Below, piece after piece: positions 1 through 64,000 of a stretch of DNA of 64,000 nt. The notes beneath the pieces were generated by a model. It ran no database searches and was not told where the DNA came from. It saw nothing but the letters and a program-made list of their open reading frames with translations. Positions within the stretch are counted from its first letter, which is position 1. Every line of letters begins with the position of its first letter. The position numbers were made by a program, and so were the translations under genes. Source of the stretch: Lentisphaera marina (lineage in GTDB: Bacteria > Verrucomicrobiota > Lentisphaeria > Lentisphaerales > Lentisphaeraceae); the NCBI RefSeq assembly GCF_028745505.1, contig NZ_JAQZZL010000001.1, positions 744,001-808,000 of the forward strand, written 5' to 3'.

Positions 1-1082
1 ATATCAACTAATTCAGTGACTTCATTTATTCGTCCAGGAGCTAGACCTGGTATGTAGGCAATAAGGGGTACTCGAGTAACTTCTTCATGTAAATTATTTT
101 TTTGCCAAAAGCCATGTTCCCCCAAATGGTAACCATGGTCACTTAAAAAAATGATGGCGGTATTATTTTTTAGTCCAAGCCTATCAACTTCCTCTAAAAT
201 ACGTCCAATTTGCTGATCCATAAACTCAACTGTAGCATAATAGGCCGCCCACATACGTTTTTGATTATCAGGATATTTACCAATTGAGTTATTAGAGTTA
301 GTTATTCTCGGGTGACCTTCTATCGGTATACCTAAAGAAGCTGGATTTCTTAGTTCTGGTGAGTCTATCTTTTGCCAGGGGTAGTTTTGGAAAAATTCTT
401 TGGGCGCGACATTTGGGTAATGGGGACGAACTAAACCGGTAGCAATGAAGAAAGGCTCATTTTTACGCTGATTTAGCAACTCAATAGTTTTCTCTGCACT
501 CTTAAAGTCTGGCTGATCAGAGCCATCACCTTCTGAAATAACACTTACAAACATGCGATTTTTCATTTTAGAACTTTCGCGGTTTTTAAGGCTTTTGGTA
601 AAAATATTTTGATTGAGGCAAGCATAGTCACCGGGGGTGTGAGATTCGGCTCCCTTGGAGTTGAACTTCTCAGTCCATGAAGACGGGATATCTTGACCAT
701 CAGTACCATGAATTATGTCATAGGGAACACGCATGTGATAAATTTTCCCGACTCTAGCAGTGTACCAACCGTTGTTCTTGAGGTGCTCGGGGAGGTTGAT
801 GCCTTCTGAACCAAGATAGCGACTATGCATTAAAGATGTACGAGATGGACCGCATGATAGTCCCTGGCAATAAGCGCGATCAAAGACAATGCTTTGGCTA
901 GCCAGTTTATCTAAATTGGGAGTTTGGCAGATTTTGTCACCGTAGCAAGCTAGGACACTGGCTTTTAAGTCATCTGCAATAATAAATAAAACATTTTTGA
1001 TTTTATTCGGCTGTGCTGCATCGCAAGTATCAATGACGAAGGCAAGAGAAATAAAGATGAGTGCTTTGAGGGTGAAATTCAT
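1..1082 (-). CDS. Sulfatase, iduronate-2-sulfatase-like (3' end outside window)
   Basis: About 360 N-terminal codons are visible; the C-terminus runs off the left edge. The start is an ATG at 1082, followed by a hydrophobic signal peptide (about residues 5-22). The metal-binding Asp pair lies at about residues 37-38 (IIADDLK) and the formylglycine motif CGPSR begins at Cys77. A later SDHGYHLGEHGFW segment is the metal and sulfate-binding strand typical of this superfamily. The RPHYPNVAPKEFF segment and short CGPSR context resemble iduronate-2-sulfatase-type enzymes, so hydrolysis of sulfate esters on a polysaccharide outside the cytoplasm is expected. It lies 34 bp downstream of another sulfatase on the same strand and is probably co-transcribed. 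Substrate is not determinable from sequence. Confidence 0.9.
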   Translation of the reverse strand, partial: MNFTLKALIFISLAFVIDTCDAAQPNKIKNVLFIIADDLKASVLACYGDKICQTPNLDKLASQSIVFDRAYCQGLSCGPSRTSLMHSRYLGSEGINLPEHLKNNGWYTARVGKIYHMRVPYDIIHGTDGQDIPSSWTEKFNSKGAESHTPGDYACLNQNIFTKSLKNRESSKMKNRMFVSVISEGDGSDQPDFKSAEKTIELLNQRKNEPFFIATGLVRPHYPNVAPKEFFQNYPWQKIDSPELRNPASLGIPIEGHPRITNSNNSIGKYPDNQKRMWAAYYATVEFMDQQIGRILEEVDRLGLKNNTAIIFLSDHGYHLGEHGFWQKNNLHEEVTRVPLIAYIPGLAPGRINEVTELVD

Positions 1083-1116
1083 GTCGATTTACTTGTTTTA
1101 ATTATTAGTTTAGGAC

Positions 1117-2658
1117 TTAATCCCAGTTGTTTTTAATGATTTTTTGTATTTCGGGGTATTTTTTATCTTGCTCATTAAGTTCTTTACGAATTTCCAATAA
1201 CTGTGTTTTAAGTCTTTTTATTATCTCTTTATATTCTGGGTTTTTATATTCGTTTTTCATTTCTTTGGGGTCTTTTTCCAAATCATAAAACTCCCATGAA
1301 ATTGGGGTGGGCTTGCCTCCACGACGTCCATATTTACTGCCGTAGAAAAAAATCAGCTTATGAGACTCAGATCGAATTCCAAAGTGTGCTGGTACGGCCA
1401 GTTTATGAGCCATGTGCATCCAGTAACGGTAATAAGTAACGGTTCTCCATTCATCGGGCTTTTTCTGGTTTGATAAAGCTTTATAAAAACTTTTGCCCTG
1501 CATGTAATTTGGAGTCTTTTTTAGGCCTGCGATCTCTAACAAAGTCGGTGCAAAATCAGTATTATTGATTAACCACTTATTTTTTAAATTGTTTTTAATC
1601 ATACCGGGTGCGTAAACGATAAAGGGCATGCCCATGGCTTCTTCGTACATCCAGCGTTTATCGATGAGATTGTGTTCGCCAAGGAAAAATCCCTGATCAC
1701 TGGTGTAAATAATGATGGTATTATCAAGTTGCTTGGAAGCCTCTAAATAGGAAATCAAACGAGCTATATTATCATCTATGCCTTTTACACAGCGCAAATA
1801 AGCTTTTAGGTACTTTTGGTAAGCCAGCTTGGTATATTCAGGCTCGGGAATGTCATCACTTACACCTAATTTTTGTGGTAGCAGCCAAGGATTATGATTC
1901 TTGCTTAGGCCTGAACCAAGGTCCTGACTGCCAGCGGAGCCCGCAGGCACCGAAAATAAACTTTCCGGTTCGGGGATATGCACATCCTCAAGGTAAGTTT
2001 CATATCTTTTAGCGTACTCAAACATATCATGAGGAGCTTTGAAATGATGCATGAGAAAAAAGGGCTTTGCTTTGTTGCGGTCATTTTTAAGCCAATGAAG
2101 ACTGATGTCGGTAATAGCATCACTGGAGTGCTGATCTTTTTTGGTGATAGTATTTTTAGGCCATGGCTTTGAACCGCGAATATTAAAAATGGGATTATGA
2201 TATAAACCCTGACCGGGAAGGACACAGTAATAATCAAAGGCGGCGGGTTCTTTTTTTAGGTGCCACTTACCGATCATAGCTGTTTCATATCCAGCTTTTT
2301 GCATTTCTTTTGGCAAGAATTGTTTGTCAGATCCAATACTGCCATTTAGATCCAAAACGCCATTAGTTTGAGAGTATTGGCCGCTAATTATACTGGCACG
2401 ACTGGGGGTACAAATGGCGTTGGTACAAAAGACATTATCAAATTGAATGCCTTGGGAGGCTAGCCTATCAATTGTGGGGGTAGGGTTAAGTTTACTGAGT
2501 CGACTCCCGTAAGAGCCAATTGCCTGTTTGGTATGATCGTCAGCCATAATAAAAAGAATATTTGGCTTTGCATTTTGAATTGGAAGATCTTGTGCAATAA
2601 GGTTTTTTTGCAGAATTACACAGGCAATCCAAGAAAGACTAATGATTAGATTTTTCAT
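1117..2658 (-). CDS. Secreted sulfatase, type I (S1 family)
   Basis: 513 residues with an N-terminal signal peptide (about 1-22). The Asp pair is at about 40-41 (IMADDH), the formylglycine motif CTPSR starts at Cys83, and a C-terminal metal-site block reads TSDQGFFLGEH. GKWHLKK near residue 130 is the conserved Lys/His active-site strand. Full family length. It is clearly related to the sulfatase at 4253-5752: both have the same NGxxDxxG block after the Cys motif, a PGQGxYxNPxF block and a GEHxxxDKRxMYEE block. These features resemble N-sulfoglucosamine or arylsulfatase-like enzymes, but the substrate is unknown. It is the second-to-last gene of a minus-strand sulfatase row. Confidence 0.93.
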   Translation of the reverse strand: MKNLIISLSWIACVILQKNLIAQDLPIQNAKPNILFIMADDHTKQAIGSYGSRLSKLNPTPTIDRLASQGIQFDNVFCTNAICTPSRASIISGQYSQTNGVLDLNGSIGSDKQFLPKEMQKAGYETAMIGKWHLKKEPAAFDYYCVLPGQGLYHNPIFNIRGSKPWPKNTITKKDQHSSDAITDISLHWLKNDRNKAKPFFLMHHFKAPHDMFEYAKRYETYLEDVHIPEPESLFSVPAGSAGSQDLGSGLSKNHNPWLLPQKLGVSDDIPEPEYTKLAYQKYLKAYLRCVKGIDDNIARLISYLEASKQLDNTIIIYTSDQGFFLGEHNLIDKRWMYEEAMGMPFIVYAPGMIKNNLKNKWLINNTDFAPTLLEIAGLKKTPNYMQGKSFYKALSNQKKPDEWRTVTYYRYWMHMAHKLAVPAHFGIRSESHKLIFFYGSKYGRRGGKPTPISWEFYDLEKDPKEMKNEYKNPEYKEIIKRLKTQLLEIRKELNEQDKKYPEIQKIIKNNWD

Positions 2659-2785
2659 TTCACATCTGATTTAATTTAAATTCATAATATCAGACAAAGA
2701 GAATCAAAGGGTGTTATAAATTTTGCTTAAATTTACTCAATTAATTTTGAGGGTCGCTTTCCTGAGCGGTAGTTTATAGATCGAA

Positions 2786-4240
2786 TTATTGCTTTGAATC
2801 TTTTAAGGCTTCATTTAAGAAAAGGCTAAATTTTTCAACGATTGCAGGGTGTTTAGAAGCAATATTATTTTGCTCGCTTAGATCATTACTGAGATCATAT
2901 AAGGCAATTTCTGGGTAGTTCGAACGGCCTTTTTTGTGCTTGAGGATGAGTTTCCATTTGCCATCGCGTATGGTCCAGCGATCGTGAATAATAGCGGGGC
3001 GTTTTTCTATGTTTTTATCTCCCTTGAGAAAGGCGAGGAAGCTCACGCTATCTTCACCATTATTTTTCGCGGGCTTGTGATTTCCCTTGTTGAGTTCTGC
3101 GAAGGTCGCAAAAAGGTCGGAAAAGACAATGGTTTGCTCACATGTACTGGCCTTGGGTGTCTCTTTTGGCCATGAGGCAATAAAAGGCATGCGGTGACCT
3201 CCTTCATGGGAGGAGAATTTCATGCCGCGCAGTTCTCCCGTCGCTTTATGGGCAAAGCGTTCGCAATCTTTGTCATACCAAACGGGGCCATTATCACTAG
3301 AAAATATAATGAGGGTATTGTCCTGCATCTGTTTGTGATTAAGAGCCTTTGATACCTGACCAACGACATCATCTACCTGCAAGACAAAGTCGCCATACAT
3401 GCCGGCCCCACTTTTTCCGACAAACTCTTTTGGAGGCAACCAAGGGGTGTGGGGTGAGGGTAAGGAAAGGTAGAGGAAGAGCGGTTTTTCTTGAGTATGG
3501 TTTTGGATTACCTGAACGGCTTCGTCGGCTAGCCTTTGGGTGACGTCTTCCATTTTGAAGTCGGGAGCAATTTTTCCCTTGCGCCAAAAAGCACCCTGAA
3601 TATTAGTCCATTTATCTGCAGTGTTCATGCTATTGTTTGCAGCGATATCCTCAGAGGGAGGCATCGTGGCTTTACGATCACGGATATAAAAGTAGGGCGG
3701 AAGGTCTAGAGAGGCATGCATGCCGAAGAAAGTGTCGAAACCACAGTCAACTGGACCACCCTTGAGCTCCTGTGTGTAATCAGCGGGCTTTTTTGTATTT
3801 TGCAGGTAGGGGTCAAAGCCTAAATGCCATTTCCCAACCATGGCCGTTGAGTAGCCCTGTTCTTTAAGAAGCGAGGCAATCGTTTCGCGACCATTTTTGA
3901 TGAGAGGGCCATCGTTGAGGCGCATGCTCTGGTGCACGGCAAAGCGACCAGTCATCAGTGCGTAGCGAGAAGGAATACACGAACTTCCCCCTGAGTGAGC
4001 GTCAGTGAAACGCATGCCATTAGCCGCCAGTGCATCTAAATGTGGAGTAGGAATTTTACCCTTTGGATTATAGCAAGTCAGATCTCCATAACCCATATCA
4101 TCGGCGAGGATAATAAGAATATTTGGTTTTTCTGAAGCGGATAGGGAGAGGGCAAAGAGAGAAAACATGCACCAAAGTAATGGTTGAAAACGTGAACGTA
4201 CAAAGGATGAGAATGACTTAAGGGAAGTTCTTATGATCAT
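2786..4240 (-). CDS. Secreted arylsulfatase
   Basis: 484 residues. A basic N-terminus is followed by a hydrophobic segment (about 21-36), consistent with a signal peptide. Metal-binding Asp pair at about 47-48 (ILADDMGYGDL), formylglycine motif CIPSR from Cys88, GKWHLGF active-site strand near 136, and a SSDNGPVW metal site in the middle of the protein. This is the classic arylsulfatase A-like arrangement. The start lies 12 bp after the stop of the preceding sulfatase (4253-5752), which supports one transcript. Hydrolysis of a sulfate ester is expected; the natural substrate is not evident. Confidence 0.93.
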   Translation of the reverse strand: MIIRTSLKSFSSFVRSRFQPLLWCMFSLFALSLSASEKPNILIILADDMGYGDLTCYNPKGKIPTPHLDALAANGMRFTDAHSGGSSCIPSRYALMTGRFAVHQSMRLNDGPLIKNGRETIASLLKEQGYSTAMVGKWHLGFDPYLQNTKKPADYTQELKGGPVDCGFDTFFGMHASLDLPPYFYIRDRKATMPPSEDIAANNSMNTADKWTNIQGAFWRKGKIAPDFKMEDVTQRLADEAVQVIQNHTQEKPLFLYLSLPSPHTPWLPPKEFVGKSGAGMYGDFVLQVDDVVGQVSKALNHKQMQDNTLIIFSSDNGPVWYDKDCERFAHKATGELRGMKFSSHEGGHRMPFIASWPKETPKASTCEQTIVFSDLFATFAELNKGNHKPAKNNGEDSVSFLAFLKGDKNIEKRPAIIHDRWTIRDGKWKLILKHKKGRSNYPEIALYDLSNDLSEQNNIASKHPAIVEKFSLFLNEALKDSKQ

Positions 4241-4252
4241 AGTTTTGGCCTT

Positions 4253-5752
4253 TTACTTTTTCTTCTTGTTCTTTGTGACCTGCGGGATATCGACGACGTC
4301 GTATTGCTGACGAAGTTCTTGCAGTTCCTGTTTTAAGTTTGCAATGATCGCAGAGTATTCTGGGTTTGAGTATTGATTTGCTCTTTCATGTTTGTCACGT
4401 GCTAAGTCATAGAGCTCCCACTCTTCACCATTAGGGACATCCACACCATAGAAGCGGATGAGCTTATAGCGACCTGTGGTCACACCTTCGTGACGACGAA
4501 CTTTGTGAGTCCCAGGATATTCGTAGTAGTGATAATAGAGGCTATCTCTCCAATCATCAGGTCTTTCATTTTTCATTAAAGGGAGAAGACTTTTTCCCTG
4601 CATATCGCGCGGGATCTCAGCTCCTGCGAGATCGAGAAAAGTTTCGGCAAAATCGATGTTTTGGACGAGGTCAGTATTAATTGAACCGGGCTTGATGACT
4701 TCGGGCCATTTCGCCAAAAGTGGAGTGCGAAAGGATTCCTCGTACATGAAGCGCTTGTCGAACCAACCGTGTTCGCCAAGGTAAAAACCCTGATCAGCAG
4801 AATACATGACTAAGGTGTTTTTCTCCAGATCTTCATCTTTCAGGTACTGCAAGAGGCGGCCAATATTCTCATCCACACCAGCAATACAGGCCAGGTAGTC
4901 GCGCATATACATCTGGTACTTTTCACGGATGAGGTCTTTACCTGTGAGTTTGGTGTTTTCAAAAAACTCTTTTCTATGCTTCCAACGATCAGCTTTGAAA
5001 TCCCAGTTATTGCGCATGCTATGGGCAATACTTAGATCTTGTTTATGAGCAGCGACACCACGCGTTTGATAGTCGTCGAAGAGTGTTTCCGGTTCGGGGA
5101 AAGTCATGGTTTTGAAGCGTTCTCTGAAGCGCGGCGCTGCAATCCAGTTTCTATGGGGCGCCTTGTAGTGAACCATCGCCATGAAGGGCTTTGATTTGTC
5201 GCGTTCATTAGAGAGCCAATTAAGGGCGCGGTCAGTAATAATGTCAGTGGAATGACCTTGGTATTGTTTACGACCCGCTTCACTAATAAATTCGGGATTT
5301 TTGTACTTACCCTGACCGGGGAGAACTTCCCAATAATCAAAGCCCTGCATGGCACCACTAAGATGGATTTTGCCAATCATTGCAGTCTGATAGCCACTTT
5401 TTTGGAGGAGCTTTTGGAATTGCTGCTGATCGTGATCAAAAGGGCCACGATTATCGATCTTACCATTCTTATGACTATGCTTTCCAGTGAGCAAAGTCGC
5501 GCGGCTAGGAGCACAAATCGAATTGCCGACATAAGCTTTGTCAAAGCGCATGCCCTCGCTGGCAATGGAATCTAAGTTGGAAGTGAGGTTTAAGCTTTCA
5601 AAGCGACCACCATAGGCGCCAATAGCTTGGAAGGCGTGATCATCGGAAAAGATCCAAAGGATGTTGGGCTTTGTGTCGTTTTGGGCATTCGCGATACATG
5701 TGATTAGGAGTAAAAATAAAAAAAGCGGTGGCTGAGTAAATCTGGTCATCAA
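4253..5752 (-). CDS. Secreted sulfatase, paralog of the 1117-2658 enzyme
   Basis: 499 residues with a strong signal peptide ending near residue 23 (NAQ). Asp pair at about 37-38 (IFSDDH), CAPSR from Cys80, GKIHLSG in place of the usual GKWHL, and a SADQGFYLGEHGWFDKR metal-site block. It shares block order and several near-identical blocks with the sulfatase at 1117-2658, so the two are likely an old local duplication with one gene between them. The C-terminus ends in a Lys-rich tail. Gene order and same-strand packing suggest joint expression with its neighbours. Confidence 0.93.
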   Translation of the reverse strand: MMTRFTQPPLFLFLLLITCIANAQNDTKPNILWIFSDDHAFQAIGAYGGRFESLNLTSNLDSIASEGMRFDKAYVGNSICAPSRATLLTGKHSHKNGKIDNRGPFDHDQQQFQKLLQKSGYQTAMIGKIHLSGAMQGFDYWEVLPGQGKYKNPEFISEAGRKQYQGHSTDIITDRALNWLSNERDKSKPFMAMVHYKAPHRNWIAAPRFRERFKTMTFPEPETLFDDYQTRGVAAHKQDLSIAHSMRNNWDFKADRWKHRKEFFENTKLTGKDLIREKYQMYMRDYLACIAGVDENIGRLLQYLKDEDLEKNTLVMYSADQGFYLGEHGWFDKRFMYEESFRTPLLAKWPEVIKPGSINTDLVQNIDFAETFLDLAGAEIPRDMQGKSLLPLMKNERPDDWRDSLYYHYYEYPGTHKVRRHEGVTTGRYKLIRFYGVDVPNGEEWELYDLARDKHERANQYSNPEYSAIIANLKQELQELRQQYDVVDIPQVTKNKKKK

Positions 5753-5892
5753 TTTTCGTCCTTTTAAATTAACAAGTCTCTAAGTTTAAAGCTTTAACTT
5801 AAGTGCCTTCACAAATGTAAATAAGAGAATTGCAGTTTCGTTACTCTCTGAAACAATAAAAGTACAACCTTGTTATAAAAACTGAAAGAAAA

Positions 5893-7350
5893 TCAAGGCA
5901 AATTCAGTGGTCCGGGGTGATTGATTTGATCCGCGTTCTTTGATTGGCCAGGCCACTCGGCATGGGGTGCTTTCACCTTATACTTTGGAGAGGGGATTAT
6001 TTTGCTGTTTTTAATTTTTGGTGGGGCATGACGGTGAGGCGTAGGTTTTTTTGGGATGCTATCGCCGGTCTGTTCAGTCCATAATTGAATCATTTTTCGA
6101 GCTTGCATTAGCTGTGTTTTGTATTCGGGGTTCGAAGCGAGGTTATTTAGCTGATTAGGATCTTGACTGAGTTTAAAGAGTTCTTCCTCGGGGCAGGGAT
6201 TAGCAAAAACCTGCTGCTGTTGAGCCTGAGTTTTACCAGCAGCATGGGCTTGCCAAAGTTCTAAACCCGCAGGGAATTTGGTGTCGGACTCGTAAGCTAA
6301 ATTCATTTGATTTGGGTAGTTATTTTTGATATAGACAAAATCCCCAATGCGAACCATGCGTTCGTGGTTTTTATAAACGTGCCAATTATGTTCAGCAAAA
6401 ATGACTTGGCGAACTTTTGTCTCTGGATTTTTTAGGATGGGTAGAAAGCTTTTGCCTTGTATGCTTTCGGGGATTTCGACCCCAGCTAATTCCAAGCAGG
6501 TAGCACTGAGATCGATTGAACTTATTAAGCTTTTGCTGACAGCGGATTTTTTGATTACTTTTGGGAAATGGATAAGCCAAGGCGTTTTAATTCCGCTATC
6601 ATAGAGGCGAGATTTGTCGCGAGGGAAAGGGCGGCCATTATCGGAAGCTACAATGATCATCGTATTGTCGAGTACTCCTTGTGTTTTAAGTTCTTCCACA
6701 ACTAAGCCAATGAAATGATCGAAACGACTGACTTCGTGATAGTATTGTGCTAGATCCTTACGGGTCTCAGGGCCATCATACATGTAAGGGGGGACAATGA
6801 CTTCGTTTTCTTGATAAGTGGGAGCATGGTCACTGATCTGCCAATCGCGGTGAGCATCGCTTGCAGCGTACCAAAAGAAAAAGGGCTTGTCTTTGGGACG
6901 ATCTTTGAGGTTTTGAACCCAATCGGCTTCATTGCCAGGCCCACCACCTTTAGTGATCTTATCAAAAGCGCGGTCTTTTTTACCAAACATATGATTCTTG
7001 CCCGAAAGTAGGGTGTAGTAACCCGCTTGGCGCAATAATTCGGGGAAGCGAATTTGGGCATTAGGTAGCTTCATATGAAGTTCTGGGGCACCAGTATTGT
7101 GGGGGTAGCGCCCGGTAATGATACTGCATCGACTGGGGCTACAACTACTGGTAGTTAAGTAGGCATTGTCAAAACGCATGCCTTTCGCTGCGAGCGCATC
7201 GACGGCTGGAGTTTTGATACTAGGGTGACCATAAGCCCCGAAGTCACTTTGGGAGATATCATCAGCAATAAAAAAGATAAAGTTGGGTTTGTCTTGTGCA
7301 TGGGCAAAGAAGATAAAGCTAAAGAATAGGGTCAATCTAAGAGAAATCAT
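5893..7350 (-). CDS. Secreted sulfatase, heparan N-sulfatase-like
   Basis: 485 residues from the ATG at 7350. An upstream in-frame GTG at 7386 would add 12 residues, but the ATG gives a normal signal peptide (MISLRLTLFFSFIFFAHA), so it is preferred; neither start has a clear Shine-Dalgarno sequence. Numbering from this ATG, the Asp pair is at about 30-31 (IADDIS) and the CSPSR motif at Cys70, followed by an ITGRYPHNTGAPELH block that recalls N-sulfoglucosamine sulfohydrolases. The second metal site is shorter than in its neighbours (VASDNGRPFPRDKSRLYD). The C-terminal 40 residues are rich in Pro, Lys and His and look like a flexible tail. Confidence 0.9.
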   Translation of the reverse strand: MISLRLTLFFSFIFFAHAQDKPNFIFFIADDISQSDFGAYGHPSIKTPAVDALAAKGMRFDNAYLTTSSCSPSRCSIITGRYPHNTGAPELHMKLPNAQIRFPELLRQAGYYTLLSGKNHMFGKKDRAFDKITKGGGPGNEADWVQNLKDRPKDKPFFFWYAASDAHRDWQISDHAPTYQENEVIVPPYMYDGPETRKDLAQYYHEVSRFDHFIGLVVEELKTQGVLDNTMIIVASDNGRPFPRDKSRLYDSGIKTPWLIHFPKVIKKSAVSKSLISSIDLSATCLELAGVEIPESIQGKSFLPILKNPETKVRQVIFAEHNWHVYKNHERMVRIGDFVYIKNNYPNQMNLAYESDTKFPAGLELWQAHAAGKTQAQQQQVFANPCPEEELFKLSQDPNQLNNLASNPEYKTQLMQARKMIQLWTEQTGDSIPKKPTPHRHAPPKIKNSKIIPSPKYKVKAPHAEWPGQSKNADQINHPGPLNLP

Positions 7351-7458
7351 AGGAGTAGTCCATAGTGTTTTTATACCATAATACACCGCGCAGAATAGGG
7401 CTATGCCAAGCTAGCTTTATAATTTCTCTAATAATTTGATTGATTTGATCAATGATTT

Positions 7459-9249
7459 TTATTCGGAGCGATTAAATTCGATATGCGTGAACTTATTGAG
7501 CACGGGGATACGAATTTTGAGCTGGCCATCTTTGACTTCTTGAACAGCTGTTTTGATGACTCTTTTATCAATATCGGAACCATCTTTTTTACTGATGTCT
7601 TTGGTGGTAATTGTGGCAATAAATTTTTCGCCATCCTTAAAGCCTTCTCCGCGGAAGTCCATGTTGGAACTCCCCGTATTACTATGGATTCCAGTTTGGA
7701 TTGTGGCAGGAATAGTCAAATCATTCCAGAGTTTCCCAGTGGCACCAGATGCATAGAGTAGCACGGAGAAAGATTTTTTACTGCGGTTGTAGCTAGATAT
7801 TCTGTAGCGTTCATTACCCGTGAAAGCAGGGCCAAGAAGGGTGATGTGATTTTGATGTTCATGCGCCATGGCATGGCGAATGACTTCATCTTTTCCAGAA
7901 CTCAATTGGCTATACCATTTCCAAATGTAGTAGTGTAGGTGATTGGGATCACTAGGATTAATGTAATCATCGACAGTAAAAATATTGTTCTTAGCATCGA
8001 TGATTTTGAATTTATCCTCGGGGCCAGCAAGAATGACTTTTTTAGTGATAATGTCACTGCCACCATCATTTGCGAGCACAACTAAGCCGGGGTTTAATAA
8101 TTTGACACGACCACTGAAATCACGTCGCTTAGTTAAGCCCATGGACCAACCGCTGGAGTTGTCTGACCAAGGTAGGTTGACTGTGTTGAGCCCACGCTCG
8201 AGGCATTTACCTAAAATAGTAAGAGTTTTTTCATAGGCATCCACTTCATTTTTAAGGCCATCGCCATTGACGTCAAAGGCGTTGTCACCATCATCCCAAA
8301 CAACCCAGGACTCAGAGGAAAGTACTTGTTTATCTTTATAGCCCGCAGCATCAAGTTTGTGGCGTACTAAATCGAAGTTTCCCCAAGTTGAGTCAAGATA
8401 TTTTCCATCCATTTTACCATAACCATCAGAGTGATCTGTTACATTGAGATTGAGGGCGTCGACGAGTGACATGAGTTCTTCATTGGCAATGAGCTGATCG
8501 TAATAATCGTTGACAGCAGCGCCACCTTTGCCTTTTAAACCATTCAGTGGAGGGCAAGGTTCGCAGGGGGAACATCCACTTGTGGAAATCAGAACTTCTT
8601 CACTTGGTTCAGCTTGGTAAACGGCACGAATAGCTTTGGCACCATCGATGAAAATATCATTCATCAGGTAATCCATATCGCCCTCATTAATCATGTGCTC
8701 CAAGTTGGCTTCGTGAGAAAGTTGATAGGCGTGAACACGTCCCTTGAAATGAGTTGCAAGACGAGTGACAAACTCTTTGTAGAGTCCTGGCTTTGATCTT
8801 TGGCTACCCGCTTCGCCATTCACAGAGGCCCAAGCCGGCGTATGCCAGTGGACGAATTCGACCTTCAAACCCTTGGCAATACAAGCATCTACAGCTTGCT
8901 CAATAGTCACGAGATAGGAAGAGAGGTGATTCTTGTAATCGGTATTTTTGACATCGGGTTCTGCCGCATGCCAATTGATCCAAAATTGAGCGTAGCTACT
9001 ATTTTGTGCAATGACGGGGCGCTGAGAATCTGCAGCATTATACTTGGGGAAGCCTCCAAAAGGTTGCCAACGGACACCGACGTGAATATGATCAGTGGTC
9101 CAAGTGTAATTTTCTTGTGTTTTTGTTTCTTTGTAAGTGCTTGCTTTTTCTGTAGGATTTTCAGAGCTTTCGGGACTAAGACTCTGGCAGCCCGTATTCA
9201 AAAAAATCATTGTGCTGAGGAAAGTGAGGGAAGAGAACCATTTATTCAT
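7459..9249 (-). CDS. Putative clan GH-A-like glycoside hydrolase lipoprotein
   Basis: 596 residues. The N-terminus has a lipobox-like LNTGC with Cys21, so the protein is probably a lipoprotein. A (beta/alpha)8-type pattern follows, with hydrophobic strands ending in polar residues (VEFVHWHTPAW; VHAYQLSHEAN). Glu180 in SHEAN is the candidate acid/base and Glu313 in SSESW the candidate nucleophile; their spacing (about 133 residues) fits clan GH-A enzymes such as GH39 or GH5, but I cannot assign a family. A DVNGDGLKNEVD segment (about 326-337) looks like an EF-hand or dockerin-type calcium loop inside the barrel. It is surrounded by sulfatases, which fits action on a desulfated glycan. Confidence 0.6.
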   Translation of the reverse strand: MNKWFSSLTFLSTMIFLNTGCQSLSPESSENPTEKASTYKETKTQENYTWTTDHIHVGVRWQPFGGFPKYNAADSQRPVIAQNSSYAQFWINWHAAEPDVKNTDYKNHLSSYLVTIEQAVDACIAKGLKVEFVHWHTPAWASVNGEAGSQRSKPGLYKEFVTRLATHFKGRVHAYQLSHEANLEHMINEGDMDYLMNDIFIDGAKAIRAVYQAEPSEEVLISTSGCSPCEPCPPLNGLKGKGGAAVNDYYDQLIANEELMSLVDALNLNVTDHSDGYGKMDGKYLDSTWGNFDLVRHKLDAAGYKDKQVLSSESWVVWDDGDNAFDVNGDGLKNEVDAYEKTLTILGKCLERGLNTVNLPWSDNSSGWSMGLTKRRDFSGRVKLLNPGLVVLANDGGSDIITKKVILAGPEDKFKIIDAKNNIFTVDDYINPSDPNHLHYYIWKWYSQLSSGKDEVIRHAMAHEHQNHITLLGPAFTGNERYRISSYNRSKKSFSVLLYASGATGKLWNDLTIPATIQTGIHSNTGSSNMDFRGEGFKDGEKFIATITTKDISKKDGSDIDKRVIKTAVQEVKDGQLKIRIPVLNKFTHIEFNRSE

Positions 9250-9480
9250 ATGTAGCCTTTATCAAAATTGTGATTAATCTTATAAGGTCTAAACAGTGAT
9301 AATTTTTTTTTGTTACAAAGCAGCAATTTAAATTAGCTGTATTTACAGATGCAATGACTTAGGAGTGGATGATGATATGTGCCATAATTATAGAATGGTC
9401 ATAATCATTTGCTAAACTATCTTTCGTACCTTTGGCAGGTCTGCGGGTGCATTCAAGAATATGAATAATTACATCACGGC

Positions 9481-11304
9481 TTATTTCACAGAAAGAGCCT
9501 TTTTGGAATAATTGCCTTTTTTGTAATCCGTCATTTGTCCCATGCGAGGATAACTGAGCATGAAGCGTTTGTCATCGACTAAGTTGAAGAGGTAATGAGT
9601 CGTGCCTTTGGGAAGGCTTGCAATCACTTTGCCATTTTTAACTTGAGCATCAATGCGGTACCATTCCTCGTATTTATCACCGCCATTATCGGTGTAAAGC
9701 AGGTAAGCTTTAGTGACTTTATTGCCATTTTCTTTAAACTCGACCCAAGCCTCAGAACCATTGAGCCCGTTCTGGGTGATCGAGCAAACTTGATCTTTAC
9801 CAGGGATTTTACGCATGGTATGGGGATTGAGAAAAGGAAAACTCGCATCCATTGCTTCGAGTTTAGACTGCAATTTCTTGTTCATTTCGATGACTTTTTC
9901 AGGCATGAAATTGGCGAGATTTTTACTTTCTTCTATGTCGACACGTTTGCCATTATCATAGAGCTGATAAAGCTCAAAAGGTGGCATCTCTGGTTTGTAA
10001 TTGCGAATGAATTTATAGTCGCCAATGCGTAGCGTCGAGTGCATAGAATAGGAATTGGGGAAGTGATGCATGATAGAATTGCGCACTTCGCCATTAGCCT
10101 TTTTAACGAGCTGTGGATTAGAAGCATCTTTTGCTAAAAGTTTAGAAATATCTAAGCCATCGAGCTTTAGTTTATCAGGTGTTTCGGCTCCAGACCAAGA
10201 CATGATAGTAGGGAAAAAATCCAGTCCATTAATCATAACATCGGATTCTTGTCCCGCCTTGATACCTGGGCCGGTAATGATGAGAGGGACGCGAATGCCA
10301 CCTTCTTTGGCATTGATTTTGCCCTTGTCGAGAGGGAAGTTATCGGTAATGATTTCTCCTGGAACTTTTTCCATGCCACCATTATCAGAAGTGAAAATAA
10401 TATAAGTGTTTTCAATAAGCTTGTGACCAGGCCAGCGTGGATCGTCAGTCTCTTTTAGGTAAGTGAACATTTGTCCCATGTAATAATCGAGCATTTCGAC
10501 CATGGCGGCATAGTAGGGGTTCTGCTGACCAGGTAAATCCCAGCCTTTTGGATCTTTTGGGAAATCAATGCCAAGCTTAGTGCAGTACTTTTCCAAGAGC
10601 TCACGACTACGGCTGACAATCGGGGTGTGAACGAGCCAAGTAGCGTAGTAGAGGAAAAAGGGTTGGTTCTTATTTTCGCGAATAAAGTCGAGGGCATCTT
10701 CGCTATTTTGGTGATAGGGAAAGCCATTTTTATCGAGGCGGTAGGGGTCGTTTTCTGCGCTAGTCGCAAAGCCTTCGAGGCGGTTTTTCATATTTTTAGA
10801 AACACCCAAATTACTGCGAGTAAAATCAAAGCCATGATCATTAGCTTGTGGGTAAGCATGATGGCTAATCGCAACGTGCCATTTGCCCACATGACCAGAG
10901 ACATAGCCCTGGGGTTTGAGAAGTTCGGGAATGGTGATTTCGCTGACGGGAAGTCGTCCACGATACCAAGGAGAAATGACCGACCATTGCTTTTCATTGT
11001 GGGGGATGGGGGGCGCACCACCAACTACATGAGTTCTTTGCAGGCGTGCGGGGTGCTTACCAGCGAGGATCGCTCCACGCGTGGGAGCACAGGTGGGCGC
11101 AGGTGAATAGGCTTGCCAAAACTTGACGCCCTCCTTGGCGAGGCGGTCAATATTGGGCGTCTCATAGGGGGTGGGTTCATCGATATCATAACATTTGACG
11201 TCTTGCCAACCCAAATCATCAGTCAGGATAAGAATGATGTTAGGCTTGGGGCGCTCATTTGCGAAGAGCGCAAAAGGCAAAAGGAGAAAAAATAAGTATT
11301 TCAT
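9481..11304 (-). CDS. Secreted sulfatase with C-terminal extension
   Basis: 607 residues from the ATG at 11304. The frame stays open upstream to 11349, but only the 11304 start gives a signal peptide (MKYLFFLLLPFALFA) and it aligns with the start of the paralog at 46931-48763. Asp pair at about 29-30, formylglycine motif CAPTR from Cys72 (Thr instead of the more common Ser), GHVGKWHVA strand, and TSDNGGME metal site. After the sulfatase fold there is a C-terminal region of roughly 120 residues (containing YLLYTDNGG and HYLFNLVDDKRF) that is shared with the paralog at 46931 and less clearly with the sulfatase at 54007. Its role is unknown; a beta-sandwich or binding module is a guess. Confidence 0.92.
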   Translation of the reverse strand: MKYLFFLLLPFALFANERPKPNIILILTDDLGWQDVKCYDIDEPTPYETPNIDRLAKEGVKFWQAYSPAPTCAPTRGAILAGKHPARLQRTHVVGGAPPIPHNEKQWSVISPWYRGRLPVSEITIPELLKPQGYVSGHVGKWHVAISHHAYPQANDHGFDFTRSNLGVSKNMKNRLEGFATSAENDPYRLDKNGFPYHQNSEDALDFIRENKNQPFFLYYATWLVHTPIVSRSRELLEKYCTKLGIDFPKDPKGWDLPGQQNPYYAAMVEMLDYYMGQMFTYLKETDDPRWPGHKLIENTYIIFTSDNGGMEKVPGEIITDNFPLDKGKINAKEGGIRVPLIITGPGIKAGQESDVMINGLDFFPTIMSWSGAETPDKLKLDGLDISKLLAKDASNPQLVKKANGEVRNSIMHHFPNSYSMHSTLRIGDYKFIRNYKPEMPPFELYQLYDNGKRVDIEESKNLANFMPEKVIEMNKKLQSKLEAMDASFPFLNPHTMRKIPGKDQVCSITQNGLNGSEAWVEFKENGNKVTKAYLLYTDNGGDKYEEWYRIDAQVKNGKVIASLPKGTTHYLFNLVDDKRFMLSYPRMGQMTDYKKGNYSKKALSVK

Positions 11305-11408
11305 AAGGTTTCCAGAGTTTATTTGTCTAATATTAACAAATACAGACAAGTAAACGCAACAGATCGTTACAATTTTTCAGTGAAATAGTCGGGATTGATT
11401 TGATGAGT

Positions 11409-11546
11409 ACATCGTGGAACGATGCGACTTTTATTAGGCCCACATGTTAATGTGGGTATGATGTAAATCAAAATATTCTTTGTGCCTTAAGGTACAATAC
11501 CTAAAGGCATTGTGGCATGTCTCATTATACAATACCGAGGGTTGAT
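11409..11546. repeat. Cluster of short palindromes interrupted by an IS
   Basis: Four hairpins lie in a row between the sulfatase start and the IS: CATCGT/ACGATG (11410-11424), CCCACAT/ATGTGGG with loop GTTA (11439-11456), CCTTAAGGTA/TACCTAAAGG with one mismatch (about 11486-11508), and CCGAGGGT (about 11535-11542), whose partner ACCCTCGG lies at 13234-13241 on the other side of the IS. The region has no coding frame. It looks like a multi-hairpin intergenic repeat that was split by the insertion. Confidence 0.6.
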
Positions 11547-13230
11547 GAGACTGTGTGAAAAAGATCTGCCTTTGTATCAAACTAGAATAATTAGTGAGTT
11601 TGTATAACTATTTCGTCTGAGGAGTAATTTCATCACTTTCATACTCAAATAAGGACTGATTAACAAGTGATTGTGAATATATTTTAGAAAAACCCCCTGT
11701 ATATCCTTGAGTAAGGACATTAATTCTGAAAACTTCATAATATTAAGAACTCGGTTCAAATTATAAACAAGTTGTGCCAATGAAGTCTCGGCCTGTACAG
11801 ATTCTTTTCCAGTTAGATTATACCCACCAGTAAGAATATGTTCTTTAATTGTTCCAAATGGGTGCTCAACAATTGCAGCTCGTCGTTTCATTACCCCTGG
11901 TTTGGCTTTCATCCTTTTTCGAACATTTTCTAAAACGTATTCGTGTTCCCACCGTTGAATACTTCGGCTTTTTGATGTTGTACATTTTGCTTTTAGGGAG
12001 CAGTTGATACAAGCTTCGGGCGTTTTATAGATCCAAAATTGTTTGCTTCCTCGTTTCTTGTTTTGAAATTTGGCAAGGCTTTTTCCCGCAGGACAAATGT
12101 AGCTGTCATTATGCTTATCGTAAATAAAGTCGTCTTTCCCATATAAGCCTCGACCTTCCATAGGATCTCCCTGTTCAGGAACATAACAGGTATAGCCATT
12201 ATCTTCACAAGCTTTGATATCTTCATTGCTGAAATAACCTTTATCTGCCAAGACATTGCTTCCTTTTCCTTCTTCAATAACATCACTTGTTGCTTTTAAA
12301 GTTGAATAAAGTGAACCAAGATCATTAACCTGCGATGTTACTTCAGCTGCGACAATCAAGTAGTTTTTATCATCCACAGCGTGTTGAACATTATAACCGA
12401 CTGTACTTTTTCGTCCTTTTTTAATCGGGCGACTTTCAGGGTCATTAAAACTAATGCTCTCTTTGCCCGTCGCTTCTAGTTGGTTTTTGATTTTTGTTAA
12501 TTCTTGAGATAGTTTCTGATTTATTACCAGTGAATTTTTTAGTTTTTGTTGTTTATCTTCCTTTTTTGGAGATGGATACTTATCCAGCTCCTCTAAATCC
12601 TTTAGATATTTTTCTGCCTCTTGTTCGTACTTATTAAGAGCCGAGTTCAGTTTATTTTTTGTCCAGCTTTTACTTATATTATTTACGGCTTTGATACTCG
12701 TGCCATCAACGGCTATAAAATCACCAGAAATCAACTTAAGTTTACTACACAAAAGAGTGAATTGGGCACTGACCTTTTTAAAGGCCTTACGATTACTCAG
12801 TCTAAAATCACATATAGTTTTAAAATCAGGCTTCAGTTTACCCATGAGCCAAATCACCTCAAGGTTCACTTTACAAGACCTTTCGAGTTTACGTCCACTG
12901 CGAATTCCATAAGAATAGCCATAGATAAACAGTTTCAATAAATCGGCTGGATCATAAGCAGGTCGACCTCGTCCATCGATTCTTTCTTTGGGATAAATAA
13001 AACCACATTCTCTCAAGTCTAAACCATTAACAAACTCATCTATAAAGCGAACTTTATTGTTTTCGTCTACATAATCATCAAGACAGTCCGGCAATAATAA
13101 AACCTGATCGCGTGACACTCTTTTTATAAAGCTCATAAATTCCTCACAGCAGTTACTGAAAATTCTATATGCTATAATATATAAGCTTATTAAAATAAGT
13201 GTATGTGGATAATGTTTTTCACACAGTCTC
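11547..13230 (-). mobile_element. IS1182-family insertion sequence, intact
   Basis: A 1684-bp element with perfect 16-bp terminal inverted repeats (GAGACTGTGTGAAAAA at 11547-11562 and its reverse complement at 13215-13230) enclosing one full-length transposase gene. The bases just outside are TGAT (left) and TGAC (right), a possible 4-bp target duplication with one change. Outside these, CCGAGGGT and ACCCTCGG are inverted copies, so the target was an 8-bp-stem hairpin and the IS lies in its 4-base loop. Confidence 0.9.
11577..13136 (-). CDS. IS1182-family DDE transposase
   Basis: 519 residues. The N-terminal part (DYVDENNKVRFIDEFV, then RGRPAYDPADLLKLFIYGY and SGRKLERSC) is the InsH-like domain of this family. 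The catalytic DDE residues are visible as Asp in IAVDGTSIKA, Asp in LADKGYFSNED and Glu in EHPFGTIKEHILTGG. A Cys-rich block (CPAGKS, CINCSLKAKC) lies between the second Asp and the Glu. The ATG at 13136 is preceded by GAGGAA at a good distance. No frameshift or premature stop is seen, so it is probably active. It is clearly diverged from the second copy at 44352, so the two IS are different elements of one family. Confidence 0.95.
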   Translation of the reverse strand: MSFIKRVSRDQVLLLPDCLDDYVDENNKVRFIDEFVNGLDLRECGFIYPKERIDGRGRPAYDPADLLKLFIYGYSYGIRSGRKLERSCKVNLEVIWLMGKLKPDFKTICDFRLSNRKAFKKVSAQFTLLCSKLKLISGDFIAVDGTSIKAVNNISKSWTKNKLNSALNKYEQEAEKYLKDLEELDKYPSPKKEDKQQKLKNSLVINQKLSQELTKIKNQLEATGKESISFNDPESRPIKKGRKSTVGYNVQHAVDDKNYLIVAAEVTSQVNDLGSLYSTLKATSDVIEEGKGSNVLADKGYFSNEDIKACEDNGYTCYVPEQGDPMEGRGLYGKDDFIYDKHNDSYICPAGKSLAKFQNKKRGSKQFWIYKTPEACINCSLKAKCTTSKSRSIQRWEHEYVLENVRKRMKAKPGVMKRRAAIVEHPFGTIKEHILTGGYNLTGKESVQAETSLAQLVYNLNRVLNIMKFSELMSLLKDIQGVFLKYIHNHLLISPYLSMKVMKLLLRRNSYTNSLIILV

Positions 13231-13308
13231 TGACACCCTCGGCTAATAGAGTTTTATGGTTTTACCATAAATTTTTAAAGTATTATGAGATAAGCTCTAA
13301 CTAAGCTT

Positions 13309-16300
13309 TTACTGCCATTGCTTCATGTATTCGACGATGTCGGCAACGTCTTGTTCTTTGAGGCCGAGTTGTTCAGCAGAGAGCATGAGCGAGCGTTTCA
13401 TGGGGATGATTTTTTGGACTTTAGATTTTGGGATTATTTGACGTAAGCCACCAGTAGAAACGACGATGAGGGGATCGCCTTTACTCTCGAGCATACCTTG
13501 AACAATAGTGCCATCTTTAAGAACAATTTCATGACCTTTGAAACCGTGAGCTAAGCCCTGAGAAGGGTTTATGATAGCGTGAATAACGGCATCCTTGGAT
13601 TGTTTTTGTGCCCAGCCTTCTAAACGAGGACCATAGTGAGGGCCTGCACCATTGATACTGTGGCACATAGTACAGATCATGATTTTTCCCTTGCCATGCT
13701 CGGCATTACCCTGCAGCTTGGAAATGGCAGGAACTTTTAGCGTGCTTGCTTTTTCTTCAGCCGCAACAGTGATGCCCTGCACTTTAATCGCTTCAGGATC
13801 ATAGATATTTTTGATTTCTGCAGCAATATCGAGATCGGCCCAATCAGAAGTGGCACGTTTAAAGATCCAGTCACTCGCTTCTTTACTGACAGCTTTTTGA
13901 GTTTTGGCGATTTGTACTAAAGCGAGGGCGGATTTTTTATCTTTGATGAAAGCGAGTGACTCAATGGCAAAGAGTCGCTGCTCTTTCGAAAGTGAATCAC
14001 TAGAGGCACGTAGACGCAGGGCTTCAATGGCATCGGATGGACCCAAGCGCCAAGTCACTCTCGCAAAAGCATCTGACCAAACTAGAGGACCGTTATTAGC
14101 TAAGTTATTCTTTAGGACCTGCCAGATTTCGTTTTCTTTATTTTCAGCACCGAGGCCAATAGCTTCGATGTAATTTTTGTCATAGCCCTTGATAGCTTGG
14201 ACAAGCTCAATAAAGAGGAGCGCGCTTTCTTTTGCTGAATAATGACGCAAAGATAGAGCGACATCACGGCGTATGGCAATGCTAGAATCTTTGGCAAGCT
14301 TTTTGGCGTAGGGGAGCATATCCGCATTGGCACGACGTAGTGCACGATAAGCGACTAAGCGGTGATCCGCCTGTGGACTATCTAAAAGTTGCAGGCATTT
14401 AACCATGCCTTTCTTACCTGCATGAGGAAGGAGCCAGATAGCGCGAGCCGCAACAAATTTATTGGGGTGATCAAGAAGTTTGATGAGCTGGCCTGAGGCT
14501 TTACCACCCGATTTTTTGAGTGCTTCAAAACCTAGGTGACGAACATTTGGTGAAGGGTTTTTAAGGGCATCAATTTGACCTTTAATGGTAGTAAGATCAA
14601 TCTTTGGAACTACAGATTTAAAGTTCTTTGGAGCAATTCTGTAAATAGTTCCTGAGCAAGAATCATCGATTGAGTTGTGGCCACCAGTTCCCGGATCATA
14701 CCAATCGGCTACATAGAGAGCGCCATCGGGGCCCACGCAAACATCGGAGGGACGGAAATAGAGTCGTTTCTCTGTTTCGGCAGTTGATTCTTTGAGGCTA
14801 GCGGGCTTGTTGGTAGATACAAAATTAAAACGTTTGAGATCAAAAGCAGCGCCTTTTTCCTTAGGGAAATAACCCAAAACAGTGTTGCGAGAAGTCGCTG
14901 AGGAAAGATACATACCTTCCCATTTTTTACCGAGGGCCCCATTTTCATAGAAGGCTACGCCAGAGGGACCACCTGAGCCATAGACATCTCCCGCATCAAA
15001 AGTTCCTGGATTATCTTGTCTCCAGTGAGCTTTGGGGACTGACTGACCCGCACGGCGTTCTGGCTGCCATTTGTACTGCCCATCGAGAGAGTAGTAACCC
15101 GCCGAGCCATATTCCAGCACATATGAATTACGGCAGCTCGAGTAATCATCATTATCACTTTGGAACATATCGCCAAAAGAAGTGAGCGTCTGTTCGTAGG
15201 AATTACGGTAGCCATGACCAACAATTTCCACATTGCTACCATCGGGATCCATGCGGACGGTAAAACCAGAGGACCACACAAAGCCATCATCACTCTTAGC
15301 GCCTTTGAGTTCGTGTGTGGGGGTATAGAAGTATTCTTCAGGGGCGCCACCACGGTAATTGGTATTCATACGGAAAGTTTTTCCAGATTTATCCGTGAAG
15401 ATTGCGCCGCAGTTCCCGCTATTGAAGTAAAATTTTCCATCGGGTCCAGCCGTGAGCGAGTGAAGTGAGTGGTCGTGTTGACGCCCGTTAAAACCTGTGA
15501 GCAAGGCTTGTTTCTTATCAACTTTGGGATCGAACTTTAGGTTGCGGTCAACATCGGTGTAGATAATCAGTTCTGGGGGTTGGGAGACAATGATTTTATT
15601 ATCAAAAACCGCAATGCCAAGCGGGGCGGCTAAGTTCGGATCTTGGTCAAAAATTTGTGATTTATCAGCTTTACCATCACCATTTGTATCTGTGAGTACA
15701 ACAATGCGGTCACCAGCTTTGCGTCGCTGTTCACGCTGCTTACGGTAGTTTACCGCCTCCGTCACCCAGATTCGCCCCTTGTGGTCGATATCCATATTAG
15801 TAGGATTATAGAGTTGAGGAGTCGTTGCCCAAATGGTGGTCTCAAGATTTTCATCTGGCACAGAAAAATACTTGAGGTCAACATTTTCCGGAGCCGTGGG
15901 TGGCCATGGAGGAGTGGGTGGGCCAGGTCTTTTAGCAAGCGGCTTTTTAGGCGCCGTTTTTTTAGCTGTTGTGGCTTTAGAGGCAGCGGGCTTAGTGGGG
16001 GGTGTTTTAATTACTGTTTTTTTTTTCGGTGCCGGTTTTTTCTTAGTTTGGCGTTTTCTCTGAATAGCTCGACCATCTTCGCCTAAATCAGGGACTTTAC
16101 CCGCAGGCTGAGTAAGTAAATCTGCAGTGGGAAGTTCAATTTGAGTTGGTTCATCGGGGCGATTGAGATTGGCATTGAGCATGGCTTTTGTCACTTTCTG
16201 TGAGGGGACGCCACTTGCAGGAACTTCTACTTTTGCGACCCACGCAATCGTATTGAGGACGAGTTTTCTATAATCATCAATGGCCCAGTTATTGTGGTAG

Positions 16301-17025
16301 TGACCACCTACGAAACCAGCGCCTCGAGCACTGCCGTCTTTAGGATTGCGACAATAAATGATTGGCTGCTCAGTACCTAGCTTATCGTGGGCTTGTTTAT
16401 TCCAGAATTTTGAACTTCCGTAGCGAACCATGTTTTGTTTAGTGGGGACTGCAGAGGCAATATTTGAACATTCATCACAATCGTGTTTCATATTCATGTT
16501 CCAATAGAGTTCGTCGAAAACTTTCAGTGGTTCATCAAGCCCTCTTGATGCAGGGTGATTTTTATTGATTTTTAAGTCGGCAATCCAGGAAGGGTTGACA
16601 GAGAAGGCATCGTCATAATAACCACCGATCCAATTCTTGTAGTACTTTTCCCCCACTTCTTTTGTGGGGTGAACGCCATAGTGCATGAACATGATGCCCA
16701 TGCCCTTTTTAACATTTTCGTCAAGAACGGCATATTTTTCTCCAAAGTTACCTCCGCCATCGGCATAGATCACACAGGCGTCCACACCTTCAAAAATGCT
16801 TTCGTCTTGTGGCCAACCAAACCATTGAACTTGAGCATCGATGTTGAGGCCACTTTTATTGAGGGCATCAGCAAGCAGCATTGAGCCGGCTTTGAATTCG
16901 TGAATCCCATGGCGGTGCTTGGTATCACCTGCAATGAAGAGGATCTTGGTTTTTTCAGATGCGAGTAAACTGAGTGTGGGTAAAAGGAAGATTGCGGATA
17001 AAGCAATTAATAATTTATTTCTCAT
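13309..17025 (-). CDS. ThuA domain / PVC-type dehydrogenase propeller / HEAT / cytochrome c fusion
   Basis: 1238 residues. After a signal peptide (about 1-22) comes a ThuA-like domain (26-270; trehalose-utilisation/glutamine-amidotransferase-like fold, with HYGVHPT and GGHYHNNWAID blocks). A Lys/Pro/Ala-rich linker follows (about 322-380). Next is a PVC-type membrane-bound-dehydrogenase propeller (about 384-800, with TDTNGDGKADKSQIF and GPDGALYVADWYDPGTGGHN), then HEAT-like helical repeats (about 830-1060) and a C-terminal heme domain with CTMCH at Cys1118/Cys1121/His1122. Such proteins are thought to oxidise sugars or alcohols and pass electrons to the attached cytochrome; this is family knowledge, not shown here. 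It is the last gene of the run that includes the GH95, the sigma factor and the kinase. Its ThuA part has a stand-alone paralog at 26334-27326. Confidence 0.9.
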   Translation of the reverse strand: MRNKLLIALSAIFLLPTLSLLASEKTKILFIAGDTKHRHGIHEFKAGSMLLADALNKSGLNIDAQVQWFGWPQDESIFEGVDACVIYADGGGNFGEKYAVLDENVKKGMGIMFMHYGVHPTKEVGEKYYKNWIGGYYDDAFSVNPSWIADLKINKNHPASRGLDEPLKVFDELYWNMNMKHDCDECSNIASAVPTKQNMVRYGSSKFWNKQAHDKLGTEQPIIYCRNPKDGSARGAGFVGGHYHNNWAIDDYRKLVLNTIAWVAKVEVPASGVPSQKVTKAMLNANLNRPDEPTQIELPTADLLTQPAGKVPDLGEDGRAIQRKRQTKKKPAPKKKTVIKTPPTKPAASKATTAKKTAPKKPLAKRPGPPTPPWPPTAPENVDLKYFSVPDENLETTIWATTPQLYNPTNMDIDHKGRIWVTEAVNYRKQREQRRKAGDRIVVLTDTNGDGKADKSQIFDQDPNLAAPLGIAVFDNKIIVSQPPELIIYTDVDRNLKFDPKVDKKQALLTGFNGRQHDHSLHSLTAGPDGKFYFNSGNCGAIFTDKSGKTFRMNTNYRGGAPEEYFYTPTHELKGAKSDDGFVWSSGFTVRMDPDGSNVEIVGHGYRNSYEQTLTSFGDMFQSDNDDYSSCRNSYVLEYGSAGYYSLDGQYKWQPERRAGQSVPKAHWRQDNPGTFDAGDVYGSGGPSGVAFYENGALGKKWEGMYLSSATSRNTVLGYFPKEKGAAFDLKRFNFVSTNKPASLKESTAETEKRLYFRPSDVCVGPDGALYVADWYDPGTGGHNSIDDSCSGTIYRIAPKNFKSVVPKIDLTTIKGQIDALKNPSPNVRHLGFEALKKSGGKASGQLIKLLDHPNKFVAARAIWLLPHAGKKGMVKCLQLLDSPQADHRLVAYRALRRANADMLPYAKKLAKDSSIAIRRDVALSLRHYSAKESALLFIELVQAIKGYDKNYIEAIGLGAENKENEIWQVLKNNLANNGPLVWSDAFARVTWRLGPSDAIEALRLRASSDSLSKEQRLFAIESLAFIKDKKSALALVQIAKTQKAVSKEASDWIFKRATSDWADLDIAAEIKNIYDPEAIKVQGITVAAEEKASTLKVPAISKLQGNAEHGKGKIMICTMCHSINGAGPHYGPRLEGWAQKQSKDAVIHAIINPSQGLAHGFKGHEIVLKDGTIVQGMLESKGDPLIVVSTGGLRQIIPKSKVQKIIPMKRSLMLSAEQLGLKEQDVADIVEYMKQWQ

Positions 17026-17105
17026 ATAGTTTCCTATGCTTGATTTTTTATATCTCTGTAAGAGCTAAACAAGGACAAATCTTGAACGTATCTAGAGATG
17101 GATAA

Positions 17106-19166
17106 TTATTTGCGTTTTTCTTTGATAGTTAATAAATATTGTGATTGAAGCTTCTTAATTTGACCGCGAGAAAATTGATTATGATGGATCGTAAGATTTT
17201 TCAAATTGGGTAAGTTTTTGAGGTCAGAAACTTTGTTAACAGGGGTCCAACTAATATCCAATTCTTCGATGAGGCGATTTTTTATAGGCATCAAACTGCG
17301 GATATTGGTATTAGAGATATTGAGCTTACGCAATGATTTATGGGCGCTATTCAGTGAATGCAATGTACCGATTTCTGTGGAGCTGACATCCAAGGCCGTG
17401 ATATCTTGATTTCTAACGGCACTAAAGTCACTGATATTAGTTTTGGATAAATCAGTGCTGAGACAGGGGAAATTTTGAAAGGAAATAGCGCTACTTAGAT
17501 TGGCGTTATTAGAGAGGTCCAAATGTTTACTTATGGGATCAAAATTAAAGTTGATTTTATCCGTTTGGTTCATAATTAGAGTTGCTTGGAGGGCAAATTG
17601 TAAGCGTGTCTCTAGATCCATTTCGGTATTGGCCTTATGGCGAATAAAGCGAATGTTGAGTTGTGTGAACTTCATCTCTTTTGTGATGCGAATTAATTCA
17701 ATGAGGTCCTGGATTTTTAATTTTTGAGTATCATCGGCTTTGATTTGAGCAAACCTTTCGCAGAGGGAGAGGAATTTTTGATTTGGGGTATGACTGACCG
17801 CCTTTAGTGCTTGAAGAAATTCTTCTTTAATAAAATGCAGTTCGGCTTTGAGTTGCCAGGCTTCGGTTAGTTCAGGATTGAGGTCAACGGCACTATCGGA
17901 AAAATTGATGGCATCATCTAATTCAAAGGAGGAATAAGCCATTTGGGCTCTTTCCAAGAATCGCGGTGCGGAATCGCGCCCCATTTTGCGATGAAATTCA
18001 TTTTCTAAGCTGACATTCTTGGCTAATTGCAGGGCGTTTTCTTTTTCAAGATTGACTTTTTCCAGGTAAATATAGGTAAAAATAATTATGAGAAGTGCGG
18101 TGAAACCAGAGAAGGCACTGATCATTTTATTGCGATAGATCCATAATTTCATTAGTTTAATGAAACTGGCATTTTCTGCGTCAGTCGCAAAACCTTGTCG
18201 ATAGTTGAGCACCTCGTTCTGAAGTTCGATAACTGCAGCATAGCGATCTTCAACTTTGACTTGCATTGCTTTTTGGCAAATGGCTTCTAGAGCTTTTGGA
18301 ACGGAGGCTTCGATTTTACTCGGCAGTAGATAATCGCCTTCACAAGTTCGCTTCATGACTTCTTTAACATCATGCCCTTTGAAAGGTTTTTCATAACATA
18401 AGATATTGTAGAGAATCGCCCCCAAAGAAAAAATATCGGTGCCGACATTTTTTTTAGCTTTTTTGAAGGAGGCTTGCTCCGGTGCCATATAACCTGGCGT
18501 ACCTTTAATCATGCCATCAATTGTGACGGACTCTTTGTCAAAGGGGTTAAAGGTGTAGAATTGTAGCATATTTTCATCGCAATTTTCCGCGAGAATATTA
18601 GCCAAGCCCCAATCACAGACAACTAAGTCACCATACTCACCTATTTGAATATTATCGGGCTTGAGATCCAAATGCAAAACACTCTTGGAGTGGGCATAGG
18701 CAATGGCATCACAGACTTTTAAAAAATAATCGAGATTTCGCTTGAGACTATTCATATAGGAAATATCACTCTTACGATCATCTTCCAATACTTTATGAAG
18801 CGAACGTCCAGAAATTAATTTCATGGTGAACCAAGGATTTTTATCTTCTAGTCCTAGGTCATAAACGGGGACAATATTTGGGTGCTGCAGTGATGAAGTG
18901 AGTTGGGCTTCTTGCAAAAAGCGTTCCTGCCGAAAAGGGCTCGAATTATCTTTGAGCTTGGCCATAGCGACTTCTCTACCAGTGAAGTTATCGTGGCAGC
19001 AGTAGAGAACTTTTGCACCACCTTCATTGAGAAAGTCGAGCTCGGTATAACGTTCCTCAGATTCTTCAATATTATTGATAATAGGCGTTTCTGAAAAGTT
19101 TGAAATTTCGTCACAGAAATGAGCAAATTTCTTGCTATAATTTTCTTCTTTGCGCTCTTGAGCCAT
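17106..19166 (-). CDS. Transmembrane Ser/Thr protein kinase with LRR-like C-terminus
   Basis: 686 residues. Kinase domain at about 40-310: a degenerate glycine loop (NEGGAKV), Lys70 in VAMAK, catalytic loop HLDLKPDN (Asp167, Lys169, Asn172; Leu replaces the usual Arg of HRD), DWG in place of DFG (Asp185), and APE at 228-230. HLD and DWG are usual in PVC-group kinases, so it is probably active. One membrane helix lies at about 349-367. The part beyond it (about 390-686), presumably periplasmic, has helical segments resembling TPRs and then LRR-like repeats (LDVSSTEIGTLHSL, LNISNTNIRSL, LDISWTPVNKV). It begins 8 bp after the ECF sigma factor stop, so the two form a regulatory pair, perhaps sensing an external ligand and controlling the sigma factor or its targets (inference). 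Confidence 0.92.
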   Translation of the reverse strand: MAQERKEENYSKKFAHFCDEISNFSETPIINNIEESEERYTELDFLNEGGAKVLYCCHDNFTGREVAMAKLKDNSSPFRQERFLQEAQLTSSLQHPNIVPVYDLGLEDKNPWFTMKLISGRSLHKVLEDDRKSDISYMNSLKRNLDYFLKVCDAIAYAHSKSVLHLDLKPDNIQIGEYGDLVVCDWGLANILAENCDENMLQFYTFNPFDKESVTIDGMIKGTPGYMAPEQASFKKAKKNVGTDIFSLGAILYNILCYEKPFKGHDVKEVMKRTCEGDYLLPSKIEASVPKALEAICQKAMQVKVEDRYAAVIELQNEVLNYRQGFATDAENASFIKLMKLWIYRNKMISAFSGFTALLIIIFTYIYLEKVNLEKENALQLAKNVSLENEFHRKMGRDSAPRFLERAQMAYSSFELDDAINFSDSAVDLNPELTEAWQLKAELHFIKEEFLQALKAVSHTPNQKFLSLCERFAQIKADDTQKLKIQDLIELIRITKEMKFTQLNIRFIRHKANTEMDLETRLQFALQATLIMNQTDKINFNFDPISKHLDLSNNANLSSAISFQNFPCLSTDLSKTNISDFSAVRNQDITALDVSSTEIGTLHSLNSAHKSLRKLNISNTNIRSLMPIKNRLIEELDISWTPVNKVSDLKNLPNLKNLTIHHNQFSRGQIKKLQSQYLLTIKEKRK

Positions 19167-19174
19167 AAATAAAT

Positions 19175-19867
19175 TTAGCCACCCAATTCAAAATTTAGGC
19201 GCGTGATCTCTTTGAGAAGCACACTGCGAATACGTGATTTATAAACGCGAACGACATTGGTGCTTATACCAAATTTTTCCGAGAGGACTTTGTTATCATC
19301 TTCCTCTAGTGAGGCTTCAAATACTTGCACTGCCTTGGGAGAAAAGTCATCTTTTATACTATCCCAAGCCTTGTTGGAGAGAAAGCTCTTCCATTCGACT
19401 TCGGCAATTTTGTCAATTTCGGGCTGAGTGATGAGTTTGATAGATTCAGCGACTTCATCGTAGTTTACATTTTGTTGTTTATTGCGATTGGCCTTGGATT
19501 GAAAATAATTATAGACCGTGTTGCGAATAATAACGCAGAGCCAAGTTCGGAAACGGCATTTTTCCTGTTCATATTTAAAGCTAGAGAGTGATTTCCACAG
19601 CTTCACCAATACATCTTGGAGCAAGTCTTCACAGGTGCTGGGGTCGACGCCCATATTGCGAATAACTAAGTAAATATAACCTTCATATGAGCTGACAAAT
19701 TCGTCCCAATACTCATCGCCTTCAGAGAGCTGAAGTTTTTGCAAAAGGGTGTGACGAGTATTATTGGATTCTTTCATGTTGAGATCTTTATATGAAGGAT
19801 TAACAAAGCTTTTGAAACCTAATCTTTTTAGCCATGAATTTCCAGTTTTGCGACAAGTAGTGTTCAT
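19175..19867 (-). CDS. ECF-type RNA polymerase sigma factor
   Basis: Up to 230 residues. Sigma region 2 is visible (YIYLVIRNMG, CEDLLQDVLVKLWKS, FRTWLCVIIRNTVYNYF) and so is region 4 with a helix-turn-helix (LSEKFGISTNVVRVYKSRIRSVLLKE). The start is uncertain: the ATG at 19867 gives a basic 30-residue leader unlike the family, while the ATG at 19777 (MKESNN) gives a usual length of about 200; neither has a clear ribosome site. It starts 21 bp after an esterase gene and ends 8 bp before the kinase. No anti-sigma gene is adjacent, so the kinase is the candidate partner, as in other PVC sigma-kinase pairs. Targets are unknown but may include the surrounding degradation genes. Confidence 0.9.
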   Translation of the reverse strand: MNTTCRKTGNSWLKRLGFKSFVNPSYKDLNMKESNNTRHTLLQKLQLSEGDEYWDEFVSSYEGYIYLVIRNMGVDPSTCEDLLQDVLVKLWKSLSSFKYEQEKCRFRTWLCVIIRNTVYNYFQSKANRNKQQNVNYDEVAESIKLITQPEIDKIAEVEWKSFLSNKAWDSIKDDFSPKAVQVFEASLEEDDNKVLSEKFGISTNVVRVYKSRIRSVLLKEITRLNFELGG

Positions 19868-19888
19868 AAATGTAAGACATTAGTTGAA

Positions 19889-21379
19889 TTATATTTTGAC
19901 ATTAGCCTGTCGTCTTGTCGAGGGGCGTGATTTATAAGTGTTGAGAATTTTATGGAGTGCCTCACCCCAGGCTTTGTAGCCATTACTATTTAAATGCAGC
20001 CCGTCTCTGTTATAAAGTGCCTTGTTAATTTCACCGTTTTTAGCTAAAAAAATCTTACTTATATCATGATGAAAAATCATTTTATTATCGGCAATGCTAG
20101 GAATGAATTTGTTTAGTTCCTTTACTCTCTGATTTTCCGGTTCACGTCGTGGGAAGACTGAAAACAGGATGACTTTTGCATTGGGAAGTCGAGTACGGAT
20201 TTCTTTAAGGACTGCTTTTATCCCACTAATAACATCTGCTGAGGAGTCAGGCGTATAGCCTTTTTTGGGATTGTGTAAATGATTGGTTCCAATCATTAAA
20301 GTAATGAGTTTAGGGTCTATGTTGTCCAAGGCACCATGTTGAATTCGCCAAAGTACGTTCTGGGTGCGGTCACCAGCAAAACCCAAGTTGAGCATATTGA
20401 ATCCCGCAAAAGTTTGTTCGTAATTCTTTTCCGATTCCCAGTTGTGGGTGATGGAATCACCAATCATCACAAAATCAATTTGGCGACTTTTGGCTTCTGC
20501 CAGTTTCGCAATGTGGCGCTTTGGCATGAATTTTTTAAGTTTTGATGGGACTGGCGTGAGAGTGGAGAGTTGGGTAGACTGATTTGTGTTTTTGAGTATA
20601 AAATCAGCAACGCGCTCAGGATCGGGGTGATCGAAATGGTGGCCTTTGGCACGAGCTGCCTTTTGGACTTCAATCAGCTCGATTGATCCACCTAGTTTGC
20701 GGTAGCGTTCGGCGAGTATAAAGGTGTTTTCATCGGCGGGAACGACTTGATCATTGAGGCTGATGAGGTGTAAAAGGGGAATGTCTTCTTTTGCGATGGG
20801 CGCAAGTACGTCGATGGGGTTTTGCTTGTATTCCATGGCTTCTTGTTCGCTTATTTGATATTGCTTTAATACATTTTGCCAAGCTTTTTTATTACCCACG
20901 CCATTAGCTTTGCCTCCTGGCCAGCTCTTAAAATCACAAACGGGAACTTCCGCATAAATTGCATTGATTTTACCGGGATTTTGTGAGGCCCAGCGGTAAG
21001 CAAAGAGACCACCACGACTGACGGCTTCTAAGGTGACTTTTTTAGATAAGCCTTTTTCTTTGGTTATGTGCTGATAGAAAGCATCCCAATGCTTGAGTGC
21101 TTTAGGACTGCCAAGCATGTCGTCAGTATTGATGTAGGCAATATGGAAGCCTTTTTTTAATAAAATCAGATCAACTTCCGGGTGATAAGTGGGAAAGCGT
21201 GCACGCCAAACCCAAGGCTTGTTCGGAGCAACTTGATGGGGCTTGATGATAAAAGCATCTCGTCCATCGACTGTGAACTTAATTTGTTGAAAGTCCTGCC
21301 AGGGATTTTTTTTACTTTTTGCCTGAAGCGCAAAAAAAGATAAGAGGATTAGAAGAGTAAAACGGAGTGATTTTTTCAT
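19889..21379 (-). CDS. Double esterase: alpha/beta hydrolase fused to SGNH/GDSL hydrolase
   Basis: 496 residues with signal peptide (1-20). The N-terminal half (about 30-265) is an alpha/beta hydrolase with nucleophile Ser121 in AVSRGG, a likely acid Asp210 in LNDQVVPAD, and a His in KGHHFDHPD. The C-terminal half (about 300-480) is an SGNH hydrolase: block I GDSIT with Ser309, block III GTNHLHN, and block V DGLHLNSNGY with the Asp/His pair. Two ester-cleaving domains in one secreted chain suggest removal of acetyl or other acyl groups from a glycan. It lies 21 bp after the sulfatase at 21401-22918 and just before the sigma factor. Both domains keep their catalytic residues. Confidence 0.88.
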   Translation of the reverse strand: MKKSLRFTLLILLSFFALQAKSKKNPWQDFQQIKFTVDGRDAFIIKPHQVAPNKPWVWRARFPTYHPEVDLILLKKGFHIAYINTDDMLGSPKALKHWDAFYQHITKEKGLSKKVTLEAVSRGGLFAYRWASQNPGKINAIYAEVPVCDFKSWPGGKANGVGNKKAWQNVLKQYQISEQEAMEYKQNPIDVLAPIAKEDIPLLHLISLNDQVVPADENTFILAERYRKLGGSIELIEVQKAARAKGHHFDHPDPERVADFILKNTNQSTQLSTLTPVPSKLKKFMPKRHIAKLAEAKSRQIDFVMIGDSITHNWESEKNYEQTFAGFNMLNLGFAGDRTQNVLWRIQHGALDNIDPKLITLMIGTNHLHNPKKGYTPDSSADVISGIKAVLKEIRTRLPNAKVILFSVFPRREPENQRVKELNKFIPSIADNKMIFHHDISKIFLAKNGEINKALYNRDGLHLNSNGYKAWGEALHKILNTYKSRPSTRRQANVKI

Positions 21380-21400
21380 AGTGTTGAGATTTACTTGATA

Positions 21401-22918
21401 TTAAAATTGATCGGGAGCCCATTCAGGAATCCCTTTTTCTTTGAGCTGCTTATTGTATAGAATATGGAGATGGTGTTCTTCGGGTTTTAACCTGGGTAAG
21501 CCTTCGTTGATAAGCAAGGGCTCAGTTGAATCCCACCATTGATTAAATTGGGCGTTCATTTGTTCAGCAATTTCGGGGAATTGTTCAATGACGTTTTTAG
21601 TCTCTCCAGGATCGTTAGAGATATCACTTAACCAGGGGCCATCCCCATCCATAATATTAACCAAACGCCAGCGCGAATTGCGAACAGCCATGCCATAGTA
21701 TTTGGCGAGCTCACGAGTTTTCTTGCCTCTTCCGCCTCCGCCCCAGCGACCACGGTGAAAAAATAAAGTTCTGTCATCCCACTTTGCTTTTGGGTTTTCC
21801 AACAATGGAAGCAAAGAGCGTCCTTTAGGCATTAATTCACTTTTGGGGATTTGAGTTCCTGCCAGTTCACAAAAAGTGCGATATAAATCGATGTGTGCAC
21901 ATAGCGCTTTGATATCTACACCTTCTCCGAGCACGCCCTTCCAGTACCAAAACGATGGCACATGTGATCCGCCTTCCCAAGCGCTATCTTTGTGACCTTT
22001 CATACCCGCATTCCAGGCCTCAATTCTTCCTTTCGTTCCTTTTTTCCCGATTGATTTCATTGCCATGCCATTATCGGTCATGAAAATGATAAGTGTATTT
22101 TCTAAGGCCTGCCATTCTTTAAGTTTTGTCATCATTAAACCGAAATTATCGTCGATGTTTTCGATCATGCCATAACGTGCCGCAGTGGGCTGATTATAAC
22201 CTTCATCTAAGAAACGCTTTTTGTATTTTTCAGGTGCAATGAGTGGGCCATGGGGGGCGTTGAGAGAAATGTAGGCAAAGAATTTTTGTTTGCTTTGATG
22301 CTGTTTCTTAATCCAGCTCAGAGCGGCATTAAAAAATACGTCAGTACAAAAACCCTTGGTTTGGACAATGGTATCATTATGCAGTAAAACATTATCAAAA
22401 TATTTGTCCTTGGCATTGGGCTTAAAGTCACCAAAACTGTACTGACCGATGCCACCAGCTCCATGCATCAGAACTTCGTCGAAGCCGCGATTTTGAGGGC
22501 GATATTCTTCGCCGTCACCCAAATGCCACTTGCCAAAGAGCCCTGTTTTGTAACCGGCTTTTTGCAGTGCTTGTGGAAAAGTGATTACGGTGGGAGCTAA
22601 ACGGTCGCGTTGCATGAGTGTATGACTTATTCCAACTTCAAAGGGGGGGCGCCCACTCATGATGGCAGCTCTTGTGGGTGTGCATGTTGCACTAACCTGA
22701 AAATCACTAAAGCGTGTCGACTTTTGATACATTTGATCAATATGCGGAGTTCGCAAAATGGGGTTGCCCATGCAAGATAAGTCACCCATGCCCTGATCGT
22801 CGGTTAAAACAAAAATGATATTCGGTTTAGAATCCTTTAGATCTGTCTGTGTAGCAAATAAACCTTGGCAGCATGTAATAAATACGAGAATTCCTTTACA
22901 ATAAAATTTTCTTTTCAT
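21401..22918 (-). CDS. Secreted arylsulfatase
   Basis: 505 residues. Signal peptide about 1-23; Asp pair at about 40-41 (LTDDQG), formylglycine motif CTPTR from Cys79 (Thr in place of Ser), GKWHLGDGEEYRP active-site strand, and a MTDNGMAM metal site. The DQGMGDLSCMGNP and RPPFEVGISHTLMQRDRL blocks are those of PVC-type arylsulfatases. It lies 29 bp downstream of the GH95 gene and 21 bp upstream of the double esterase, which suggests a single transcript and a substrate carrying fucose, sulfate and ester groups. Confidence 0.93.
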   Translation of the reverse strand: MKRKFYCKGILVFITCCQGLFATQTDLKDSKPNIIFVLTDDQGMGDLSCMGNPILRTPHIDQMYQKSTRFSDFQVSATCTPTRAAIMSGRPPFEVGISHTLMQRDRLAPTVITFPQALQKAGYKTGLFGKWHLGDGEEYRPQNRGFDEVLMHGAGGIGQYSFGDFKPNAKDKYFDNVLLHNDTIVQTKGFCTDVFFNAALSWIKKQHQSKQKFFAYISLNAPHGPLIAPEKYKKRFLDEGYNQPTAARYGMIENIDDNFGLMMTKLKEWQALENTLIIFMTDNGMAMKSIGKKGTKGRIEAWNAGMKGHKDSAWEGGSHVPSFWYWKGVLGEGVDIKALCAHIDLYRTFCELAGTQIPKSELMPKGRSLLPLLENPKAKWDDRTLFFHRGRWGGGGRGKKTRELAKYYGMAVRNSRWRLVNIMDGDGPWLSDISNDPGETKNVIEQFPEIAEQMNAQFNQWWDSTEPLLINEGLPRLKPEEHHLHILYNKQLKEKGIPEWAPDQF

Positions 22919-22947
22919 AAAATCATTTCCTATTCAGCATGAAGCTT

Positions 22948-25326
22948 TTAATTTTGAAAATCTTTTTTGGATATATTTAATTTTTCGCCAGCTTTCAGTT
23001 TAAATGACCTTGTGACTTTCCCATAGCGAATACGAAATTGATTTCCTTTAAGAGAGTGTACTGTACAATTGAGTAAGTCGCCATTTTTCCAACTTATATC
23101 AACTTCAAATCCACCTCTTGCCCGAAGACCACTAACTTTGCCGTCTGACCATTCTTTGGGCAATGCAGGGAGCAAGTTAATTATTGGCTCAGCATCGACT
23201 GATGGACTTTCAGGGTGACTCTGCATGAGCATTTCGGCGATGCCGGCTGTGAGGCCGAAGTTGGCTTCAATTTGGAAGAGCTTTTTACCCTTGCCATTTT
23301 TTAGGGGACGAAAGAGGCTCATCATATTATCAAAGCAGTTATCATTGAGCATTTGCTGAACAAAAGCATGAGACATTTTACTGTCATGTAACCGTGCCCA
23401 TAGGCTGATTTTCCAAGCATTGGCCCAACCCGTACTTTGACCTACGCCACGGCGTTCGAGGAGTTTGCGAGAAGCTTCCGCCATTTCGGGAGTACCCTCT
23501 GGTGTAATCTCATAGTAAGGATAAAGACCATAAAGAGGAGAGACATGTCGGTGGGTGGGTTCACGCTCTACATAGGGCTTGAGCCATTCTTGCAAGACGC
23601 CATCGGGAGCAATTTGATTGGGAGCGAGGCGAGGGCGTTTAGTAGCAAGTTCTTTTTGGAGTTCGGCATCAATACCGAGGATCTTTGCAGCGCGTATGGT
23701 ATTGCCAAAGAGTTCGCGCAGTTGCTGCATATCAATTGTTGGGCCGGCACAAATTCCAGATCCCCCCTTTTTGTCCCCTGGGAGTTTAAAGCCATTTTCA
23801 GGTGAGGCCGAGGGACCAGTTACGAGCCATTTATTTTCGGGTTCTTCCCAGAGGTTATGGAGATAGAATTCAATCGAGCTTTTCATGATGGGGTAGACGG
23901 ATTTTAAAAACTCACGATCTAGGGTGTAGGCATACTGCTCCCAGAGGTGTTCACAAAGCCAAGCAGGACCACCGATATCCATACCCGCTGGCGCTGTGTA
24001 CCCCCAAATATTGGTGAGGCGGTGAGCAATCCAGCCGGGTGAATCGTAGTAAGCCTTAGCAGTTTTTGAACCGGGTTCAACGAGAGATTCAATGAAATTA
24101 TTCATTGGTTCCTGCATTTCGACCATGTTACAACTTAATGCCGGCCAGTAATTCATTTGTGTATTGATATTGAAGTGATAGTCGCCGTTCCACATGGTGT
24201 GAACCTCTTCGGCCCAAATTCCCTGGAGGTTGGCAGGGAGGCCACCCGGACGTGAAGAACTGATGAGGAAGTAACGTCCCACATTAAAAAATAGGGCAGC
24301 TAGGGCAGGGTCAGCTTTTCCTTTGCGGTAAGCGGCCAAGCGTTGATCCGTAGGGAGCGCACTATTATGACTCTCTGCGAGATTGAGTTTGACGCGCTTA
24401 TAGTATTTTTCATGATCAGCTTTTTGCGCTTGGCGCAATTGAGTAAATGATTGTTTTTCGGCCTTGTCGAGGTCTTCACTTGTGGCTTTGAAAGGGTCAG
24501 AGAGTTGGCGACCCGCAATGCCTTGATAATCCGTAGCAGCGGCTAAGAGCAGCATCACCTCTTCTTGTGATTCAACAATGAGTTTATTGCCTTCTGCTTT
24601 GATTTTTGCGTTGGGAGCAATGATGCGTAGACGGGCAACATAAGTAAGACCATCTTTGCCAAAACCATCGTTGAGGGCACCCGTCATGAGTAATTCACGA
24701 TTGTTGACCACGCTGGTTTTAAAGCGTTCGGGGCGGTTCATGGAAATGGAGAATGAAATAGGACCGGAAAAACGGGAAACAAAAACTTCATCGGGAGCGG
24801 AAACAAAATGCTCACGAGTGAACTGTTGTTTACCACGTTGGTAATTGACTTTAGCTAGAGCCGAATTTAAATCGAGCTCACGCTTATACTGACTAACTTT
24901 TGCCTTGTTGCCAATGAATTTAAGATGGACATTGCCTAATACTTGGTAGCGTCCAAAAGCACTGATTTTATTAGAATATTTAGGTGCATTATTGACCTTA
25001 AAAGCCTGCTTCATGAGCTTATTGGCCTCAGTGAATTTTTCTTCACCAAGAAGCTGACGGATTTTTGATAGGTGTTTGTAGCCTCCGGGAATATTGTTTT
25101 CAACTTTTGAGCCGGACCAAACTGATTCCTCGTTAATGACAATGCGTTCTTCGTCAGCGTCGCCAAAGACCATGGCGCCAAGGCGCCCATTGCCCAAGGG
25201 CAGGGATTGCTCAAAGCCTCTAGCCGCCTGTTTATACCAAAGTTTACCAGAACTGTCCTGCGCAATGATAGGGAGTGTTAAAGAGAGAAAAATGAAGTAA
25301 TGGATACTTATTTTTAAGAGTTTCAC
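22948..25326 (-). CDS. GH95 alpha-L-fucosidase-like glycoside hydrolase
   Basis: 792 residues with a signal peptide (about 1-22), full GH95 length. The N-terminal beta domain has the family signature ([15 protein letters not shown], then INEESVWSG). In the (alpha/alpha)6 barrel, [11 protein letters not shown] carries the two Asn residues (386 and 388) that activate water in the characterised bifidobacterial enzyme, and PSASPEN carries the general acid Glu510. [12 protein letters not shown] and [14 protein letters not shown] are also conserved. GH95 is an inverting exo-enzyme, usually alpha-1,2-L-fucosidase, with some alpha-L-galactosidases, so fucose is likely but galactose possible. It is the first gene of the run that continues through sulfatase, esterase, sigma factor, kinase and the ThuA fusion. 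Confidence 0.93.
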
Positions 25327-25438
25327 GGACTTGTTCCTTTTGATAAATAATGATAATTTGAGATAGAGCTATCGTTCTTCCACTTCTAATCAGCGGAAGG
25401 AGATCGTTTAAAGAGGATGATGTTGCTATACGAAGGAC

Positions 25439-26161
25439 TTAGTCTAAGTCCCACATGTCTTCGGAGCCTGCAGCAGCAGTCGAGGTGCTGGCTTCATGTA
25501 AGTTGCGCACACTTCCATCTGCAGTAGCTAATACTAGAAAACTTGTTTTCTGATGGTAAGAGTGAAAATCTCCGACACCAGAATAATCATAACGGGCACC
25601 TGCTTTCCAGCCCTGAGCCCAGGCACCCGCATGCTCATAAACCATAATGGTATTAGAGTGGTTGGCGACTTCGCTTTGTCTTACGGAAACTTTACGCCCC
25701 ATCAGAGTGTTGTTGACGCTGTAGGTTCTTATTGGTCGTCCATTTGAATCGAAATAATCAATTCCAGACGAAGGGCAGTAATAAATTTGGGATCCATTGG
25801 CGGGATCTTCGATTCTATTTGCCTCTGCAACTGCCGTAGTGATGTTGCGGCCATCGTATCTGCCTTCTCCCAAAAGGTCATCCCATGTGGTATTGTTGCT
25901 AGTACGACTGTCTCCATGGGGATAATAATCATTATTGTCATCTGGGTACATGAGAATAGCCGTCGAGATATTTTTGAGGTTATTGACACAGACTGATCTC
26001 TGGGCATTTCCACGTGCTTTAGAAAGCGAGGGCAAAAGTAGAGAGGCCAAGATGCCGATGATGGCAACAACGACTAAAACTTCTATGAGGGTAAAGTTCT
26101 TTAATTTAATTGCGCTTTTGTAAGCTGATTTGAGTGTAACTGATTTAGGATCTTGTCTCAT
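25439..26161 (-). CDS. Pseudopilin-like protein with prepilin N-terminus
   Basis: 240 residues. A short basic leader ends in LKN before the type III signal [22 protein letters not shown], whose hydrophobic helix also forms the pilin spine. The residue before the cleavage site is Asn rather than Gly. Two Cys in the globular part (near SVCVNNLKN and YYCPSSG) may form a disulfide. Near the C-terminus a His and DG pair (SYHQKTSF...TADG) recalls the H-X9-DG processing-associated motif, here with a longer gap. Lentisphaerae carry many such proteins; their function is unsettled (a type II secretion-like pseudopilus or glycan-binding surface protein). The start has AGGTG upstream. Confidence 0.85.
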   Translation of the reverse strand: MRQDPKSVTLKSAYKSAIKLKNFTLIEVLVVVAIIGILASLLLPSLSKARGNAQRSVCVNNLKNISTAILMYPDDNNDYYPHGDSRTSNNTTWDDLLGEGRYDGRNITTAVAEANRIEDPANGSQIYYCPSSGIDYFDSNGRPIRTYSVNNTLMGRKVSVRQSEVANHSNTIMVYEHAGAWAQGWKAGARYDYSGVGDFHSYHQKTSFLVLATADGSVRNLHEASTSTAAAGSEDMWDLD

Positions 26162-26242
26162 TTTTCACCTGCTTGTCTTTAGAAATAAAGTCTCTTATAA
26201 AGAGTCAAACAAGGTGAAAAGTTCAGCGCATCTAAGAAAATG

Positions 26243-26301
26243 AAAAAAAGTTAAATATTATTCATAGCTTACGCGGGAATGAATAATATTTAACTTTTTA
26301 T
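26243..26301 (-). terminator. Strong intrinsic terminator after the ThuA gene
   Basis: A 21-bp perfect stem (26245-26265 with 26279-26299) around a 13-base loop, followed on the minus strand by a run of seven T. It lies about 35 bp after the stop of the ThuA gene and before the pseudopilin start, so it ends the ThuA transcript and separates the pseudopilin. Confidence 0.85.
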
Positions 26302-26333
26302 GGAAGTCTAAAACGCCTTCTCTTGGAAGGGTT

Positions 26334-27326
26334 TTATTTTTTGGGAGCTTTGCGTTTCACTGCACGGATGCGTTTGCCATTTTCATCAAATTTTTGGCGT
26401 GCCATCGGTTTTTGTTTATAGAGCTCAGAAGTCGGGAGCGCAATATGCTTAATGTTTTTCTTCTTATCTAGATTTTTGTTTAAATCAGCTTCGGATACTG
26501 TACCTGCGGGGACGCCTCCTTTGGGAACTTCCATGCGAGTAGTCCAAACAATGGCATTGAGGACTAGTTGACGGAATTCATCGATGGCCCAATTACGGTG
26601 ATAGTGACCACCAACGAAACCAATTCCACGGCCACCTTCTTCGGGTTTTGCATCGCGGCACCACATCAGAGCCTGTTCTTTACCAAAGCACTTTTCACCA
26701 TGCATGTTCCACATATTGATATAGCGAACGATACGCTCGGGACTTGGAGTGGCGACAGCCACGGGACGGCAAGAAGCACATTCATCTTTTGTCGGCCAAA
26801 CCATGTTAAAGTAAAATTCATCATAGGCAGTGAAAGGCGTAATGCCTCGCGAAATGTCTTCACTTGTTAGGGCTTTGACATCGGCAATCCAGTGAGGGTT
26901 CACTGAAATATGGTCATCCATGTAGGCACCAATCCAGTTTTTAAAGTATTTTTCGCCGATCTGTTTACTAGGGTGAACACCGTAATGCATGAACATAATG
27001 CCCATGCCATCTTTTTTAACTTTCTTGTCGAGGAATTCGTATTTATCACCAAAACGACCCCCTGCATCAGCGTAAATGACACAGGCATCGACGCCATCAA
27101 AAATACTCTCATCTTCGGGCCAACCATAATAATGGACTTTGGCTTCGATTGGCAAACCCGAATTATTGAGTTTATCAGCTAGGATCATGCAACCGGCGCG
27201 AAATTCGTGATCGCCACTGCCATGACTAGGCTTGCCCGCAAGGAAAAGGATTTTTTTGTTCTCAGCTTGTAGAAAGCTAGTAAAAATGAATAGGGTGATG
27301 AGGAATTTGAACGCGTGCTTTTTCAA
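26334..27326 (-). CDS. Stand-alone secreted ThuA-domain protein
   Basis: 330 residues from a TTG at 27326. The frame is open to 27410, but the TTG has GGAG seven bases upstream and gives a signal peptide (KKHAFKFLITLFIFTSFLQA), so it is chosen. The ThuA-like domain covers nearly the whole chain and contains FLAGKPSHGSGDHEF, MFMHYGVHPS and GGHYHRNWAIDEF. It matches residues 26-335 of the large fusion at 13309-17025, including the tail where the Lys-rich linker begins (GKRIRAVKRKAPKK here, GRAIQRKRQTKKK there). ThuA-like proteins have a glutamine-amidotransferase-type fold; the function of these secreted versions is unknown. It ends with a strong terminator. Confidence 0.85.
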   Translation of the reverse strand: MKKHAFKFLITLFIFTSFLQAENKKILFLAGKPSHGSGDHEFRAGCMILADKLNNSGLPIEAKVHYYGWPEDESIFDGVDACVIYADAGGRFGDKYEFLDKKVKKDGMGIMFMHYGVHPSKQIGEKYFKNWIGAYMDDHISVNPHWIADVKALTSEDISRGITPFTAYDEFYFNMVWPTKDECASCRPVAVATPSPERIVRYINMWNMHGEKCFGKEQALMWCRDAKPEEGGRGIGFVGGHYHRNWAIDEFRQLVLNAIVWTTRMEVPKGGVPAGTVSEADLNKNLDKKKNIKHIALPTSELYKQKPMARQKFDENGKRIRAVKRKAPKK

Positions 27327-27450
27327 TGGTAATCTCCGTGATACTGGTTGTTTTAAACTTAATTCGCATTTTTTGTAAAATCTTACATCGATTTTAGCAA
27401 AAAAATGCAATTAAATAAAGTCTCAGTCGGATTTTATTAGAAAGCTTTTA

Positions 27451-29154
27451 TCAAGATGAGCAACTGTAGTGCGAGACTCCGCCAGCGTGAAAAAACTCTT
27501 TGGGCCTTAAGCGGTAATACTTATCTTCGATCTCTTTAGATTGTTCTTCATAAGGATCGTTGAGTACGTTTTGAAGCTCTTTTACCAATGTGTAATCACC
27601 CTGCATAGCTTGTTCGTAAGCGGGAACGATTAACCATTCACGCCAGGTATATTTGGGATTAGTTTCTAGCATTTCCTTGGAGATTTCACTTAAGTCCCCG
27701 CTGCGACTTAGGAGCTCGCGCCACTTATCTAACCAGTTTTGCCACTTAGCATCGACTTCAGCTGAGCTCACTTCATAAAAGCTCTTTTTGAGAGTAGAAA
27801 TATTATCGGGAATATGAGATAACTCACGGAAGAAAATGGTGTAATCCACTTTGGATTCAGTCATGAGCTGCATTAGCTCTTGAAAGAGTTCTAGATTAAA
27901 TTCACTGAGGCCAAGTTTCTGCGCCCACATCTGCTCCACTTGTACTTTCATTTCAGAGGCGAAATGATGGCGAACTTGATCCAGTTTCTCCAAGGCCTGC
28001 TGATCATCTGCCAGAAGAAGTCGAATTGCAGTCCAAAACATATGAAAGTTAGTTTCTGCAGCGACGGGCTGATTGAAGAATTCAAAGTGATTTCCGCCAC
28101 CCGTCCAAGGCTGGAATTCGGGATCAAAAACTTCACTAAAACCAAAGGGACCGTAATCAAGTGTATAGCCCCCTGCGGGGCAGTTGTCGCTATTAAAATT
28201 ACCCTGACAAAAACCAACTCGAATCCAGTCGGCAATTAAGCGCGTTAGACGAGATTTAAATAGCTTTGCCAATTCAATGACTTGATCTGTGAAAGGAAGA
28301 TTTTTATCAATTTCGTCTAAGTATTCTCTCTCAATCAAATGCTCAACGATCATACGCAGTTCTTCAAGAGCTTGGGGATGAGCATTGCTGCGGGCTCGAC
28401 GGGCAAATAATTCTATCTGACCAACTCGTAAAAAGGATGGAGCGACTCGAGTGGAGATGGCTGCTGGATTATCGACGTAGGTATCCGGATTTAAGGAATT
28501 GGAATCTCCAGAATACCAAGGGCGACTGACAGTTTCAGATTTTGATACATAGAGGGTGAGTGATCGCGAAGTCGGAATTCCTAAGGCATGCATGAATTCT
28601 TGAGCAAGAAATTCTCGTACACTTGAACGAAGCACGGCACGACCATCTCCACCTCGACAATAAGGAGTGGGACCGCCACCCTTGAGTTGCATTTCCCAAC
28701 GCTTGCCCTTCGTCACGACTTCAATGATAGAAATGGCGCGGCCATCGCCATAGCCATTTCCCGTTCTAAAAGGACATTGATGAGTGTATTCATTACCATA
28801 AATTGATAGGGCATAACCTGTGGCCCAACCATAAGGACGCATGGCTTCTGGTGTAGAGGAGCTATCCCCAGAGAAGAGCTTGATGAAATCTGCATCGTGT
28901 GCCAGTTCATCACTTAAAGCAAGTTCTTGAAAAAGACTAGGACTGTGACTGATATATTCAGGGTCAGGTATGGGTGTCGGTTTTACTGGCACAAAATGCC
29001 CAGAGAACACTTCTCTAGAATGGTGGTCAATACCATCGCTGCTAGCCTTAGGGTCAGCGTTTAATTTATCCATCAAAGAGTAGTCTGCTAAACGTGCAAA
29101 CTCATCGAAGCTGTTTATGTAATTGTCGGTCGAAGGTTGAGATGGATTTGGCAT
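27451..29154 (-). CDS. selO: SelO-family protein adenylyltransferase (YdiU/UPF0061)
   Basis: 567 residues, cytoplasmic. Family hallmarks: [63 protein letters not shown], the metal-binding [19 protein letters not shown] block and FDPEFQPW. SelO is a pseudokinase that transfers AMP from ATP to protein hydroxyls and has been linked to redox homeostasis. The chain ends in YSCSS: the Cys three residues from the end matches the selenocysteine of animal SelO and the Cys of bacterial versions. It is likely a housekeeping gene unrelated to the sulfatases around it. Confidence 0.96.
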
Positions 29155-29309
29155 GCTAGTGAAACCTTTGCTTACTATTGAATTAATTGTGTTTTAAATA
29201 TCTGCTAAACACAGGAAATTCAAATTATAATGGCAGTTTATAAGCAGGGTGTGTTATGCAGCGTTCCTTCAGAACGCGTGTGCTTATTAACATATTCCCT
29301 AGGGTTGAA

Positions 29310-29564
29310 GAGACTGTGTGAAAAATAAAGAAATATCTATATTGTCAGGGCTCACCTGTGAGTCCGCTAGAATGTAGCCTGCCCCGTGAGGGGCATGGAA
29401 ATGGGGTTGGAATTAAGCCAGGGCCCAAACTTGGGTCCGACACACTATGCCGGACTCACATCCGCGAGCCCTCCATTCATTTTATTATCACCTACGTGTG
29501 GCTGCACCATACGCTATTGTCTATCGGTGCGCTGCACCTAAAAGAGTATTTTTCACACAGTCTC
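29310..29564. mobile_element. MITE with IS1182-type ends (MITE1)
   Basis: A 255-bp non-coding element with perfect 18-bp terminal inverted repeats (GAGACTGTGTGAAAAATA and its complement at 29547-29564). The outer 16 bases equal the ends of the IS at 11547. The interior is not IS sequence but is shared with the element at 61176-61422 (for example GGGTCCGACAC followed by TATGCCGGACTCAC, and CACCTNAAA near the right end). Flanking bases are TGAA and TAAA, a weak candidate duplication. Just to its left is a small palindrome (GCGTTC/GAACGC) and the rest of 29155-29309 shows no gene. Confidence 0.85.
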
Positions 29565-29591
29565 TAAATCGTGGACTACAGACTTTTTCTC

Positions 29592-29735
29592 ATGTTTGAA
29601 TGCTCTAGCTGTTATGAAGGCAAGGGAACCTCTACTTATATTATTAGTCCAGTGACGTATCAGTACTTTTGTACTGATCTTATCTCTGGGACCTGTAACA
29701 ATTGCCGAATTCTTACTGTCTTATATCCACAGTAA
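29592..29735 (+). CDS. Possible 47-residue zinc-ribbon peptide
   Basis: A short open frame just right of MITE1 encodes 47 residues with CSSC-type Cys4/Cys7 near the start, Cys27, and CNNC Cys35/Cys38 near the end. Two CxxC pairs 27 residues apart fit a zinc ribbon or knuckle, and the frame stays open to a GTG at 29571. No clear ribosome site is seen and codon evidence is too short to judge, so this may be chance or a remnant. A perfect 8-bp hairpin with a TTTT loop (29659-29678) lies inside. The next gene starts 72 bp downstream. Confidence 0.3.
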   Translation: MFECSSCYEGKGTSTYIISPVTYQYFCTDLISGTCNNCRILTVLYPQ

Positions 29736-29807
29736 ATACTAAAATTTTGTTGCGATTCGCAAGCCACCTTGTTTATACAATCAAATTCAATTAAATAGGA
29801 CCTTTAA

Positions 29808-31190
29808 ATGAAATACTTAATTTTCTTCTTATCATTCATAACGGCACAAACTTTGACTGCCGCGGATAAGCCAAATATTCTCTTTATCTTCACAGATGAT
29901 TGGGGCTGGGAAGATCTCAGTTGTCATGGTCATCCCTACGTTAAAACACCCCATATTGACCGCCTCGCAGCTGAAGGCACCGATTTTTATCGCTTCACTG
30001 TCGCAAGTGGTGTTTGCTCACCAAGTCGCACGGCAGTCGTCACGGGTCATTTCCCCGCACGCTATAGTATTGATGGCCACTTTGCATGGGTTCCTAGCAA
30101 TGCTAAACGTGGTATGCCTGACTGGCTTTCTCCCAAAGCTCCCATGTTGCAACGCATGCTACAAAAAGCCGGCTATCGAACGGCGCATTTCGGCAAATGG
30201 CACTTAGCTAATAATATGATCCCCGATTCTCCACTTCCCTCCGAGTATGGCTACGATGAGTACGGCGCTTTCAACTGTGCTGGTGAACAAATGCCCTATC
30301 ATGAAGATGCGATGCACACGATCAAGTTCATCGAAAAATCGGTAGCAGAAAACAAGCCTTTCTTTGTCAATCTTTGGATTCACGAACCTCACACTCCCTT
30401 TCATACTCAGCCTAAATATGAATGGCGCTTTCAAGATTTATCTGAAAAAGATCGCATCTATGCTTCAGTTCTTTCTCATGCCGATGACCGCATTGGAGAA
30501 ATCCTCGATGCCCTCGATCGCTTGAAAATCACTGATAATACTCTCGTCATCTTCAGTTCTGATAATGGTCCTGCTCGTGCTAAAAATGATAGTCAGCACA
30601 AACTCATGTACGACACTGCCACTGGCGCAGGATGGGACGTGGGGGCTGCCATGGGTATCACGGGTGGTCGTAAGGGCTGGAAAGCTTGCGTTTACGAAGG
30701 TGGCATTGGTGTGCCCTTTATTGCTCGCTGGCCCAAAAATATTGCCGCGGGAAAAATCAATAAAGTCTCACCTATTTCCGCCGTTGATTTACTCCCTACT
30801 TTTTGTGAACTTGCCGGTGCAGAACTTCCAAAGGGCTACACGCCTGATGGTGTTTCACAAGTCCAGGCACTCATGGGCAACAATAAAGAAACTACTCGCA
30901 CTAAGCCCCTCTTTTGGAAAATGCCGAACAAAGTTCCTGCGGATAAAGTCGGTGGTTTTCACTGGGTCACTTACGCGGTCATGGATAAAGATTTTAAACT
31001 GCTCGCAAATCACGACCTGAAATACTTTGAGCTTTATAACATCGTCAATGATCCCATGGAAAAACAGGATCTTAAAGAAACGAAAACTGAAGTGGCGCAA
31101 AAACTACTTAAACAAATTCAAGCTTGGCAAGCAACGCTACCAACAGAACCACAGGGCGATGTTTTCTCTTCATTGAGAAATCAAAAGTAA
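29808..31190 (+). CDS. Secreted sulfatase
   Basis: 460 residues with signal peptide (1-19, ending in TAA-D). Asp pair at about 30-31 (FTDDWGWEDL), formylglycine motif CSPSR from Cys70, GKWHLAN active-site strand and SSDNGPARAKND metal site. The TGHFPARYSIDGHFAW block after the Cys motif is typical of PVC sulfatases of the arylsulfatase A/B type. This is the first plus-strand gene after a long minus-strand stretch; codons rich in C at the third position are prominent. It is followed directly by a clear terminator, so it is probably monocistronic. Confidence 0.93.
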   Translation: MKYLIFFLSFITAQTLTAADKPNILFIFTDDWGWEDLSCHGHPYVKTPHIDRLAAEGTDFYRFTVASGVCSPSRTAVVTGHFPARYSIDGHFAWVPSNAKRGMPDWLSPKAPMLQRMLQKAGYRTAHFGKWHLANNMIPDSPLPSEYGYDEYGAFNCAGEQMPYHEDAMHTIKFIEKSVAENKPFFVNLWIHEPHTPFHTQPKYEWRFQDLSEKDRIYASVLSHADDRIGEILDALDRLKITDNTLVIFSSDNGPARAKNDSQHKLMYDTATGAGWDVGAAMGITGGRKGWKACVYEGGIGVPFIARWPKNIAAGKINKVSPISAVDLLPTFCELAGAELPKGYTPDGVSQVQALMGNNKETTRTKPLFWKMPNKVPADKVGGFHWVTYAVMDKDFKLLANHDLKYFELYNIVNDPMEKQDLKETKTEVAQKLLKQIQAWQATLPTEPQGDVFSSLRNQK

Positions 31191-31206
31191 TCACCCTTCG
31201 TTTCAA

Positions 31207-31239
31207 AGAAAAACCTTTAGTCATCCTAAAGGTTTTTCT
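31207..31239 (+). terminator. Intrinsic terminator after sulfatase
   Basis: A 14-bp perfect stem (AGAAAAACCTTTAG at 31207-31220 and its complement at 31226-31239) with a 5-base loop and T-rich 3' arm, 17 bp after the sulfatase stop. The A-rich 5' arm would make it work in both directions. Confidence 0.85.
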
Positions 31240-31438
31240 CTATCAGCCCTCTAGTTTTTAGACAGAGTCTTTTGGGGCTAAAGAGCTTTTAAACAAAGGG
31301 CAAGTGAAAAAATTAAAACTTTATTTAGCTCAATTTGATACGCTCGTGTTTTTTCTTTGTTAGTTTTAGTAACAATCCAATAAAAACATTGTCTAAATAT
31401 TTTATAAGCATGATCATAGACAGGGGCACTTTGAATAA

Positions 31439-34282
31439 ATGATTAAATTTTACTGTCAGCATTGTGAACAAAAATTAAGTGCCACTGAGGAAATTTTTGG
31501 TACTAACATTCATTGCCCGGCCTGTAATAATTTAATTTTAGTTCCCGAAGGTCCTAAAGCCCTTTTAAATGAAGATGTGGCCTTAAATCTTCTCAATGAA
31601 ACTGAAGAAAAAAGTGAATCCAAGGTAAATAAAACCCTGCCTAAATCACAAGAACTTGAAAATGAGACTCCACGAGAAGACCTTGCCAGGATAAGAAAAA
31701 AGACTAACAAGTCATTCGCTGCAAAAAACAGCTCTCGTAGCCCGAGAGCAAAATCGCGAGTTTCGCAAACTAAACAAAAAAAGCGACTCTCCCCCATCAT
31801 CAGCTGCTTGGCTCTTGGGGGATTGATTCTTGGTGGCTTCTTTTTTAAAGATTCCATTTTCAAAAACCCCTCAAAAGATGCGCTAACGAATGCTGAAAAT
31901 GATCTACAAGTCCTAGCGAACAAATTCAACTCCACACATTTTTCAAAAGATGAACTCTTAGCGCAAAAAGATATCATCATGAAAATCAAACCCTTCATGG
32001 AGGCCTACTGCTTTGAGTGCCACAATGAAGAAAAACAAAAGGGTGAAATACGTCTCGATAATATCGATTTCAAAATGACCCAACACGATTCTATTTACAT
32101 GTGGCAGGATATCCTCGATGTCCTCAATGTCGGCGAAATGCCTCCCAAAAAGAGTACTCAACCTCATACAAATGAGCTCTCCAATAGCATATCTTTAATT
32201 ACCGAGCAACTTCTCTTGGCTCGTAAAAGACTCTCTTCGACAGGTGGAGTCATTGCCATGCGTCACCTCAACAAAAGAGAGTATTATGGCAGTGTCGAAG
32301 ATTTAATCGGATTCAAATTATTAGATCATTACTTAGATGATGACCTTAGTCCACGTTTCGATACCAATGGCTCCGACCAATTTTTTTCCTCGCGGAACTA
32401 CGAAACTTATATGAACGTGGGGAAAAGCATCATGAAAGAGGCTTTGAAAGTTTATGCGAGTAGTAACAAAGCTACAAAATCTAGATTTCAACCAGCTAAG
32501 CGCGCCTACGATCGCCAGAAAAAATCTTTGCAGAAACTAGAAAAGACCATGGCACTCATTGAGTCTGGGGCTTCCATAGAAAAAATAGGTCTTGGTGATG
32601 CGGGCCAAGTCAAGTTATTTACAAAACGTTATAAAAATGCTGTTGCAGGACCGACAAAATACCTTGCTCTAGATCAACATAAAACTGGTGTCACGAGTGA
32701 ATTTACCCCTCGTTTTGGACGCTCTTTCCCCCTCAAGCCTGGGGCAAAATATATTTATCGCATTCACGCGAGTAGCAAAAACGACGCCTCCTTAAAAGTG
32801 TATGCCAAAGATAAAATGATTGGCACTTTAGATCTGAAAGCCTCAACTAAACCGCAAACATATGAATTCTCATTTAGTACGGATATACTCGATCCAAGGC
32901 CTCGTGTGGGATTTGATATGGGCCATTTCAAAGGGATTTATGTTGAATACGAAGAAATTGAAGGCCCTTTTGAAAGCCAAACTTCTTTTGCCGAAAACTT
33001 ACTTCGTCCCCTAGTCAAAAAGAAAACAATCAATGACTTTGAGCTACGCCAAACCTTAACTAGCTTTGCCCAACGCGCCTTCCGCTACCAAGAGTATGAT
33101 GAGGAGTTTATCAATGCTCTTGTTGCCATCTATCAATCTGGAATTGTTGCAAAAAAAAGTCAAATAGACGCCCTCGCCACACCACTTGCGATGATTCTTT
33201 CATCACCTTCTTTTCTCTACATCAAAGAATCGGGCTCAAGTCAAAGAACTGAACTTAAGCAAAATGAATTTGCCATCCGCATGGCCTACTTTTTATGGGG
33301 TGCACCTCCTGACGAAGAACTCTACCAACTCGCCCACAGCAACAAACTCTACAATGCCAACATTTTGAAAGCTCAATTTAATCGCATGATTCAATCGCCA
33401 AAAGCTCACGGTTTCTTGGAAAGTTTTATCAATCAATGGATAGGTATGAGCCGTTACGATGAAGTCGATTTACCCAATAAACTTCTTGGTGATTTTCAAA
33501 AATCTGCACGGCGTGAGCTCGGTGAATTCTTTAAAGTTCTCGTGCAAGAAAACTTGCCCTTAGACAACTTGATTGATTCTGATTTTATCGTCGTTAATAA
33601 AACCTTGGCCGATTACTACAAGATCAAAGGAGATATATCCGACTTTCAAAAAGTTGCGCTCCCCGCAAATAACCCTCGCGGAGGCCTTCTAGGTCAAGCT
33701 GCCTTCCATATTATGGGAAGTGCGGCGGAACGTACATCCCCCTCCATCCGTGGCACTCTGATTCGCGAAACCTTACTCCACAATCCACCGCCACCGCCAC
33801 CGGCAAATGTCCCCGAAATTGATAATACTCGAAAAGGCGATTTCACTGTTCGAGACTTAGTCAAACACCATCAATCCCTTGCTCAATGTGCTTCCTGTCA
33901 TGCAAAAATTGACCCCGTGGGCCTCGCTTTGGAGAACTTTGATTATTTGGGAAAATGGCGAGATCATGAAATCATTGGGCAAGAAAAAAGAGGCCGTAAG
34001 AAAAGCAAAGGCAAAAAATTAGCCATTGATGCTAGCGGCTACATTTCCAAAAATGAACAATTCCAAGACTTAAATGGCTTCAAAAACGCACTCATGAATA
34101 ATAAAAATAAACTCGCCGAGTCACTTTACTCCGCCATGCTTGCCTATGGAATTGGCCGTGAAATCGAGTTCATTGATGAAGATGAAATCGATAAAAACCT
34201 CAACTCCCTTAGCGCGACTAACTACCCCGCACGCGACATGATTTTTCAGCTCATTAATTCACAGACTTTTAGGACTAAATAG
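31439..34282 (+). CDS. Zinc-ribbon / membrane helix / DUF1587-1592-1588-1585 heme protein
   Basis: 947 residues. Unusually it starts with a zinc ribbon (Cys6, Cys9, Cys26, Cys29), then a basic low-complexity stretch (about 60-118) and one membrane helix (about 119-136), not a signal peptide. The remainder follows the planctomycete-type order: heme motif CFECH (Cys191/Cys194/His195), DUF1587 near 270-335, a jelly-roll-like insert with beta strands (about 380-500), DUF1595, DUF1592, DUF1588 (NPPPPPPANVPEIDN then CASCHAKIDPVGLALENFD) and DUF1585 at the end. The N-terminus would be in the cytoplasm and the heme part outside. Family function is unknown; roles in polysaccharide or amino-sugar oxidation are guesses. 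It is 11 bp upstream of its DUF1552 partner. Confidence 0.9.
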   Translation: MIKFYCQHCEQKLSATEEIFGTNIHCPACNNLILVPEGPKALLNEDVALNLLNETEEKSESKVNKTLPKSQELENETPREDLARIRKKTNKSFAAKNSSRSPRAKSRVSQTKQKKRLSPIISCLALGGLILGGFFFKDSIFKNPSKDALTNAENDLQVLANKFNSTHFSKDELLAQKDIIMKIKPFMEAYCFECHNEEKQKGEIRLDNIDFKMTQHDSIYMWQDILDVLNVGEMPPKKSTQPHTNELSNSISLITEQLLLARKRLSSTGGVIAMRHLNKREYYGSVEDLIGFKLLDHYLDDDLSPRFDTNGSDQFFSSRNYETYMNVGKSIMKEALKVYASSNKATKSRFQPAKRAYDRQKKSLQKLEKTMALIESGASIEKIGLGDAGQVKLFTKRYKNAVAGPTKYLALDQHKTGVTSEFTPRFGRSFPLKPGAKYIYRIHASSKNDASLKVYAKDKMIGTLDLKASTKPQTYEFSFSTDILDPRPRVGFDMGHFKGIYVEYEEIEGPFESQTSFAENLLRPLVKKKTINDFELRQTLTSFAQRAFRYQEYDEEFINALVAIYQSGIVAKKSQIDALATPLAMILSSPSFLYIKESGSSQRTELKQNEFAIRMAYFLWGAPPDEELYQLAHSNKLYNANILKAQFNRMIQSPKAHGFLESFINQWIGMSRYDEVDLPNKLLGDFQKSARRELGEFFKVLVQENLPLDNLIDSDFIVVNKTLADYYKIKGDISDFQKVALPANNPRGGLLGQAAFHIMGSAAERTSPSIRGTLIRETLLHNPPPPPPANVPEIDNTRKGDFTVRDLVKHHQSLAQCASCHAKIDPVGLALENFDYLGKWRDHEIIGQEKRGRKKSKGKKLAIDASGYISKNEQFQDLNGFKNALMNNKNKLAESLYSAMLAYGIGREIEFIDEDEIDKNLNSLSATNYPARDMIFQLINSQTFRTK

Positions 34283-34293
34283 GAGAAATATAA

Positions 34294-35562
34294 ATGAATC
34301 AGATCACACAATTTTCTAGACGTTCTTTTCTTCAGTCCGCAACGGCCTTGCTCGCGCTACCCCAGCTCGAGACCTTTGCTAACAAGAGTTCTTCCAAAGA
34401 AATCAAACGCATGATCTTTCTGGGTCAGGGCTATGGCTTTGTGGGCAAATCCTTTTTCCCTAGTACAGCAGGAAAATTTTCCGAAATTGGTCTAACTGAA
34501 GGTATGGCACCCCTAAAAAAACATCAAAATGATATCTCCATCTTAGGGAACCTAGAAAACATAGGGGCGACTAATCCCCATCAAGGAAGTCTCACTTTTT
34601 TGACTGGTGCATCCTATGCCAACCCCAGAGGCTTTAAAAACACCGTTTCCTGCGATCAGATAGCTGCGAGTCAGCTCTGTCAGGACACGCGTTATAGCAG
34701 CCTAACTTTGTCCACCAAAGAACGCGCCAGCGGACATGGTTCTGGTGTGCGTTCCATGGCTTGGAACTTCCATGGCAAACCCATCAGTGGACTCGAAAGC
34801 TCGCTGGAATTATACAATAAACTCTTTTCTGCTAACGAAACTAAAGAGCAAATTTTAGCACGCATCAAAGAAGAGCGCAGTATTCTTGATGCCATGAAAG
34901 TCAATATCACTTCAATGAATCGCAATTTAGCAAAAAATGATCAAGAAAAACTCGATGAATACTTCCAATCCATCCGCCATATCGAACTCGGATTAAAAAA
35001 ACAGATTGAATGGTCCAGTGTCCCCAAACCCAAAGCTAATTTCAAGCACCCCAAAGAACTGGATGGTGAAGCGGAAGTCAAACTGATGTTTGATATGATC
35101 TGTCTGGCTCTACAAAGCGACCAAACTCGCGTTATCACATACATGATGCCCTCGCAGTCAGTACTTAGCAGCATGGGCCTCAGCGTTCCCGTCCATAGTT
35201 TATCTCACTACAATATCTCGCCTGAAAGAGAAGTTTGGGCAAAACAAAGAGATCACAAATGCATGGAGTTGCTCGGCTATTTCATCGACAAACTCAAAAG
35301 CACCAAAGATAAAAACGGCCTCAATCTCTACGACACGAGTGTGCTTGCTTACGGATCTAATATTCGCAATACTCATACAATCAAAGATTTTCCCGTCATT
35401 CTTTCTGGTGGAGGCATTAAAAAATTACGCCTTGGCGAAAGTTTAAAACTCCCCAAAGCCACCCCTCTACAAAACGTCTGGCTGACTTTACTTCAAGAAA
35501 CGGGACTCCCCGTCAAGAGCTTTAGTTCCAGCACAGGAACTGTTAAAGAGATTCTTTCATAA
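34294..35562 (+). CDS. DUF1552 protein with Tat signal
   Basis: 422 residues. The N-terminus has a twin-arginine motif (SRRSFLQSATALLALP), so it is exported folded, perhaps with a cofactor. The rest is a DUF1552 protein: MAPLKKHQNDISILGNLE, TGASY, a VSCDQIAASQL block and LAYGSNIRNTHTIKDFPVILSGGG near the end, which resemble the sulfatase/phosphatase-like DUF1501 fold. The gene follows the DUF1592 protein by 11 bp with AGGAG upstream. Such pairs are seen throughout PVC genomes, and a second pair occurs at 37411-41527. Confidence 0.92.
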   Translation: MNQITQFSRRSFLQSATALLALPQLETFANKSSSKEIKRMIFLGQGYGFVGKSFFPSTAGKFSEIGLTEGMAPLKKHQNDISILGNLENIGATNPHQGSLTFLTGASYANPRGFKNTVSCDQIAASQLCQDTRYSSLTLSTKERASGHGSGVRSMAWNFHGKPISGLESSLELYNKLFSANETKEQILARIKEERSILDAMKVNITSMNRNLAKNDQEKLDEYFQSIRHIELGLKKQIEWSSVPKPKANFKHPKELDGEAEVKLMFDMICLALQSDQTRVITYMMPSQSVLSSMGLSVPVHSLSHYNISPEREVWAKQRDHKCMELLGYFIDKLKSTKDKNGLNLYDTSVLAYGSNIRNTHTIKDFPVILSGGGIKKLRLGESLKLPKATPLQNVWLTLLQETGLPVKSFSSSTGTVKEILS

Positions 35563-35675
35563 AGAGGGAATAAGTTAAGGACTTTTTTCTATCCCATAGA
35601 TGCGCAGAGTATTTCATCTTGTTTAATTCCCTAAATAACCCGAGTTCACAGATCTGATTTAAGGAAAAACACCAG

Positions 35676-36392
35676 ATGTTTACTTCTGCAAATATAAACA
35701 GAAAACTATTGACCCGAAAGCCTTCCAAAGTATTCACTTTGATTGAACTTCTCGTTGTCATTGCCATAATTGGCATCCTCGCTTCTTTGCTCCTTCCCAG
35801 CTTATCTAAGGCCAGAAAGAAAGCAGTTCAAACCTCATGTCTAAATAACCTCAAGCAAAATGGCATTGGTATAAGTTTATACTCCGAAGATAACGATGGG
35901 CATTCACCTGCGACAATAATTGCCGGCAAACGATGGTCATCCTATCTTTTTGAGGATAATTACCTTCCAACACCTACAGCTGGTAATTCTAGCTTTTTCT
36001 TATGTCCATCAGCTACTCCAGATACATGGCAAAGTACGAATGGCAATGCCTACACTTACGGCATGAAAGATTGGCAAAACAGAACCGCAGGTTCTAGTGT
36101 AAGTGGGCTCGTCGTAGATCAAGGTTGGACGGGTGCTGAAAGAACATGGATTCTCAATGAAATAGTAGATCCCGTAAATTTTCAATTTGTTTCAGATAGT
36201 TATCACACGACTCAACAAAAACAATTTTATGCCACCATTCCCTTTTCAACTACTTTAGTTATTCCCACTTGGTATCATACGCAAAATAAAGTGAATGGCC
36301 TATTTGTCGATGGCCACGCAGCAGCTTCCACTCGAGCACAAATCATAAATAATTATAATTTCCACGAAGACTCAGTTCTCGTCGGTCCTTAA
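35676..36392 (+). CDS. Pseudopilin-like protein with prepilin N-terminus
   Basis: 238 residues. A 22-residue basic leader precedes [22 protein letters not shown]; the residue before the expected cleavage site is Val, not Gly. [17 protein letters not shown] and a Cys in FFLCPSA suggest one disulfide. Near the C-terminus [17 protein letters not shown] is a near match to the H-X9-DG motif. AAGGAAA sits upstream of the ATG. It lies between the DUF1552 gene and an esterase, 21 bp before the latter, and could be transcribed with it. Confidence 0.87.
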
Positions 36393-36413
36393 ATCTCTCA
36401 CTAACATACATAT

Positions 36414-37259
36414 ATGAAATTCACTTATACCGTTTCTAGCCTTTTACTCCTCCTGATTTTATCTGCTCAAACTTTTGCTAATTCCGCAGAATCTATCGTT
36501 CGCCTCTGGCCCATCGAAAAAGTTGGTGGTGAAGAAAATCGTCTCAAGTTAGAGTTTCGCGATCGCCGGGGAAATCCGCAACTCTGTGGAGTTAAAGACC
36601 CCTACCTCACTGTTTATCCAACTAAAAAAACAGACAAGCCAGCAGTAGCACTCATCTACAACCCTGGTGGAGCTTACAAAATCCTAGGTATTCCCACAAA
36701 AGAACATATTCAAAAATGGAATGACCTGGGCATCACTGTATTTGTTCATCGCTACTCCATTCCCGATCAGCCTGATAAGGCTTTCCAAGATCTTCAAAGA
36801 GCGGTTCGCCTCGTGCGCTTCAATGCCAAAAAGTGGAATATTGACCCCAATAAGATCGGAGTGCTTGGGAATTCCGCTGGTGGCCACCTCTCCGCTCGAC
36901 TCAGTCAAAATTACGATCAGAAAAGTTATGAAGATATCGATGAAGCCGACCAGCTTTCCTGCGAGCCCAATTTCCTTATCCTCCAGTGTGCCGCCTATTT
37001 TCACGGTCGCCCCTTCGGCAAAGAAATGGATACAAAAACCTTTCCCTTTAAAAATAAAATTACACCCACTTTCCTCACTTATTCCAAAGACGATAAATTC
37101 TATGCTGGTGGTGCGGATTACGCTGAGCGTCTATCTGCAGCTGGTACATCTGTGCATATGAAAACCTTCGAAAAAGGTGGTCATGGCATGAAAAATTGCG
37201 ATTGGATCACTCAAGCACAAAAATGGCTTAAAGATCAAAAAATCATTGAGGGGAAATAA
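36414..37259 (+). CDS. Secreted alpha/beta-hydrolase esterase
   Basis: 281 residues with signal peptide (about 1-22). Oxyanion-hole block YNPGGAY at 82-88, in place of HGGG, and nucleophile Ser154 in LGNSAGGHL; the catalytic Asp is in TYSKDDKFY and the His in KGGHGMKN near the end. The layout matches acetyl-esterase/BD-FAE-type enzymes that deacylate glycans. It has the expected length and all catalytic residues. It lies just after the pseudopilin and is the last gene before a convergent DUF1592/DUF1552 pair. Confidence 0.9.
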   Translation: MKFTYTVSSLLLLLILSAQTFANSAESIVRLWPIEKVGGEENRLKLEFRDRRGNPQLCGVKDPYLTVYPTKKTDKPAVALIYNPGGAYKILGIPTKEHIQKWNDLGITVFVHRYSIPDQPDKAFQDLQRAVRLVRFNAKKWNIDPNKIGVLGNSAGGHLSARLSQNYDQKSYEDIDEADQLSCEPNFLILQCAAYFHGRPFGKEMDTKTFPFKNKITPTFLTYSKDDKFYAGGADYAERLSAAGTSVHMKTFEKGGHGMKNCDWITQAQKWLKDQKIIEGK

Positions 37260-37334
37260 TTAAGTATTTTCTTCCTGTGCGACTTCATTCTTAATTATTC
37301 ATGCTGAGGTCGCTATAACCCCAAGACTTTAGCA

Positions 37335-37360
37335 TTCCTTATCTCCGTTTAGATAAGGAA
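37335..37360. terminator. Weak hairpin between convergent genes
   Basis: A perfect 10-bp stem (TTCCTTATCT/AGATAAGGAA) with loop CCGTTT in the 151-bp gap between the esterase and the convergent DUF1552 gene. It has no long T run on either side, so it is only a candidate bidirectional terminator. Confidence 0.45.
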
Positions 37361-37410
37361 CATATAAAGCTTAATTAAAACTTCATCTGAATAAGCTGAT
37401 TTAAGTTCCC

Positions 37411-38805
37411 TTAAACTCGGCTTAAAGCACCTTTATAGCCAGCGAACTCATCGGTCGGGACACCAAGTTTTTGAAGAACTGTAACAAAGAGATGAGCTAA
37501 AGGCTCTTCTTCAACAGAAACCTCAGATTTAAATGCTGCATCAGAAGTCTGCCCTGCACCAGCCTGATTATCTTCATTCCCCTTACCAAATTTTAGGTAA
37601 CGTCCATTCTTAAAACCAAGCTTTGCGCCCCCCGCAGAAATAATCGGGTAATTGCGGGAGAGGTGGAAACTACTAGATGCGGAACCATGCATAGCAAGAG
37701 TATTGTCCAGCATATTTCCCTCACCATTAACTTCGGGCGTATCTTTTAATTTTTGCACAAAGCGACCAAACTCTTCCTGTTGGAAGCGATTATAAAGGCC
37801 TAAATTTTTCCAACCACCTGGTTTTTTCACATCATGCGTCAATGAGTGAGCATTTTTAAAACCCACTGCCTGAGCTAATAAGTCATGAGGTCCTTCACCG
37901 TTTTCACGGCCCATTTGATAAGTAATGACTCGCGTCGAATCATTTAAGAAGGCCAAGTACATGAGCTCATACATAGTTTGCAAATAAAGACGCGGCCCCT
38001 TAACGGGATCAATATCTAAATTTAAATGACTCCCGTCTACTTTTGGCATCGGTTTATCAATCCACTTCTGCGCTTTCAAAAGTTTGACTTCAGTGTCGCG
38101 CACAGCATCCAAATACTGATCGAGAGTCTGACGATCATGTTTAGAAAGTTTTTTCTCCATGGACTTAGTACTCGCGATCAAGTAGTCTAAAGAACTTTTA
38201 CTACGCGCCAGTTTATCACGAGCTTCTTTGCCCTGAGTAATAAATAGTGAATCAAAAATCTGCTTGGGTTTATTCATCGCCGGAATAGCTCGTCCCTGCT
38301 GATTATAGGATTGAGTATGACTGCCACGTGGTGCACCCGTGCCGCCATTAGTCGACAATACTAAAGAGGAATGGCGTGTTTGTTCACCAATAAAGTTGGC
38401 ATAGACCTGATCGACAGAAATTGAATTTTTATAAGGCCCAAAGCCACCAACTGGAGCGCCAGTTAAATACTGATCGGCGTTTGAGTGACCATGAACATTT
38501 CGGGCTGCAGGATGTGACAAGCCTGAATAAATAGTTATATCCTGTCGAAGCGGTTCTAAAACATCTAAAACTTTACTCAATCGAAAATCTTTTTCTCCAC
38601 CTTGCGGAAACCAACTCCAGTCTTCCCAGGCAGGATCGGTTTTTAAGGGCAAGCCCACACCATCTGGATGGTACACACTCAAAAAGCGCTTGGGAGCACT
38701 GATATTTGTCTTCGCTGCAAAAGTCTCGAACCAAGGAAGCGACAGAGCTATACCTGCCCCTTGTAAAAACGTTCTACGATTCAATCCATGAAATTTTTTA
38801 TCCAT
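37411..38805 (-). CDS. DUF1552 protein with Tat signal
   Basis: 464 residues from the ATG at 38805, which has GGAG six bases upstream; the in-frame TTG at 38817 is less likely. The twin-arginine motif NRRTFLQGAGIALSLP begins about residue 10. DUF1552 features include SVYHPDGVGLP, NADQYLTGAPVGG, SVDQVYANFIG and MHGSASSSFHLSRNYPIISAGG. It is longer than the plus-strand family member at 34294 and only distantly similar to it. It begins 13 bp after the stop of the DUF1592 gene with which it is paired. Confidence 0.92.
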   Translation of the reverse strand: MDKKFHGLNRRTFLQGAGIALSLPWFETFAAKTNISAPKRFLSVYHPDGVGLPLKTDPAWEDWSWFPQGGEKDFRLSKVLDVLEPLRQDITIYSGLSHPAARNVHGHSNADQYLTGAPVGGFGPYKNSISVDQVYANFIGEQTRHSSLVLSTNGGTGAPRGSHTQSYNQQGRAIPAMNKPKQIFDSLFITQGKEARDKLARSKSSLDYLIASTKSMEKKLSKHDRQTLDQYLDAVRDTEVKLLKAQKWIDKPMPKVDGSHLNLDIDPVKGPRLYLQTMYELMYLAFLNDSTRVITYQMGRENGEGPHDLLAQAVGFKNAHSLTHDVKKPGGWKNLGLYNRFQQEEFGRFVQKLKDTPEVNGEGNMLDNTLAMHGSASSSFHLSRNYPIISAGGAKLGFKNGRYLKFGKGNEDNQAGAGQTSDAAFKSEVSVEEEPLAHLFVTVLQKLGVPTDEFAGYKGALSRV

Positions 38806-38818
38806 TTTCAACTCCAAT

Positions 38819-41527
38819 TCAATTCTTATAAAATAGTTTACTGTTGGCGATTATATAAATCATATCTCGCAGGCCATCACCTTGTTGACGAAGATTACGG
38901 CTAATTTTTTCAAGTTCTGTTTTGTCACTAAAGCTTAAGGGGCGCCCCAAAGCATAAGAAGCCATTTTGTGCACCATGGCCTTCGTAAATTGATCCTGGC
39001 GATCCGATAACAAATAAGCCTTGAGTCCCTTAATGCCGTCAAGTTTTTGTTTATTAAAGAGGTATGCACTGGCATCGACAGCTTTGTTCTGCTCCTTGTA
39101 AACAGTGCGAAATTGACCTAGGGCATCATAGTTTTCAAGGGCTATACCCCAAGGGTCGATTTTGGCGTGACAAGAACGGCAAGCATCATTATTACGATGA
39201 TCCTCCATGCGCTCTTTTAAGGTCATTTGCAAAATCTTAGGATCCGTAAGATCCACTTCCGGTACATTTGGTGGAGCTGGTGGCGGCGGATCATGCAAAA
39301 CATTTTCCAAAAGCCAGATGCCGCGCTTCAGTGGGTTGGAGTCTTTACCATTGCCATTCATCGTCAATAGTCCCGAAGCCGTCAACAGGCCTCCTCGTAA
39401 GGGATTATTAGCCAATGAAACTCGGCGAAAATGCTCACCATAGACATTTTGAATTCCATAGTGCTTAGCTAAACGTTCATTGAGCATGAGGTAATCAGAA
39501 TGTAAAAAATCCATGATGCTGGAATTCGTCTGAAGTACTTCTTTGAAAAACTCAATCACTTCACTGCTCATGTCTTCTTTTAAATCATCCTTATAAGATG
39601 GATAGACTTTTTTATCAATGACAAGGTTATTTAAACCCTCTAAGCCCAACCATTCCTCAGTAAAAGTATTGACAAAGCGCTCTGCTCGAGGATCTTTGAG
39701 CATACGTTCAATTTGAGTATTAAGGTTTTTATTCTCTTTAAGTTTCCCGGATTTCCCTAGTTCAATTAACTCTTTATCCGGTAGACTTAACCAAAGGAAA
39801 TGAGCTAAACGATGCGCAAGAGCGATACCATCTAACTCCCCATCATTTTCCCCAGCTAATTGGCTTTGGCTAATGTACAAAAATTCAGGTGAAGCCAAAA
39901 CTGTTGCTAATACTTCTAGAACCGCGTCTTCAAAATCACCCGATTGAGGGCGGAAAGTCTTGAACAGTCCCATTAAATCCGATAGTTCATCGTCATTAAG
40001 GCTGCGAACCCAGGCTTTTTCGGCAAAGTTCTTAATCACTTCGCTAGCGTAAATTAGTTCCTCTCCCTTATGATCACTAGCAATAAAAATATCCTGATGC
40101 GATTGTGGTGGCCATTGTTCGTAAACGGGTGCTTGTATCTCGATATAATCGATGTAGAGCTGCGCAGGACTATTGCCCATATGTTTCAGTGTCAAAACTT
40201 CCGAGGGCGTTGGTGTCTCTCCCAGTTTTGCCGTTCTCAAAAAGGGATTTCTGGGCATTTCACTTAAAGCAATATCATACTCAATAAACTTGGGTTTATC
40301 CTTGGATCCATGGACGAGCAAATTGTCTTTAGTCGCACGCTTAAGGAAGCTGGCATTATTACTGGTCTGGCCACCAAACAAAAGCTGTAAACTGGAGTAC
40401 TGATTTTCTTTAATCTCACTGCGACCAACACTAACTTTCACCCGCATATTTCCTTTATCCGGTAAAAAATTGCCAATATCCAACTTCATTTCGTGCCCCC
40501 AGGGAATGATCGCACGAATATCTGTTGGCTTTAGCTCTGGCTTCGTTTCACTAGGACGCAATAACCATCTGGCTTTGGTGTAACCATAACGATAAGCCCA
40601 GCCTTTGCCTGTTTCTGTATCTAAGACATGCACGCCCCTTGCATCATTGACTTTATTTTTACTAAGGTCAATTCCCACAACTTCCTCTTTTAATAAATCT
40701 TCTGCAGCCTTGACTTTGCCTTCTTTCTTCAGCTTATCAGCTTGCTTGTTGATCTGCTTTTTGGCCGAGCCCATCATATTCTTTTTACTTAAGGCCATCA
40801 ACTCAGGCATGCTTATGTAATAGCTTACTGCTTCTGGACGATCACCTTTTACAGTCACTTTCTTCAAAGCACGAAGTCCCAGCTCATGATAAGTTTGAAA
40901 CTGCATTGCCGTCATTTTTAAATGTTCAGAGCTATTGGAAAAACCATCTTCGGAAAGTGTTTCTGGTGGTAAATCATCGGCAAAATCAAAGTCCACACCA
41001 AATAAATCCTGCAAAGCATAATTGTATTCCACTTTCGTCATACGGCGAAAGGAGCTGTGATCTTGCCCCGATTTTTTAAGTTGCGAAGCCTTATTCATCT
41101 CCTCGCCAAGCCAATCAACGATGAGGCTTCTTTTTTTTCCATCTAAATGATAATCAGGCTCATCTTCCGGGGGCATTTCTTCGTTAGTTAAAACATCGAA
41201 AACTTCTAGCCATTCATTGATGTGCTTTCCCTTCAGTAAATCTGGGTCCAAAGTATCAACTCTAAAGCGACCTTTAGACTTTTTGGGACCATGGCAATCC
41301 AAGCAGTTTTCTTGAAGAATGGGATAAACACTCTTTTTATACCCTTTTGTATCAGCCGAGATTGTTTTATTTTGATAATTGATTTTCTTAACATCGCTCT
41401 CAAGTAGCTTGGAATGCTTTCTACCTTGTGCCCTCAATTCTTGAAGATTAACAAGCAGATCGCTTGCCTGTGTGGCAAAACTCAACGTTACGAATATTAA
41501 ACAAATCTGTATTTTATTAAAAATCAT
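38819..41527 (-). CDS. DUF1587/1592/1588/1585 heme protein
   Basis: 902 residues with a normal signal peptide (1-21), unlike the zinc-ribbon member at 31439. Heme motif CLDCH at Cys75/Cys78/His79, then EMPPEDEPD, DUF1587 near 165-225 (MTKVEYNYALQDLFGVDF), a beta-rich insert (about 290-480), DUF1595, DUF1592 (ALAHRLAHFLWLSLPDKEL), DUF1588 (DPPPPAPPNVPEVD, then CRSCHAKIDPWGIALENYD) and DUF1585 to the end. Exported, presumably periplasmic. It forms an operon with DUF1552 (37411-38805). Two independent DUF1592/DUF1552 pairs within 10 kb suggest separate substrates or partners (inference). Confidence 0.92.
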   Translation of the reverse strand: MIFNKIQICLIFVTLSFATQASDLLVNLQELRAQGRKHSKLLESDVKKINYQNKTISADTKGYKKSVYPILQENCLDCHGPKKSKGRFRVDTLDPDLLKGKHINEWLEVFDVLTNEEMPPEDEPDYHLDGKKRSLIVDWLGEEMNKASQLKKSGQDHSSFRRMTKVEYNYALQDLFGVDFDFADDLPPETLSEDGFSNSSEHLKMTAMQFQTYHELGLRALKKVTVKGDRPEAVSYYISMPELMALSKKNMMGSAKKQINKQADKLKKEGKVKAAEDLLKEEVVGIDLSKNKVNDARGVHVLDTETGKGWAYRYGYTKARWLLRPSETKPELKPTDIRAIIPWGHEMKLDIGNFLPDKGNMRVKVSVGRSEIKENQYSSLQLLFGGQTSNNASFLKRATKDNLLVHGSKDKPKFIEYDIALSEMPRNPFLRTAKLGETPTPSEVLTLKHMGNSPAQLYIDYIEIQAPVYEQWPPQSHQDIFIASDHKGEELIYASEVIKNFAEKAWVRSLNDDELSDLMGLFKTFRPQSGDFEDAVLEVLATVLASPEFLYISQSQLAGENDGELDGIALAHRLAHFLWLSLPDKELIELGKSGKLKENKNLNTQIERMLKDPRAERFVNTFTEEWLGLEGLNNLVIDKKVYPSYKDDLKEDMSSEVIEFFKEVLQTNSSIMDFLHSDYLMLNERLAKHYGIQNVYGEHFRRVSLANNPLRGGLLTASGLLTMNGNGKDSNPLKRGIWLLENVLHDPPPPAPPNVPEVDLTDPKILQMTLKERMEDHRNNDACRSCHAKIDPWGIALENYDALGQFRTVYKEQNKAVDASAYLFNKQKLDGIKGLKAYLLSDRQDQFTKAMVHKMASYALGRPLSFSDKTELEKISRNLRQQGDGLRDMIYIIANSKLFYKN

Positions 41528-41877
41528 TTTCTACCTAATTGTTGATCTACTTGATAGTTAACATATAAAAATCTTGAACGCATCATGCTAAGCAAAAAAA
41601 ACTAAGGAATTCCTAAAAAACACAAAAATATGCTTAAATAGCACAACAGACTATATTACAAAACCTAGTAAAGATCTTCATCTTTTTCAATAAAAAAAGT
41701 GCTCACCATAAAAGCTTATAAAATCAGCTCACGAACTCATCACCACCTTCATTTAACAAGAAAACACCACAAGTTTTTTCATTTCCTTAGATGCACTCCG
41801 TAAATTGATTTGTTTATCTCTAAAAAGAATCGCTTTCAATAGCCTTAGTTGAATTGAAGAATTTGAGGAGAATACAG
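41528..41877. other. AT-rich divergent intergenic region
   Basis: 350 bp between the divergent DUF1592 gene and the pseudopilin. No open frame, repeat or clear operator was found. It must hold promoters in both directions. A GAGGAG ribosome site at 41863-41868 supports the pseudopilin ATG at 41878 over an upstream in-frame TTG at 41854. Confidence 0.5.
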
Positions 41878-42642
41878 ATGAAAAAAGATCTTAAGATTTT
41901 AGCATTTAGGAAGGGATTCACTTTAATTGAAGTCCTTGTCGTCGTAGCCATCATTGGCATATTAGCAAGCTTACTTTTACCTGTATTAAGTAGTGCTAGA
42001 GCAAAGTCAAAACAAGCTGTTTGTATGAGTCAATTAAAACAACTGGGAATTGCTCTCTATAATTATCTTGATGATAATGATGCTTACTTCCCTTATACAC
42101 GGAAGGTTAGCAACAATGATATTGTAACTTGGGATGACCTGATCTCAGGTTATGATGGCCGTGATCCAATGACTTTTAGTGAAATGAAGTTAGCCGTTAT
42201 CACCGCCGATCAAGATAGTGAATTATATCGCTGCCCTGCCGATGATATCGCAGGGCATAATGGCAATATAAAACGCTCATATGCTATCTCCATGCTGAGA
42301 AATAATGATAATATCAGACCTGGTATTTCCGGTGGTCAAAACCAAGCCTACGAGGTCTCCCGTCAAATCACTGCGATAAGTGCGCCCTCAGAAACTATCC
42401 TTCTTAGTGAAAATTTTAATAAAATTAATCGCATTGGATCACACTACGGCTCAATAGATGGCGCTGGTCATTATGGTATAGCATCAAATAATACTGCCAA
42501 TAGTCCCATACCCCATTTACAGAAATTTAACTATTTGTTTACTGATGGCCATGTGGCTATTTTAACGTATTATAACACCCTTCTTGGTGAATCTCCTATC
42601 ACTTCTGATGCACGCAACACCATGTGGGATGCAGGTAGATAA
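41878..42642 (+). CDS. Pseudopilin-like protein with canonical prepilin site
   Basis: 254 residues from the ATG at 41878 (GAGGAG nine bases upstream). The leader ends in RKG before [22 protein letters not shown], so this is the only one of the three pseudopilins here with the canonical Gly before the cleavage point. Cys residues near [10 protein letters not shown] and YRCPADD may pair. [16 protein letters not shown] is an exact H-X9-DG motif, and the chain ends in MWDAGR, similar to MWDLD in the pseudopilin at 25439. It is followed by a sulfatase 87 bp downstream. Confidence 0.88.
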
Positions 42643-42729
42643 AGCTCGCGTTCAATCCCTTGACATACTCACATTTCACCGCCCATTTACTGTAAAAAAA
42701 CCTCCTGTAATTATTCATAATGGATACTA

Positions 42730-44148
42730 ATGAAATACTTCACCTTAATTTTCATCTTTCTTTTTAGCCTCAATATTTTTGCGACTGATAAACCTAATTT
42801 TCTTTTCATTCTCGTGGATGACCTCGGTCGACAAGACTTAAATTGCTATGGCAGTGAATTTCACGAGACGCCTCATATCAATAAGTTGGCAAAAGAAGGT
42901 GTACTATTTAGCGATGCCTATGCCGCTAGTCCCGTTTGCTCCCCCACTCGTGCCAGTATTCAAACGGGAAAATATCCTTCTCGCATCAATTTCACTCGTG
43001 CCACACCGACTCATAACTTGCCCTACGAAGAAACGACTCTGGCCGAAGCATTGAAAGAAGCCGGCTACAAAACGGCCCATATGGGTAAATGGCACCTGCG
43101 CCTCTACAAAGAAAAAGGCGATACACACCTCCCTCAGGAACATGGTTTTGATATCAATATTGCGGGTCATTCTGCAGGCCAGCCCGCTTCCTTTTTCTAC
43201 CCCTATAAAGCCAAAGCTACAAAGTACGAAAAAAATAATGTCCCCCACATGGAAGATGGCAAAGAAGGTGATTACCTCACCGATGTGCTAACGACAAAAG
43301 CCATTGATTTCATGAATGATCACAAAGATCAGCCCTTTTATCTCAACCTCTGTTACTACACCGTTCATACTCCCGTAACAGGCAAAAAAGACAAAATTAA
43401 AAAGTACGAGAACAAACTTAAAGCTATGGGAACACAGCAATCTGCTGGTGCCGTCCAGGACTATGCGACCTTCGCAAGAAAAAAACAAGATAACGCCGAA
43501 TACGCCGCCATGGTGGAAAGCATGGACGAAAACATTGGCCGCCTCAATGATTTCCTTAAAGAATCTGGACTCGATCAAAATACTGTAGTGATTTTTACTT
43601 CCGATAATGGCGGACTTTCCACTCACAAAAGTAATAAAGGCGGAGTCACTTCCAGCTTCCCCTTCCGCGGTGGCAAAGCCTGGGTTTACGAAGGAGGTAT
43701 TCGCGAGCCCCTTATCATCAAATGGCCTGGAATTACAAAGGCAAGAAGCGAAATCACCACTCCCGTTATTAGTACGGATTTTTATCCCACCATGCTCGAA
43801 ATGGCTGGCCTCCCACTCAGACCTAAGCAACACTTGGATGGTTTAAGCCTGGTATCACTTCTCAAGGGCCAAAGCAAAAGCCTCGATCGCGAAGATCTGC
43901 ACTTCCATTTTCCCCACGATCATACCGTCAATGGCATGGGGGCTTCTGCAGCCATTCGCTCAGGCAATTACAAACTCGTCGAACGCTTTGCCGATGGCAA
44001 ACTCGAGCTCTTTAATTTAAAAAATGACCCTGCTGAGAGCAAAGACTTATCATCTCAACTCCCTGAAATCACTAAAGAACTTCACAAAAAAATGAGGCTA
44101 TGGCGCCAAGAAACAAATTCCATGATGCCGAAAGCGAAAAAGAAATAA
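42730..44148 (+). CDS. Secreted arylsulfatase
   Basis: 472 residues, signal peptide 1-18. Asp pair at about 30-31 (LVDDLGRQDL), formylglycine motif CSPTR from Cys70, GKWHLRL strand and TSDNGGLSTHKSNKGG metal site. The C-terminal part ends in a Lys-rich tail (MPKAKKK). The RINFTRATPTHNLP segment after the Cys motif may help shape the substrate site. It is the last gene before the repeat-rich island and shares the strand and C-rich codon style of the pseudopilin upstream. Confidence 0.93.
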   Translation: MKYFTLIFIFLFSLNIFATDKPNFLFILVDDLGRQDLNCYGSEFHETPHINKLAKEGVLFSDAYAASPVCSPTRASIQTGKYPSRINFTRATPTHNLPYEETTLAEALKEAGYKTAHMGKWHLRLYKEKGDTHLPQEHGFDINIAGHSAGQPASFFYPYKAKATKYEKNNVPHMEDGKEGDYLTDVLTTKAIDFMNDHKDQPFYLNLCYYTVHTPVTGKKDKIKKYENKLKAMGTQQSAGAVQDYATFARKKQDNAEYAAMVESMDENIGRLNDFLKESGLDQNTVVIFTSDNGGLSTHKSNKGGVTSSFPFRGGKAWVYEGGIREPLIIKWPGITKARSEITTPVISTDFYPTMLEMAGLPLRPKQHLDGLSLVSLLKGQSKSLDREDLHFHFPHDHTVNGMGASAAIRSGNYKLVERFADGKLELFNLKNDPAESKDLSSQLPEITKELHKKMRLWRQETNSMMPKAKKK

Positions 44149-44160
44149 GCTTGAGTTTTA

Positions 44161-44271
44161 CTCCCACACGGTAAACCGTGAACTACATGCCTTTCTTCCT
44201 AATAGAGGCTTTAGACTGTTCTCTCACACGGTAAACGGAACTACATGCCTTTGTTCGTAGTACAGGCTTTA
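44161..44271. repeat. Two tandem copies of a ~55-60 bp repeat
   Basis: Copies at about 44161-44215 and 44221-44271 share CTCxCACACGGTAAAC, GAACTACATGCCTTT and AGGCTTTA, with small gaps. The second copy's end is split by the IS: TTTATCGTGTGAG just right of the IS is the complement of the copy's start (CTCACACGGTAAA), so the repeat has inverted ends and the IS entered it at TTTA. The right flank of MITE1 (TAAATCGTGGACTACA) resembles the same family. Confidence 0.65.
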
Positions 44272-45946
44272 GAGGCTGTGTGAAAAACAAACACAACTTT
44301 AATACTAATATATACATGGTATTTTATATTAGTATTAATTAGGAGAACAAAATGAACTTGATACAAGGTGATGATCGGAGAGAAAGTATTTTCTTTCCTC
44401 AATGCCTAGATGATTACATTGACTCGGATAGTGAAGTACGGATAATTGATCATTTTGTTGACTCTCTCAATTTAAGGGAGTGTGGTTTTAAATTTCCCAA
44501 AGAAGATCCGCAGGGACGTGGTCGCGCGGCTTATAATCCTGCGGATTTACTGAAACTTTTTATTTACGGATATTTCAATGGTGTTCGTTCAGGGCGCAAA
44601 CTGGAAAAAAACTGTCACATTAATCTCGAATTGATATGGCTGTTAAAGCGCTTGAAACCTGATTTTAAAACTATTTGCGACTTTCGCAAAAACAATCGAA
44701 AAGCTTTTAAACAAGCAACAGCTCAATTCACATTATTATGCCGTGAATTAAAGCTCATTGCAGGGGAAACAATTGCTGTCGACGGAACAATAATAAAAGC
44801 CTCAAATAATATTTCTAAAAGCTGGAGCTCAAATAAGCTTGAGAAGAACTTGAAGGAAAATGAAGATCTAGTCGAACGCTACCTTAAAGAACTTGAGAAG
44901 TTGGATGATGATCCCGCACCAGATAAAAACCAACGTAAGGAAGATATAGAGCACAAGTTGGAATATAGACAGCGGGAAAAAGAAAGACTCAGTGCACTTA
45001 AAAAGTCTTTGGATGAATCCCCTAATAATCATCTTTCTTTAACTGACACAGATAGTAAATCAATCCATAAAAGAGGCAGGTCCTCTGTAGGATATAATGT
45101 TCAAACGTCTGTTGATAGTCTTCATAAGCTCATAGTATGCTGTGAAGTCACGGACAAAGTCAATGATTTAGGACTTCTTGCTCCAATGGCTAAAAAAACA
45201 AAAAAATTACTGAACCTAAAAGAACCATGTAATCTTCCTGCGGATTCTGGTTACTATGTCTTAGATGATCTGAAGGATTGCGAAGATATGGGGATGATCC
45301 CCTACTTACCGACAGTTAATAAGTCATCAAATGTACAACAAGGAATGTATGGGAAAGAAGCCTTTATTTATGATCCTCAAAAAGATACTTATCTGTGCCC
45401 CAATAAAAGTACTTTAAAGAAAATTAGAACTACATCCCAAAGAGGCCGATTATTTAATCAATATGCTAACAAAAGTGCATGTGAAACCTGTTCGATAAAG
45501 CACCGTTGTACGAAAGCAAAAAAAACGCATTTTATCACGTTGGGAGCATGAGCAATATCAAGAACGAGCAACACAAAGGATTCTCGAAAACAAAGAGATG
45601 ATGGCAACACGTAAAGGAACTGTTGAGCACCCATATGGGACAATTAAAACTCAGTTTCTTACCAATGGTTTTTTAGTTCGCGGTAAGGAAATGGTCCAGG
45701 CTGAATGCTCGCTTGCACATTTGGCCTATAATTTGAAACGAGTTCTAAACATTATGAAATTTGATGACTTGATGAAAATCCTTGACGAAAAGATGAGTAC
45801 ATATTGCAAATTAATGGCCTTATCAAAGTATAATAAATACATTACCTTCGCTTTGGAGATTATTTTTGATAAATGTACAACACAATTCATGTGCTCTACA
45901 AAATTTAGCCGGGATGAAGTACGGCGCTTGTTTTTCACACAGCCTC
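44272..45946 (+). mobile_element. Second IS1182-like element
   Basis: A 1675-bp element with terminal inverted repeats of 19 bp (GAGGCTGTGTGAAAAACAA at 44272-44290, complement at 45928-45946). A 4-bp target duplication TTTA lies at 44268-44271 and 45947-45950. The ends differ from the IS at 11547 mainly in GAGGCTG versus GAGACTG. One transposase gene, with a broken frame, fills it. Confidence 0.9.
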
Positions 45947-45978
45947 TTTATCGTGTGAGGGGCCAAGCTAAAGCTTAA
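44352..45978 (+). pseudogene. IS1182-like transposase with a frame break
   Basis: The first frame (44352-45551, 399 residues) carries the N-terminal InsH-like domain and two catalytic Asp residues (IAVDGTIIKA; LPADSGYYVLDD). It then stops soon after a run of eight A (45518-45525). The remainder continues in the +1 frame (SRWEHE, then EHPYGTIKTQFLTNG with the catalytic Glu) and ends at 45978, past the IS end. With seven A the whole protein reads through, so one A was gained or the tract is slipped during transcription. AGGAG precedes the ATG. All three DDE residues survive across the two frames; it is about as long as the transposase at 11577 but clearly diverged. Confidence 0.85.
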
Positions 45979-46001
45979 ATCTATGACTTTAAATACTATT
46001 T

Positions 46002-46142
46002 CTCGCGAAGGCGCCAAGTCGCGAAGTTAACGGTAAAAATTATTAAGGGTGTTTTATATGGGTTTAGAGCACTTGTTACTTTATTAAGTCCTAGAGCTAT
46101 TGAGGAGGATAAAAAACTTATATATCTTAGCGCCTTGGCGAG
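46002..46142. repeat. Repeat unit A: short derivative of the GxxExxY unit
   Basis: 141 bp bounded by imperfect 17-bp inverted repeats: CTCGCGAAGGCGCCAAG on the left, CTTAGCGCCTTGGCGAG on the right (15 of 17 complementary). The left end and following bases match the start of the GxxExxY-bearing unit at 46211, including ATGGGTTTAGAGC, which aligns with the start of the GxxExxY coding sequence, but the coding part is missing. It is near-identical to unit C. Confidence 0.75.
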
Positions 46143-46210
46143 AGCCTGCTTTTCTAGCTCGGCCCCGAAGTGATTGATGAAAAATTAATGAATTTCCCCA
46201 GGTAATATTT

Positions 46211-46714
46211 CTCGCGAAGGCGCCAAGCCGCGAAGTTAGAGGTGATATAATTAATGGGGTTTGATATGGATTTAGAACTGTTAGGTAAAGAACTTGTTGA
46301 TTCGGCTTATAAAGTTCACACAGAGTTGGGGCCAGGTCTATTAGAATCAGTTTATGAAGTGAGTTTAAGTTACGAATTGGCTAGGCGTGGTTTCAAGGTG
46401 CAGAGGCAAGTACCCATGAAAATCAAATACGAAGATATATATTTTGATGAGGGCTTCAGAGCAGATATTATTATCAATGATTTAGTGATTATTGAACTAA
46501 AATCAGTTGAGAAGCTTCATCCAGTACATAAAAAACAACTCTTAACATATTTAAAGTTGACTGGCAGGAATTTAGGTTTTTTGATCAATTTTGGGGAGGT
46601 TCTTATTAAAAATGGAATTATTCGAATTGTAAATAATTACCAAGAATAATACGGGGACTAGAATTCCCATACATATCCTGATCTGAGACTAGTGAATTTG
46701 GGGTGATAATATTT
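46211..46714. repeat. Repeat unit B: GxxExxY-bearing unit
   Basis: Begins with CTCGCGAAGGCGCCAAG (46211-46227), the same left end as units A and C, continues through GAAGTTA...GATATAATTAATGGGG into the GxxExxY gene, and extends to the left end of unit C at 46715. No right-end copy (CTTAGCGCCTTGGCGAG) follows the gene before unit C, so either unit B lost it or the unit uses the right end of C. Confidence 0.65.
46254..46649 (+). CDS. GxxExxY protein, PD-(D/E)XK nuclease-like
   Basis: 131 residues; the ATG at 46254 is used, but the ATG at 46266 (MDLELLGKEL) aligns with the start seen in units A and C. The GxxExxY motif is Gly28-Glu31-Tyr34 in GPGLLESVY. Asp71 in FRADI, Glu81 and Lys83 in IIELKS, and Gln95 in HKKQLLTYL match the PD-(D/E)XK nuclease pattern. 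Members of this family occur widely in bacteria and in many metagenomes; the activity is not established to my knowledge. It sits inside a repeat unit with inverted ends, beside two units that keep only its start. Nuclease activity and mobility are inferences. Confidence 0.9.
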   Translation: MGFDMDLELLGKELVDSAYKVHTELGPGLLESVYEVSLSYELARRGFKVQRQVPMKIKYEDIYFDEGFRADIIINDLVIIELKSVEKLHPVHKKQLLTYLKLTGRNLGFLINFGEVLIKNGIIRIVNNYQE

Positions 46715-46854
46715 CTCGCGAAGGCGCCAAGTCGCGAAGTTAACGGTGAAATTATTAATTGAGTTTGATATGGGTTTAGAGTACTTGTTGTTTTATTGAG
46801 TCCTAGAGGTATTTAGGAAGATAAAAAACTTAGATATCTTAGCGCCTTGGCGAG
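46715..46854. repeat. Repeat unit C: short derivative of the GxxExxY unit
   Basis: 140 bp with the same ends as unit A (left 46715-46731, right 46838-46854) and a nearly identical interior, including TTTGATATGGGTTTAGAG, shared with the start of the GxxExxY gene, then a segment CTTGTTGTTTTATTGAGTCC absent from the gene. The interior contains a small palindrome (CCTAGAGGTATTTAGG). The gap after it has nothing further until the sulfatase stop at 46931. Confidence 0.75.
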
Positions 46855-46930
46855 AACCTATTCTTTTTACCAGCACCAACGAAGTGATTAAAAAAAGAAC
46901 AGCTCTTAGTGATTAGGATGGGAGTTTGAA

Positions 46931-48763
46931 CTATTTTACAGGGAGAGCTTTAGTGGAGTAATTGCCGCGTTTGAAGTCTCCCACTTGGCCCATGCGTGGA
47001 TAGGAAACTAGGAAGTTTTTATCATCAACTAAATTGAAGATATAATGCGTACTTCCTTCTGGCAGTTCGGCAAAGACTTTACCATCGCCGACAGTTGCAT
47101 CCATACGATTCCATTCCTCAGAACCTTGGCCACCATTAGTCGTATACATTAGATAAGCTTTATCTATTTTGTTGCCCCTAGTTTTATATTCCACCCAAAC
47201 CTTGCGACCTTTACGTCCTTCAGATTTCACAATTGGAGTGTTTTTGATGCCTGGTAAAGGATTTTTAAAGTAGGGGTTTTTGTAGGGGTAATCAGCATCC
47301 ATTTCATCGAGTCTTTCCTGAAGAAGACGATTCATTTCTTGTGCTCTTTCGGGGAATCGAGTCGCTAAATTTTTACTTTCTTCTATATCAACTCGTTCAC
47401 CCTTTTTATCATAGAGTTGGTAGAGTTCGAGAGGCGGCTTGTTGGGTTGATAATTGCGAATGATTTTCCAGCCATCAAGACGAAAAGTTGAGTGCATGGA
47501 GGCACTATTTGGGAAGTGATGCATAACGGAATTGCGGACTTCGCCATTAGCGTCTGTGACTAAAGCAGGCTCGGTAGGATCTTTTGTGAGCAGGGTAGAA
47601 AGATCAATGCCATCGAAGTGTAAATTTGCGGGCTTCGCAGTTTCCGTCCAACTGAGAATAGTAGGAAAAAGGTCCATGCCATTGGCGATAACGTCGGTTT
47701 GAACATCGGCAGGGATCTTTGGGCCGCTGATAAGCAATGGTACACGGGTTCCACCTTCTTGAGCATTGATCTTGCCTTTGTCGAGAGGATAGTTGTCGGT
47801 AATCACTTCACCTGGGTGACCTTCCATGCCGCCATTATCAGAAGTGAAAATGATGTAGGTGTTTTCAATGAGTTTGTGGCCGGGCCAGCGAGGATCATCG
47901 GTTTCTTTTAGGTAAGTAAAGATTTGTCCGACATAATAATCGAGCATTTCAATCATTGCCGCGTAATAGGGGTTTTGCTGACCAGGTAGATCCCAACCCT
48001 TGGGGTCTTTTGGAAATTCGATACCGAGTTTTTTGCAGTACTTTTCCAAAAGAGGAAGGCTACGTGTATGAATGGGAGTGTGAACGAGCCAAGTAGCGTA
48101 ATAGAGGAAAAAGGGCTTGTCTTTATTATCTTTTATAAAGTTGAGGGCATCGACATTATTTTGATGGAAGGGAAAGTTATTTTCGTCGAGGCGGAAGGGG
48201 TCATCTTTTGCGTGAGTCGCAAAACCTTCGAGTCGATTTTTTCTGCCTCCAGTGGCACCACGTGAACTGCGAGTGAAATCAAAGCCGTGATCTTTGGGTT
48301 GGGGGTAGGCGTGGTGATCAATGGCAATATGCCACTTACCTACATGACCCGTGTAATAACCATTAGTCTTGAGTACTTCGGGGATGATAGTATTTGAAAT
48401 AGGGAGACGGCCACGGTACCAAGGAGCAATCATGGACCAAGCTTTTTCATGATTGGGAATGGGGGGAGCGCCACCGACAACATGGGGGCGTTTGAGACGG
48501 GCGGGGTGTTGTCCCGCTAGAATGGCGCCGCGGCTTGGTGCACAAGTTGGGGCAGGGGAATAAGCTTGCCAAAACATGACCCCCTCAGTGGCGAGTCGGT
48601 CAAGGTTGGGAGTTTCGTAGGGTGAGGGTTCGTCGATGTCGTAACATTTTACATCTTGCCAACCCAAATCATCTGTAAGGATGAGGAGGACATTGGGTTT
48701 GGGACGTTCGTTTGCAAATAGTGAGCAAGTTAAAATTAAACTTGTGAGTAAAAATGCTTTCAT
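46931..48763 (-). CDS. Secreted sulfatase, paralog of the 9481-11304 enzyme
   Basis: 610 residues, signal peptide 1-17 (CSLFA-N). Asp pair at about 31-32, CAPSR from Cys74, GHVGKWHIA strand and TSDNGGME metal site. It is strikingly similar to the sulfatase at 9481 along the whole chain, with long identical stretches in DDLGWQDVKCYDIDEP and in YYAA-EMLDYY, and has the same C-terminal extension (AYLMYTTNGG, HYIFNLVDDKNF). The main differences are Ser for Thr in the Cys motif and scattered substitutions. It is probably a duplicate, now 37 kb away; the substrate may be the same. Confidence 0.93.
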   Translation of the reverse strand: MKAFLLTSLILTCSLFANERPKPNVLLILTDDLGWQDVKCYDIDEPSPYETPNLDRLATEGVMFWQAYSPAPTCAPSRGAILAGQHPARLKRPHVVGGAPPIPNHEKAWSMIAPWYRGRLPISNTIIPEVLKTNGYYTGHVGKWHIAIDHHAYPQPKDHGFDFTRSSRGATGGRKNRLEGFATHAKDDPFRLDENNFPFHQNNVDALNFIKDNKDKPFFLYYATWLVHTPIHTRSLPLLEKYCKKLGIEFPKDPKGWDLPGQQNPYYAAMIEMLDYYVGQIFTYLKETDDPRWPGHKLIENTYIIFTSDNGGMEGHPGEVITDNYPLDKGKINAQEGGTRVPLLISGPKIPADVQTDVIANGMDLFPTILSWTETAKPANLHFDGIDLSTLLTKDPTEPALVTDANGEVRNSVMHHFPNSASMHSTFRLDGWKIIRNYQPNKPPLELYQLYDKKGERVDIEESKNLATRFPERAQEMNRLLQERLDEMDADYPYKNPYFKNPLPGIKNTPIVKSEGRKGRKVWVEYKTRGNKIDKAYLMYTTNGGQGSEEWNRMDATVGDGKVFAELPEGSTHYIFNLVDDKNFLVSYPRMGQVGDFKRGNYSTKALPVK

Positions 48764-48899
48764 AAATAGCTTCCAAATTGTTTTACTTAACTAACAACTG
48801 GAAATCTTTTTTGAAACAAAATTATGAAAATATGAAGCAATTTGTATGTGCAGTAGCTACACTTTTTATAAAGGTAGCCTGTGTAGTTCAACACTTATT

Positions 48900-49118
48900 C
48901 TAGTAAAGGCTCTTGATGAACATGTAAGCTGAACCATCGTGAGGATTTAAACTATTTTCAGGCCAAGGAATCATATCACCCCTTTTAATATATAGCTTAT
49001 CCATAATCACTGAGATTTTATTTTGTTCTTTATCAAGAATTTTAGATCCGCGATTATCCCAAGAAACCCAGGTGTTGGCTAAGCAAGGGGCCTTATCAAG
49101 AAAAGGATCAAAAAGCAA
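48900..49118 (-). other. Unrecognised 72-residue frame, possible remnant
   Basis: A short frame starting with TTG in the 399-bp gap between a sulfatase and a cytochrome protein. Its sequence (NTWVSWDNRGSKILDK, RGDMIPWPENSLNPHDGSA) looks compositionally like a protein rather than random DNA, but I do not recognise a family and no ribosome site is seen. It could be the C-terminal remnant of a lost gene or chance. Nothing else is visible in 48764-49162. Confidence 0.2.
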
Positions 49119-49162
49119 GGATCTATTCAGTTATTAACGTTTTTTAAATTTCCATATATTCA

Positions 49163-51331
49163 TTATTTTTTATTGAGTTCTTCGAGTGTCCAAGGAGTTT
49201 TACGTTTGGCATGCTTTTTTCTGACATTACGGATCTCACGATCCGTAATCAGTTCTGCAGAATTACCCCATGAGTTACGTATGTAAGTCAAGACTTGTGC
49301 GAGGTACTGATCTTTGTGAGACGCGAGGGATTCCATTGCACCTGGGTAGGTTTTACCATCCACGGGACCAGCTAAGCCATGCAGAGCAATTTTGATGAGT
49401 GTATCTTTTTTACCGAGAACGCGTGCCGAAGCTTTAAGTGGAGGGGCAAGAGTCGTTTGTGTGCCGGCCATTGGTGTTCCTTCTCCATTGGCGCCGTGAC
49501 ATGCAAAACAGAGGGATTTGTAATGTTTTTCGCCTTGCGTCATGATCTTTTTAAAGACGGGGCCTTTGCCTTTGAGTGCATCCATTTTTTCACGGTGCTT
49601 GCGATAGGCTTCTTTCTCTCTATCCCATTGTGCAAAGTGATGCTTAAGCTCAATGTCTTCTTTATGACTTAGCATCATTTTCTGTAATTCAGGATTTAAA
49701 TGATGTTGAGCATATTTTTTGGTACTTAAGAATGCTTGTGATAAAACTGTACTAGACTTTGAGCTTTTAAAAAGGTCTTTGTAGACAGCTAAAATTTGGG
49801 GATTCCCAGCTTTTAATAAAGGATCAGCCGTACGCAATACATGAGTCACATAACGCTCATCATTAGATTTTAACTGCTGTAAAATAAAGGGAGTATCCAG
49901 TGCTTGGAGTCCATCGAGGGTCCATAGGAGCTCGATTTTTTCTTGAGTATTTTGCGAAGCTTGTAAAGCTGATTTCAGTTGTGGAACAATGGCTTTGTCA
50001 TTCCTAAGGATTAATACTTTCCTTGCGGTACTTCTCATCCATCCATTTTTATGAGCAAGGATTTTAATAATTTCATTGGAACTCTTGCTTAGCATTTCCG
50101 GACGAGCATTTTTTACTGAATAGTTCTCGGGAATGAGGCGGTAAATACGCCCGCGTTGTATGGTTTTTGCTAAACCATATTGGTCGATAATTCCCCGTAA
50201 ATAGGATCCCTTTTTAGTCCAGTTACCTTCTTGGATAATGCCGCGATACATATCGACGATATAGAGTGCACCGTCAGGTCCGGTTTTTAAATTGACGGGG
50301 CGAAAATTGGGATCAGTCGAACGAATGAATTCTGAGTTTGGAGCGACATTACGCATCTGTTTAAAGCCGAGAGAAGTATCGACTTTCGCCATGCGAATAA
50401 GGCGGCCTACGGGCTCCGCCACAAGGTAGTTACCATAAAATTCGGGCATGAGTTCACCTCTATAAACGGTGTGGCCACAGGCGGCGGTCATATGATTTAA
50501 GGTGTCATTATCACGTAGTCTGCGTCTGCCACCTTGGGTATCGGGAATATTATCGATGGGCCAGACAGTATTGAAATCTTTTTCGAGCTCATCCGGGAAT
50601 TTTGATGCGCCATAGATGATGGGGTACTGGAAGAATTCAAAACTTTTTTCTGCTCCAGAAAAACCCACAGCAAAATTGCCGTCGTCATCGTGGTGCAGTC
50701 CCCATTGGCCATTGAGGTAGCCATAATTCGATTTTTCGACTTTGCCATCGATCATTCTAAAGCGCTCACCTGCTTTGGTCATGTATATCCAGTTATCAAC
50801 ATTCCAAATAAGACCACTGGGTTGGTGCTCCAGGTTACCGCCTCTTGGGCCACCTTTAAACCAAAGCTTCTTTTCGTCTGCAGTTCCATCGCCATTAGTG
50901 TCGCGGTAGGAGTAGATATCTAAAGTATTCGTTTCGCAAACGAGGATGCGATCGTCGAGCGGGAGGATCATTCGCGGCAACATGAGGCCGTCGATAAATA
51001 CTGACGATTTATCCATAGTTCCATCACCATCTGTATCGGTAAGTTTCATGACGCGGCTCGTTTTTTCAAACTGGCCCGTAGCATCGGCATCCTGCATATA
51101 TGTTTTCATCTCAATGACATACATATCCCCATTAGCGTCCCAGACACAATCGACGGGTTCGCTAATCATTGGTTCAGAGGCCACTACTTGGAGCTTATAA
51201 CCTTTGGGGACTTGAATCGTTTTGATGGCTTCTTCAGGTGAGAGGGGTTTAACCTGATCATAAAGAGCATTGCCATCTTGGGCGAAAAGAGGGGAGCATA
51301 GGAAGCTAAGAGTAAGAAGTTTTTTGAGCAT
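49163..51331 (-). CDS. PVC-type dehydrogenase propeller with HEAT repeats and cytochrome c
   Basis: 722 residues, signal peptide 1-17 (SPLFA-Q). The propeller part (about 38-400) has the typical VPKGYKLQVVASEPMI start, two calcium-like loops (TDTDGDGTMDKS, RDTNGDGTADEKK) and TGPDGALYIVDMYRGIIQ. HEAT-like helices follow (about 410-560), then a C-terminal heme domain with CFACH (Cys608/Cys611/His612). It has no ThuA domain, unlike the fusion at 13309. Predicted periplasmic electron-transferring oxidoreductase; the substrate (sugar or alcohol) is a guess. It lies 257 bp downstream of the GH31 gene, with a terminator between, so it has its own promoter. Confidence 0.9.
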   Translation of the reverse strand: MLKKLLTLSFLCSPLFAQDGNALYDQVKPLSPEEAIKTIQVPKGYKLQVVASEPMISEPVDCVWDANGDMYVIEMKTYMQDADATGQFEKTSRVMKLTDTDGDGTMDKSSVFIDGLMLPRMILPLDDRILVCETNTLDIYSYRDTNGDGTADEKKLWFKGGPRGGNLEHQPSGLIWNVDNWIYMTKAGERFRMIDGKVEKSNYGYLNGQWGLHHDDDGNFAVGFSGAEKSFEFFQYPIIYGASKFPDELEKDFNTVWPIDNIPDTQGGRRRLRDNDTLNHMTAACGHTVYRGELMPEFYGNYLVAEPVGRLIRMAKVDTSLGFKQMRNVAPNSEFIRSTDPNFRPVNLKTGPDGALYIVDMYRGIIQEGNWTKKGSYLRGIIDQYGLAKTIQRGRIYRLIPENYSVKNARPEMLSKSSNEIIKILAHKNGWMRSTARKVLILRNDKAIVPQLKSALQASQNTQEKIELLWTLDGLQALDTPFILQQLKSNDERYVTHVLRTADPLLKAGNPQILAVYKDLFKSSKSSTVLSQAFLSTKKYAQHHLNPELQKMMLSHKEDIELKHHFAQWDREKEAYRKHREKMDALKGKGPVFKKIMTQGEKHYKSLCFACHGANGEGTPMAGTQTTLAPPLKASARVLGKKDTLIKIALHGLAGPVDGKTYPGAMESLASHKDQYLAQVLTYIRNSWGNSAELITDREIRNVRKKHAKRKTPWTLEELNKK

Positions 51332-51530
51332 GAATTAACCGAATTTAAAATTTTGAGATCTATTTACTATTATACTATAAACCGATAAAATGACATATAT
51401 GTTACAATTTATGATATTTTATTTACATCATAGCGATGATATGATTTACTTAGTGGTATCCCATTTACTTCCAAGTACCTTGGACTCATTGGCAATTGAG
51501 CCATCATTCTTCACAAGAGATTTATATGTT

Positions 51531-51568
51531 AAAAAAAATGCCGCCTCTACAAATAGAGTGACGGCATT
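51531..51568 (-). terminator. Intrinsic terminator after GH31
   Basis: Stem AATGCCG/CGGCATT (51537-51543 with 51562-51568) with an inner CTCTA/TAGAG helix, followed on the minus strand by eight T (51531-51538). It lies 20 bp after the GH31 stop codon and ends its transcript. Confidence 0.85.
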
Positions 51569-51588
51569 AGTAAAGACTAAAAAATGGA

Positions 51589-53772
51589 CTACTGAGTCAT
51601 GACTCGGACTTTACTTATTTTGCCAAATAGGGCTGCTCCTTTAGAGGCTTGTTCTGAGATCTCACCCTTGGGGTCACAGTGAATAATGCGATGACCATAA
51701 GTACCTTTCAGGTAATCGAAGCTATTGGCATCATCTTCATAGAGTGCATAAGTCGCGGCTTTTTTACCGTAGAGGCGAAGTTCTAAATCATGGCCGAAAG
51801 CTTCGCGACTATTGTTAATATTATCACTGAGCATGGGGATGATGGAACCCTCTTTCACAAAGAGTGGGATGCGGTTTTTGAGTTCTTCTGCAGTAACTTT
51901 GATCGTTTTATTATTGCCCATGAATTTTCCCGTGTAGAAACAATACCAGTTACCAGCGGGTAAACGCACACTACGCACTGAATGTTGCTCTTCATAAAAA
52001 GGCGCGACCATGATTGAAGGACCACACATGTATTGATCGTTTTTCTCGATGATTTGCCCCATTGCGTAGGGGTTGGTTTCGCTATCGAGTTTGCCCGCAA
52101 TGACTTTACTCTTTGCTTCACCAAAGCCATTCTCAAGAATCATGGCTCTAAAGGGTGGAATACCCTTTAAATGATAATCGGCGAAGGAAGTATAGAGATA
52201 GGGTAGGAGGCGCATACGTAAGTTGATGACATCTCGCACGGGTTCAGTTACGTCTTTGTGAGTCCAGGGCTTAGCTCCCGTTGCCCAGGCATTGAGCATG
52301 GCCATGGGGGAGAAGCAAACCGTTTGAATGCGATTGAGCCATTCTCTACCATTGCGAGCTCCGCGAGCTTCAGGTGACCATAGGATGCCTCCGAGACTTG
52401 CCGCAGAGATTCCCGTGATGTATTCAGCGTGATTGTAGGAATCTGAGTAGAGCACATAGGGAAGGGCCGAAGCGGCACCATTACTGGAGCGGACGAGGCC
52501 GTATGTACGGGTATTATGTTTTTTAAAGAGGTCAGTATAAAACATTTTTTGCATGAGCATGCCGTAAGTTTGACGCATGGACTCTGCGGACACTCCCGAC
52601 GGGAAGGTGGCATGATCGGGCCATAGCCAATGATCGTAACCATCGACTTCATCAATTTTGTAGCCACTGACGCCAATGCTGACGTGGTCGCGATAATGCT
52701 GTTCTGTAATAAGCTCGCGAGCTTCTTTTTGATTATAATCAGGAACAATACCTAACCACACTAAATGAGAGCCGGCATGAGGGTACATATCTTTGTATAT
52801 TTTTGCATCTTTTGACATGTAAGGATTTTCCCAAAGGTTGAGGCGAACCCCTTTGCTGAGCATGTCTTGGGTGAACTTTTTGGGATCGGGGAAACGTTCA
52901 GTTTGCCATTCAAAAGTACAGGGGTAGGACTTGGTCATCCAGCCTGGCTCAAGGCCGAGTACATCGAGGGGGATATTATGCTTTTCAAAATCAGCCACTT
53001 CCTGACGGCATTCTTCTTCATTGAAGGCAGCAGGAACGCGATGCCAAAAGCCCAGGCCCCAGAGTGGTGGTAAAGTCCCGCCACCGCAGTAGAGATTATA
53101 ACGTTGGACAACTTCAAGCATGGTTTTGCCCGAAAAAATTAAGACTTCTAAACCTTCGGCATCAACGAGGGCTTCAACCGCATCGGCGGAAGGAAGTGCT
53201 TGCCAAGGACCAGGCTGTTTATCTTTTTGACTCGGGGGAGGATTGCGATCAACTTCTGGCGGATTAGTCAAGGCATCCTTGCGATTGCCTAATTGATTAT
53301 AAACCTTGAGGTAACGCGCGGTATTAAAGAAAACGCCATAACCTTTGCTAGAGATGTAAAAAGGAACCGGAGCATGAGTTCTTCCGCCACCGAGTTTCCA
53401 GTGATCGACTTTGAGTTCAAGAACTTTCTTGGATGATTTAATATTTTTCATCTGCAGACCAAAGCCATAGATTTTTTCATCTGCGGAGCAAGGAATGCGC
53501 ACCATGATTTTGCCATCAGCGCTTTTCAAAGTTTTGATTGCGGACTCCGCAAAAGGGAACTTGCTTTGACCGATTTGATTAATGGCTTTGATACGTGGTT
53601 TTTCAGCTGCTAAATCAGTGTAGCGAAGTTCCGCATCGGCATTTCCGAGCTCAAGCTTCCAGGTACCGGCAGCAGGTTGTTGCCATTTTGAGGCACTACT
53701 GAGGTCGCTTTTATCACCATTTAGAGCCATGAGTGATAGGCCAAAGCCAGTGAGCAAAGTGAATAATTTCAT
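51589..53772 (-). CDS. GH31 family alpha-glycosidase
   Basis: 727 residues with a likely signal peptide (about 1-18). The N-terminal beta domain has FGLQMKN and GVFFNTARY blocks. In the catalytic barrel, LGLEPGWM and WENPYMSKDAKIY are seen, the nucleophile is Asp374 in YKIDEVDG, and the candidate acid/base is Asp444 in LYSDSYNH, where the usual WxGD block reads YSD. The C-terminal beta domain has PLFVKEGSIIPML. GH31 covers alpha-glucosidases, alpha-xylosidases and sulfoquinovosidases; the region around the nucleophile (KIDEVDG) is closer to alpha-xylosidase-like members than to maltases, though I cannot settle this. Near the 54007 sulfatase on the same strand. Confidence 0.9.
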   Translation of the reverse strand: MKLFTLLTGFGLSLMALNGDKSDLSSASKWQQPAAGTWKLELGNADAELRYTDLAAEKPRIKAINQIGQSKFPFAESAIKTLKSADGKIMVRIPCSADEKIYGFGLQMKNIKSSKKVLELKVDHWKLGGGRTHAPVPFYISSKGYGVFFNTARYLKVYNQLGNRKDALTNPPEVDRNPPPSQKDKQPGPWQALPSADAVEALVDAEGLEVLIFSGKTMLEVVQRYNLYCGGGTLPPLWGLGFWHRVPAAFNEEECRQEVADFEKHNIPLDVLGLEPGWMTKSYPCTFEWQTERFPDPKKFTQDMLSKGVRLNLWENPYMSKDAKIYKDMYPHAGSHLVWLGIVPDYNQKEARELITEQHYRDHVSIGVSGYKIDEVDGYDHWLWPDHATFPSGVSAESMRQTYGMLMQKMFYTDLFKKHNTRTYGLVRSSNGAASALPYVLYSDSYNHAEYITGISAASLGGILWSPEARGARNGREWLNRIQTVCFSPMAMLNAWATGAKPWTHKDVTEPVRDVINLRMRLLPYLYTSFADYHLKGIPPFRAMILENGFGEAKSKVIAGKLDSETNPYAMGQIIEKNDQYMCGPSIMVAPFYEEQHSVRSVRLPAGNWYCFYTGKFMGNNKTIKVTAEELKNRIPLFVKEGSIIPMLSDNINNSREAFGHDLELRLYGKKAATYALYEDDANSFDYLKGTYGHRIIHCDPKGEISEQASKGAALFGKISKVRVMTQ

Positions 53773-54006
53773 AAAGATTCCTGTTGTTTTGAAATATAAG
53801 TACCTAAATCAACAGGATCTTTCACGAAAGTGATACAAAAAAATGAATTTTTTAAGCTTTTTAACGAAGATAAGGGGCTGATGATTTCAGAATGATCTTT
53901 AAGGAGATTTTTTTCTCGGCATCATCCTCAAGGATTAAGAGCAGAAGTTTCTTAATATTATTCATTGGATCCCGATATTAGCTATGCTTATAAATGAGTC
54001 TAAGAA

Positions 54007-55854
54007 TTATTTAGTCGCTTTAGGGTCGCTGTAAACGATATAGTTATTTTGGTCGATAAGCATAAAGCGATAGGCCTCTACAGAAGTAGGAATTTTAGCC
54101 TTGATGGAAGTCGCATCGGGAGTCAATTCGAGTGCAATTTTGATTCCAATTTTAGGCACATTTTCCGATACTGGCTTAGAGTTACCTCTATGTTTAACTT
54201 TTGCAGAACCAATCTTGGGAAGGTAAATGATATAAGCTTCTTGCAGTTTAGTACCAGAAGCTTTTATGCTAAGAGAAGCACTACCTGCGGCTGAATTAAA
54301 GGTTTCATTTTCAATGACCACGGGCTGAGTTTCTTTTTGAGAATACTTTGGGTTCAGATAAGGTCCCTTTGCATTATTTTCTGCGAGTTGACGATCTAGT
54401 TTTTTAGATAGCTTTTCAACTATGGAAGCGTATTCTGGATCATCAGCCAAGTTAATATTTTCTTCAATATCTGCGTAATCGCCATTTTTATACAGTCGAT
54501 AAAGAGCGTAGTCATTAGTTTGGTATTGCTTGTAAAGTTTAAAATCACCTTCGCGGATGGCTGATTTCATACTCTCTCCATTATGTGGAAAATGCCAGAA
54601 AAGGTTTTCTCGCTCAATGCCATCTTGATCGAGAATTTTTTCGCTTTCACCCATTAAAACGGGAGTAAGATCAAGACCACTTAATTCATTTTTATCTTTA
54701 GTGGAGATTTCTGATTTTGTAAGAGTTAGAATAGAGGGGAAGAAATCCAATTGATTTACTAAATCATTGACGACACGGTTGCCTTTAATGCCTGGGCCAG
54801 AAATTAAAGTAGTGACGCGAATACCACCTTCTTCGGTATATTTCTTGCCGTTTTTTAGGGGGAAGTTATCAGAAATAATTTCTTTAGCTTTCTTTTCAGC
54901 ACCACCATTATCAGAAGAAAGAAAAATATAGGTGGTCTCGACGAGCTTTTTTCCTGGGTGACGAGGATCATCGGTTTGTTCAAGGAACTTGACAACACGG
55001 CCCAGACTCCAGTCTACTGTGGTAACCATAGCACCAAAGTAGGGATTGTTTTGCCCTGGAATTTTCATATCGCCCTTTTTAGGAGGGAAGGGCTGTCCCA
55101 TTTTATCACAGTAGTACTCGAGTAGTTCACCATTGCGAGTTAAAACGGGCCAGTGACACATCCAGTGACAGAGGTTCAAAAAGAAGGGGTCTTGCTTATT
55201 ATCATCCATGAATTTTATGGCTGATTCAGTTACTTGGTCGTAGGGGTAAGAGATGCCCTTTGGTTTCTTGGTACTGAAAGGAGGATACTTTGTTTTGCTG
55301 AGGGGGTATTTTTTATCCTTTGCAGTAGCAAAATCCTTGGTGCGATCGTCCATGCCACGGTGAATTCCACGGTCTTGATCTACGAAATCAAAACCATAAC
55401 TAGCCGATGTTAAACCCGTGTGCCACTTACCAGAGTGACCCGTACGGTAACCATTAGCTTTGAGGACATCGGCAATCGTCAGTAACTTGATATCTAAATG
55501 CGAATCCAGGTAGGGTGAGCTTAATTTAGTATTCTTATCGGGTATAAGGACTTTACCTAAGTCGACATGGGTCATGCCGTTTTTGGCGGGATGGAGTCCA
55601 GTGATAATGGCGGCGCGAGAAGCGGAGCAAGTGGGAGCAGGGGAATAAGCTTGAGGAAAATTAATCCCAGCTTCGGCTAGTTTGACAATGTTGGGAGTAT
55701 CGTAGGGGCAGGGTTCGCCGATGTCATTGAGTTGAACATCTTGCCAGCCGAGGTCATCGACATAGAATATAATGATATTCGGTTTTTCGATAGCGTAACT
55801 ATTAGCGGAGAATAATAGAGCAAGGCTAGCGGTCTGGATGAATTTTTTAATCAT
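54007..55854 (-). CDS. Secreted sulfatase with Ala in the formylglycine motif
   Basis: 615 residues from the ATG at 55854; an in-frame TTG at 55872 is less likely because the ATG gives a signal peptide (MIKKFIQTASLALLFSANSYA). The Asp pair is at about 33-34 and the motif reads CSASR from Cys76, with Ala where the common motif has Pro; the nucleotide sequence supports this reading. The other active-site parts are normal (SGKWHTG; SSDNGGAEKK). Some sulfatases carry this C-X-A-X-R variant, so it may still be activated. It has the same TPNI, SPAPTC and GKWH block order and C-terminal extension as the sulfatases at 9481 and 46931, but is more diverged. Confidence 0.9.
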   Translation of the reverse strand: MIKKFIQTASLALLFSANSYAIEKPNIIIFYVDDLGWQDVQLNDIGEPCPYDTPNIVKLAEAGINFPQAYSPAPTCSASRAAIITGLHPAKNGMTHVDLGKVLIPDKNTKLSSPYLDSHLDIKLLTIADVLKANGYRTGHSGKWHTGLTSASYGFDFVDQDRGIHRGMDDRTKDFATAKDKKYPLSKTKYPPFSTKKPKGISYPYDQVTESAIKFMDDNKQDPFFLNLCHWMCHWPVLTRNGELLEYYCDKMGQPFPPKKGDMKIPGQNNPYFGAMVTTVDWSLGRVVKFLEQTDDPRHPGKKLVETTYIFLSSDNGGAEKKAKEIISDNFPLKNGKKYTEEGGIRVTTLISGPGIKGNRVVNDLVNQLDFFPSILTLTKSEISTKDKNELSGLDLTPVLMGESEKILDQDGIERENLFWHFPHNGESMKSAIREGDFKLYKQYQTNDYALYRLYKNGDYADIEENINLADDPEYASIVEKLSKKLDRQLAENNAKGPYLNPKYSQKETQPVVIENETFNSAAGSASLSIKASGTKLQEAYIIYLPKIGSAKVKHRGNSKPVSENVPKIGIKIALELTPDATSIKAKIPTSVEAYRFMLIDQNNYIVYSDPKATK

Positions 55855-56067
55855 AATGGGGAAGCCCTTCAATCTTAAGTTGAATTAAAAATGTTTATAA
55901 TATCAATTAACAATTTTTTTCTTTCGAGCGAAACAATTATAGATTTTATATAGCAAGAAATGTATATAATTTATTAAGCCTCCCTTAACAAAATCATTCA
56001 TGTTTTGAGCCTAAATAAAGAGCTCGCACTTGTTATCAGTGTGTTTTCTAACTTTTTCTAAAAGGCT

Positions 56068-57672
56068 TTAATTCCCGCTGTTATTTTCAATGCAAATGAC
56101 TTCTTTCATGGTGTGTGTATAAAGTCGTCCCTTGGAGTGTGAAAAAGTACTTAAAGTCCAAGTTTTGTTGGCTTCACCTAAATCATTAACCGCAACTAAA
56201 GCTTCGCCATTATTAAAACCTTTTGTGGTGTCAATCACATAAACAGTACCAGTAACCACAGGGATGATGAGGTGTTTGCCCACTAAAATTGGACTCGCTG
56301 AGCATAGATGACCAAAACCTGCTCCATCGTGACCTTTAGCGCCGATTTTTAAACCCTTTTGATTAACAGGAACATTTTTCACTTTTTTAATAGAGTTAAT
56401 GAAGACATTTTCCTGAGCACTTTTGGGACTTGCGATGAGCTGAGCTGGAAGTTCTAAATACTCCATCGAGCCAGTTTCTAGGTTTACTTTGCCTAAGTAA
56501 GGAGCGCTAAAAGATAAGAAGTAATAATCATTTCCCACCAGAATTTCGGTGTTGTAAGTAAGTTTTCTTGGGCCTTTTGACGATATACTTTCTTTCGTGC
56601 TTTCCTTTCCTTTACGATGAACGGTAACATCATCAATGATACTCACTTTACGCAAGATCTCACCAGAATCTGTGCTAAGCACCTGACAATCAGTACCGAT
56701 AATGAGTGGGATAAAGTCTTTATTCCAATGAACGTTCGCCATGGTGAAAAGCCCTTTTATTGGCTTGGACCAAATTTCTTCTCCTTCCTTGCCCTCGTCT
56801 AAGCTCATTAGTGTGATTCCAGCTGGGTTTTCAACAGGAGCATGGGGGCCACCGCGTTGTTGGACGAGTGCTTGGGTACCATCTTTAAGGGTGTTTAATA
56901 CGGGGTTGCAGTGAACCACGGTACCAGTTTTTTCGCGCCATAAGACTTTGCCGGTATTTTTATCAATGCCATGAACATAAGTCCAGAAGCCCTTGTCTTT
57001 AGCCGCTTCAGCTTTTTTCTTATTGTCTTTTCGTGGAATACTGGTGAACTCTTCTTTTTTATCTGCCATTTCAACATAGAGAATCGTATCACCTACAAAA
57101 AAGGGTTCTGCTTGACGGTTTTTGTGCATGTAACGAGGTTTGAAATCGCGCACCCACTGCTCATTACCATCCATGTCATAGCAGGCCATACGTCCACAGC
57201 GGTTAAAAAACCAAACTTTTTCACCATCACATAAGGGCGCAAAAACGGTTGCATCTGAAAAGCCATTGGCGATATCAATGATTACGGAACCAGGTAGATC
57301 CTTGGTCCAAAGAACTTCGCCAGTTTCCGCATCCATGCAGTAAGCAATGATATCAGTAACTGAAGTTTTTTCTTCTATGGAATTAATGGGCTTGTGAACA
57401 GTGGTGAAGACCTTATTGCCCCATACGGTAACAGCAGCTTGGCCAGCCTCGGGCATTGGCGTGCGCCACTTAATATTTTCATTGCGCACAACACTCCATT
57501 TTTTGGGAGCGTTTCCCTCAACTTGGTAATTCGCATTAGGGCCAGACGCTTGAGGCCAATTTTGTCCAAAAGTACTTAAACTCAAACCAGCAAGAAGAAA
57601 CAGCTTAGTGAAACTCGTGATTTTATTCCCATGACTAAATAATGATTTTCTATATGGTACTCGGTATAACAC
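56068..57672 (-). CDS. PQQ-like beta-propeller protein
   Basis: 534 residues from a GTG at 57672 with a hydrophobic signal (about 23-36, LFLLAGLSLSTFGQ). It has the repeated WT/GK blade pattern of PQQ-like (outer-membrane-assembly-type) propellers: GEVLWTKDLPGS, YDMDGNEQWVRDF, GKVLWREKTG and YVIDTTKGF. It starts with WPQASGPNANY, the standard opening of PVC PQQ-like proteins (WPQWRGPxxN). Secreted. Such proteins are sometimes dehydrogenases and sometimes scaffolds, and no PQQ-binding site is evident, so function is open. It lies 196 bp upstream of the 54007 sulfatase on the same strand. Confidence 0.85.
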   Translation of the reverse strand: MLYRVPYRKSLFSHGNKITSFTKLFLLAGLSLSTFGQNWPQASGPNANYQVEGNAPKKWSVVRNENIKWRTPMPEAGQAAVTVWGNKVFTTVHKPINSIEEKTSVTDIIAYCMDAETGEVLWTKDLPGSVIIDIANGFSDATVFAPLCDGEKVWFFNRCGRMACYDMDGNEQWVRDFKPRYMHKNRQAEPFFVGDTILYVEMADKKEEFTSIPRKDNKKKAEAAKDKGFWTYVHGIDKNTGKVLWREKTGTVVHCNPVLNTLKDGTQALVQQRGGPHAPVENPAGITLMSLDEGKEGEEIWSKPIKGLFTMANVHWNKDFIPLIIGTDCQVLSTDSGEILRKVSIIDDVTVHRKGKESTKESISSKGPRKLTYNTEILVGNDYYFLSFSAPYLGKVNLETGSMEYLELPAQLIASPKSAQENVFINSIKKVKNVPVNQKGLKIGAKGHDGAGFGHLCSASPILVGKHLIIPVVTGTVYVIDTTKGFNNGEALVAVNDLGEANKTWTLSTFSHSKGRLYTHTMKEVICIENNSGN

Positions 57673-57791
57673 TTGAATCTTGCACTTACTAAAAAAATAA
57701 TCGCGAATAAAAGTGATTAAGTTGGAAAAATGCTGCTAAATGATTACTTAGACCCAGTAGGTGCCCAAACGGGGCGATAGAAAGTCTATCT

Positions 57792-58832
57792 TTAAGACCT
57801 CAGTTGCATGCGCATGAAAAGCTCGGCGCATTTACTGAAAGTGGGGCGGTCTTCGGCTTTGTAAGCAAGTAAGGATTTAAGGAAAGCAGGAAGCTTATAG
57901 CTATCGAAATTTGCGATAAATTTATTGCGTTCAAAATTAATTTGATGGGGATCTTTTTCTGAGAAGGGGTTTTCACCGAGTAAAAAAGTGGCGGCAAGAA
58001 TCCCCAGTGAATAAACGGCAGAGGCTTCATTATGGGTTTTATTAAAAATCACTTCAGGGGCTAAATAACAAATGGGGATGTAATTATAGCGCGGGTTTAA
58101 AGCATGAAGTTTTTCGCGTAGTGCATAATCACATACATAAACTTCACCATCTTTACTGAGCATAATATCTGCCGGTTGAAAAGAGCCAAACAAGCCATGT
58201 TCTGCCATGTTTTCCGCAAGCTTACAAATGTGACTTAGTGTGTGAGATGTACGACCTTTTGCTAGGGAACCAAAGGCATCTAAATAAAAATTCATGCGAT
58301 AAGGAGCATTCGCTCTAGAAAAATAATAAGTAGCGTCATCAAGTGCCACATGTAGTGGAGCTAAGTAATTAGCTACGGTGAATTTTTGGAATTCATCGGC
58401 CATTCCCTGTAGGTCTGTAAGGCTAGCATCGGACTGAAGTTTTTCATAGACCGCTACATCACCATAAAAATCATTCTCTTTATCGTAGGCTCTAAAAATG
58501 TGAATAAAAAGACTCTCAAAAACCTGCTTATCATAAATGAACAAATTGGTCTCTATGGGTATCCTAAACTTGACTTTACAAGTGGGGCATTGGACCTTTT
58601 CGAATAATTCTGTCGACTGGAAATCGGCTGTAGCACCACAGGTCGAGCAGGTGATACTCGTTTGGAATTTTGTTTTCTCCATATACTCGATACGCTGAAG
58701 ATTATCGTAAGTTTCCTGGGGCGCTAAATTAGATGCTTGAGGTTCAGCCACCTCACTAAGTTCAATTTCGATTTTATCGACTTTTGTTTTGAGGATACTT
58801 TTAGGTAGGGTTACGGTGTCGTCGTCAGGCAT
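57792..58832 (-). CDS. Zinc-ribbon pseudokinase
   Basis: 346 residues, cytoplasmic. Residues 58-92 form a zinc ribbon (Cys62, Cys65, Cys82, Cys85) with a ribbon pattern like that at the start of the 31439 protein. The rest is a protein-kinase fold that has lost its catalytic residues. The ATP lysine in VAxK is Tyr129 (VAVY); the catalytic loop HRDLKPxN reads FGSFQPAD (215-222), with Asp to Ser and Lys to Gln; DFG reads DYA (Asp235 kept); APE (258-260) is intact. The later SDVYSLG motif reads SAVYSLG. It should not phosphorylate but may bind a partner. Neighbours are a PQQ propeller and a secreted esterase; its target is unknown. Confidence 0.85.
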   Translation of the reverse strand: MPDDDTVTLPKSILKTKVDKIEIELSEVAEPQASNLAPQETYDNLQRIEYMEKTKFQTSITCSTCGATADFQSTELFEKVQCPTCKVKFRIPIETNLFIYDKQVFESLFIHIFRAYDKENDFYGDVAVYEKLQSDASLTDLQGMADEFQKFTVANYLAPLHVALDDATYYFSRANAPYRMNFYLDAFGSLAKGRTSHTLSHICKLAENMAEHGLFGSFQPADIMLSKDGEVYVCDYALREKLHALNPRYNYIPICYLAPEVIFNKTHNEASAVYSLGILAATFLLGENPFSEKDPHQINFERNKFIANFDSYKLPAFLKSLLAYKAEDRPTFSKCAELFMRMQLRS

Positions 58833-58936
58833 AATAAGTTAAGTGAAGAAATTAATATTAACAAAATATTAACATTTGTACTTGTGGGTGTCTAGTCCAT
58901 GACGGTGATAAAATACATGTTTTATTGTAAATTTTA

Positions 58937-58969
58937 GTTTAATCAAGTTAGTTTTAAACTTGATTAAAC
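58937..58969 (-). terminator. Candidate terminator after the esterase
   Basis: Perfect 13-bp stem (GTTTAATCAAGTT with its complement) and a 7-base loop, 144 bp after the esterase stop on the minus strand, followed by a T-rich but interrupted stretch. The rest of 58833-59112 shows nothing else. Confidence 0.55.
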
Positions 58970-59112
58970 ATACTTTTTGAGTTATAAGGCGTAGCTCACT
59001 CTCTGTCAATACAGACGTGTATATTTAATTACTATTGAGAAAATAAAGAGTGGTCAAAATCACTTCTAAACAAGAGATGTGGAGTATTTAGGGTGGAGAT
59101 ATTCAGGTTATA

Positions 59113-60996
59113 TTATTGGCTGTCTTCCTCGAGGTGACTGATCACAATATTATCTAAAAAGAGCTCGCCAGTTTTTTTACCGCCTAGCATGAGTCCTAAC
59201 CAGCTAAGGGTATTGATAGGATTAGATTTTATTTCTATCTTTTGCGGATCGTGATCTTTTTGGCGTACTTTAAGAAGAATCGCTTTTTTACTTTGATTGA
59301 CGGGGATAGTAAGTTCTAAATGGAGCCATTGATCTGGCCTTATATTAAGAGTTTGCTTAGCACAAGTAATAGTACTTGAGGTGATCGCTAAAGACAAAAG
59401 CTGAGTTTGTGGTGTCGTGGTATAATCGCGTGCATGAATACTGAGTGCATTGCCATTGGAACTAGGAATAAGTAAGGCACAGTTGAGAATAATGGAACCA
59501 TTTTTAATTGTTGCGGGACCGCGAAACCATTGATTAAGAGAGGGCATGAATGCGTGTTGAACTGAAGCGGAGTTTTTTACTTTTAAGGATTTTCCTCCAG
59601 AGGCTTTTTGGTCGTACCATTCCTGAATACCAGCGACTCCTTTGGGGTCATCGATCTTGAAAGATTTTTCGATTGCGGAAGAGATGCCATTTTCAAAATT
59701 ATCGGCAAGAAAAATACGCTTGCTTGGTGCTGGACTTATGGCTGCGGAATAAAGGTCGGCAAAATTGAGTTCTGTACTTTCATTCACTTGTGCTAAACCC
59801 GCAACTTGGTGCTCCAAATAGCGACTACTAGACATCAGACCTCGAGAGTCTTTGGCAGTAAAAAGGAAAGCTTGTGTTCCAGGGGGGAGCTCTGCTTGAA
59901 GTTCATTCTTAATAATTTTTGCGGGAGTAGCAAACCATTTCTTCTCGGGCCAAGTTTTATTGGGATCCAGTGTGTAGAGCAATTCGACCGAGGCAATTTT
60001 TGCGGGAGCCGCAAATTTAACTGAGGCTTGATTCGCGTCAGCTTGTGGCTTTTCAAAAGTAATGAGTCCCGGCTTGTTTTTGATGACGGAATCAGCAAAA
60101 GCATAACACTCGGGCAAATTCCACACGGGACCATGTCCATGTCCCATCTCTAATTCAAAACGCAGTTGGCCTTTGACCGCATTTGCCGATGCTTGGAAAG
60201 CGGGCATATCAAAGTGAAAGTCATTCGTTCCATTCACCCAAAGGGTGGGGTAGTTTACATTTTTGAAATAGGCTGAGCCATCGTAGTATTGATTAACAAC
60301 GTCGGAATGCTTACCATCATTAATGGCGCGTCCTTGATGCCCCGATGATGAAGGCAGGAAACCACATCCATAACCGGGAATGGCAAATTTAAAGCGCGTG
60401 TCCACTCCCATGACTGAAGAAGTTAGATTACCGCCCCAACTGATTCCTGTGAGACCCGTTTGCTCTGGATTAACTTCAGGGAAAGAGCGGATAAGAGAAT
60501 GGCCGATCATGATTTGTGCCATGGCGTGGTAGTACCATTGTTCTTTGAGTTCTTTATCAAAATCGTGAAAGACACCCACGCGTGAAGGGCCTGGATTAGG
60601 AGTCGATTGGCGACCTTTTTTGTCAGGACGATTAAGCGGTATATGTCCTTCTAGATCCATTGAAATAGCGGCGTAGCCGGCATCATTCCACTTTTGAACC
60701 CAAGTAGGGAAAGCAGTTCCGCCACCACCGTGAACACAAACTACCGCGGGCCATCCACCTTCGGGAATGGGGCCATTAGGAGCTGAGTAATAGGCAAAGA
60801 CATCAACGGGCTTTTGCTTATAGGGGATGCTTTGATAAATAATTGACTTCATGCCTTTGGCGGCGGCTAAATCAGTTTCACTCCATTGAGGCTTTGAAAA
60901 AAGTTTTTTCATATCCCAAGGGACATCCTGGGCCAGAAGACAAAAATTGAGGGTCAAATATAAGAAAAAGTAAAGAGATTGTTTTGCCGAAATCAT
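59113..60996 (-). CDS. Secreted acetyl-xylan-esterase-like hydrolase with C-terminal module
   Basis: 627 residues, signal peptide 1-22. The N-terminal part (about 50-330) is an alpha/beta hydrolase of the acetyl-xylan-esterase/dienelactone-hydrolase type: oxyanion block HGGGG at 89-93 and nucleophile Ser186 in GISWGG; TNDFHFD carries the likely acid and GHGHG the His. A middle beta region (about 340-400) has the PhoPQ-type ADP-like repeat YTLDPNKTWPEKKW. The C-terminal 200 residues look like a LamG/concanavalin-like beta-sandwich, plausibly a glycan-binding module. Removal of ester groups from a polysaccharide is the likely role. Confidence 0.85.
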   Translation of the reverse strand: MISAKQSLYFFLYLTLNFCLLAQDVPWDMKKLFSKPQWSETDLAAAKGMKSIIYQSIPYKQKPVDVFAYYSAPNGPIPEGGWPAVVCVHGGGGTAFPTWVQKWNDAGYAAISMDLEGHIPLNRPDKKGRQSTPNPGPSRVGVFHDFDKELKEQWYYHAMAQIMIGHSLIRSFPEVNPEQTGLTGISWGGNLTSSVMGVDTRFKFAIPGYGCGFLPSSSGHQGRAINDGKHSDVVNQYYDGSAYFKNVNYPTLWVNGTNDFHFDMPAFQASANAVKGQLRFELEMGHGHGPVWNLPECYAFADSVIKNKPGLITFEKPQADANQASVKFAAPAKIASVELLYTLDPNKTWPEKKWFATPAKIIKNELQAELPPGTQAFLFTAKDSRGLMSSSRYLEHQVAGLAQVNESTELNFADLYSAAISPAPSKRIFLADNFENGISSAIEKSFKIDDPKGVAGIQEWYDQKASGGKSLKVKNSASVQHAFMPSLNQWFRGPATIKNGSIILNCALLIPSSNGNALSIHARDYTTTPQTQLLSLAITSSTITCAKQTLNIRPDQWLHLELTIPVNQSKKAILLKVRQKDHDPQKIEIKSNPINTLSWLGLMLGGKKTGELFLDNIVISHLEEDSQ

Positions 60997-61175
60997 AAAT
61001 TATCCTGTTGAAATACGCTTGTATAAGTAAACAAAATAAAATGGCATGTGCTACATAATTACAAGTGATAATGAGCTTATTATTGCACGATAAATTACTT
61101 AAGGATGAATTTGACTCTATGCATCGTTCCTGTAGAACATGCATGAAGCTGACAAAGCAAATTCTTATGCTTCAA

Positions 61176-61422
61176 GAGGCTGTGTAAATAACAGACATAT
61201 AGCTCACTTAGGGCTGAAAGTCCGACAGATTGTAGCATGCTACCGTGAGGAGCATGTGCCATGTTCCTAGCAATCAAAAAGGGCCCGATTTTGGGTCCGA
61301 CACTTTATGCCGGACTCACTAGTGAGCCCTTATTAAGGTTTTTACTAATACCCTGTGGCTCACGCCACAGACTAATCCATGTCGGTGCTTTGCACCTGAA
61401 AAAGTATTTTTCACGCAAGCTT
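61176..61422. mobile_element. Degenerate MITE related to MITE1 (MITE2)
   Basis: About 247 bp. The left end GAGGCTGTGTAAATAA is a decayed IS1182-type end, closest to the IS at 44272 (GAGGCTG). The right end TATTTTTCACGCAAGCTT is further mutated. The interior shares with MITE1 a GGGTCCGACAC block followed by TATGCCGGACTCAC, and CACCTNAAA near the right end. A palindrome with ATGCAT/ATGCAT and GTTC/GAAC sits 60 bp to the left. The flanks 60997-61175 and 61423-61505 show no gene. Confidence 0.75.
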
Positions 61423-61505
61423 TGAAACCATATGCTAAGTGCCTGTGGCACTGTACTCTTTCTATACCACAATATAGCGATACATCCTTACGTGCGTACC
61501 GTGTA

Positions 61506-62450
61506 TTATTTACTCATTTTTAAGAGTGGGGGACCCTGGAGGTAATTGAGCGAAACTAAAAATTCATCCACGCGAAGCATGGTCTCTACAAGATCATTGC
61601 GGTTAACCCAAATATTAAAGAAGCCATGTTCTTTGTTTTGGTAAATATGTAAATCACATCGTCTGCCTAGTTGAGTCATGATCTGCTCATAACGCTTGGC
61701 AGTGGAGACCGGAATGTAAATGTCTTTAGTTCCCAAAATGACAATGCTTGGGGGAGCGTTTTTATCTATATTATCGATGGGAGAAAAGTCTTTCCAGTAC
61801 TTTTTGACAAGGTCATGAGCAAAGCCTTTCGGACCATTATCAAAGACGGGATTGTAAAGAACAAGTGCATTGGGGATACAGCTGATTTCTTTGTTGTCAT
61901 CAGCTTCTTCAAAACCTTTGCTAAAAGCAGTTGCCGAAGCAATGTGGCCACCTGCAGAACCTCCACCAGCCGCCAACATATTTGGATCAATACCTAAGTT
62001 TGAGGCATTTTCACGTAACCAGCGCATGGCGGACTTTCCATCTTTCACACATTCTTGTGGGCCGGTTTTGTAGGTGTTTATACACCGATACTCTGCCGAA
62101 AAGGTGACCATGCCGCGCATGGCTAAATAACGGCATTGGGGATAGAACTGATCGGGAGTTCCACCATACCAACCGCCACCATGAAAAAAGAGAATGGCGG
62201 GGCTTTGATTCTCGGGCTTGTGATCTTTTGGAAAAAAGGCATGGATTTTCAGTTGAGTTGCCTGGCCGAGCTTGTTGACTAATTTGTAGTAAAAAGTTTT
62301 GTCGGGCTTGAGGCTGAAATCAGCTTGGCCAATTTCATTGGCAGTCCATAGCTTATTATCTAATGGCGGATCATTTTTAGTATCTGCCAACAAAGCATAA
62401 GCTAAGAATACTTGGAGGATAAGCCCAGCTTTGATGATGGTATATTTCAT
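61506..62450 (-). CDS. Secreted alpha/beta-hydrolase esterase (BD-FAE/acetyl-esterase type)
   Basis: 314 residues from the ATG at 62450 with GGAAA upstream. The frame is open to a TTG at 62486, which overlaps the DUF1501 gene and adds no signal sequence. Signal peptide 1-22. Oxyanion block HGGGW at 90-94, nucleophile Ser165 in GGGSAGGH, acid in LGTKDIYIP and His in KEHGFF. Length and blocks fit acetyl esterases such as the feruloyl or acetyl-xylan types. The start lies 28 bp after the DUF1501 stop, so it belongs to the same transcript as DUF1553 and DUF1501. Confidence 0.9.
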   Translation of the reverse strand: MKYTIIKAGLILQVFLAYALLADTKNDPPLDNKLWTANEIGQADFSLKPDKTFYYKLVNKLGQATQLKIHAFFPKDHKPENQSPAILFFHGGGWYGGTPDQFYPQCRYLAMRGMVTFSAEYRCINTYKTGPQECVKDGKSAMRWLRENASNLGIDPNMLAAGGGSAGGHIASATAFSKGFEEADDNKEISCIPNALVLYNPVFDNGPKGFAHDLVKKYWKDFSPIDNIDKNAPPSIVILGTKDIYIPVSTAKRYEQIMTQLGRRCDLHIYQNKEHGFFNIWVNRNDLVETMLRVDEFLVSLNYLQGPPLLKMSK

Positions 62451-62478
62451 ATGTTTTCCAAGAATTAGCAAGGCTGGA

Positions 62479-63900
62479 CTAGGCAATGATATCGTGAATC
62501 ACTTTACGAGGTTCGACGCCAGTGAGTCGCATGTCTAAGCCCTGGTGTTTAATCGAGAATTTTTCGTGATCAATACCAAGTAGGTGTAAAACAGTCGCAT
62601 TGAAATCATTGATATGAACGGGGTTCTCCACGATGTTGTAAGCGTATTCATCGGTTTTACCATATTCAAAACCTTGCTTGACGCCACCGCCAGCCATCCA
62701 GTAAGTAAAGCAACGGCCATGGTGATCTCGACCATGATTATTTTTGCTGAGTTTACCCTGAGAGTAAATCGTACGTCCAAATTCACCGCCCCAGACAACA
62801 AGGGTGTCTTCTAATAGTCCGCGACTCTCAAGGTCTTTGAGGAGCCCCATGGATGGTTGGTCAATGAGATTACATTGGCCTTTGAATGATTTTGGTAAAT
62901 TGCCATGGTGATCCCAGTTTCTGTGGAAGAGTTGAATGAAGCGCACGCCATTCTCACTGAGTTTTCTCGCTTTGATACAGTTATTGGCAAAACTACCTGG
63001 CTTCATCACATCGGGACCATAAAGATCGAGTGTCGCTTTTGATTCTTTAGATAAATCTAAAGTGTCAGGCACTTCGGTTTGCATGCGATAAGCCATTTCG
63101 TATTGGGCAATACGTGCATCAATTTCAGGGTCGCGAATTTTATCATGATGGTTTTTATTAAAGTTCTTGAGGACATTGAGGAGGTCGCGTCTTGAACCAC
63201 GTGAAACACCTTGGGGATTATCGAGGTATAAGACCGCTTCTTTACCACTACGGAATTTGACGCCGGCGTGTTTTGATGGAAGTACACCACTGCCCCAGAG
63301 TCGAGAATAGAGTGCTTGTGGATTACCGATGCCCTTCGAAATCATAGTGATGTAAGAAGGTAAATTATTGTTTTCGCTACCGATACCATAACTCAACCAT
63401 GCACCTAAACTGGGGTGACCTACAATTTGACTACCTGTGTTAATATAAGTAATCGCTGGGTCGTGATTTACCGCTTCGGTATTCATTGATTTTACAATGG
63501 TGAGTTTATCGACCATTTTAGCGGTATGAGGAAGGTGTTCACAAACCCAAGTACCCATTTGGCCATGACGCTTAAATTCGTGCATGGGAGCCACGACGGG
63601 GAATGATTTCTGACCACTCGTCATGCCCGTGATACGCTGGCCATTGCGAACTGAATCGGGGAGTTCAGTGCCGTGGAGTTTTCTCATTTCTGGGTGGAAA
63701 TCAAAGGAGTCCATATGTGAAGGGCCACCCGACATGAAGAGGTAAATGACTCTTTTTGCCTTGGCGGGGACTTTGGTTCTGAAATCGTGAGTGATGCCAC
63801 CGGAACTTGCAAATACATTGTTTTGTAAACCACCTAGAGCCATGGCTCCAAGACCAATGCCACTTTTGAGGGCCTGACGTCTATCCATGCGTATATCCAT
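62479..63900 (-). CDS. DUF1501 protein with Tat-like signal
   Basis: 473 residues; the ATG at 63900 has AAGGAG eight bases upstream. The N-terminus [20 protein letters not shown] is Tat-like (RR before a hydrophobic stretch) and the chain is a typical DUF1501 protein: [42 protein letters not shown] and [17 protein letters not shown], the sulfatase/alkaline-phosphatase-like core. DUF1501 proteins are partners of DUF1553/PSD1 heme proteins in PVC bacteria, and a DUF1553 gene is directly upstream. Their function is not known. Confidence 0.95.
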
Positions 63901-63905
63901 GATAA

Positions 63906-64000
63906 TTACTCCTTGTTAAGGTTTTCGTCTAAATTTAAAACTAGTTGCGCAATGAGCGTCCAGCTCGCGTGTTCACTTAAATCGAGTTGCTCGTTGCGTT
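63906..64000 (-). CDS. DUF1553 protein, C-terminal end only
   Basis: The last 30 codons of a gene entering from beyond the window. The visible end, with [15 protein letters not shown], matches the C-terminal part of DUF1553 proteins (planctomycete cytochrome-domain type). The stop is at 63906-63908, five bases before the DUF1501 start, and the last codons supply its ribosome site. The 5' part with the heme motif is outside the window. Confidence 0.7.

Follow-up and report, generated by a model that had tools for sequence, protein, structure and literature searches.

The window, a 64,000-nucleotide stretch of the Lentisphaera marina genome (contig NZ_JAQZZL010000001.1), contains a GxxExxY gene set among short inverted repeats. 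Copies of a left end, CTCGCGAAGGCGCCAAG, begin at 46002, 46211 and 46715, giving the three units termed A, B and C, and an inverted end, CTTAGCGCCTTGGCGAG, finishes at 46142 and 46854. Both the left end common to the three units and the imperfect inverted copy that closes A and C had been described in the original prediction for this DNA. The positions proved to be exact, and the repeats far exceed chance: with up to two mismatches allowed, TCGCGAAGNCGCNAAG was found eight times in the window against 0.32 expected, and eight or more matches occurred in 0 of 100 shuffles. Across the whole genome, this type of pattern gave 72 matches, compared with 12 in a reversed-letter control. The arms consist of iterons rather than a single 17-mer, with NCGCNAAG recurring at a period of 8, and those of A and C start with CTCGCG and end with GGCGAG. 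An IS1182-type transposase broken over two ORFs (44352-45978) ends 23 bases before unit A.

Table 1 Coordinates of the GxxExxY locus within the window
Feature	Position	Strand	Description or basis
Gene-less hairpin unit A	46002..46142		Iteron arm CTCGCGAAG-GCGCCAAG-TCGCGAAG, ~100 bp spacer, inverted arm CTTAGCGCCTTGGCGAG
Left terminal iteron arm of gene-bearing element	46211..46235	+	Three 7-mers CGCNAAG, period 8
GxxExxY / PDDEXK_3 nuclease-like gene, 131 aa	46254..46649	+	Residues of catalytic type D71, E81, K83, with E31
Hairpin unit C, read as right end of the element	46715..46854		Same arm-gene-hairpin order in L149 (G004)
Right terminal inverted arm CTTAGCGCCTTGGCGAG	46837..46854	-	Sequence
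Proposed complete mobile element B+C	46211..46854	+	Inferred

Units A and C share 90% identity, and both align with the first 66-67 bp of B, including the sequence ATGGRTTTAGA. In unit B, the left arm is followed by the gene but by no inverted right arm; the next inverted arm to the right is that of C. In the sister species (G004, loci L158/L149), hairpins are followed by an arm and gene and then by a further hairpin, the same order as in the window. Additionally, in the A-type elements of the Nostoc family considered below, an inner forward array, judged by eye, precedes the right arm. On these grounds, we read 46211-46854 as one putative element bounded by terminal inverted repeats and comprising left arm, gene and hairpin, with A as an extra gene-less hairpin. 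Unit B would then have no right end of its own because B and hairpin C form one element, and the intact unit with both ends that the original prediction proposed to look for would be B+C. The same prediction took A and C for non-autonomous copies. Both do retain the start of the gene and lack the rest, but C fits better as the right end of the B element. That A and C are deletion derivatives of B is likely, though not proven, since the corresponding G004 hairpins carry no ATG. When the units were folded as DNA, the arms of A paired with unremarkable stability (z -1.53; 15 of 200 shuffles equally good), and C gave a moderate signal (z -2.77; 1 of 200). No Rfam match to window positions 45500-47500 was obtained at E values up to 1.

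The ORF of unit B, for which an alternative in-frame ATG at 46266 is possible, matched the GxxExxY family TIGR04256 with 138.9 bits (cut-off 35) and PDDEXK_3 (PF13366) with 136.4 bits (cut-off 22). It is the only ORF of at least 50 residues between the window arms, and no DDE transposase is encoded there. The gene had been assigned to B alone, with Asp71 and Glu81-Lys83 as nuclease residues; the family scores agree with this, and an alignment of 81 sequences shows no variation at D71, E81 and K83 or at G26, G28, E31, N112 and R124. Y34 of the GxxExxY motif is conserved in at least 90% of the sequences. The AlphaFold2 model of the protein is confident (pLDDT 92.9, pTM 0.86). Its top Foldseek matches were LHK-Exo and Cas4 SSO0001, followed by splicing endonucleases and lambda exonuclease, with TM-scores of 0.42-0.52 and none with an E value of 0.001 or below; a sequence search for solved relatives returned a single match at E 0.17. 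Weak profile matches to PDC-S02 and Cas4 (PADLOC) and to a CRISPR-associated phage family agree with the fold. The protein is thus predicted to adopt a PD-(D/E)XK fold of the RecB, Cas4 and lambda-exonuclease kind with a D...ExK core. We presume that E...D...ExK together with Q95 and Y99 resembles the QxxxY motif of Cas4/RecB-type nucleases. The likeness to these and lambda-type exonucleases lies in the predicted fold; conversely, the window protein has 131 residues against 194-228 in the solved relatives, its sequence similarity to them falls below family level and its gene is tied to repeats (for Cas4, see PMC5704561). With the window protein as the sole query, the gene is nearly absent from phage records (0 of 50,697) and plasmid records (7 of 72,556).

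The original prediction asked whether such ends accompany GxxExxY genes elsewhere. A contig scan yielded 80 loci, the best 80 of at least 562 confirmed relatives, a set that leans to close relatives because the best-matching ones were kept. By record title, these loci belong to Planctomycetes, Bacteroidetes, Chloroflexi, Cyanobacteria, Acidobacteria, Nitrospirota, several proteobacterial groups, Lentisphaerae, Verrucomicrobia and candidate phyla. Of 108 genes, 46 had CGCAAAG and 44 had CTTTGCG within 250 bp, where distal DNA from these contigs predicted about 6 and 5. In a first flank comparison (100 of the 108 genes, the rest having short flanks), matched inverted flanks scoring at least 14 were found in 62 of 100 own pairs, 0 of 78 distal pairs and 103 of 989 cross-locus pairs; at a score of at least 24, the counts were 16, 0 and 4. 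The two flanks also showed direct similarity (score at least 14) at 40 of the 100 loci, a result of units lying in tandem that blurs the ends. In an enlarged set of 151 genes, three of which had too little flank, matched inverted ends occurred at 116 of 148 GxxExxY genes against 168 of 1474 cross-locus pairs. The ends therefore do go with the gene, and across many phyla. They are mostly built of about three 7-mer iterons; the iteron varies between elements, and the two ends of one element agree. Matched ends did not reach the threshold at 32 of the 148 genes, among them L001, one of four GxxExxY genes in the window's genome, the other three of which do reach it. Two other genes of this genome (L036, 2616-3284; L037, 2698-3160) lie between inverted CCACAGAT-type arrays, and in L037 the ORF taken from the first ATG (MNPQISQIFTELR) begins as a translation of its own left arm.

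The position of the arrays relative to the gene was profiled for 141 of the 151 genes. Within the first 100 bp, double arrays were found in forward orientation upstream of 74 of 137 genes and in reverse orientation downstream of 72 of 138, compared with 6 and 10 in the reversed-letter control. A forward array lay within 300 bp upstream of 95 of 141 genes, and beyond 600 bp double arrays fell to at most four loci per 100-bp bin. Extra arrays also adjoin the gene units, with reverse arrays within 100 bp upstream at 32 of 137 genes and forward arrays within 100 bp downstream at 23 of 138. The units are typically about 450-500 bp long (median 503.5 bp).

The ends are much more diverse than the one 17-bp sequence of the original prediction. 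Typed with the preset word C[AG]CN[AG]A[GTA], the dominant iterons of 104 labelled genes were CGCNAAG (43), CACNGAG (27), CGCNGAG (14) and CACNAAG (14), with rarer types such as CACNGAT (3), and some elements have quite different end words (CGCAACG in L086, ACAGGAT in L169/L170). Several types can coexist in one genome: the window's genome (G000) has both CGCNAAG and CACAGAT ends, and G304 has three types (L060, L208, L233). In L312 and L330 (G153) and L047 (G000), CGCNAAG arrays adjoin CACGGAA-, CACGAAT- or CACAGAT-type repeats, as if types cluster. On a wide protein tree of 97 of the 104 labelled genes, built from few columns and with 44 open forks, iteron type required 25 changes against a shuffled mean of 48.2, and 0 of 200 shuffles were as low; CACNAAG alone did not cluster significantly (71 of 500). 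Iteron type thus clusters on the protein tree, so that the ends co-vary with the protein, a point that the original prediction had proposed to check by alignment. Mutual information between iteron type and residue gave candidate positions, for example window residues 37, 94, 118 and 107, for which tree-controlled pairs on supported branches number just two to three; any link of these candidates to iteron choice may simply reflect ancestry.

Turnover could be followed at one site in detail. The DNA to the right of the element at L069 was matched in 143 of 145 genomes of the family of Nostoc sp. 106C, which we take to be the Nostocaceae. Seventy of the matching genomes and three loci of the earlier scan gave 73 loci; both neighbouring genes, which are convergent, were found at 54, the left gene was not in reach at 19, and L061 duplicates L267. 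A GxxExxY gene lies between the neighbours at 38 of the 54 loci, 32 forward and six inverted. The other 16 hold short iteron hairpins (L253, 59 bp; L273, 83 bp; L285, 58 bp; L290, 59 bp), a different palindrome (L294, 42 bp), scraps or other DNA, or are empty. Typing by majority of words, the left and right iterons agreed in every one of the 36 rows for which both ends were typed (35 distinct; 21 CGCNGAG and 15 CGCNAAG), with two more rows typed at one end only. Two element lineages occupy the site. On the tree of element proteins (31 of 35, four being short; L061, L076 and L082 left out), iteron type changed once, at a branch with SH-aLRT 100. Conversely, on the tree of flanking DNA (49 loci) iteron type changed at least 11 times, orientation at least five times and gene presence at least 11 times, counts that are approximate because 14 of 46 inner branches are open. 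L247 (inverted, CGCNAAG) and L252 (forward, CGCNGAG) form a close pair on the flank tree, with short branches, a support of 81 and a clade support of 99. The single change on one tree and the repeated changes on the other indicate that the protein is inherited along with both ends and that all three are exchanged as a block. At eight protein alignment columns, the two iteron types of this site have non-overlapping residues, which ancestry explains equally well. No precise excision was seen among these loci; the empty sites look like deletions.

Insertion at new sites was apparent in the sister species. The G004 copy encodes a protein 89% identical to that of the window and matches its element DNA at 79% over 444 bp, with unmatched flanks. 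Matches to the flanks of this insertion lie about 4 kb apart in G004, and 75 bp apart in G000 and 85 bp in G005 with no iterons, the site being empty in both of these genomes. Empty sites, which had been named as a check on mobility, are thus present both here and at the Nostoc-family loci without a unit. For the sulfatase beside the window's own element, the best matches in G004 and G005 have no adjoining CGCNAAG arrays, though orthology is less sure here since the family is large. G004 also holds a second copy (L158/L149, G004:C18), in which about 1.8 kb of inserted DNA splits the GxxExxY gene; this insert is counted in the ~4 kb between the flank matches.

Internally deleted copies were found alongside complete ones. 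Genome G303 has full units of 446-447 bp (L362, L364, L365) and units missing parts of the gene (L351, 326 bp; L352 and L353, 212 bp; L355, 187 bp; L357, 218 bp). The arm pair scored at least 14 in 12 of 20 stretches and lower in L354, L355, L356, L357, L359, L360, L367 and L370; in L357 (13.5) the arms are visible, and L355 lacks only its outermost left iteron. L352, L353 and L355 have a deletion breakpoint in common. L352 and L353 are part of a longer duplication (92% over 871 bp), whereas L355 matches them over just ~258 bp and lies in other DNA. A second related pair of derivatives (L366 and L368, G304) lies in different DNA and matches over 244 alignment columns. One-breakpoint derivatives at separate sites are what mobilisation in trans predicts. 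The initial idea of a mobile unit with MITE-like derivatives accords with these gene-deleted copies at several sites, with the new sites and with the turnover at the Nostoc-family site.

Within the window's phylum, GxxExxY genes occur in 163 of 288 genomes and a triple CGCNAAG array (up to one mismatch) in 79. The gene is present in 74 of the 79 array-positive genomes against 89 of 209 array-negative ones (Fisher p 7e-17, ancestry ignored), and the five array-positive genomes without it have one to three arrays each. The reversed-letter control was positive in 17 genomes, 14 of them with GxxExxY, and in G247 it exceeded the pattern. Exact triple arrays can greatly outnumber GxxExxY genes, at 166 to one in G088, 42 to three in G065 and 65 to six in G153; the four places inspected in G065 are discrete hairpins of ~65-90 bp. 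Among the triple arrays listed for G088:C1 (0.16-3.24 Mb), the minus strand predominates up to 1.7 Mb and the plus strand between 2.4 and 3.2 Mb, a pattern that would fit orientation with replication. In the window's genome, L044 2590-3500 (G000:C2, ~2350.6-2351.5 kb) is a tandem repeat with four iteron arrays ~250 bp apart; in three of its units the inverted end has another sequence (CAGCGACTCGGCGTGAG or a one-base variant).

From these comparisons, the unit is very likely mobile. We favour the reading that it is a small autonomous mobile element whose sole gene is the GxxExxY nuclease and whose inverted ends consist of about three 7-bp iterons, and consider this probable; it is similarly probable that the nuclease is the enzyme acting on the element ends.

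Among the closest known systems are REPINs and RAYTs, short extragenic palindromic doublets occurring in many copies and clusters, with a nuclease gene flanked by its own palindromes (PMC3116915). The palindromic doublets, the small nuclease gene with its own palindromes and the presumed mobilisation in trans are likenesses to the elements reported here. Were the hairpins moved by a Y1 (HUH) REP transposase, with GxxExxY as a passenger or domesticated neighbour, the doublets, the tandem clusters and genomes such as G088 with a single gene and many arrays would look alike; furthermore, Y1 genes, whose products could act in trans, were present in all seven genomes searched. However, a double iteron array lay within 800 bp of the Y1 match at 0 of 12 loci examined (one with a short flank), the nearest being four at 850-1150 bp, whereas forward arrays are found close upstream of GxxExxY genes at the frequency given above. 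The arms of A and C also lack the GTAG-type tag that marks REPs (PMC3733652), and the iterons co-vary with GxxExxY, with several types in one host. Membership of the REPIN/RAYT class was rejected on the enzyme (PDDEXK_3 rather than Y1), the tag and the want of nearby iterons at the 12 Y1 loci. Unlike REPs, the ends are direct iterons; moreover, matched inverted ends bound the gene-bearing unit itself, which undergoes turnover at a site. We therefore regard a REP transposase as an improbable mover. Y1 loci of the genus (L373, L380, L381, L382 and others) carry other repeats, such as the TCGGACCTCCGGCCCT of L381 and L382, which may belong to a separate REP system.

Host recombination between repeats could by itself generate tandem copies, inversions and deletions, and if GxxExxY served in repair or defence, as its repair/Cas4-like predicted fold might suggest, selection could hold the gene near repeats. 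This explanation, to which we assign an equally low likelihood, does not account for most of the genes lying between matched ends, for ends and protein changing jointly or for the one-breakpoint derivatives in unrelated DNA.

Slightly less likely still is an unlinked DDE transposase, such as that of the adjacent IS1182, moving the units as MITEs with GxxExxY as cargo. The broken copy beside unit A fits this proposal, and the search for target duplications bears on it directly. The abutting duplications that the original prediction had proposed to look for were not found: at 92 elements, whose ends are inexact, abutting repeats of 2, 3, 4, 5 and 6 bp numbered 63, 24, 7, 3 and 2 against 53.6, 21.5, 7.1, 2.2 and 0.6 expected. 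That 2-5 bp duplications abut the elements about as often as they do in cross-locus pairs argues against DDE-type strand transfer, an argument tempered by the inexact ends and by an excess of direct repeats of at least 6 bp anywhere in the outer 20 bp (16 of 92 elements against 62 of 911 cross-locus pairs). Given that mild excess, a variable or displaced target duplication is possible, and we have raised the DDE explanation slightly and lowered our preferred one slightly on its account. The termini themselves are unsure and may lie outside the arrays, since homology extends 15-60 bp past them in some copies. Against a DDE mover stand the lack of a fixed-length abutting duplication, the recurrence of matched ends at GxxExxY genes across phyla, an end sequence that tracks the GxxExxY protein and the sister-species copy in unrelated DNA. 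IS1182 as the mover and DDE-type transposition in general were judged unlikely.

Finally, ordinary terminators or regulators of a vertically inherited gene would suit the convergent genes at the Nostoc-family site and the folding of C, which is better than most shuffles, but are highly implausible given the type changes, inversions and losses at that one orthologous site, the array number of one-gene G088 and the lack of an Rfam match around the window's units.

Returning to an autonomous element acted on by its own nuclease, we envisage that GxxExxY would bind the iterons of its own ends, probably as several protomers on the iteron array or on an extruded hairpin, and would cut at or in the arms. 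Host repair would then copy or rejoin the element, often at sites already bearing such hairpins, and the hairpins would be non-autonomous copies and landing pads at once. Homing into existing hairpins is suggested by the reuse of one site and by the further arrays adjoining gene units; it is the least certain step, and we advance it tentatively.

With insertion sequences and MITEs, the elements have in common terminal inverted repeats, one gene and internally deleted non-autonomous copies. They differ in having iteron-built ends, a length of only ~450-500 bp, no DDE transposase between the window arms and no abutting duplication. The Tn7 protein TnsA is a PD-(D/E)XK nuclease that acts at transposon ends together with a DDE partner; no such partner is encoded between the window arms. 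PD-(D/E)XK homing endonucleases, for example I-SspI, offer another parallel, being small nucleases carried by the DNA they are thought to spread, with one site reused. The GxxExxY unit, however, is not in an intron or intein, and has inverted ends and gene-less copies.

In open PMC text, GxxExxY was found as a passing annotation only, with no assigned role, and the iteron strings were unmatched save in unrelated animal papers; among the matches listed, there was no description of these repeats or of a GxxExxY mobile element. Novelty is accordingly claimed against open PMC text only. GxxExxY elements might form a class of their own, although we would not yet favour this in full: one in which a single small RecB/Cas4-like nuclease, with no known transposase, uses iteron ends of matching type, homes into hairpins of its own kind and seeds the CGCAAAG, CACAGAG, CACAGAT and CACGAAG palindromes of environmental bacteria.

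The link to matched inverted iterons gives the GxxExxY family a testable role, and the elements are a possible source for the large stock of short palindromes in environmental genomes. If the proposal is correct, it would add a class of mobile element that lacks a recombinase of the DDE, HUH, serine or tyrosine kind. In that case, the many different matched end pairs would amount to a natural catalogue of protein-DNA specificities, and the natural variety of iteron types makes the rules of recognition directly testable.
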